A stretch of 34,139 nucleotides of DNA from Deltaproteobacteria bacterium (lineage in GTDB: Bacteria > Desulfobacterota > Syntrophia > Syntrophales > UBA2210): the NCBI GenBank assembly GCA_016933215.1, contig JAFGBH010000010.1, positions 1-34,139 of the forward strand. Direction: 5' to 3'. Below, in pieces: positions 1 through 34,139 of this stretch; within the stretch, counting starts at the first letter, position 1; each line of letters opens with the position of its first letter. Below the pieces are notes generated by a model. It made no database searches, was not told where the DNA came from, and saw nothing but the letters and a program-made list of their open reading frames with translations. The position numbers and the translations under genes are program-made.

Positions 1-16
1 GCTTGCAGCGGGGTTA

Positions 17-87
17 GCGAGCGAATAAAAAATTAAATTTTCCTTAACAGTCGGAGATTCCCCGCAACTTGTTGCGGGGAGCTTCAA

Positions 88-88
<1 letters not shown>
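17..88. repeat. Interspersed palindromic repeat, short copy
   Basis: The stretch starts with GCGAGCGAATAAAAA and ends with GAGATT, a near-perfect palindrome CCCCGCAACTTGTTGCGGGG (60-79) and GCTTCAAT. The same left end, palindrome arms and right end recur at 13678-13861, so it is a repeat and not just the 3' flank of ligA. Bases 1-14 contain GCTTGC followed by GCGGGG, which looks like the right arm of another unit cut by the window edge. The copy ends on the ligA stop codon. On the ligA strand the palindrome is not followed by a T-run, so it is not a textbook terminator. Confidence 0.7.
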
Positions 89-2151
<2,063 letters not shown>

Positions 2152-2433
2152 TTATTTGATGCGTTTCAGGTAAGGAATATCTTTTGATTTTTTTTTGTTA
2201 TCGGGATTCTTATCGGAATGCTTCTCCTGGTTTTTTGCCACCTGTTCATTGAAGATATGATTTTTAACCCTTACGGCGTTTATGATGAAAAATACTATTA
2301 CCGCCTTCTCCCACTCTTTTGTCGTATTAAATTCTTCCATCTTCAGCTTATATTTTTTCCAAAGACCGGTGAGTGATGCCTCATCGAGCGCCAAGATTCT
2401 TTCGGCAATATTTTCAAGGGTCTTTTCAAGCAT
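2152..2433 (-). CDS. Hypothetical protein, 93 aa, upstream of ligA
   Basis: I do not recognise this family. The protein starts MLEKTLENIAERILALDEAS and has an amphipathic helical first half with a hydrophobic stretch (AVIVFFIINAV, about residues 44-54), then a highly charged Lys-rich tail (NKKKSKDIPYLKRIK). There is no signal peptide. It is judged real because it has a good Shine-Dalgarno (CAGGAGAGATACATA before ATG), lies directly behind a well-formed promoter (2467-2495) and its stop touches the ligA start. It may act on DNA or on ligase through the basic tail, but that is a guess from position only. Confidence 0.8.
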   Translation of the reverse strand: MLEKTLENIAERILALDEASLTGLWKKYKLKMEEFNTTKEWEKAVIVFFIINAVRVKNHIFNEQVAKNQEKHSDKNPDNKKKSKDIPYLKRIK

Positions 2434-2466
2434 TATGTATCTCTCCTGTTGAAATTAGTTCGGAGA

Positions 2467-2495
2467 ATAGTATCGATAGAGATGTAAAAAGTCAA
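2467..2495 (-). promoter_or_regulatory. Sigma70-type promoter for the small gene-ligA operon
   Basis: On the minus strand TTGACT (2490-2495) and TACTAT (2467-2472) are separated by exactly 17 bases. Transcription would start near 2460, about 25 bases before the ATG at 2433, leaving room for the AGGAGA ribosome binding site. Confidence 0.7.
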
Positions 2496-2519
2496 ACCAA
2501 AAGCTTCTCAAAAAAATTC

Positions 2520-2547
2520 TTGTCTTTTCATCCTGTATAGCTATAAT
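2520..2547 (+). promoter_or_regulatory. Sigma70-type promoter for the phosphodiesterase operon
   Basis: TTGTCT (2520-2525), a 16-base spacer, then TATAAT (2542-2547). The start site would fall near 2554, giving a leader of under 20 bases before ATG 2571 with no clear Shine-Dalgarno. It is divergent from the ligA-operon promoter about 25 bases away. Confidence 0.6.
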
Positions 2548-2570
2548 GCCACATTCATTCAAATTGTAAA

Positions 2571-3059
2571 ATGAAGATAGGCGTTATTTCAGACACACAC
2601 CTTAGATTTAGAGATGAGCAGCTTGAGAAGATCGTCGAGGATCATTTCGCAGATGCCGAGATAATCCTGCACGCAGGAGACTTGGTGTGCCTCGATATAC
2701 TTGATATATTTGCAGGAAAAGAGGTATATGCAGTAAGCGGTAACATGGATTCGGATGAGGTGGTACGAGCTCTTCCTTCGAAGCGGATCATAACAATAAA
2801 GGGTCACCAAATAGGCCTTATTCACGGATGGGGGAATCCCTCCTGCATAGAAGACAGGATAAGGGAAGAATTTGACGATATAGAGTGTATTGTTTACGGT
2901 CATACTCACCGCGCAGTAAGCGAGAAGAGAAACGGTACGCTCTTCTTCAATCCGGGATCTCCGACAGATCGAAGATTTTCCCCTTATAACTCCGTCGGGA
3001 TACTGGACGTTAATGAGACGATACAAGGTGAAGTAATCAGGCTTGAGAAGAGATATTAA
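2571..3059 (+). CDS. YfcE/MJ0936-family metallophosphoesterase
   Basis: A compact calcineurin-like phosphodiesterase of 162 residues that uses two metal ions to cleave phosphodiester bonds. The metal-ligand motifs are all present in order: SDTH (residues 7-10), HAGD, GNMD, IHGWG and GHTH. The length matches the single-domain YfcE/MJ0936 type, whose natural substrate is generally not known. It heads a plus-strand operon, with the HIT-family gene 16 bases downstream. Enzymes of these two types both act on phosphate ester or nucleotide bonds, but a shared pathway is not shown by the sequence. There is no signal peptide, so it is cytoplasmic. Confidence 0.93.
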   Translation: MKIGVISDTHLRFRDEQLEKIVEDHFADAEIILHAGDLVCLDILDIFAGKEVYAVSGNMDSDEVVRALPSKRIITIKGHQIGLIHGWGNPSCIEDRIREEFDDIECIVYGHTHRAVSEKRNGTLFFNPGSPTDRRFSPYNSVGILDVNETIQGEVIRLEKRY

Positions 3060-3075
3060 AAGGCGAATCTAAAGA

Positions 3076-3558
3076 ATGGATCATATACTGTCACCGGGGA
3101 GAATGAAGTATTTGAAAAGTGAAAAGCCTGAAGGGTGCATTTTCTGTAAGAAATCTATAAGGGCGGAAGATCTCGTTTTATTAGAGGGGAAGTCATGCTA
3201 TATCACGATGAACAAGTATCCCTATACCACAGGTCATTTAATGGTAGTCCCATACAGGCATATTTGCGATATGGGAGAAATGACGTCTGAAGAAAAAATC
3301 GAAATGATGGATCTTGCCGATATCAGTATAGCCATACTAAAAAAAGAGATGAATCCCGAGGGATTCAATGTCGGAATGAACCTGGGGAAGGCATCCGGTG
3401 CGGGAGTAGACTGTCATCTCCATCTTCACATAGTCCCACGGTGGGTCGGCGACACTAACTTTGTAACCGTTCTTGGTGATGTGAGAGTCATCCCCGAGGA
3501 TATAGATATGACTCGAAGAATCTTATTGCCACATTTTCAGAAAAGTGAGGAGGTTTAA
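3076..3558 (+). CDS. HIT-family nucleotide hydrolase/transferase
   Basis: A 160-residue histidine-triad protein. The HLHLHIVPRW motif (from residue 114) is the catalytic triad; the His flanked by Leu and Val is the usual nucleophile for nucleoside monophosphate transfer. An N-terminal CxxC (GCIFC) and the segment YPYTTGHLMVVPYRH are typical of the Ap4A-phosphorylase-like or FHIT-like branch, which cleaves dinucleoside polyphosphates or adenylated compounds. The exact substrate cannot be read from the sequence. It sits between the phosphodiesterase and the LapA-like gene, whose start follows one base after its stop. Confidence 0.92.
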   Translation: MDHILSPGRMKYLKSEKPEGCIFCKKSIRAEDLVLLEGKSCYITMNKYPYTTGHLMVVPYRHICDMGEMTSEEKIEMMDLADISIAILKKEMNPEGFNVGMNLGKASGAGVDCHLHLHIVPRWVGDTNFVTVLGDVRVIPEDIDMTRRILLPHFQKSEEV

Positions 3559-3559
3559 A

Positions 3560-3871
3560 ATGAAGCTGTTTTATACGATTATTGTGATGTTAGTGATGAT
3601 TTTTGTTATAACATTTTCACTGACAAATACCGAACTCGTCAATCTGAAATATTATGGATTCATCGATACCAGTGTCGAGGCCTATTTACTCATCTTTATA
3701 TCTTTTGGTGTCGGTATAGTCTTTGCCGGGTTTATGGGAATAGTAGAGAGGTACAGGCTGTCGAGAAAGGCTGCGCGACTGACGAAAAAAATAAAACAGC
3801 TGGAGAGGGAGCAGGCAAAAGGCGAAATAGTGCCCCTTAAGGTTGAGGAAGGAACTGCTGAAAAAGCGTAA
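3560..3871 (+). CDS. LapA-domain (DUF1049) inner membrane protein
   Basis: A small membrane protein with two hydrophobic segments (about residues 1-22 and 38-62) and a charged, coiled-coil-like tail (LTKKIKQLEREQ), the plan of LapA/DUF1049 proteins linked to envelope assembly. I chose ATG 3560 (103 residues) over an in-frame GTG at 3545, because the GTG overlaps the strong GAGGAGG ribosome binding site at 3546-3552 that serves the ATG. The gene lies one base after the HIT stop and two bases before the Mut7-C GTG, so all four genes form one operon. Confidence 0.88.
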   Translation: MKLFYTIIVMLVMIFVITFSLTNTELVNLKYYGFIDTSVEAYLLIFISFGVGIVFAGFMGIVERYRLSRKAARLTKKIKQLEREQAKGEIVPLKVEEGTAEKA

Positions 3872-3873
3872 GA

Positions 3874-4341
3874 GTGAAATTTATTGCAGACAGGAACCTC
3901 GGAAAACTGACAAAGTGGCTTCGTGTACTGGGGTACGATACTGTCTTCTATAGAGAGAATATCGATAGAGATTTTCTCAGAACCGGTGAGAAAGAGAAGA
4001 GGATTGTTCTCACCAGAAGAAGGGACATGGCTCGAAGGAACTTCTCGGGCCGTATGGTAATAATTTATCACGACAGGGTATATGATCAGATACAGGAACT
4101 GAGAGAAAAGGCTTCACTTGATCTGAACGCGCGAAACCTCTTCACTATTTGTCTCGAATGCAATCAACCTTTACAACCGATTTCAAAGGAAAATACAGCG
4201 GATAAAGTGCCACCCTATGTCTATCAGACCCAGGATACCTTTCTCACCTGTCCTGAATGCGGAAAGATATACTGGCCGGGAACTCACAAGGAAAATATTT
4301 TAAGACAGCTCAAAGACCGCAATCTGTTTCATCGCCCTTGA
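3874..4341 (+). CDS. Mut7-C RNase domain protein with zinc ribbon
   Basis: The 155-residue protein has the Mut7-C pattern: it opens MKFIADRNLGKLTKWLRVLG, and D6 would be the first acidic residue of the PIN-like nuclease fold. It ends in a zinc ribbon (CLEC...CPECG). Mut7-C proteins are predicted RNases; their targets in bacteria are not established. Translation starts at GTG 3874, two bases after the LapA stop. The last 32 bases overlap, tail to tail, the 3' end of mogA on the other strand. Confidence 0.9.
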   Translation: MKFIADRNLGKLTKWLRVLGYDTVFYRENIDRDFLRTGEKEKRIVLTRRRDMARRNFSGRMVIIYHDRVYDQIQELREKASLDLNARNLFTICLECNQPLQPISKENTADKVPPYVYQTQDTFLTCPECGKIYWPGTHKENILRQLKDRNLFHRP

Positions 4342-4798
4342 TCTTATCGATGGCGTGTTCCAGCGCCGGTATGATAAACGAGAGATTCTCCACTGCACCT
4401 TTGGGACTTCCCGGCAGGTTTATTATGAGGGACTGTCCCCTTATCCCGACGATGGCGCGGGATATCATGGCGTGGGGAGTCTTCGCACCGCTCTCCCTTC
4501 TCATGACCTCCGCCATTCCCGGGATTTCCTTTTCTATTATTTCCAGCGTGGCGTCAGGAGTAAGATCTCTCGGACTGACACCCGTTCCTCCCGTGGTGAT
4601 TACAAGGTCTAACTTCTTCCCGTCCGTGTATTCTGTCAGCTTTTGTTTTATTATCTCTTTCTCGTCGGGTATTACTTCATACTCGATAACAGTTGCAGAC
4701 ATCTCTTGTAAGACTCGGATTATTTCCCTGCCGCTTATGTCATCCCTTTCACCGCGCGATCCCTTGTCGCTCACAGTTATAACTCCGGCGGTAATCAA
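4310..4798 (-). CDS. mogA: MogA/MoaB-type molybdopterin adenylyltransferase
   Basis: A 162-residue protein of the MoaB/Mog family, which activates molybdopterin by adenylation before metal insertion in molybdenum or tungsten cofactor synthesis. The signatures are clear: VSDKGSRGERDD near the N-terminus, TTGGTGVSPRD, TPDAT, PGMAE and LPGSPKGA. It starts at a TTG (4798), supported by AGGAGG ten bases upstream. That ribosome binding site lies inside the last codons of the EF-G-like gene, whose stop is five bases before it. MogA and MoaB cannot be told apart surely by eye. No molybdoenzyme or other moa/moe gene is in the window. Confidence 0.92.
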   Translation of the reverse strand: MITAGVITVSDKGSRGERDDISGREIIRVLQEMSATVIEYEVIPDEKEIIKQKLTEYTDGKKLDLVITTGGTGVSPRDLTPDATLEIIEKEIPGMAEVMRRESGAKTPHAMISRAIVGIRGQSLIINLPGSPKGAVENLSFIIPALEHAIDKIKGDETDCGL

Positions 4799-4803
4799 AA
4801 ACC

Positions 4804-6879
4804 CTAATCCTCCTTTTTCGATTCGGCGATGATCTTTTCCTGAAGATTTCCTGGAACTTCTTCGTAGTGAGATATGGTATGGGAAAAAGTGCCCCGGCCG
4901 CTTGTTATTGAGGTAAGAATTGGTGCGTATTCGAGAATTTCAGCGAGCGGTACCTGTCCTTTTATTAGTGAGTTTCGCCCCTGCTTATCCATTCCAAGAA
5001 CCCTGCCGCGCCTGCTGTTCAAGTCTCCGATGATGTCTCCCGTATATTCGTCAGGGACTTCGATGTCGATATTGACAATAGGTTCGAGGAGTGTCGGCTG
5101 GCATTGCATAAAGCCCTTCTTGAATCCCATAGATCCCGCTATCTTGAAGGCCATTTCGGAAGAATCAACCGTATGATACGAGCCGTCAACGAGAGACACC
5201 TTTACGTCAACAACAGGATAACCTGCGAGAATTCCTTCCCCCATTGCCTCGACGATTCCCTTTTCCACTGCAGGAATATATGTCTTTGGTATGACACCGC
5301 CTACAATCTTGTCGGCAAATTCGAAGCCTTCGCCTCTCGGAAGGGGCTCTATGTCAATCCATGTATCACCGAACTGACCCCTGCCTCCCGATTGCTTTTT
5401 ATATTTTCCCTGTATGTTTATCTTGGTCTTTATCGTTTCTTTATAGGGAACCTTGGGTTGTTTGAGGATCATTTCGACGCCGAACTTACGTTTTAATCGT
5501 TCTATGGTAACATCGATATGCACTTGTCCCACGCCGGAAAGGATAGCTTCCTTCGTCTCTCTATTTCTGCTGAAAAGCAGGGAGGGGTCTTCTTCCAAGA
5601 GCCTGGTAAAGGAGGAGACAATCTTTTCTTCATCACCCTTTGATTTTGGCTCGACGGCATAAGAAACGACGGGATGAGACGGTAAAATCGGTTCAAAAAT
5701 AATTTGTGATTTTTCGTTGCAGAGAGTGTCTCCCGTGGTGGTTTCCTTGAGTTTAGCGACCGCCGCAATATCCCCCGGAATGAGCCTTTCTGCTGGTTTC
5801 TGGGTTTTCCCCTCAAGGTAAAAAATATTACCGGGACGTTCGGTAATTTTTTTCGATGCATTATAGAAATTTGAGTCTGAACTGAGTGTGCCGGAAAAAA
5901 CCCTGAACAGTGTGAGTTTTCCCGCATAGGGATCTGCGATTGTCTTAAAAACCATGGCAGAAAAGGGGGCGTTCTCTTCGGGCGCACGCTCTTCCTCGTT
6001 GTCTGAACCGAGGATTTTTCCTGTTACTGATCCGCGGTCAAGAGGTGAAGGCATATAATCAACGATCATATCCAGAAATGGAACGGTGCCTATATTTTTG
6101 ATTGCTGCACCACAGAGGACAGGTACAAGATCACCAGCTGTTATTCCTTTTCTCAATCCCTTTTTTAAATCCTCGGGGGAGAGCTCACCCTCTTCAAGGT
6201 ACTTGTCCATGAGTTCTTCATCACATTCGGCGATATCTTCCACCATGGTTTCTCTATAGCTCTGGGCTGAATCAAGGAGATCCTCAGGGATGTCCTGTTT
6301 CTTCGGCTTTCCTTTAGGATCATCGAACATAAGGGCCTTCATGGTGATAAGGTCAATGAGTCCTCTGAACGATTCTTCAGTTCCTATGGGGAGATAACAG
6401 GGGGTCGCCTTTTTCCCCAGTACTTTATTTACTTCTTCGAGGACTTTGAAAAAATTCGCTCGCTCTCGGTCCATCTTGTTTATGAAGATTATGCGTGGCA
6501 ATGAAAACTCGCTGGCGTATCCCCAGACATTTTCAGTCTGAAATTCTACGCCCCCAACAGCATCTATGATTATTACGGCGCCATCAGACACACGAAGACT
6601 GTATTTGGTATCAAAGGAAAAATTGGAATCGCCAGGCGTATCAATAATATTGACTTTGTGTTTGTCCCATTCAACAAAATTGGCGGCAAGGCTGATAGAT
6701 ATTCGCCTCTTTTGCTCTTCCGGCTCAAAATCAAAGGTAGAGGAAGCATCATCAACCCTTCCAAGTTTGTCTGATTTTCCGGTTATGAAGAGCAGAGATT
6801 CACAGAGTGAGGTTTTGCCTGTTCCACCGTGTCCTACCATTGTTATATTTCTTAAATTACTCGATTCATACTTTGCCAT
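4804..6879 (-). CDS. Elongation factor G-like GTPase (EF-G2 type)
   Basis: A 691-residue translational GTPase with the EF-G domain layout. G1 is GHGGTGKTS (residues 16-24), G3 is DTPG (80-83) and G4 is NKMD (134-137); domains II to V follow, including the GGVIP segment of domain IV. It differs from canonical FusA: G1 reads GHGG rather than GHIDAGK, switch 1 has RRISIS where RGITI is expected, and the position after DTPG, normally the catalytic His, is D84. These are marks of the EF-G paralogue group exemplified by Thermus EF-G-2, whose cellular role is unsettled. It lies outside any str operon and is co-directional with mogA. Its ribosome binding site is AAAGGA before ATG 6879. Confidence 0.9.
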   Translation of the reverse strand: MAKYESSNLRNITMVGHGGTGKTSLCESLLFITGKSDKLGRVDDASSTFDFEPEEQKRRISISLAANFVEWDKHKVNIIDTPGDSNFSFDTKYSLRVSDGAVIIIDAVGGVEFQTENVWGYASEFSLPRIIFINKMDRERANFFKVLEEVNKVLGKKATPCYLPIGTEESFRGLIDLITMKALMFDDPKGKPKKQDIPEDLLDSAQSYRETMVEDIAECDEELMDKYLEEGELSPEDLKKGLRKGITAGDLVPVLCGAAIKNIGTVPFLDMIVDYMPSPLDRGSVTGKILGSDNEEERAPEENAPFSAMVFKTIADPYAGKLTLFRVFSGTLSSDSNFYNASKKITERPGNIFYLEGKTQKPAERLIPGDIAAVAKLKETTTGDTLCNEKSQIIFEPILPSHPVVSYAVEPKSKGDEEKIVSSFTRLLEEDPSLLFSRNRETKEAILSGVGQVHIDVTIERLKRKFGVEMILKQPKVPYKETIKTKINIQGKYKKQSGGRGQFGDTWIDIEPLPRGEGFEFADKIVGGVIPKTYIPAVEKGIVEAMGEGILAGYPVVDVKVSLVDGSYHTVDSSEMAFKIAGSMGFKKGFMQCQPTLLEPIVNIDIEVPDEYTGDIIGDLNSRRGRVLGMDKQGRNSLIKGQVPLAEILEYAPILTSITSGRGTFSHTISHYEEVPGNLQEKIIAESKKED

Positions 6880-6922
6880 AGGAGTTCCTTTCTGATCACA
6901 CCAGAATTGTCATAAGTGTGGA

Positions 6923-6952
6923 TATCTATCTTATTCTGAATTTCAAAGTCAA
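6923..6952 (-). promoter_or_regulatory. Candidate promoter for the EF-G-like gene
   Basis: On the minus strand TTGACT (6947-6952) and TAGATA (6923-6928) are 18 bases apart. The predicted start lies about 37 bases upstream of ATG 6879. Confidence 0.45.
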
Positions 6953-6980
6953 GACAAAATGACCCTTTCAAGAGATTTAA

Positions 6981-7009
6981 TTGACTATAAAACGAGAGTA
7001 TGATATAAG
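6981..7009 (+). promoter_or_regulatory. Sigma70-type promoter for carD
   Basis: TTGACT (6981-6986), a 17-base spacer and TATAAG (7004-7009). The start would be near 7016, so the in-frame GTG at 7039 and the ATG at 7051 both lie downstream. It is divergent from the EF-G-like promoter. Confidence 0.65.
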
Positions 7010-7050
7010 AAGTAGTTCGTATAAATAGAATCAGGGGCGTGTGTAGAAAT

Positions 7051-7533
7051 ATGTTTAACATTGGAGATATGGCCGTGTACCCTGCGCATGGAGTCGGGGT
7101 TATTGAGGCCATAGAAAACAGGGAAGTAATGGGAAACAAGCAACATTTCTACGTTATGAAGATTCTCGGAAATAATGCAAAGATAATGATTCCCAAAAAT
7201 GGAGCCGAGTCAGTTGGGCTGAGAGAGGTCATCACTGAGGAAGAGATCCCTAGGATTTATGAGATATTAAGCGAGAGAGATGTGCAGGTTGATAAGCAGA
7301 CATGGAATAAGAGATACAAGGAGTACTGGGAAAAGATAAAGACCGGCTCGGTGTACGAGATAGCAAAGGTTCTTCGTGATCTTTTTACGCTGAAGTTAGA
7401 CAAGGATCTTTCATTTGGTGAAAGAAAGATGATGGACACTGCAAAAAGTCTTTTGATAATGGAGATATCGATAGCTGCCAATTGTGAAGAAGGAGAAGTT
7501 GAAAGAAATCTTAGTAATATCTTTGCTGCATAA
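7051..7533 (+). CDS. CarD-family transcription regulator
   Basis: A 160-residue protein with the CarD/CdnL N-terminal RNA polymerase interaction domain (FNIGDMAVYPAHGVGVIEAI) and a helical C-terminal domain, which in this family contacts DNA at the upstream edge of the promoter bubble and stabilises open complexes. I chose ATG 7051 because the family normally starts at this MF-x-x-G-D segment; a GTG at 7039 is possible but sits one base from AGGGG. The order CarD - PIN/TRAM - IspD - IspF is familiar from deltaproteobacteria. Confidence 0.93.
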   Translation: MFNIGDMAVYPAHGVGVIEAIENREVMGNKQHFYVMKILGNNAKIMIPKNGAESVGLREVITEEEIPRIYEILSERDVQVDKQTWNKRYKEYWEKIKTGSVYEIAKVLRDLFTLKLDKDLSFGERKMMDTAKSLLIMEISIAANCEEGEVERNLSNIFAA

Positions 7534-7596
7534 TTGTTAATTATAAGTTTGAGTTCTTTGAAATCATACATGACAATTTCGGATAAGGGGGAATAA

Positions 7597-8616
7597 ATGT
7601 TCCAATTTATCATAAGATTGTTGTTAATTGCGGCTTGTTCTGTAAGTGCTTATTTTATTACATTAGAATATTACGATTTTCCTTATTCTCTCATTGGTTT
7701 GGCGGTTGGTTTTTTTGTTGCACTATTGGTAATACAAATTGAACGATCGATAAGAAATGTTTCTCTCAGGGTAATTTCCGGAGGTGTAATTGGCACGATT
7801 ATTGGTTTTTTTATTGCCGTTCTCTTCGTATTTGGTTTGCGATGCATACCGGGCTGGGAGAAACAAGAACTCATCCCCTGGGAATATGTCTATATCATTC
7901 TAACTCTTATTCTAGGCTATCTTGGACTCTTTCTTGGATCAAAAAAGAGCAGAGAGGCAGGCGTCTATTTGGCAGGCGCGAGGAAGAAGGACTCGGGAGA
8001 GAGTCGTGATTACAGAATATTGGATACGAGCGTAATCATCGATGGCAGAATAGCAGATATAAGCGACACCGGTTTTATCCACGGTGACCTTATCGTTCCC
8101 AGATTTGTTTTAGATGAATTGCAGCAAATTGCCGATTCTTCAGATCATATGAAGCGCTCCCGCGGAAGAAGAGGATTGGATATACTGAACAGGATGCAGA
8201 AAAGTGAAGGAATACATATCGACATCGTTGATAGTGATTTTCCGAAAATTAAGGGAGTGGATGCCAAACTTATTGCCCTGGCAAAGAAAGAAGAGGGAAA
8301 AATAATAACGAATGATTATAATCTCAATAAGGTTGCAGAGCTGCAGGGAATAAATATTTTAAATGTAAATGAACTTGCAAATGCCCTTAAACCCGTGGTG
8401 TTACCTGGCGAGACGATGGTGGTCAAGGTCATCAAAGAAGGGAAAGAACAGGGGCAGGGGGTTGCTTATCTTGACGATGGCACCATGGTGATTGTTGATA
8501 GCGGCAGCAACTTTATAGGCAAGACTGTCCAGGTGGTGGTGACAAGTGTTCTTCAGACCACTGCGGGAAGAATGATATTTTCTAATATGAAGGAATCAAA
8601 TGCCGCAAACAAGTAG
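7597..8616 (+). CDS. PIN/TRAM-domain membrane protein (YacL-like)
   Basis: A 339-residue protein with about four N-terminal membrane helices (to about residue 115), a PIN nuclease-like domain that begins at RILDTSVIIDGRIADI (D143 the first predicted metal ligand), and a C-terminal TRAM RNA-binding domain (VLPGETMVVKVIKEGKEQGQGVAYLDDG). The family resembles Bacillus YacL; RNase activity is predicted but substrates are unknown. A strong ribosome binding site (AAGGGGG) precedes ATG 7597. Its position between carD and ispD is conserved in related bacteria. A hairpin terminator follows its stop. Confidence 0.93.
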   Translation: MFQFIIRLLLIAACSVSAYFITLEYYDFPYSLIGLAVGFFVALLVIQIERSIRNVSLRVISGGVIGTIIGFFIAVLFVFGLRCIPGWEKQELIPWEYVYIILTLILGYLGLFLGSKKSREAGVYLAGARKKDSGESRDYRILDTSVIIDGRIADISDTGFIHGDLIVPRFVLDELQQIADSSDHMKRSRGRRGLDILNRMQKSEGIHIDIVDSDFPKIKGVDAKLIALAKKEEGKIITNDYNLNKVAELQGINILNVNELANALKPVVLPGETMVVKVIKEGKEQGQGVAYLDDGTMVIVDSGSNFIGKTVQVVVTSVLQTTAGRMIFSNMKESNAANK

Positions 8617-8653
8617 AGTAGATCAAATCAGTTTAAAATAATCGTAGTATGCA

Positions 8654-8684
8654 GCCCGGGAGTTTTCAAAACCCTGGGCTTTTC
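8654..8684 (+). terminator. Rho-independent terminator or attenuator between PIN/TRAM and ispD
   Basis: GCCCGGG-A-GTTTT and AAAAC-CCTGGGC form a stem of about 11 pairs, with one G-T wobble, a bulged A and a tiny loop, followed directly by TTTT. No promoter can be seen between it and the ispD ATG at 8706, so some readthrough is likely needed. Confidence 0.7.
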
Positions 8685-8705
8685 CGTATTAAAATTCGTA
8701 GAGAT

Positions 8706-9395
8706 ATGGAGAATGTCGTCGCAATTATCGTTGCCGGTGGTTTCGGAAAAAGAATGACGACGAGCATTGCCAAACAGTACCTTTTATTGAATGGTATACC
8801 AATCCTTTCCCACACAATTATGAGGTTTGAAGAAGCTTCATCCGTAAGCGACATTATCCTTGTCGTTCCTCCAGGTGATAGCGAATATGTTCAGCATTCC
8901 ATCGTAGAGAAGTTCGATATTTCCAAGGTGCGACATGTACGAGAGGGTGGTTCACAAAGACAGGATTCTGTGAGGAATGGTCTTGCAATGGTTGATAACG
9001 GAGATGGAATAGTGCTTATCCATGACGGTGCAAGACCTTTCATTACCCCCGATCTTATAGATCGTTCCGTTGAAAGGGCAAAAGAATCAGGTGCCCTGGT
9101 TGTGGGAATCCCCGCCAGCGATACGGTAAAGTCTGTTGAAGAGAGAAACTGCATAAAAAAAACATTGAAAAGAGAGTCTATCTGGCTTGCCCAAACGCCA
9201 CAGGTATTCAGAGTCGATATAATAAAAAAGGCCTATGAGAGGGCCTATCATGAAGGTTTTTACGGAACCGATGATGCCGAGGTTGTTGAGCGGATGGGTA
9301 TATCAGTCGAAATAATGCGGGGTTCATCCTCCAATATAAAAATTACAACACCCGAGGATCTCGTGCTTGGTGAGTTTCTTATGAGGAAACTATGA
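8706..9395 (+). CDS. ispD: 2-C-methyl-D-erythritol 4-phosphate cytidylyltransferase IspD
   Basis: IspD joins CTP to methylerythritol phosphate in the MEP route to isoprenoids. The 229-residue reading from ATG 8706 matches the family length. An in-frame start at 8649 is rejected, because it would put the terminator hairpin inside the gene. Motifs: IIVAGGFGKRM (nucleotide loop), KQYL, DSVRNGL, VLIHDGARPF, TPQVFR and TDDAEVVE. The usual Pro before KQYL is Ala here. The stop overlaps the ispF start by four bases (ATGA), so the two are translationally coupled. Confidence 0.96.
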   Translation: MENVVAIIVAGGFGKRMTTSIAKQYLLLNGIPILSHTIMRFEEASSVSDIILVVPPGDSEYVQHSIVEKFDISKVRHVREGGSQRQDSVRNGLAMVDNGDGIVLIHDGARPFITPDLIDRSVERAKESGALVVGIPASDTVKSVEERNCIKKTLKRESIWLAQTPQVFRVDIIKKAYERAYHEGFYGTDDAEVVERMGISVEIMRGSSSNIKITTPEDLVLGEFLMRKL

Positions 9396-9871
9396 GAATT
9401 GGTTTCGGCTATGACAGCCACAGGTTTGTGGAGGGAAGAAGACTCATTCTGGGCGGGGTAGAGATACCCAGCGACAGAGGGCTTCTCGGACACTCAGATG
9501 CCGATGTACTCTTGCATGCTATCGGGGATGCTATACTGGGTGCAATTGGCGATGGCGATATAGGAAGGCATTTTCCCGATACCGATGCGACCTACAGGGA
9601 CATATCAAGCAGGGTAATTCTCATTCGAATAAAGGAGATGATGAAAGAACGGGGCCTTTCCATACAAAATATCGATTCCACGATAGTGCTTGAGCGGCCC
9701 CGTGTGGCTCGATTCATCGGTGAAATGATGAAAACGATAGCCGGCGATCTTGAGATTGACGAAGGTAGTGTTAATGTTAAGGCCACGACGAATGAAGGTA
9801 TGGGTTTTACCGGTAGATCGGAGGGCATTGCCGCCTTTGCCGTCGTCCTGTTGCAGCAAAACCGGAAATAA
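9392..9871 (+). CDS. ispF: 2-C-methyl-D-erythritol 2,4-cyclodiphosphate synthase IspF
   Basis: IspF closes the cyclic diphosphate of the MEP pathway, two steps after IspD. Length 159 residues, as usual. The zinc ligands D8, H10 (GFGYDSHRF) and H42 (GHSDADVLLHA) are in place, as are GAIGDGDIGRHFPDTD and the C-terminal TTNEGMGFTGRSEGIAA. IspE, the step between, is not in the window. The 3' end faces the carboxyltransferase gene tail to tail, with 35 bases between them. Confidence 0.97.
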   Translation: MRIGFGYDSHRFVEGRRLILGGVEIPSDRGLLGHSDADVLLHAIGDAILGAIGDGDIGRHFPDTDATYRDISSRVILIRIKEMMKERGLSIQNIDSTIVLERPRVARFIGEMMKTIAGDLEIDEGSVNVKATTNEGMGFTGRSEGIAAFAVVLLQQNRK

Positions 9872-9906
9872 CCCCGTCGATATTATCCCATCGTAAAAAC
9901 AAAACA

Positions 9907-11460
9907 TTAGAGTGGAATATTGCTGTGCTTTTTCGGGAGCAGATCCGCCGTTTTGTTGCTAAATGCATTAAGAAGAAAGGCGATCTTCTTTCTCGTGTCC
10001 TTCGGAGCAATTATCTCGTCAATACTTGCTATAGTAGCTGCATCATAGGGATTTCCGAACTCCTCTTCATACAGAGCAATCAGTTCCCTCTTCTTCGACT
10101 CAGGATCTTCCGCCTCGGCGATTTCACGGCGGTATATGATACTGCATGCCGCTTCTGCACCCAAAACCGCCATTTCGGCCGAGGGCCAGGCCATAACATA
10201 ATCTGCACCGAGGTTTTTACTGCACATGCCGATATATGCTCCACCATAAGCCTTGCGGATAACGACGGTAATCTTAGGCACTGTCGCTTCGGAATAGGAA
10301 TAGAGGAGCTTTGCCCCATGACTTATTATTCCCGCCCATTCCTGCTCAGTTCCGGGCATATAACCCGGCACATCCGCCAATGTTACGATAGGAATATTAA
10401 AGGAATCACAGAACCTGATGAACCGTGACGCCTTATCGGAGGCATTGATATCAAGCACCCCTGCATTGAACAGTGGATTGTTTGCCACAATGCCGACGGG
10501 CTTTCCCATAATTCTTATAAAGGCGACGATGATATTTTTCGCCCACAGTTCGTGGGGTTCAAATATCTCACCATTGTCAGCAATAGAGCTCACTATTTTC
10601 CTCATATCATAGGCACGCCTGGGTCTGTCCGGAATTATCGAGTCGAGTTCGCTACATTCCCTGTGAGGGCTGTCAGTACATTCTATGACGGGAAGTGGAC
10701 TGTGGCAGCTTTCGGGAAGATAGGACAGCAGTTTCTTTATATTTTCTATACAGTCTTCATCACTTTCAGTTGCAAAATGGCAGACACCGCTCTTCGTGGC
10801 GTGAACCATAGCGCCTCCGAGCTCCTCGTGAGTAACCTTTTCGCCAATGACGGTCTCGACTACTTCGGGTCCCGTAATATACATATAGCTGCTTCCTTTA
10901 ACCATGAAAACCCAATCCGTTAAGGCAGGTGAATAAACGGCAACTCCTGCTGTGGGGCCCATGATGGCTGCAATCTGCGGTATATATCCCGACGCAATAA
11001 CCTTTCGGAAAAAAATTCCGCCACCTCCATCGAGGGCCGTGACTCCTTCCTGTATTCGGACTCCGCCTGAATCGTTGAGAAATACCATTGGTTTCTTGGC
11101 AGCAATTGCCATATCCATTATTTTCCATATCTTTTTTGCATGCATCTCGCCAAGGCTCCCGCCGGCACTGGTAAAGTCATGGGATGCAACAAATACAGTC
11201 CTGCCATTTACCGTGCCAAAGCCTGTTATGATTCCGTCACCTTTTATCTCCCTGTCCTTCATTCCGAAACGGGTCGAGCGATGCTTTACAAATAATCTGA
11301 CCTCCTGAAAGGTATCCTTGTCGAATAAAAGATCAACTCTCTCACGAGCGGTTAATTTTCCAAGACGGTGCTGTTTCGCTATCATCTCCTCGCCGCCCAT
11401 GGTCATCAACCTCTTTTTTTCTTTCTGAAAGGCCTTTATCTTGTCGGCAATTATACCCAT
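9907..11460 (-). CDS. Acyl-CoA carboxylase carboxyltransferase subunit (PccB/MmdA type)
   Basis: A 517-residue biotin-dependent carboxyltransferase. Both crotonase-like halves are present: the N-terminal half with GGSLGEMHAKKI and FLNDSGGVRIQEG, the C-terminal half with DVPGYMPGTEQEWAGII, HGAKLLY and RKAYGGAY. The family moves carboxyl groups between biotin and propionyl-, methylmalonyl- or similar acyl-CoA. By sequence alone it could be a propionyl-CoA carboxylase beta chain or the alpha chain of a sodium-pumping decarboxylase. No biotin carboxylase, biotin carrier or membrane decarboxylase gene lies nearby, so the partners are elsewhere. The birA in this window could supply biotinylation. 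AGGAGA lies 12 bases before ATG 11460. Confidence 0.93.
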   Translation of the reverse strand: MGIIADKIKAFQKEKKRLMTMGGEEMIAKQHRLGKLTARERVDLLFDKDTFQEVRLFVKHRSTRFGMKDREIKGDGIITGFGTVNGRTVFVASHDFTSAGGSLGEMHAKKIWKIMDMAIAAKKPMVFLNDSGGVRIQEGVTALDGGGGIFFRKVIASGYIPQIAAIMGPTAGVAVYSPALTDWVFMVKGSSYMYITGPEVVETVIGEKVTHEELGGAMVHATKSGVCHFATESDEDCIENIKKLLSYLPESCHSPLPVIECTDSPHRECSELDSIIPDRPRRAYDMRKIVSSIADNGEIFEPHELWAKNIIVAFIRIMGKPVGIVANNPLFNAGVLDINASDKASRFIRFCDSFNIPIVTLADVPGYMPGTEQEWAGIISHGAKLLYSYSEATVPKITVVIRKAYGGAYIGMCSKNLGADYVMAWPSAEMAVLGAEAACSIIYRREIAEAEDPESKKRELIALYEEEFGNPYDAATIASIDEIIAPKDTRKKIAFLLNAFSNKTADLLPKKHSNIPL

Positions 11461-11547
11461 ATCGATTATTTATCTCCTTCGCACTTTACGTCATTTATGC
11501 ATAGATATCACGGATTTCAAAATTATTGCAATACAAGATTTACAGGC

Positions 11548-11577
11548 TTGACCAAATTATAAATTCCGTACTATATA
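11548..11577 (+). promoter_or_regulatory. Candidate promoter for pgk
   Basis: TTGACC (11548-11553), an 18-base spacer and TATATA (11572-11577), about 50 bases ahead of the pgk ATG. A GAGGAG ribosome binding site lies just before that ATG. Confidence 0.55.
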
Positions 11578-11628
11578 TGGCCCCTGCAAAGAAACACATC
11601 AACCTGAACATCATGCGAGGAGTGATTT

Positions 11629-12819
11629 ATGAAATATCTGAATGAAGTGGATATCAAGGGGAAAAAGGTTCTGTGCAGATTCGATTTTAATGTTCCGCTT
11701 GATGAGCATTTAACTATTGCAGACGACAGAAGGATAAGGGCTGCACTTCCGACAATCAATTATGTGCTTGATGAGGATGCGAAGCTTATTATTACTGCTC
11801 ATTTGGGGAGGCCTGGAGGGAAAGTGGTGGAAAGCCAGAGGCTTACACCGGTGGCAAGGAGATTGTCGAGGCTTTTGGATAGGGAAATAGTTGTTGAGAG
11901 GGACTGTATCGGAGACGATATACAATATCTTGTAGACAATATGACTCCGGGATCGATCGTCTTTTTGGAGAACTTACGGTTTCATAAAGGAGAAACGGAA
12001 AATGATAGTAGCTTTGCGAAGGCCCTCGGCAGATACGCCGATGTCTATGTCGACGACGCCTTCGGCAATGCACACAGGAGCCACGCGTCAAATGTTGGTA
12101 TAACCAAGTATGTCAAGGAATGTTGTGGCGGATTCCTTATGAAAAGGGAATTAAATTATTTTAAGAGCGCTTTAAAAAAACCCTACCGGCCCCTGGTTGC
12201 AATTGTTGGAGGATCAAAGGTGTCTGATAAACTTGCCGCCCTCGTTAATCTTGTTAACGTAGCGGACAAGGTGATTGTCGGTGGAGGAATGGCCTTTACC
12301 TTCCTTAAATCCCTGGGTGTCGAGGTAGGAACATCGCTCGTGGATGAAAATCTCATTACGATGGCGCAGAAAGTTATAAGGAAGGTCAGCAAGTCGGGTG
12401 TCAAATTTTACCTTCCTATCGACTGCGTTATAGCTCAGAAAAAGAGTAAAACAGCGGTAACCAAGATTGTGCCGGTTCAGGAGATAATTCCGAACTGGAT
12501 GGGGCTTGACATAGGTCCGGCATCGATCAGGCTCTTCAGCGAGGTAATAGGGAGTGCCCGGACTATCGTATGGAACGGCCCGATGGGAGTTTTTGAGATA
12601 GATGCCTTCAGCAGGGGAACCTATGCAATGATACACCGTGTAGCCGATTCTCACGCGTTGACAATCATCGGGGGAGGCGATACCGATGTTGCAGTTCACA
12701 GGGCGGGTGAAACAGACAATATTTCCTACATATCGACCGGAGGTGGTGCTTTTCTCGATCTTGTTGAAGGGAAGAAGCTGCCGGCAATTGAGGCACTGAA
12801 AAAGTGCAGCAAAAGATAG
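11629..12819 (+). CDS. pgk: Phosphoglycerate kinase
   Basis: Pgk interconverts 1,3-bisphosphoglycerate + ADP and 3-phosphoglycerate + ATP in glycolysis and gluconeogenesis. Length 396 residues. Motifs include CRFDFNVPLD near residue 22, HLGRPGG, DAFGNAHRSHAS, the hinge region VAIVGGSKVSDK, WNGPMGVFE and the nucleotide-binding GGGDTDVAV. It stands alone here: gapdh and tpiA, its common neighbours, are absent. It has its own promoter and is followed by a clear terminator, so it is probably a single-gene unit. Confidence 0.97.
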   Translation: MKYLNEVDIKGKKVLCRFDFNVPLDEHLTIADDRRIRAALPTINYVLDEDAKLIITAHLGRPGGKVVESQRLTPVARRLSRLLDREIVVERDCIGDDIQYLVDNMTPGSIVFLENLRFHKGETENDSSFAKALGRYADVYVDDAFGNAHRSHASNVGITKYVKECCGGFLMKRELNYFKSALKKPYRPLVAIVGGSKVSDKLAALVNLVNVADKVIVGGGMAFTFLKSLGVEVGTSLVDENLITMAQKVIRKVSKSGVKFYLPIDCVIAQKKSKTAVTKIVPVQEIIPNWMGLDIGPASIRLFSEVIGSARTIVWNGPMGVFEIDAFSRGTYAMIHRVADSHALTIIGGGDTDVAVHRAGETDNISYISTGGGAFLDLVEGKKLPAIEALKKCSKR

Positions 12820-12858
12820 GACGGGTGATAGTAACCTGTAATGAAAGAACGATAAGGG

Positions 12859-12898
12859 GAAAAGGGTTAATCGCACTCATTTGAGGTTAACCCTTTTT
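12859..12898 (+). terminator. Rho-independent terminator after pgk
   Basis: AAAGGGTTAA (12861-12870) and TTAACCCTTT (12887-12896) form a perfect 10-bp stem around a 16-base loop, with a T-run on the right. The A-rich left side could let it work in either direction. Confidence 0.85.
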
Positions 12899-12912
12899 GA
12901 TTGTTATAGCTC

Positions 12913-13647
12913 ATGAGAAATATCAAGATAACTGTTGAATATGATGGCACCGGATATCACGGATGGCAGCGGCAGCCAAACGGGATTTCGATACAGGAGG
13001 TGCTTGAAAATAACTTGGCGCTGATAACAAACGGTACGGTTCGATTAATCGGTTCAGGAAGGACAGATACCGGTGTTCATGCCGTGGGCCAGGTTGCCAA
13101 TTTTAAAACGGAAACAGCGACAGAATGCCAGGGCCTTTTAAAGGGGATAAACAGTCTCTTGCCACCTGATGTCGCTGTCATCGATGTGATTGATGTTGGT
13201 GATGAATTTCATGCCCGTTATAGTGCGAAAAGTAAGGTTTATATCTATAAAATATACAATTCTTCTGTGCGATCTCCACTTTATCGTAATTATTCCTGGC
13301 ATGTCTTCGAAGAACTGGATGTGAAATCGATGCAGAAGGCATCATCGTGTCTCGTCGGGACACGAGATTTTTCCTCCTTTTGCGCAGCCGGAAGTGACGC
13401 AAAAACCTATACGAGAACCGTACTCGACTGTAGTATTGTTGAAGAGACTTCCATGATCATCTTCACAATAGAGGCTGACGGGTTTTTACGCTATATGGTA
13501 CGAAACATTATCGGCACCCTCGTTGATGTGGGAAAGGGGAGGAAAACACCGGAGGAGTTCATGGAAGTAATGGACAGTAAAGACAGAACAAATGCGGGTA
13601 TTACGGCACCGCCCCAGGGTCTTGTGCTCAAGGAAGTTAAATACTGA
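12913..13647 (+). CDS. truA: tRNA pseudouridine synthase TruA
   Basis: TruA makes pseudouridine at positions 38-40 of the tRNA anticodon arm. The 244-residue protein opens with the family signature VEYDGTGYHGWQRQPN and has GSGRTDTGVHA with the catalytic Asp at D52. Other markers are FHARYSAKSKVYIYKI and the C-terminal FLRYMVRNIIGTLVDVGKG. No Shine-Dalgarno is obvious before ATG 12913, and the pgk terminator ends only about 15 bases upstream, so the source of its transcript is unclear. Confidence 0.97.
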   Translation: MRNIKITVEYDGTGYHGWQRQPNGISIQEVLENNLALITNGTVRLIGSGRTDTGVHAVGQVANFKTETATECQGLLKGINSLLPPDVAVIDVIDVGDEFHARYSAKSKVYIYKIYNSSVRSPLYRNYSWHVFEELDVKSMQKASSCLVGTRDFSSFCAAGSDAKTYTRTVLDCSIVEETSMIIFTIEADGFLRYMVRNIIGTLVDVGKGRKTPEEFMEVMDSKDRTNAGITAPPQGLVLKEVKY

Positions 13648-13677
13648 CAAAGGGTTCAGTATATATTGAACTGAGAA

Positions 13678-13861
13678 GCGAGCGAATAAAAATAAAATCC
13701 TTCCTTAATCCCGACAATCGGGATAAGTGAGTTAACGAATTTATTATCTGCCAGAAAACACAGAAAATAAATCCTAACTTACTAAACAATCTGAGATTCC
13801 CCGCAACGTGTCGGAGCAAAAGTGGAGATCCCGCTTATACGGGATTGCAGGGGGCTTCAAT
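13678..13861. repeat. Interspersed palindromic repeat, expanded copy
   Basis: This gene-free stretch of about 340 bases between truA and mutL is mostly a second copy of the repeat at 17-88, in the same orientation. It shares GCGAGCGAATAAAAA at the left, GAGATTCCCCGCAAC in the middle, and GGGG-CTTCAAT at the right. The palindrome arms are pushed apart by about 38 bases that carry a new stem, ATCCCG-CTTATA-CGGGAT (13828-13845). A matching stem ATCCCGA-CAA-TCGGGAT (13708-13724) and about 60 further bases lie between the left end and the palindrome. No coding sequence is seen in it. Confidence 0.65.
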
Positions 13862-13916
13862 GTATTCATCATACTTCAGACATAGTAGTAAATGGCAGGC
13901 TTCTATGATATTTTAG

Positions 13917-13952
13917 ACCGCAGTCGCAGAGATTTGGTGCTGCGGTTTTTTG
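13917..13952 (+). terminator. Rho-independent terminator or attenuator upstream of mutL
   Basis: ACCGCAG (13917-13923) pairs with CTGCGGT (13940-13946), followed by five further T residues. It ends 37 bases before the mutL GTG. It may stop truA readthrough or attenuate mutL. Confidence 0.75.
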
Positions 13953-13988
13953 TTGATATTATTTTCATACTGTGAAGGGGGATTGATT

Positions 13989-15767
13989 GTGCCGAGAAGA
14001 ATAGCGGTGATGCCTGAGGAGCTTTCAAGCAGGATAGCTGCCGGTGAGGTTATAGAGAGACCAGCATCAATTGTAAAGGAATTGCTTGAGAATTCTCTTG
14101 ATGCCGGCGCAACTGACATTACGGTAGAGTTGGAAGATGGGGGGAAAACACTTATCAAGATTGTTGACAACGGAGCAGGTATCCACAAAGACGACGTATC
14201 TCTTGCCTTTGAGAGGCACGCAACGAGCAAGATATATACATTCGAGGATATAACGGATTTAGACTCCTTCGGCTTCAGGGGGGAGGCGATTGCAAGTATT
14301 GCAGCTATCTCGAAAGTTGAAATGCTTACCAGGAAAGAGGATTCTCTCTCGGGCACGAGGGTACACGTTCAGGGTGGTGTTATAAAGGAAGTGGTTGATG
14401 CCGGATGCCCCGTTGGTACATCGGTGACCGTCAATGATATATTTTACTCTACACCCGTCAGAATGAAATTCCTCAAAAAAGATGCCACTGAGCAAGCCTA
14501 CTGCATTGAAGCGGTAACAAGGATTGCACTCTCGAATCCCGGTACAAGAATAAAGGTTATCGCACGGGGCAAGACAGTATTTGATGTACCGAGGACCGAA
14601 AATATATTTGACAGGGTATCGCTTGTACTTGGTAAAAATTTCAGACAGAATTCGATGAGGATCGAGGGAAAAAAGGAAAGCGCACGTGTTGAGGGCTTTA
14701 TATCGACCCCCGATCTTACGAGATCAAACACAAAAGGCATTTTTTATTATGTCAACCGAAGATTTGTAAGAGACAACCTTTTGAATCATGCGCTGATGAA
14801 CTCATACCGATGGTTAATAGAACCGAGAAAATATCCCTCTGCCGTTCTGTTTTTCGATCTTCCCCCAGAGGACGTGGACGCAAATGTACATCCCACAAAG
14901 ATGGAGATACGTTTCAGAAACTCCAGGGATATCTATGACCTTGTCATTGATTCCGTAGCGGGAACGCTGGCAATGCAGGGTCTTAGCCGGGGAAAAACGC
15001 CTGGGCAGAATGAATTATCTGACATTTACAGGAAAAGGACAGAGGAGGCACTAAAAAGGTACACGATTTCAGCGGACCCCAAAAGGTATTTATTTGAAAA
15101 AACCGGTCAAGCCAATGAGAACAGAACGCTTTTTACCGCTCCGGGAATATTTGAGGGGGAATATGCGACATCGAAGGAGGAGATATCCTTTTCATCGCTA
15201 CATTATCTTGGGCAGACTATGGGAACCTATCTGATATTTTCGGACAACGATGGCGGCATTATACTGATGGACCAGCACGCGGCTCATGAGAGGGTTCTCT
15301 TCGAGAAGCTGAGAGAGCGGTCATCGAAGGATGACGAAAGACAGAAATTGCTGATTCAGGAAATCATAAGTGTTTCTCCGGGGCATTTTGGTCTCCTTAT
15401 AGACAATATAGAATTGTTGGCGGATGTGGGAATCGAGATAGAACCTTACGGAGAAAATACCGTCCGTCTGAAATCGATTCCCTCGACGCTTTCAGATGTA
15501 AATGTTGAGGTATTGATTCAGGATATTATCGAAGAGATTATAAAGACAGGAAAGACACTGAAATTAGATGAGATCAGGGAAAAGATATATACCCTTTTCG
15601 CCTGTAAGGGGGCAATTAAGGCACATCACGTATTGTCTTCCGGTGAGGTTACGTCACTGTGTGAAGCGCTTGATTCCGTCCCCTTCGCCACCCATTGCCC
15701 TCACGGGAGGCCCCTTTATGTAAGGCTTGATAAGGCGGTTTTGGAGAGGATGTTCAAGCGGAGATGA
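13989..15767 (+). CDS. mutL: DNA mismatch repair protein MutL, endonuclease type
   Basis: MutL links mismatch recognition by MutS to strand removal. I start it at GTG 13989 (592 residues), with GGGGG eight bases upstream; a longer in-frame reading would begin inside the terminator's T-run. The GHKL ATPase motifs are intact: ELLENSLDAG, DNGAGI, FGFRGEAI and the GTSVTV segment. The C-terminal domain has DQHAAHERVLFE (from about residue 428), which fits the DQHA-x2-E-x4-E metal motif of nicking MutL proteins, plus ACKGAIKAHH and CPHGRP. It should therefore nick DNA itself, unlike E. coli MutL, which relies on MutH. It overlaps miaA by four bases. Confidence 0.97.
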   Translation: MPRRIAVMPEELSSRIAAGEVIERPASIVKELLENSLDAGATDITVELEDGGKTLIKIVDNGAGIHKDDVSLAFERHATSKIYTFEDITDLDSFGFRGEAIASIAAISKVEMLTRKEDSLSGTRVHVQGGVIKEVVDAGCPVGTSVTVNDIFYSTPVRMKFLKKDATEQAYCIEAVTRIALSNPGTRIKVIARGKTVFDVPRTENIFDRVSLVLGKNFRQNSMRIEGKKESARVEGFISTPDLTRSNTKGIFYYVNRRFVRDNLLNHALMNSYRWLIEPRKYPSAVLFFDLPPEDVDANVHPTKMEIRFRNSRDIYDLVIDSVAGTLAMQGLSRGKTPGQNELSDIYRKRTEEALKRYTISADPKRYLFEKTGQANENRTLFTAPGIFEGEYATSKEEISFSSLHYLGQTMGTYLIFSDNDGGIILMDQHAAHERVLFEKLRERSSKDDERQKLLIQEIISVSPGHFGLLIDNIELLADVGIEIEPYGENTVRLKSIPSTLSDVNVEVLIQDIIEEIIKTGKTLKLDEIREKIYTLFACKGAIKAHHVLSSGEVTSLCEALDSVPFATHCPHGRPLYVRLDKAVLERMFKRR

Positions 15768-16714
15768 CCATGAGTAAAAAGGGTGAAAACCTGCCCAGTC
15801 TCGTAATAATTGTAGGACCCACCGGAGTAGGAAAAACTGGCCTCGCACTCAAGCTGGCAGAGGATTATAAAGGAGAGATTATCAGCGCCGATTCCATGCA
15901 GGTATACCGGTATATGGATATCGGTACGGCAAAACCGACTGCTGAGGAGAGAAAGCGCATACAGCACCACCTTATCGATGTCGTCGATCCCGATGAAGAA
16001 TTCAATGCATCACTCTTTGTGAAGAGGTCTGAGAGGATAATAGAAGCGCTTCATCATGAAAGAAAAAGAATATTCGTCGTGGGAGGAACAGGTTTATATG
16101 TTAGGGCCCTTGTAGGAGGGCTCTTTGACGGGCCCGGTGCCGACAATGATCTTCGCGATTTTTATCATGATATGTGTGACAGGTATGGAAAGGTCTACCT
16201 GCACGAGCTTTTGAAAGCAAGAGATTCTCTCGCTACCGAAAGAATCCACGTTAACGATACAATGAGGATAATACGGGCGCTGGAAGTTTTGGAGTCAACA
16301 GGAAAATCAATCGTAACAATGCAGGGGAAACATGCCTTCAAAGACAGGGCATATAATTACAAGATAATCGGCCTAAAAAGAGAAAGGGATTTTCTCTACG
16401 AGAGGATCGACAGAAGGGTCGAGATAATGATGGCCGAGGGGCTTGTGGACGAGGTGAAAAAACTGACTCAAATGGGTTACGGCGAGTCGATGAAACCAAT
16501 GCAGTCGATGTGTTACAGGCATATTGTCGATTACATAAAGGGGCGCTGCGGCAAGGATGAAGCTATACGATTGATCAAACGTGATACGAGACACTATGCA
16601 AGGAGGCAAATCACGTGGTTTAAGAAGGATAAGGAAATTTCCTGGTTTGATCCGGACAATAGTTCTACCGTGAGTAACGAGGTGGAGAATTTCTTCGAAG
16701 AACATACTATTTAG
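15764..16714 (+). CDS. miaA: tRNA dimethylallyltransferase MiaA
   Basis: MiaA adds a dimethylallyl group to A37 of tRNAs that read codons starting with U, taking the isoprenoid from the pathway that IspD and IspF feed. The 316-residue protein has the P-loop GPTGVGKT, ISADSMQVYRYMDIGTAKP, HHLIDVVDP and GGTGLYVRALV. ATG 15764 overlaps the mutL stop (ATGA); an ATG two codons later is also possible. The mutL-miaA pairing is common in bacteria. The 3' end is complete. Confidence 0.97.
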   Translation: MTMSKKGENLPSLVIIVGPTGVGKTGLALKLAEDYKGEIISADSMQVYRYMDIGTAKPTAEERKRIQHHLIDVVDPDEEFNASLFVKRSERIIEALHHERKRIFVVGGTGLYVRALVGGLFDGPGADNDLRDFYHDMCDRYGKVYLHELLKARDSLATERIHVNDTMRIIRALEVLESTGKSIVTMQGKHAFKDRAYNYKIIGLKRERDFLYERIDRRVEIMMAEGLVDEVKKLTQMGYGESMKPMQSMCYRHIVDYIKGRCGKDEAIRLIKRDTRHYARRQITWFKKDKEISWFDPDNSSTVSNEVENFFEEHTI

Positions 16715-16769
16715 TATTTCGAGAAGGAAAAATGAAGGAACAGTTGGAGGCTATCTGTTTGAAAATAAC

Positions 16770-16798
16770 TTGACTTCAGGGGGTTAAGGGGCTATTTA
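16770..16798 (+). promoter_or_regulatory. Sigma70-type promoter upstream of the valS leader
   Basis: TTGACT (16770-16775), a spacer of exactly 17 bases and TATTTA (16793-16798). Transcription would begin near 16805, some 345 bases before valS. The long leader this implies is described in the next entry. Confidence 0.6.
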
Positions 16799-16804
16799 TC
16801 CACC

Positions 16805-17118
16805 TTTCGATGGGCCGTAACTGCGGTGATGATGGATGGCATACTGAAAAAGACTGCGAGCTGTAAGATTGACTCTGTAAAGCATGAAGAGGGAGCAGCA
16901 CCCTGTCCAGAGCTGAAGACCGATCATCCCTCTTTCAGTGCAGCAATGGCGGTTACGGATGGGGGAATTATGAATGCGAGAAATCTCACAACGGATGAGT
17001 GTTCTCCCCTTGGCCCCCGTATCGGGCGTTGAGGCCCCTTTGATTATAAGAGAGTTGAAAGAAACCTTGATATGTTATTGATGGAATCATGGGCGTAAGG
17101 TTTTTAACTTGCGCCTTT
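16805..17118 (+). ncRNA. Candidate structured leader RNA or small RNA upstream of valS
   Basis: No convincing gene lies in the 435 bases between miaA and valS, but the RNA would fold well. CCGTAACTGC (16815-16824) pairs with GCGGTTACGG (16949-16958) over 10 bp with one wobble. Inside it ACTGAAA (16843-16849) pairs with TTTCAGT (16933-16939), then CTCTG (16873-16877) with CAGAG (16908-16912), and AGGG with CCCT. The result is one long hairpin with internal loops. Further on, CCCG-TAT-CGGG (about 17017-17027) and GGCGTAAG/CTTGCGCC (17092-17115, then TTT) form separate stems, the last an attenuator-like hairpin about 30 bases before valS. No T-box TGGNACC motif was found. A valS leader or an independent 6S-like RNA are both possible. 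Confidence 0.4.
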
Positions 17119-17149
17119 CGCGTATAAAAAATTTTTGGCGGTAAGTAGT

Positions 17150-19813
17150 ATGGATAAAGAAGCTTTGAGTAAATCGTATTCGCCCCATGTGGTTGAAGAA
17201 AAGTGGTACAAGTACTGGCTGGAAGGGGGTTTTTTTGAGGCCGAAGACAAAAGCGAAAAAAAGCCTTTCTCGATCGTCATTCCACCACCGAATGTTACAG
17301 GCATGCTCCATATGGGGCATGCCCTTAACAACACACTTCAGGACATCATAATCAGATATAAAAGGATGCAGGGATACAATTCCCTGTGGATGCCCGGTAC
17401 TGATCATGCCGGGATAGCAACACAGAACGTTGTCGAACAGGCGCTGGCAAAAGAGGGAATCAGCAGGCATGACATAGGAAGAGAAAAATTCATTGAAGAT
17501 GTCTGGAAGTGGAGAGAAAAATACGGCGGTATAATTCTCAATCAGCTTCAGAAACTGGGGTGCTCCTGTGACTGGAAAAGGGAACGATTTACCATGGACG
17601 AAGGCCTTTCACGGGCAGTAAGAGAAATTTTCGTTAAGTTATACAACGATGGTCTCATCTATCAGGGAGATTATATTGTAAACTGGTGTCCGCGGTGTCA
17701 TACCGCAATATCCGATCTTGAAGTCGAATATGAGGAAGAAAAAGGGGGACTCTGGTACATCCAATACCCCTATGCGGAAGGGGAGGGTGGAATCGTTGTC
17801 GCGACGACGCGTCCCGAGACCATGCTGGGCGATACCGCCGTTGCCGTCAATCCGAACGATGAAAGATATGAGGACGTAATCGGAAAGAAGGTAATTCTTC
17901 CTCTGATGAACAAGGAGATCGAAATAATTGCCGACGATTATGTGTCGAAGGAATTCGGCACCGGTGCCGTCAAGATAACCCCTGCTTCTGATCCCAACGA
18001 TTTCGCGATCGCAGAACGCCACGGCCTCGAAATCATTGTTGTTATAGATGGAAATGGCGTTATTAATGAAAATGGCGGCGTTTACCGGGGACAGGATCGT
18101 GACACCTGCAGGGAAAACGTGGTCGAGGACCTTAAGAAGGGGGGGTATCTAATTCGAGAGGAACCCTACCTGCACAATGTTGGACGATGTTACCGGTGTA
18201 AGACCATTGTCGAACCAGCCGTATCGAAACAGTGGTTTGTAAAGGTAAAACCACTTGCGAAAGAGGCTTCGGCGGCCGTGGTAAAGGGGGATACCAGAAT
18301 CATTCCCCCCATATGGGAAGGTACGTACTTTGAGTGGATGGAAAATATTCGTGACTGGTGTATCTCAAGGCAAATATGGTGGGGGCATAGAATCCCTGTC
18401 TGGTATTGTGATGAATGCGGCAAGATAATTGCGGCCGTGGAAGAACCCCAGGTATGTCCGGATTGTGGCGGAGGGTCTCTTAAGCAGGATGAAGATGTGC
18501 TGGATACCTGGTTCAGTTCAGCACTCTGGCCCTTTTCGACGCTCGGTTGGCCCGAAAAGACCGAGGCCCTGGAGACCTTTTATCCCACGTCTCTCCTTGT
18601 TACCGGATTCGATATTATATTTTTCTGGGTGGCTAGGATGATGATGATGGGGCTTTACATAATGAAAAAGGTTCCCTTCAATGACGTCTATCTTCACGCC
18701 CTTGTGCGAGATGAAGAGGGGGATAAGATGAGCAAGTCCAAGGGGAATAGTATCGATCCCCTTAAGATGATTGATCGTTACGGAGCAGATGCATTCCGTT
18801 TTACCCTTGCTGCATTTACGGCCCAGGGAAGAGACGTCAAGATGTCGGAGGCGCGTATCGAGGGCTATCAGCACTTTGTAAATAAGATATGGAATACAGC
18901 GAGATTTGCCTTCATGAACCTGGACGATTACACAGAGAAAGGGGAGAAAGTCAAGGATAGTGAGTATTCTCTGGCAGACAGATGGATCAAAGACGCTCTC
19001 AACCGAACCATACGGGAGGTTTCGAGTTCCCTTGATGAATACAGATTTAATGACGCCTCGGGAGTGATATATCAATTTGTCTGGCATGAACTCTGCGACT
19101 GGTATCTGGAAATGATAAAACCGGTACTTTACGGCAACAATTCACCCGAGAGGAGACTCGCCGCCCAGGAGACGCTTTATGATGTGTTTGAGAAGACGAT
19201 AAAACTTCTTCACCCCTTTATTCCATTCGTAACGGAAGAGATATGGCAGAAAATGAAGGTGGCGGAAGGCACTTCCGTCATGGTGAGTGAATTTCCCGCG
19301 GAAAGTGAAACATATGAAGATGGCGATGCCTTTCATCGAGTGAGCGTCCTAAAGGATATAATAGGGAATATACGGAATATACGGGGAGTTATGAACATAC
19401 CTCCCCCCAAGAAGCTCAGGGTTCTCCTCTCCGTTCCCGACAGGGAGTTGCGCTCAATTCTGGATGACGGAAGGGAGTATATCCTTAACCTTGCAAATCT
19501 CCAGGAACTCTCAGTGGAAGGAACGGTTGAAGAGCCGAGGGGAGTTGCCACGGGTATTGTGGGTTCCATAAAGATATACGTATTTCTGGAAGGAATGGTT
19601 GATATTGTAGCTGAGAGGGCTCGACTGGAAAAGGAGATGAAAAAACTTTCAAAAGATCTTGTTAATGTCTCCAAGAAACTGAATAACCGTGATTTTATGG
19701 AGAAGGCCTCTGAAGTGGTAATCCGAAAGGAAGAGGCAAAATTCGAGGAATTGAAAGAGAAAAACAGGAATTTGGAAGAGGCCTTGAAAAAGCTGCAAGA
19801 GATCGAGGAATAG
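17150..19813 (+). CDS. valS: Valyl-tRNA synthetase
   Basis: ValS charges tRNA-Val. From ATG 17150 it has 887 residues; an in-frame TTG at 17135 is less likely. Class I motifs are present: HMGHALN (the HIGH equivalent) and DKMSKSKGNS (KMSKS), with the CP1 editing domain between them (VATTRPETMLGDTAVAVNP) and zinc-binding cysteines (CDECGK, CPDCGGG). The anticodon-binding domain follows, then a C-terminal coiled-coil arm (ARLEKEMKKLSKDLVNVSKKL). It heads a tightly spaced run with nadC, birA and coaX, so the leader upstream may influence all four. Confidence 0.98.
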   Translation: MDKEALSKSYSPHVVEEKWYKYWLEGGFFEAEDKSEKKPFSIVIPPPNVTGMLHMGHALNNTLQDIIIRYKRMQGYNSLWMPGTDHAGIATQNVVEQALAKEGISRHDIGREKFIEDVWKWREKYGGIILNQLQKLGCSCDWKRERFTMDEGLSRAVREIFVKLYNDGLIYQGDYIVNWCPRCHTAISDLEVEYEEEKGGLWYIQYPYAEGEGGIVVATTRPETMLGDTAVAVNPNDERYEDVIGKKVILPLMNKEIEIIADDYVSKEFGTGAVKITPASDPNDFAIAERHGLEIIVVIDGNGVINENGGVYRGQDRDTCRENVVEDLKKGGYLIREEPYLHNVGRCYRCKTIVEPAVSKQWFVKVKPLAKEASAAVVKGDTRIIPPIWEGTYFEWMENIRDWCISRQIWWGHRIPVWYCDECGKIIAAVEEPQVCPDCGGGSLKQDEDVLDTWFSSALWPFSTLGWPEKTEALETFYPTSLLVTGFDIIFFWVARMMMMGLYIMKKVPFNDVYLHALVRDEEGDKMSKSKGNSIDPLKMIDRYGADAFRFTLAAFTAQGRDVKMSEARIEGYQHFVNKIWNTARFAFMNLDDYTEKGEKVKDSEYSLADRWIKDALNRTIREVSSSLDEYRFNDASGVIYQFVWHELCDWYLEMIKPVLYGNNSPERRLAAQETLYDVFEKTIKLLHPFIPFVTEEIWQKMKVAEGTSVMVSEFPAESETYEDGDAFHRVSVLKDIIGNIRNIRGVMNIPPPKKLRVLLSVPDRELRSILDDGREYILNLANLQELSVEGTVEEPRGVATGIVGSIKIYVFLEGMVDIVAERARLEKEMKKLSKDLVNVSKKLNNRDFMEKASEVVIRKEEAKFEELKEKNRNLEEALKKLQEIEE

Positions 19814-19818
19814 GCAGA

Positions 19819-20658
19819 ATGTTTCGGGATGTCGGACTGGGAAAACTGATAGCGAAAGCCCTGGAAGAAGACGTGGGGCACGGGGATGTTACGACATCGG
19901 CAATTCTGACCGGTGATGAACGTGGCACTGCACGCGCAGTTGCAAAAGAAGATATGATAATTGCGGGAATCGATGTCTTCAAAGAGGTGTTTCTCTCTGT
20001 GGATTCCGATATAAGTTTCCATACAGATTGTCATGATGGAACGACTGTGAAAAAAGGGGCCATCCTCGCTGAGATATCAGGGGCCATTAGAAACATACTT
20101 ACTGCCGAAAGGGTGGCCTTAAACTTTTTTCAGAGGTTATGCGGCATTGCGACGCTGACGCAGAAATACGTTGAAGCTGTGAAGGGCACCGGGGCGAAGA
20201 TTATCGATACGAGAAAAACAACCCCCGGCCTTCGAGACTTGGAGAAATATGCCGTGAAGATGGGCGGAGGATTCAACCACCGATTCGGGCTTGATGGGGG
20301 AGTATTGATCAAGGATAATCACATCAGTGCCGCAGGCGGAATAACGAGTGCAGTGAGAGGCGTTCGCAATACTATCCCCCTTACAATGAGAATAGAAGTT
20401 GAGGTAAATGATCTGGAGGAAGTCGAGGAAGCCCTTGCATCGGGTGTGGATATCATCATGCTCGATAACATGAAACCAGAAGAGATGAGAAAAGCGGTCT
20501 TGCATATCAATGGTAGGGCAATTGTTGAGGCCTCAGGAAATGTAACGTTAGGAAGAGTAAGGCAAATCGCCGAGACAGGGGTCGATTACATTTCAGTGGG
20601 GGCGCTCACACACTCAGCTCCAGCGGCAGACATATCTCTCAACATAACAATGGTATGA
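19819..20658 (+). CDS. nadC: Nicotinate-nucleotide pyrophosphorylase (carboxylating)
   Basis: NadC converts quinolinate and PRPP to nicotinate mononucleotide in de novo NAD synthesis. The 279-residue protein has EDVGHGDVTT at the N-terminus, ERVALNFFQRLCGIAT, the active-site run DTRKTTPGLR, GGGFNHRFGL and IKDNH, and the C-terminal VEASGNVTL and DYISVGALTHS. It begins five bases after the valS stop and overlaps birA by four bases. nadA and nadB are not in the window. Confidence 0.97.
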   Translation: MFRDVGLGKLIAKALEEDVGHGDVTTSAILTGDERGTARAVAKEDMIIAGIDVFKEVFLSVDSDISFHTDCHDGTTVKKGAILAEISGAIRNILTAERVALNFFQRLCGIATLTQKYVEAVKGTGAKIIDTRKTTPGLRDLEKYAVKMGGGFNHRFGLDGGVLIKDNHISAAGGITSAVRGVRNTIPLTMRIEVEVNDLEEVEEALASGVDIIMLDNMKPEEMRKAVLHINGRAIVEASGNVTLGRVRQIAETGVDYISVGALTHSAPAADISLNITMV

Positions 20659-21449
20659 TAGAAAGAGAAAATGACAGCCTCGAGAATCTTGTATGCAAAG
20701 GACTCATCGGTAAGAAGATTCATTATCTGAAAGAGGTTGATTCCACAAACAGTTATGCCTGGAAATTGGCCAGTAACGGCCGATCTGAGGGAGAGGTTGT
20801 CATAGCAGACAGCCAGAGCCGGGGGAGGGGAAGAAAGAGGCATGTCTGGCAATCACCGCCGGAATGCAATCTTTATACATCGATTATCTTACGGCCTTCC
20901 ATAAAGCCTTCCCTGGCAACGCAACTGACACTCATGGCAGGTGTCGCAGTAGCCGAACTTCTCACACAGTATTGCACCGATAAGGTTTCCCTGAAGTGGC
21001 CGAACGATGTTCTCGTCGGGGGTAAGAAGATTTGTGGCATACTGACGGAAATGAGCATAAAACGCGGGGCAGTCGATTTCGTCGTCATTGGTATTGGCAT
21101 CAACATAAATATACGGAAGACAGATTTTGATCAGGAATATTGTCAAAGGGCCACATCGCTTCTCGAAGAAACTGCAGGGCAGGTTTCTCGTGTCTCCTTC
21201 GCATCGGCCTTGTTCAGGTCTTTTGAGTCGTGGTATACAGCCTATATCTCGGAAGGATTCGATGTTATAAAAGACAGATGGACCGCCTTTTCAGGAATCG
21301 TTGGGAAGGAGATTGCGGTCAGCGATGGGAACAAAACAAGGAGAGGAACGGCTCTCGGAATAAACGATTTCGGTGAACTTGTCGTGATCGATACTAACGA
21401 AAGAACGCACCAGATACTGTCTGGTGATGTGAAAACAATAGGAGACTGA
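20655..21449 (+). CDS. birA: Biotin--[acetyl-CoA-carboxylase] ligase, monofunctional
   Basis: BirA activates biotin with ATP and attaches it to carrier proteins of biotin enzymes. The 264-residue protein has the catalytic core motifs EVDSTNSYA, the biotinyl-AMP loop RGRGRKRHVW, KWPNDVLVGGKKICGIL and GIGININ, followed by the small C-terminal SH3-like domain. The core begins almost at the N-terminus, so the DNA-binding domain of the E. coli type is missing and it is probably not a repressor. A likely client is the carrier that partners the carboxyltransferase at 9907-11460. Confidence 0.96.
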   Translation: MIERENDSLENLVCKGLIGKKIHYLKEVDSTNSYAWKLASNGRSEGEVVIADSQSRGRGRKRHVWQSPPECNLYTSIILRPSIKPSLATQLTLMAGVAVAELLTQYCTDKVSLKWPNDVLVGGKKICGILTEMSIKRGAVDFVVIGIGININIRKTDFDQEYCQRATSLLEETAGQVSRVSFASALFRSFESWYTAYISEGFDVIKDRWTAFSGIVGKEIAVSDGNKTRRGTALGINDFGELVVIDTNERTHQILSGDVKTIGD

Positions 21450-21452
21450 GTC

Positions 21453-22223
21453 ATGCTTCTTGTTATCGATGTGGGAAATTCAAATACGGTGATAGGGCTT
21501 TATGACGGAGATAAGCTCTTGCACGACTGGCGAGTGAGAACGGTGGTAAACCATACCATGGATGAATATGGAATGCTCATCCTGAATCTTTACAAAACGA
21601 CAAAGATAAGCTCAAAGACGGTGAGCGACATAATTATTTCATGTGTGGTACCGCCCATGTTGAATATTCTGGAACCGCTTTGCGAAAAGTATTTTAATGT
21701 GCAACCTCTTATCGTGGGGCCGGGAATCAGGACTGGCATGCCTATCTACTATGATAATCCGCGGGAAGTTGGGGCCGACAGAATAGTCAATGCCGTTGCG
21801 GCTCATGAAAAGTATGAAGGAGATCTCATCGTCGTTGATTTCGGGACAGCGACAACCTTTGATTATGTGACAAAAAAGGGGGAATACATGGGAGGGTGTA
21901 TTGCTCCGGGCATTATGATATCAAGTGAAGCACTCTTTGAGCGTGCTTCAAAACTCCCGCGTGTAGAGTTTGGAAGGCCAAAGTCTATCATAGCAAGGGA
22001 TACGGTAAGCAGTATGCAGGCGGGAATCATATTTGGTTATGCCGGACTTGTCGATGGTATCGTTAACCGGATGAAAGCGGAACTGAAATCTGTTCCCACT
22101 GTGATAGCCACAGGGGGACTGACAAAGATCATAGCGCCCGAGACCAAGACCATAAACATCGTCGATGAGATGCTGACGCTCGAAGGGCTCAGGATTATCT
22201 ATCTGCGGAACAAGGAAAAGTGA
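21453..22223 (+). CDS. coaX: Type III pantothenate kinase
   Basis: CoaX phosphorylates pantothenate, the first step to coenzyme A, and belongs to the ASKHA fold group. The 256-residue protein shows [10 protein letters not shown] (residues 6-15), the pantothenate-binding region ending in [27 protein letters not shown] and GGCIAPGI. It starts three bases after the birA stop. The birA-coaX pairing is frequent, in some bacteria as a fusion, though the two genes are separate here. Confidence 0.97.
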
Positions 22224-22281
22224 GCATATATCCTCCTTCGCCCCGTCGATTTGTTACCTTCTTTCAGCACTATCATGGCGC

Positions 22282-22310
22282 AAAGCTCACCGCCCACAAG
22301 GCGGAGCTTG
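22282..22310 (+). other. Stem-loop between coaX and the histidine kinase
   Basis: AAGCT-CA-CCGCC and GGCGG-AGCTT pair over about 10 bp with a two-base bulge and a CACAA loop. No T-run follows, so it is not a standard terminator. It is the only structure I see in the 178-base gap 22224-22401. No promoter or Shine-Dalgarno for the kinase is evident in that gap. Confidence 0.5.
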
Positions 22311-22401
22311 CTGGGTGCCCGCGGTCAAAACTCTTCATCTCTCTCGGTTGGCACGACGACGATGCAAAATTACGATAACAAAGACAATCAGTTGACGTGA
22401 A

Positions 22402-23898
22402 ATGGAAAAGATAAACAAAAAAAGAGAGTCACTGATAGATGAGTTGAAAGAGGCGCGCAGAAAAATAGCCGAATATGAAGGGGCCCTGAAAGATCGCGAA
22501 ATAGAGGAGGGTTTTTACAGCGCCCTTGAGAATATTGTTCGTGCCGGGATCTATATCGTACAGGATGGAAAATTCAGGTTTGTCAATCATTATGCATCAA
22601 AATTTCTCGGTTATGCCAGAGAAGATATTGTCGGTCAAAATTCTATAGACTTCGTGCACCCGGATGATCGCGAGATGGTGATCGGAAATGCAAAGAAGAT
22701 GTTGTCCGGGGAGCGTCATTCGTCCTATGAATTCAGGTCAATTGCAGAGGATGGAAGCATTCACTGGATTGAGGAAATCGTGAGGCCCACGCAGTATGAA
22801 GGGAAGGCGGCCGTTCTCGGTAATATAATGGAGGTGACGGAGAGGGTAGAATCGAGGGAGAAACAGAAGGAACTCGAAACTCTCGAAGCATCGATTCTTG
22901 CTGCAATTCCCCACGCAGTCATTGGGTTGAAAGACAGGCGAATTATCTTTGCCAACGATGGTGTCCAGACAGTCTTCGGGTGGAAAGAGGAGGAATTGAT
23001 AGGGAAGAGTACGAGGATTCTCTACCGCACGGAAGAGGATTACCAAAAGATGGCCGGCCTCTATTCGAGACTGAAGCGGCAAAAAACGGTACTGACGGAG
23101 TTTCCCTGCAGGCGAATGGACGGAACTGATATCGAATGCATGGTGAGTGCCTCGAGAATAGGAGAGAGTCTTACAAAAAGAAATATCGTTATTACCTATG
23201 AAGACATTACGGAACGTGAAAAGGCCAAAAACGAACTTGAACAGTCGAGAGAACAGCTCCGAAACCTCTACACCCACCTTCAATCGGTTCGCGAGAAAGA
23301 GCGCACGAGGATAGCAAGAGAGCTTCATGACGAACTTGGACAACTGCTCACGGCACTGAATACTGACCTTATCATGCTGCAGAGGAAGATTCCTGACAAA
23401 GAGGTGGCGCTTCTCGAAAAAACAGATGCAATGGTGAAGCTTATCGATATGACGATGAACACCCTGAAGCGCATATATATGGATCTCCGCCCGGGCATGC
23501 TGGATCACCTGGGTCTCGTAGCCGCAATCAGGTGGCAGATAGAGGAGTTCAGAAAACGTTCAAATATAGGGTGCACTATTATTGCCGAGCCTGATGAGAT
23601 TTCACTTGACGTCGAACTTTCAACGACTGTTTTTCGCATTTTTCAGGAAACACTTACCAACATATTACGACATGCGGAAGCGACGAAGGTAAATGTAAGG
23701 CTGAAGAAAACCAAAAAATATGTCGATCTTATCGTTCGGGACGACGGTAAAGGCATACGGGATGAGGAGCTCACGAAGACGAATTCATTCGGCCTCATTG
23801 GGATTCGAGAACGGGCCATTGCCCTTGGAGGAACAGCCGAAATATCGGGAGAAAAAGGGAGAGGCACAGCGGTAAAGGTCCGTATCCCTCTGACATAA
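22402..23898 (+). CDS. Soluble PAS-domain sensor histidine kinase (NarL-type, HisKA_3)
   Basis: A 498-residue kinase with no membrane segment or signal peptide, so it senses a cytoplasmic cue. It begins with a short coiled coil (to about residue 35), then two PAS domains (about 40-150 and 160-275; the first has the FVHPDDRE and DGSIHWIEE marks). A second coiled coil leads into a HisKA_3 dimerisation domain with phosphoacceptor H309 in RIARELHDELGQLL. The HATPase_c domain has FQETLTNILRHA (N box), DDGKG and GLIGIRERA. It forms a two-gene unit with the response regulator 14 bases downstream. The signal is not predictable: no haem, flavin or Cys cluster signature is visible by eye. Confidence 0.94.
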   Translation: MEKINKKRESLIDELKEARRKIAEYEGALKDREIEEGFYSALENIVRAGIYIVQDGKFRFVNHYASKFLGYAREDIVGQNSIDFVHPDDREMVIGNAKKMLSGERHSSYEFRSIAEDGSIHWIEEIVRPTQYEGKAAVLGNIMEVTERVESREKQKELETLEASILAAIPHAVIGLKDRRIIFANDGVQTVFGWKEEELIGKSTRILYRTEEDYQKMAGLYSRLKRQKTVLTEFPCRRMDGTDIECMVSASRIGESLTKRNIVITYEDITEREKAKNELEQSREQLRNLYTHLQSVREKERTRIARELHDELGQLLTALNTDLIMLQRKIPDKEVALLEKTDAMVKLIDMTMNTLKRIYMDLRPGMLDHLGLVAAIRWQIEEFRKRSNIGCTIIAEPDEISLDVELSTTVFRIFQETLTNILRHAEATKVNVRLKKTKKYVDLIVRDDGKGIRDEELTKTNSFGLIGIRERAIALGGTAEISGEKGRGTAVKVRIPLT

Positions 23899-23912
23899 AG
23901 GAGAGACAGAAA

Positions 23913-24551
23913 ATGAAGAAAATAGAGATACTGATTGCCGATGATCATCCGATTGTGCGGGAGGGATTTAAACAGGTCATTTCAGAAACCGATGACATGA
24001 TAGTGGCTGACGAGGCGAGTAATGGACAGGAGGTTTTGGCCCTCGTGAGAAAACGGGAATATGATCTGATACTTCTCGATATATCAATGCCGGGAAGAAG
24101 CGGTCTCGAGGTCTTAAAAGAATTGAAAAGTGAATATCAAAAGCTTCCGGTTCTCATACTGAGTATCTATCCTGAAGAACAGTATGCGGTGAGGGCCTTC
24201 AGGGCAGGCGCATCGGGATATCTGACGAAGGCGAGTGCGCCGAATGAACTGATTTCGGCAATCAGAAAGATAGTTCATGGAGGGAGATACGTCAGTGAGT
24301 CCCTTGCGGAAAAACTTACCTATTATCTCGATGAGGATGTCTCGAAGCCTCTTCACGATTTGCTTTCGGATCGTGAATATCAGGTTATGCTGATGTTGGG
24401 TTCGGGAAAAACGGTGAAAGAAGTCGCCGAAATATTGTTCCTCAGTGTAAAAACGATCAGTACTTACAGGTCACACATACTCGAAAAAATGAAGATGAAA
24501 AACAATGCGGAGATTACACTCTATGTGGTAAAAAACAAACTGATCGATTAG
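23913..24551 (+). CDS. NarL/FixJ-type response regulator
   Basis: The 212-residue partner of the preceding kinase. Receiver domain at about 1-120 with the acidic pair D10/D11, phosphoacceptor D56 (LLDISMPG) and the conserved Lys in GYLTKAS. The LuxR-type helix-turn-helix lies at about 145-208 (LSDREYQVMLMLGSGKTVKEVAE, then SVKTISTYRSHILEKM). A good AAGGAGA lies before ATG 23913. It probably binds DNA when phosphorylated. The closest downstream genes on the strand are the 60-residue protein and the dehydrogenase, which makes them candidate targets by position only. Confidence 0.95.
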   Translation: MKKIEILIADDHPIVREGFKQVISETDDMIVADEASNGQEVLALVRKREYDLILLDISMPGRSGLEVLKELKSEYQKLPVLILSIYPEEQYAVRAFRAGASGYLTKASAPNELISAIRKIVHGGRYVSESLAEKLTYYLDEDVSKPLHDLLSDREYQVMLMLGSGKTVKEVAEILFLSVKTISTYRSHILEKMKMKNNAEITLYVVKNKLID

Positions 24552-24700
24552 GACATTACCCTATACTGTCATTACCGTCTGTCTTATAACCTACCGCTAT
24601 AATTTCTTAGCGGAACCACCCCATCATCCTACACAATAATCAGACCTATGCCGATTGCCTCTCCTGTGATTGAGCATTAAACTATCTCTGTCGAAAAACC

Positions 24701-24720
24701 GCTTTATGTAAATATAAAGC
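24701..24720. promoter_or_regulatory. Inverted repeat upstream of the small tail-motif gene
   Basis: GCTTTAT and ATAAAGC form a perfect 7-bp inverted repeat with a 6-base spacer, ending 11 bases before the ribosome binding site of the gene at 24745. There is no T-run. It may be an operator or a short RNA hairpin. The gap 24552-24744 also holds CCGCTA/TAGCGG (24594-24613), a weak stem that could mark the end of the kinase-regulator transcript. Confidence 0.35.
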
Positions 24721-24744
24721 ATGTGAAGGAAAGGGAGTGAAATC

Positions 24745-24927
24745 ATGGAGGCGAGAAGAAACAGAAAAGGTAATGCTGAAAAAATGGTACGTGACGATGC
24801 ATTATGGCAGGATCCTATGTCCTATCCTGCATACGACAGAGAAAGCCTGCTGGAGAGGGCGGCAACGGGTCGTAAAGAATCCGAGAATAATTCTATAGAT
24901 ATTACCGCCGGCAGAGTTGCTGCCTGA
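24745..24927 (+). CDS. Small protein (60 aa) sharing the dehydrogenase tail motif
   Basis: I do not recognise a family. The ATG has a good ribosome binding site (AGGGAG, seven bases away), and an in-frame stop lies just upstream at 24724. The protein is very charged with no membrane segment. Residues 21-32, WQDPMSYPAYDR, closely match WGDPMSFPVYDR (residues 317-328) in the C-terminal tail of the dehydrogenase 106 bases downstream, and the five residues before the motif are also similar (VRDDALW against IKEDEFW). Either it is a free-standing copy of that tail with a role in assembly or regulation, or it is the remnant of a lost dehydrogenase gene. The ribosome binding site and own start favour a real gene. 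Confidence 0.6.
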   Translation: MEARRNRKGNAEKMVRDDALWQDPMSYPAYDRESLLERAATGRKESENNSIDITAGRVAA

Positions 24928-25032
24928 GGGCATTTAGTAACGGAATAAATAGCAATCAACCTTTATGGATAATTATATTCTTAACTCTGCGCGGATATAA
25001 AGGTCGATTAGTTTAAAAAGGTAATAGATTAG

Positions 25033-26097
25033 ATGGATGAGATACAAAAAGTAGCGGTTATTGGTACGGGGGTCATCGGTGCCGCGTGGGTGACGCTCTT
25101 TGCCATAAAAGGATACGACGTTACGGCATATTCAAGGAAAAGAGAAACAAGAGAAAAAGGACTTGAAAATGTGCGTTCAAACCTCGACTTTTTTGTGAAG
25201 AAGAGGATGATATCAGAGGCCGATAGTGAGCAGGCATTTGCAAGGATAACAATGGTTGAGGCATTGTCTGAGGCAGTGAGAAATGCCGATTTTGTTGAGG
25301 AATGCACGGGAGAAAATTACGATATAAAAAAGAGTATTTTTAGTGAAATTGGAAAATATGCACCACCCCATGCCATTCTTGCAAGCAGCACGTCGGGTCT
25401 CAGTATGTCTGAAATTCAACAGGTCGTGACACAAAAAGATAAATGTATCACGACACATCCATGGAATCCTCCGCATTTAATCCCTCTTATAGAGATAGTC
25501 CCCGGTAAGGACACGTCAAAAGAGACAACGGATACAGCCTATTCATTCATGGAACATCTCGGAAAGGTTCCTGTCATCGTCAGAAAAGAGGTTGCGGGAT
25601 TTATTGGAAACAGATTGGCGGCCGCGCTATGGCGTGAAGCAATCGATCTCGTTGACAGGGGCGTTGCGACGGTTGAAGATGTTGATAAGGCGATTCACGC
25701 AGGTCCCGGAATCAGATGGGCGCTTATGGGAACTCATATGACCTATCATCTCGGAGGGGGAGAAGAGGGCGGGTACTCTCACTTTATCGAGGGTATCGGT
25801 AACACGACATTCAAGACAATATGGGAAGAACTCGAAACAAGAAATCACATAAGTGATCTGGTAAAGAATAAATTAAACCAAGGCATGAAAGAAGCAATAA
25901 AGGGGAAATCCTTTCAGGATATAGTACGATGGAGGGATGATAAGATCGTTGACATCCTGTCAATAAAAGAAGACGAGTTCTGGGGTGATCCGATGAGTTT
26001 CCCTGTTTATGACAGGAAAAACATAGCACAGAATAAAGATAAAGAAGATCAGAAGAAACCTGCAGAGGTACGAAAGATAAAGGAACACGTAGCATAA
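25033..26097 (+). CDS. 3-hydroxyacyl-CoA dehydrogenase-type enzyme (carnitine dehydrogenase/CRYL1-like)
   Basis: A 354-residue NAD-dependent 3-hydroxy acid dehydrogenase. The Rossmann motif GTGVIG is at residues 11-16, the NAD-binding domain ends in ASSTSGLSMSEI, and the catalytic His sits in the TTHPWNPPHLIPLIEIVPG run. The C-terminal domain follows (GFIGNRLAAALWREAIDL; GPGIRWALMGTHMTYHL). The HPWNPP and GPGIRWA segments recall L-carnitine dehydrogenase and CRYL1 more than classic FadB-type enzymes, so the substrate could be a free or CoA-bound 3-hydroxy acid. Beyond the core it has a polar tail of about 40 residues with WGDPMSFPVYDR at 317-328. It meets trmFO tail to tail with 10 bases between. 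Confidence 0.88.
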   Translation: MDEIQKVAVIGTGVIGAAWVTLFAIKGYDVTAYSRKRETREKGLENVRSNLDFFVKKRMISEADSEQAFARITMVEALSEAVRNADFVEECTGENYDIKKSIFSEIGKYAPPHAILASSTSGLSMSEIQQVVTQKDKCITTHPWNPPHLIPLIEIVPGKDTSKETTDTAYSFMEHLGKVPVIVRKEVAGFIGNRLAAALWREAIDLVDRGVATVEDVDKAIHAGPGIRWALMGTHMTYHLGGGEEGGYSHFIEGIGNTTFKTIWEELETRNHISDLVKNKLNQGMKEAIKGKSFQDIVRWRDDKIVDILSIKEDEFWGDPMSFPVYDRKNIAQNKDKEDQKKPAEVRKIKEHVA

Positions 26098-26107
26098 ACA
26101 CTTTTAT

Positions 26108-27439
26108 CTAGGATACGTCGACCTCTCCCCTCCAGATCGCTAAATCGGTGAGAGCCCTTTCGGCGTAGCATTTACCCCGTTCCTTTTTCGGCATTTTCGT
26201 GTCAAGAGATGGAAACAAGCCAAAATTAACATTCATCGGCTGGAAATATTTCCGTGATTCGTTAGTTATATGGCCGCAGAGCGCACCAAGTGCTGTCGTC
26301 TCGGGAGGTGCTACCATCGTTCTGTTGTTGCAGTAACGAGATGCATTAATGCCTGCCAAAAGTCCCATAGCTGTAGATTCAACATAACCCTCAACACCGG
26401 TAATCTGCCCGGCAAAAAAGATTCCACTTTTATCGTTGAGTTCGAGAGTCTTTCTTAGCAGGTGTGGAGCATTGATAAAGGTGTTTCGGTGTATGCTCCC
26501 GAATCTCGCAAATTCGGCCTTTTCCAGTCCGGGAATCAGGGAAAAAATTCGTTCCTGTTCGGGCCATGTCAATTTCGTTTGAAACCCCACCATATTAAAG
26601 AGAGTGAAATTCCTGTTTTCACTGCGGAGCTGTACGACGGCGTAGGGCTGAGCCTTTGTCCGCGGATCGGTAAGTCCGACGGGTTTCATGGGTCCGTATC
26701 GCAACGTATCCACTCCCCTTCGGGCAAGAACCTCTATGGGGAGACACCCCTCAAAACATTTTTTGTCTTCAAAATCTTTGGCAACGGTCTCCTTTCCAGC
26801 AAGCACCTCATTCCGGAACCTCTCATATTCCTCCTTCGACAAGGGGCAATTAAGGTAATCGCCTTCGTCTTCATCGTACCTGGATGCCCTGAACACCTTT
26901 GAGTAGTCGATTGATTCTGCATCAATGATCGGCGAGATCGCGTCGTAAAAGTAAAGATTATCGCCGCCGGTGAGTGTAGAGATATTCTCTGCCAGGGCAT
27001 CCGATGTAAGGGGACCCGATGCAATGATTACGACACTGCTCGTCGGAATATCGGAAATCTCCCTTCTTTCGATCGTCAGCCCATCACAGATTGACAATTT
27101 TTCTTCTACATAGAGGGAAAAAAGTTTCCTGTCGACCGCAAGTGCCCTTCCGGCGGGTACCGAGGTGTGATCGGCCGCTTCGATAATGAGGGAGTTCATC
27201 AGCCTCAGTTCCTCTTTAAGAAGACCCACGGCACTTCTAACTTCATTGGATCGCAGGGAATTGCTGCATACAAGCTCTGCAAGGTGGGATGATTTATGAG
27301 CGGGGGAAAAAGAAAAAGGCTTCATTTCACAGAGAGTGACCTGCACTCCCCGATTCAAAAGTTGCCAGGCGGCTTCAGATCCGGCAAGACCGCCCCCAAT
27401 GACAATCACATGATTTGTATTGGTCACTATACTCTGCAC
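26108..27439 (-). CDS. trmFO: Methylenetetrahydrofolate--tRNA-(uracil-5-)-methyltransferase TrmFO
   Basis: TrmFO makes ribothymidine at position 54 of tRNA, using methylenetetrahydrofolate and reduced FAD in place of the SAM-dependent TrmA. The 443-residue protein has the FAD motif [30 protein letters not shown] and the C-terminal [20 protein letters not shown]. It is last in the dprA-topA-trmFO block, a common arrangement in Firmicutes and in some deltaproteobacteria. The topA stop lies 44 bases upstream of its ATG. Confidence 0.97.
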
Positions 27440-27483
27440 TCTGGTTTTCCAAAAAACTCTTCAGTTGCTGGCTGCAAAGGGCA

Positions 27484-29726
27484 TCAGCGACCTTCTCTGT
27501 AACCACATTCTTTGTTCGGACAGGCTTTAACGGCGCCTTTCCCCCGGTAATATTTTTCTACCAGAAAAGGGTGGCCGCACTGGGGGCATTCTTCCGGCAG
27601 AGGTTTGTCCCAGAGGGCATAGGAACAATCGGGATATCGTGAACAGCCGTAAAAGATCTTTCCTTTTCTTGTCCTCCTTTCGCAGAGGCTTCCCCCGCAA
27701 CCCGCCTCCGGGCACTTGATGCCCGTATCGAGGGGTTTTGTATTCTTACAGTCGGGATAACCGGAGCATCCAAGGAATCTCCCGAATCGGCCCTCCTTGA
27801 TCGCCATATTCTTGCCGCAGAGATCGCAGATTATATCCGTCACCTCTTCCGAAGCCGTCCCGATTTCACCATTCGAATCGGTGGCAATGTTGGCGGTGTT
27901 CTTACATTCCGGATAGTTAGAGCAGGCGAGAAACTTTCCGTTCCTTCCCCATTTTATCACCATGGGGCTTCCGCACTTGTCGCAGGTGATTTCCGTCGGT
28001 GTTTCTTCCCTCTTTACGTTTCTCATCTGCTCCTTTGCTGCTTCAAGGTCCGGTGCAAATGTTGTGTAAAAATCTCTCAGTGTTTTATCTCTGGTAAGTT
28101 TGCCCTCCTCAATGAGGTCCAGCTTGTCCTCCATGGAGGCCGTAAATTTCACGTCGAAGACATGGGAGAAGTTTTTTACAAGGAGTTCATTTACCAGTTC
28201 TCCCATCTCCGTGGGATGAAATCTCCCTTTCTCAAGTTTCGCGTATTCTCTATTCTGGATGGTGCTTAATATAGCGGCGTAGGTGCTTGGTCTTCCAAGG
28301 CCCTTTTCTTCCAACTCCCTGACCAGTGTGGCCTCGGAAAATCTCGGGGGGGGTTGGGTGAAGTTCTGCTCAGGCGTAAGGGAAAGCAACTTGAGCCCTT
28401 CGCCCTCAGATATCTCGGGAAGTACCTTTTCAGCCCCATTCTCTTCACCATTTTCTTCTTTGCTTTCCGTGTACAGAATGGTATGCCCCGGCGATTTCAT
28501 GATTGCCCCCTTCGTATTGAAGAGGTAGCTGCCTGCCGTTATGTCTATAGTTGTCTGATCGAAAAGTGCGGGATTCATCTGGCTTGCAACAAATCGGTTC
28601 CATATGAGCTGGTAGAGGCGATACTCGTCATTTCCCAGGTAGCTCTTGATATCCTCAGGTTTGTAGGCAATGGAGGCGGGACGTATCGCCTCGTGGGCGT
28701 CCTGAGATTTTTTGGGTGATTTAAATACCCGTGCCTTTTCAGGAAGAAAATCCCTTCCGTATTGTTTCAGGATGTACTCACGTGCCTCGTCGAGTGCTTC
28801 CGATGCAATTCTAAAAGAATCTGTTCTCATATAGGTTATGAGTCCTACGGAACCCTCATCGCCGATAACTATTCCCTCATAGAGCTTCTGGGCTGTCCGC
28901 ATGGTCTTGTTGGCGGAGAAACGAAACCTTCTCGATGCCTCCTGCTGGAGCTTGCTGGTGGTAAATGCCGGAGGGGCAAATCGCTTTACCTCCTTCTTTT
29001 CCACCTTGCTGACAATAAAGGGCGTATCCTTCAGGTTTTCAATAAGCTCTTCAGCCTGACCTCCGTTCTCTATCTTTGCCTTTTTGGAATTGATCTTTAC
29101 GAGGCGTGCCTCAAAGGAAGGTGGATTATGGCCCTTAAGCAGGGCTGTAATATTCCAGAATTCTTCCTCCGTGAAATTTCGAATCTCTTCTTCTCTTTCA
29201 CAGATAATTCGGACCGCCACGGTCTGAACACGACCGGCGCTCAACCCTCTTCGTACCTTGTCCCATAAAATGGGGCTCACCTGGTATCCCACAAGCCGGT
29301 CGAGAATTCTCCGGGTCTGCTGGGCCTCGTACTTTTCCGGATCGAGTTTCTGGGGATTTTTATGGCAGAAAGTACCGTGTTTTTTGTCAGGTCATTAAAA
29401 AGAACACGATAGAGGGCCTTGTCTCCGGATGCGATCTCTTGAGCGACGTGCCACGCGATGGCCTCTCCCTCGCGGTCAGGGTCGGGAGCGAGATAGATGT
29501 TGTCGGCCTTTTTTGCGGCTTTTTTCAATTCAGATATAACCTTCCGCTTTTCTTTTATGATCTCGTAGGCCGGCTCAAAGTCCTTTTCTATATCGATACC
29601 AAGCTTACTCTTCGGAAGATCCTTGACGTGACCCAGGGATGCCTTCACTTCAAATTCGGAACCGAGGTACTTCTTTATTGTCTTTATCTTTGTGGGTGAT
29701 TCAACGATAATAAGTGAACCTGACAT
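27484..29726 (-). CDS. topA: DNA topoisomerase I, interrupted by a one-base frameshift
   Basis: TopA relaxes negative supercoils. The TOPRIM part (MSGSLIIVESPTKIKTIKKY; DPDREGEAIAWH) is read from ATG 29726, but its frame runs on to a premature end near 29277. From about 29357 the expected sequence NPQKLDPEKYEAQQTRR continues in the next frame and runs through ITYMRTDS with the catalytic Tyr and C-terminal Cys4 zinc fingers to 27484. The switch is at an A5 run (T5 on plus, 29357-29361); one more A would restore 747 residues in one frame. An error in a homopolymer is most likely. A true mutation, or slippage on the A-run, is possible. As topA is normally essential, full-length protein is probably made. 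Confidence 0.93.
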
Positions 29727-29734
29727 AATGACTC

Positions 29735-30862
29735 CTACTCCTTAAATATGAAATGTTTTCCCGGAAGCTGTTCAATATACCCTTTGAGCTCTAAGGACAG
29801 GAGGGTATTTAAGATATCGTCCGCCGAACGGCCGCTTTTTGTTATTATCGAATCGATCTGCTGCGATTTTTTCTCCATTAGGTCTAATATTTCCCTTTCC
29901 ATTTTTCCCAAGTCATCGTAATCAGAACGAGAGACAGGGCCGGATTCCGCGGAGTCTGCTGAAGGAGGGGAATCGGTTTTTCCCTCTATCTGCGGGAGAA
30001 CCTCTTCCAGAATATCATAGACATTCTCAATCAGTTTTGCCCCGTCCCGTATGAGCTTGTGCGTGCCCTTTGTTCCCGGAGAATCTATGCTTCCCGGGAC
30101 GGCAAAGACCTCTCTTCCCTGTTCCAGAGCGGTTCGTGCCGTTATGAGTGATCCACTTTTTTCATTTGCCTCAACGACAACCACCCCTAATGACATCCCG
30201 CTGATAATCCTGTTTCGTGCGGGGAAATGCGGACCCTTTGGAAGGGTGGAAAAGGGGAATTCCGTAATGACGGCGCCATTTTCTGCTATCTTCTCATAAA
30301 GATCCTTATTTTCAGGGGGATAGATTACATCTATACCCGATCCCAGGACTGCAACCGTCCTTCCATTTCCCGAGAGCGATCCCCTGTGGGCTGAAGAGTC
30401 AATGCCCCGTGCCATACCGCTTACCGTGGTAATACCTTTAAAGGCAAGCTCGCGGCAGAGTCTCTCCGTGGTGAATTTCCCATATGTGCTCGCTATCCTG
30501 GAACCGACCACGGCAATATAAATGTCCTCTTCCAAGAGCGTCCCCTTCACATAGAGAAGGGGAGGGTAATCGTATATGTTGAGAAGGCTTCGAGGAAAGA
30601 AGGGGCTCTGTGATGGCAGTATGGTAACCCCTGATTTCTCGGCCAGACTATACTCACTTTCGACCTTTTCCCAGTTATCGAAGCCTTTGATAGCGGATGC
30701 AATCTTTTTCGTAATACGGGGAACTTTGGTCAAGGTATCGACAGGCGCATCGAATACATCTCGAGGCGAGCCGAAGGCATCTATAAGATGAATGTACGTA
30801 ACATTTCCTATATCTTCGATAAACTTGAGTGCAAGCCAGTATTTTAAAGTATCGTATGACAT
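29735..30862 (-). CDS. dprA: DNA-processing protein DprA
   Basis: DprA binds incoming single-stranded DNA during natural transformation and loads RecA; it is also widespread in bacteria not known to be competent. From ATG 30862 it has 375 residues: an N-terminal helical domain (MSYDTLKYWLALKFIEDIG), the DprA Rossmann fold (VVGSRIASTYG; SGMARGIDSSAHRG; GSGIDVIYPPEN; ARNRIISGMS; SGSLITARTALEQGREVFAVPG) and a C-terminal winged-helix domain. A longer in-frame reading back to 30928 is rejected, because it would start at or before the predicted transcription start. The stop is eight bases from the topA start. Confidence 0.95.
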   Translation of the reverse strand: MSYDTLKYWLALKFIEDIGNVTYIHLIDAFGSPRDVFDAPVDTLTKVPRITKKIASAIKGFDNWEKVESEYSLAEKSGVTILPSQSPFFPRSLLNIYDYPPLLYVKGTLLEEDIYIAVVGSRIASTYGKFTTERLCRELAFKGITTVSGMARGIDSSAHRGSLSGNGRTVAVLGSGIDVIYPPENKDLYEKIAENGAVITEFPFSTLPKGPHFPARNRIISGMSLGVVVVEANEKSGSLITARTALEQGREVFAVPGSIDSPGTKGTHKLIRDGAKLIENVYDILEEVLPQIEGKTDSPPSADSAESGPVSRSDYDDLGKMEREILDLMEKKSQQIDSIITKSGRSADDILNTLLSLELKGYIEQLPGKHFIFKE

Positions 30863-30928
30863 CGTTGCCAAATATGAAAAAAGCCTCAGGGTTATTAAAT
30901 GGGTTAATCCGATAATTGAGGGTGGCAC

Positions 30929-30956
30929 TATATATAGTATATTTAGAGAGTGTCAA
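30929..30956 (-). promoter_or_regulatory. Promoter for dprA-topA-trmFO
   Basis: On the minus strand TTGACA (30951-30956), a 16-base spacer and TATATA (30929-30934). It predicts a start near 30922, about 60 bases before ATG 30862, and it helps to choose that ATG. Confidence 0.6.
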
Positions 30957-30978
30957 GCATTTTTGTAGGAACTCCCGT

Positions 30979-31020
30979 ATCTTGACATAGTCGGGCACAT
31001 ATAATAGGTATATAAAATTA
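30979..31020 (+). promoter_or_regulatory. Promoter region of the exported multidomain protein (elements ambiguous)
   Basis: TTGACA (about 30980) and TATAAT (about 30998) are both perfect but only 12 bases apart; TATAAA further right is 23 bases from TTGACA. The region is clearly promoter-like and faces ATG 31046, but I cannot assign the two boxes with normal spacing. Confidence 0.35.
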
Positions 31021-31045
31021 TTGCATGCTTGATGAGGAATAGAAA

Positions 31046-33982
31046 ATGTCACGATTGTTTCGATGCCTGAGTATCATAGTGATTTTCGTAGTACTGCTAT
31101 TTGTAAAGGGGGTATGTGCGGAGACATCAATCGTGATTGCTCCCGAGAAAATAGATTTTGGTATCATGAGACAATCGGATACCGCTGCAAAATCAGTCAT
31201 GATTACAAAAAATGGCGAAGGAACCGTGCTGTGGATGGCAGCCGGGGCACCCCCCTGGCTTACCATTGACAGATATTACGGTACAGTTGCAACCGATCAT
31301 GATGAAGTCTTTCTCGTCGCTCATCCTTCGGAGCTTACGCCCGGTCAGTATCGTTCAAATATCATCATATCATCTTCCCGTGGAACAGAGGTCATTCCTC
31401 TTGCCGTAACCGTTATCAATGATAGAGAACCGACGGTTCATGAAAAACCTGAAACGATAGTGGTTGAAGCGGAAACAACCGACGTACAGTCGGAGAGAAA
31501 GACATACCTGAAGGCTCTAGGAAGATATTCGAACGGCTCGACGGCCGATATCACCGAGGAGGTTTCATGGATTTCGAAAAACAAAGGTGTGGCCGATTTC
31601 ATCGACAAGGGAATCCTTGTCGGAATATCTCCCGGGAATGCGGAGGTATTCGCAAAACTGGGCAATGTAACAAGCATGCCCCTGGAATTTCAGGTTGCCT
31701 CTCTCGAGGGACCACTTCTCAAGTTATCAAAAGAAAGATTTGATCTCACCCATGTCGAGGAGGGCTCCTATGAAGTCTTGGACGTGAAGATTCGAAACGG
31801 CGGGAAGGAGTCCCTCGAATGGGAAGCAATAAGCAAAAGTCCCTGGCTTTCGGTTCATGAAGAGGCGCCCGATGAGGTAACAATCGCCCGATTGAAGAAG
31901 AACGAGGAGAGAATAGCACACCTTATTAAAGGGACGGGCCTGGGGTTCGTTGCTGCTCCCGAGTCGGAAGAAATGCAAAGAGGGCCTGAAGGAATGTATC
32001 TTGCCGGCAGTGGAAGGGGCGAGATATCTATCGCAATCGATGCTACAGCCCTGAAGGAGGGACGATATACGGGATCAATTCTCGTCAAGTCAAATGGCGG
32101 AGATGAAATAATCACTGTCTCTGTCAACGTTGTTTCCCTGAAGACAATTTCAGTCTCTCCCTCATCGATCACCATAAAGGTGGGCGATAAAAGAAAATTC
32201 AGAGCAACTGGAGTATGGTCTGACGGAAAGAGGAGTGACCTTTCAGATGAGGGCGAGGGAAAATGGATAATATCAGACCCTTCTGTCGGTATCTTTGTAC
32301 GCAAAAATAACACATTTATTGCAAAGAGCACCGGTTATACTGAAATAATCAAGGAAAGGGGGTCCGTAACGAGCAACCCGGCGAGAGTCGATGTTGAAGC
32401 ATCGACATCGGGACCGGTCCTGATGGTTTCACCACGAGAGTTGGATCTCGGCAAACTGGGCCCCGGGGAACGTTCAAAGGGGATAATTACACTTCGAAAT
32501 GCGGGAACGGGAGAACTTGAATGGTCATTAGGGGAAAGGGATGGAAAGTTCCTGTCAGAGGATAGGGGCCTCGCGGGAAGGATAGGGAGGAACCCCCATT
32601 ACCTCAGGATTGATGTCGAATCCCTCGAGGAACAGGAGGTAAGGGAGGTATCTTCTGAAAAAACACTTTATCCGATTAAAATAAGGATAGAAGGCGGTCG
32701 TAAAACCGCATCTTACAAAAAAGCATTACCACCTGGAGATTACAGAGAAGCGCTGAAGGTAAAATTCAATGGTTCTTTTCGGACAATTTTTCTCTCCTTT
32801 ACTATTTCTTCCGTACCATCGAGGCCTGTGCTTGAAGTTGAACCTCATGGAATCGATTTTGGGGATGTCGAGGCTGGCGGGAGCCGGATACGAAAAATTG
32901 AGTTGAGAAATTCCGGGAAGAATGTTCTCGCGTGGGAGGCGAGAGTTCAGGGGAAACGAAAATATTTCAGTGGCGTGCCGCTGGAGAAGGGGAGATATGT
33001 CTCCTTTCAAAATATTGATGAAAGAAATGAAGAGGCATACAAGGCACCTGAAAATATAAAAAACGATCTTATCGTACGCGGTGCATGGCTCACAAATATC
33101 GAGGGATATCCGGAAAGTACCGAAGGGGGCGAAAGTTTTGAATACACATTCCGGGGTACCGGTATCTCAGTCTTTTTGTGGAAAGATGTTTATGGCGGTG
33201 TTCTCAATGCATCCATCGATGGTATCCCGGTGGGTGAAGTTGATTGCATTTCGGAAAAAAGAGAACGGTATGAATATGTTGTCGCCGAAGGACGCGAAGA
33301 GGGCATTCATAGACTGACTCTCACGAGCAGAAGCGGGTCTGTCGGATTAGAAGGCGTGAGCGTCATAAGCGAAGAGTTTATAACAAATAAAAGAGGCTGG
33401 CTCAGAATCTTTCCAGAAAAGGGAACGACGACCAACGAGATCGATTATGTGAATGTTATTACCGAGACGAAGGGCCTGGCGCCGGGCATCTATTGTGAAA
33501 ACCTGCTGTTCCAGTCGGACTCTGGGAGTGAAATAGTTAAAGTATCGCTTGAGATATTAGATTCCAATATCTTTAAATATATTGATATATACAGATATAG
33601 TAAAGGAGGATATTCTGCGCTTGCGCCGAGGTCTGTCTTTGAAAAAAATGATCTTTTGAAGGGTTACAAAGAAAGCGGTCCCGCCTTCAGACTTTTCAGA
33701 GAAGGAACATCCGGAACAGCTCCATTTTTCTGGTGGTATAATCCCATAAGGAAGGATTATTTCTATTCCACTGATAGAAATGGAGGTGGAAAGTCTCTGA
33801 AGGGTTACGTCTTCGGAGGATCGATAGGAAACATAGCAACGCTGAGAATCGCAGATTCGAAAGAACTATACCGGTGGTTCAATCCCGGCAACGGAACCCA
33901 CTATTATACCGTCGATTTAAAGGGTGAAGGGTACAAAAAGAAGGGATATCAATACGACGGGATAGCGGGGTATGTTAGATAG
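31046..33982 (+). CDS. Exported multidomain protein with BACON-like repeats, Ig-like domains and DUF5648-like C-terminus
   Basis: A 978-residue protein with a signal peptide (hydrophobic core about residues 8-20, cleavage probably after VCA). Four related beta-sandwich repeats start IAPEKIDFG, LKLSKERFDL, LMVSPRELDLG and LEVEPHGIDFG, each with a following N-x-G-x-x-x-L-x-W segment, which is the BACON/ASH pattern. Two Big_2-like Ig domains lie at about 130-220 and 365-450. A galactose-binding-like domain (YTFRGTGISVFLW...GVLNASIDG; GIHRLTLTSRSG) at about 680-785 seems inserted within the fourth repeat, which resumes at GWLRIFPEKG. The end (RWFNPGNGTHYYTVD) resembles DUF5648. It is probably a periplasmic or surface carbohydrate- or polymer-binding protein. 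No catalytic motif was seen. Confidence 0.85.
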   Translation: MSRLFRCLSIIVIFVVLLFVKGVCAETSIVIAPEKIDFGIMRQSDTAAKSVMITKNGEGTVLWMAAGAPPWLTIDRYYGTVATDHDEVFLVAHPSELTPGQYRSNIIISSSRGTEVIPLAVTVINDREPTVHEKPETIVVEAETTDVQSERKTYLKALGRYSNGSTADITEEVSWISKNKGVADFIDKGILVGISPGNAEVFAKLGNVTSMPLEFQVASLEGPLLKLSKERFDLTHVEEGSYEVLDVKIRNGGKESLEWEAISKSPWLSVHEEAPDEVTIARLKKNEERIAHLIKGTGLGFVAAPESEEMQRGPEGMYLAGSGRGEISIAIDATALKEGRYTGSILVKSNGGDEIITVSVNVVSLKTISVSPSSITIKVGDKRKFRATGVWSDGKRSDLSDEGEGKWIISDPSVGIFVRKNNTFIAKSTGYTEIIKERGSVTSNPARVDVEASTSGPVLMVSPRELDLGKLGPGERSKGIITLRNAGTGELEWSLGERDGKFLSEDRGLAGRIGRNPHYLRIDVESLEEQEVREVSSEKTLYPIKIRIEGGRKTASYKKALPPGDYREALKVKFNGSFRTIFLSFTISSVPSRPVLEVEPHGIDFGDVEAGGSRIRKIELRNSGKNVLAWEARVQGKRKYFSGVPLEKGRYVSFQNIDERNEEAYKAPENIKNDLIVRGAWLTNIEGYPESTEGGESFEYTFRGTGISVFLWKDVYGGVLNASIDGIPVGEVDCISEKRERYEYVVAEGREEGIHRLTLTSRSGSVGLEGVSVISEEFITNKRGWLRIFPEKGTTTNEIDYVNVITETKGLAPGIYCENLLFQSDSGSEIVKVSLEILDSNIFKYIDIYRYSKGGYSALAPRSVFEKNDLLKGYKESGPAFRLFREGTSGTAPFFWWYNPIRKDYFYSTDRNGGGKSLKGYVFGGSIGNIATLRIADSKELYRWFNPGNGTHYYTVDLKGEGYKKKGYQYDGIAGYVR

Positions 33983-34056
33983 CCTTTCTCACCGCTTTTG
34001 ACTTGACAAACCAAGACAAAGACGTTAGTGGTATTTTCCTCTTTTTCAGAGCATGT

Positions 34057-34133
<77 letters not shown>

Positions 34134-34139
34134 TAAATA

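Follow-up and report, generated by a model that had tools for sequence, protein, structure and literature searches.

The 60-residue open reading frame (ORF) next to a dehydrogenase gene in a 34,139-nucleotide stretch of a Syntrophales genome (the window) probably belongs to a regulon of micro-proteins that share a docking motif, one copy of which has been fused to the co-regulated dehydrogenase. Comparative sequence analysis gives good support to two parts of this reading, namely that the 60-aa protein is a member of an undescribed family of very small proteins and that these proteins form a regulon of micro-protein arrays. The motif carried by the neighbouring dehydrogenase points to a putative docking tag that would work with the enzyme or its partner. 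Our evidence is computational and consists of the family and its arrays, the selection acting on them, a shared promoter, co-location and co-occurrence with a regulator, and a derived enzyme tail.

Results

A conserved micro-protein gene shares its motif with the adjacent dehydrogenase

The first-pass annotation had noticed a common motif in the small protein and the dehydrogenase (Table 1), encoded by differing DNA and lying, in the enzyme, beyond the catalytic core; each of these observations was borne out. The two copies, WQDPMSYPAYDR and WGDPMSFPVYDR, are identical at 9 of 12 residues and at 23 of 36 bases, with the consensus W-x-D-P-M-S-[YF]-P-x-Y-D-R, and the final Pfam domain match in the dehydrogenase stops at residue 261, ahead of the tail. 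Chance likeness could be ruled out: 200 shuffled versions of the small protein all fell short of 9/12 against the dehydrogenase, blastx of the intergenic DNA against the enzyme gave E = 6e-7 over the motif, and a genome-wide comparison gave the small protein just one further significant match, the dehydrogenase tail (E = 2.5e-4).

Orthologues of the small protein occupy the same place in two other genomes, G002 (69% identity) and G011 (49-50%). The small gene thus adjoins the tailed dehydrogenase in 3/3 genomes that have this enzyme, in an identical kinase, regulator, small gene, dehydrogenase order, and was found neither absent nor frameshifted where the tailed enzyme is kept; its absence or frameshift there is what the first-pass annotation had named as refuting its proposal. 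Among the three genomes, the small gene has dN of 0.17-0.42 and dS of 0.87-2.1 (dN/dS about 0.2-0.3), which indicates that the ORF is a real gene under purifying selection. Four other groups of small proteins gave pN of 0.09-0.13 vs pS of 0.36-0.52. The small protein of the window could be modelled with low confidence only (mean pLDDT 61).

Table 1. Features of the micro-protein locus, in window coordinates.
Feature	Position	Strand	Basis or remark
PAS-PAS-HisKA_3-HATPase sensor histidine kinase, proposed regulon sensor	22402..23898	+	Pfam PAS, HisKA_3, HATPase_c; orthologue beside regulator elsewhere
NarL/LuxR-type response regulator, proposed array regulator	23913..24551	+	Pfam Response_reg, GerE
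Possible upstream operator copy (weak), ATTAGGAC-ATTAC-CCTATAC	24547..24566	+	By eye only
Putative operator/-35 region, AATCAGAC-CTATG-CCGATTG	24638..24657	+	Same box before arrays and dehydrogenase operon elsewhere
-10-like AACTATCT and conserved leader start GTCGAAAAAC	24680..24699	+	Aligned with TTATCTTAG..TCGAAAG of f3 and f117 arrays
60-aa W-x-D-P-M micro-protein ORF	24745..24927	+	ATG start, AAGGAAAGGGAGTG upstream
Small-protein motif WQDPMSYPAYDR, residues 21-32	24805..24840	+	
Dehydrogenase, 354 aa	25033..26097	+	
3-hydroxyacyl-CoA / L-carnitine / lambda-crystallin-type dehydrogenase core, residues 1-311	25033..25965	+	Pfam; PDB 3f3s/3ado; confident N-terminal domain in model
C-terminal tail, residues 312-354, apparent fused small-protein family member	25966..26094	+	Missing from tailless homologues; low pLDDT; purifying selection
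Dehydrogenase-tail motif WGDPMSFPVYDR, residues 317-328	25981..26016	+	

Elsewhere in the window, topA (DNA topoisomerase I) is read in two overlapping frames on the minus strand (27484-29292 and 29277-29726), as by frameshift or assembly error.

The dehydrogenase tail is a derived addition

The enzyme core belongs to the 3-hydroxyacyl-CoA dehydrogenase superfamily (Pfam 3HCDH_N, PF02737, 192.5 bits vs 22; 3HCDH, PF00725, 51.9 vs 22.1). It scores below the cut-offs of the L-carnitine dehydrogenase equivalogs (NF005471, 238.2 vs 414; NF005716, 236 vs 592) and below every NCBIfam equivalog cut-off shown, its best models including PRK06129 and PRK07066. In these domains, and in its matches to PDB 3f3s and 3ado, the core resembles enzymes of the L-carnitine dehydrogenase / lambda-crystallin (L-gulonate 3-dehydrogenase) type; what sets it apart is the disordered W-x-D-P-M tail, unmatched in the order's homologues outside the three tailed genomes.

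Homologues collected at E <= 1e-40 from genomes of the window's order end in common at about residue 311-325 of the window enzyme, and outside the tailed genomes their matches reach no farther than about residue 311-322. The tail could be aligned in 3 of the 48 genomes with a homologue, all of them genomes where the small gene adjoins the enzyme, and the tailless homologues that were read through to their end have 314-336 residues and no motif. Because 45/48 homologue-bearing genomes have no tail, we read it as a derived fusion of one copy of the small-protein motif, a reading that the comparison supports well. An alignment of tail and small protein can be drawn through their full length, last residues included, but is strong in the motif only. 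The tail is itself under purifying selection, and an AlphaFold2 model gives a confident NAD-binding domain but pLDDT below 50 for residues 323-354, as expected if the tail is an exposed flexible segment. The first-pass idea of a free-standing peptide that has its own ribosome binding site and shares a docking-type motif with the enzyme therefore holds up, given its conservation beside the tailed enzyme and the selection on it, but not the direction then proposed, a tail that had become detached: the small proteins are widespread and the tail is rare. G002 also has a second, tailless dehydrogenase, convergent to a gene resembling a beta-keto acid cleavage enzyme, as in carnitine degradation (L034:747-2738).

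W-x-D-P-M micro-proteins form a family encoded mostly in tandem arrays

The entry point to the family was a weak match in a same-order genome: at this locus several short ORFs stand in a row, all of them with W-x-D-P. A phylum-wide search with the single sequence yielded the first tandem array (L018), which is real, and a second locus (L017) that reads as a chance match. A first profile, built from ten motif regions and searched in 155 genomes of the order, gave many more members, and a wider profile placed members in 21 of the 155 genomes, across 8 genera, with as many as 13 hits in a single genome. Reading of the loci gave a catalogue of 96 small ORFs. The family so defined comprises proteins of 22-60 aa with W-x-D-P-M-x-x-P and a variable, mostly Lys/Arg-rich N-terminus, and as members we counted short ORFs that have a ribosome binding site, this motif and a significant match to profile A4. 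The window ORF matches A4 at E 9.1e-9 (37.2 bits), in a profile that includes its G002 and G011 orthologues. Divergent members adjoin the regulator in family f2 (EWIDPTCTP, EWCDPTCTP) and in f122 (FWCDPSNYP).

Most members lie in tandem, as arrays of 2-4 different short ORFs with mainly ATG starts and AGGAG-type ribosome binding sites; the window's own family, f1, has instead a lone free small gene and the fused tail. In many arrays the first ORF is a small one of a second kind (type A), which carries EFNPQRDILGK or DPRINLMGE and has no Pfam match, and the array-opening ORF of f122 ends in YYSKKIVQFH (examples of the two kinds are at L150:5796, L153:6532, L077:5870 and L205, about 2790). Among 395 genomes drawn evenly from the phylum, clear hits were confined to this order; f35 gave weak long-ORF hits. 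Several hits to the exact motif pattern in 395 genomes were set aside as chance, for example one in G148 that overlaps other coding sequence in a different frame. The micro-proteins had no accepted family match in Pfam, NCBIfam, PHROGs or PDB profiles, and literature searches with the motif strings and the topic found no match.

When array neighbours were clustered, the dehydrogenase adjoined the small genes in f1 and, more loosely, in f2, most arrays having other neighbours. A 91-aa membrane protein and a 79-83-aa AtpZ/AtpI-like membrane protein recur near arrays in f3 and G494 (L081, L082, L083, L150, L159, L066).

Arrays share a promoter and co-occur with a two-component system

The DNA upstream of arrays is conserved in f3, f117 and f5 as [CT][CT]GATT[GT], 31-33 bases and CGAAAG, and at the array loci 29/29 such promoter sites precede a small ORF by a few bases. 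A stricter pattern found 24 exact sites in 13 whole genomes, 23 of them upstream of small-protein ORFs, against 1 for the control. A looser pattern found 53 sites in 669 kb of loci vs 1 for the reversed-pattern control, a count that is not a genome-wide rate because the loci had been picked for arrays or regulator; 34 of the 53 are concentrated in the stretches just before W-x-D-P ORFs, which make up 2.6% of the sequence. This promoter is also present in the window: the element at 24638-24699 runs AATCAGACCTATGCCGATTG, then AACTATCT and GTCGAAAA, with CGAAA 41 bases past the start of CCGATTG. With up to 2 mismatches, the operator pattern has one match in the window vs a chance mean of 0.16, but the PWM was built with the window box among its sources, so the window operator score is not independent and the pattern test is likewise limited. 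Searched at one mismatch in the window's own genome, the operator gave 14 hits, 9 of them inside genes, and the only exact site was the window's. One of the one-mismatch sites (L247, G000:C52:4652, minus strand), which precedes an acyl-CoA dehydrogenase gene by about 174 bases, may be chance.

The weak upstream box in the window has the same relative place as the CATCAGAC-AAACA-CCGATGG boxes of f2 and f109. In four genomes (G437, G438, G463, G414), a double operator, CATCAGAC-N5-C[CT]GATGG / AATCAGAC-N5-CCGATTG, precedes an operon for a zinc-ribbon-like protein, a tailless dehydrogenase and CoA-transferases, 3-5 kb from the regulator. This same-operator operon occurs in two families other than the window's, which would make the dehydrogenase a member of this apparent regulon also in its tailless form. 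The zinc-ribbon-like protein at the head of the operon has about 120 aa (L202:1118-1477, L201, L199, L200).

The sole neighbour that recurs across families is the pair of PAS kinase and NarL-type regulator, which adjoins small ORFs in f1, f117 and f5. The window regulator is of NarL/LuxR type (receiver, 112.3 bits; GerE helix-turn-helix, 63.5 bits; both above the gathering score). An orthologue with at least 69% identity is present in 18/21 family-positive vs 17/134 family-negative genomes (Fisher p 3e-11, ignoring kinship of the genomes), the three positive exceptions being G482 (59%) and G531 and G347 (not among the matches listed). Four 'negative' genomes (G521, G522, G523, G436), which were left out of PWM building, carry the operator immediately 3' of the regulator gene; in G521 the box is followed by an ORF with FWCDPSNYP. 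Since most arrays lie far from the regulator gene, we infer that control by the window regulator would be exerted in trans.

Discussion

A proposed docking tag under two-component control

We propose that the PAS kinase and NarL-type regulator act on the dyad (A/C)ATCAGAC-N5-CCGAT(T/G)G, placed both at the promoter and farther upstream, and would thereby switch on the tandem micro-protein arrays and, in some families, the dehydrogenase and CoA-transferase operon. The motif may be a short linear docking tag, and the variable N-termini could give each micro-protein a second role of its own, which the basic ones could supply. In the window lineage, a copy of the tag would have become the C-terminal tail of the co-regulated dehydrogenase, which would let the enzyme share a binding partner with the small proteins, whether alongside them or as their competitor. 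Counting against this picture, the dehydrogenase neighbours small genes in few families, most arrays lie far from the regulator gene, three family-positive genomes have no close regulator orthologue among the matches listed and 17 family-negative genomes do have one.

With its PAS histidine kinase, Response_reg-GerE regulator and putative dyad operator near the promoter, the window pair resembles other NarL/LuxR two-component systems, from which it differs in its apparent targets, tandem arrays of an undescribed micro-protein family. MgrB, SafA and similar proteins are small members of regulons or connectors between two-component systems. The likeness to them lies in tiny proteins placed under a sensor-kinase system and probably acting by binding a larger protein; here, however, each array has 2-4 different soluble members, a genome may have as many as 13 hits, and the motif is also found fused to an enzyme.

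Alternative readings

The small proteins could instead be basic effectors of a stress or dormancy regulon, with RNA, DNA or the ribosome as their binding target, the motif being structural or used for self-association and the tail giving the dehydrogenase the same localisation. The very Lys/Arg-rich N-termini of most members, the production of several different members together and sensor-kinase control would all suit such effectors, but the dehydrogenase tail has the motif and lacks the basic N-terminal part, the small protein of the window carries mixed charges and there is no match to a known nucleic-acid-binding family; we consider this reading unlikely.

Regulatory leader peptides, in which ribosome stalling on W-x-D-P-M-x-x-P would control downstream genes, are an improbable explanation. 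The ORFs are indeed short and promoter-proximal, with conserved W, D and P residues. Yet there are 2-4 different ORFs per row, neighbour clustering found no constant downstream gene behind the arrays, and the residues past the motif are conserved within groups. The motif also stands at the end of a 354-aa enzyme, and it is this fusion with a co-regulated enzyme that argues most strongly for a role at the protein level.

Still less probable is that the ORFs encode precursors of a modified or exported product, a RiPP or a signal, as the tandem arrangement of the short ORFs, their variable N-termini and their conserved core might suggest. Two members do match the cyanobactin PatC/TenC/TruC model (TIGR04447), with a weak local likeness around FRRGGIW, but below threshold (best E 0.001; one member at 15.5 bits vs a cut-off of 30) and with D-P-M uncovered; the window protein had no hit to this model. 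Cyanobactin genes were not seen next to the arrays, none of the neighbours that recur across families in the clustering is a modifying enzyme, protease or exporter, and the motif is retained on an enzyme of cytosolic type.

That the small ORF is a decayed copy of the dehydrogenase tail, the remnant of a lost paralogue that the first-pass annotation had offered as its alternative, would account for the common 12-residue motif but is ruled out by the tailless homologues, tailless being the common state of the enzyme, and by blastx of the intergenic DNA, which gave nothing significant for a dehydrogenase core upstream of the small ORF, and is further opposed by the purifying selection on this ORF and by dozens of family members without any dehydrogenase.

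Implications

The docking-tag regulon that we favour adds a micro-protein family that lies outside Pfam, NCBIfam and PHROGs, many members of which have fewer than 40 residues and are therefore easily missed by gene callers; the promoter signature offers a route to further members, and the natural fusion names a first candidate partner. Its regulatory half, the two-component system and operator, is of an ordinary kind, whereas for the tandem micro-protein half we found no counterpart. More tentatively, a dedicated two-component system and rows of docking-tagged micro-proteins, with the tag transplanted onto a co-regulated enzyme, might amount to a modular plug system that assembles or tunes 3-hydroxy-acid/acyl-CoA metabolism in syntrophic bacteria. 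Most of the hosts are uncultured anaerobes and probably syntrophs; little is known of their regulation, and this makes the sensor and its regulon directly testable targets.
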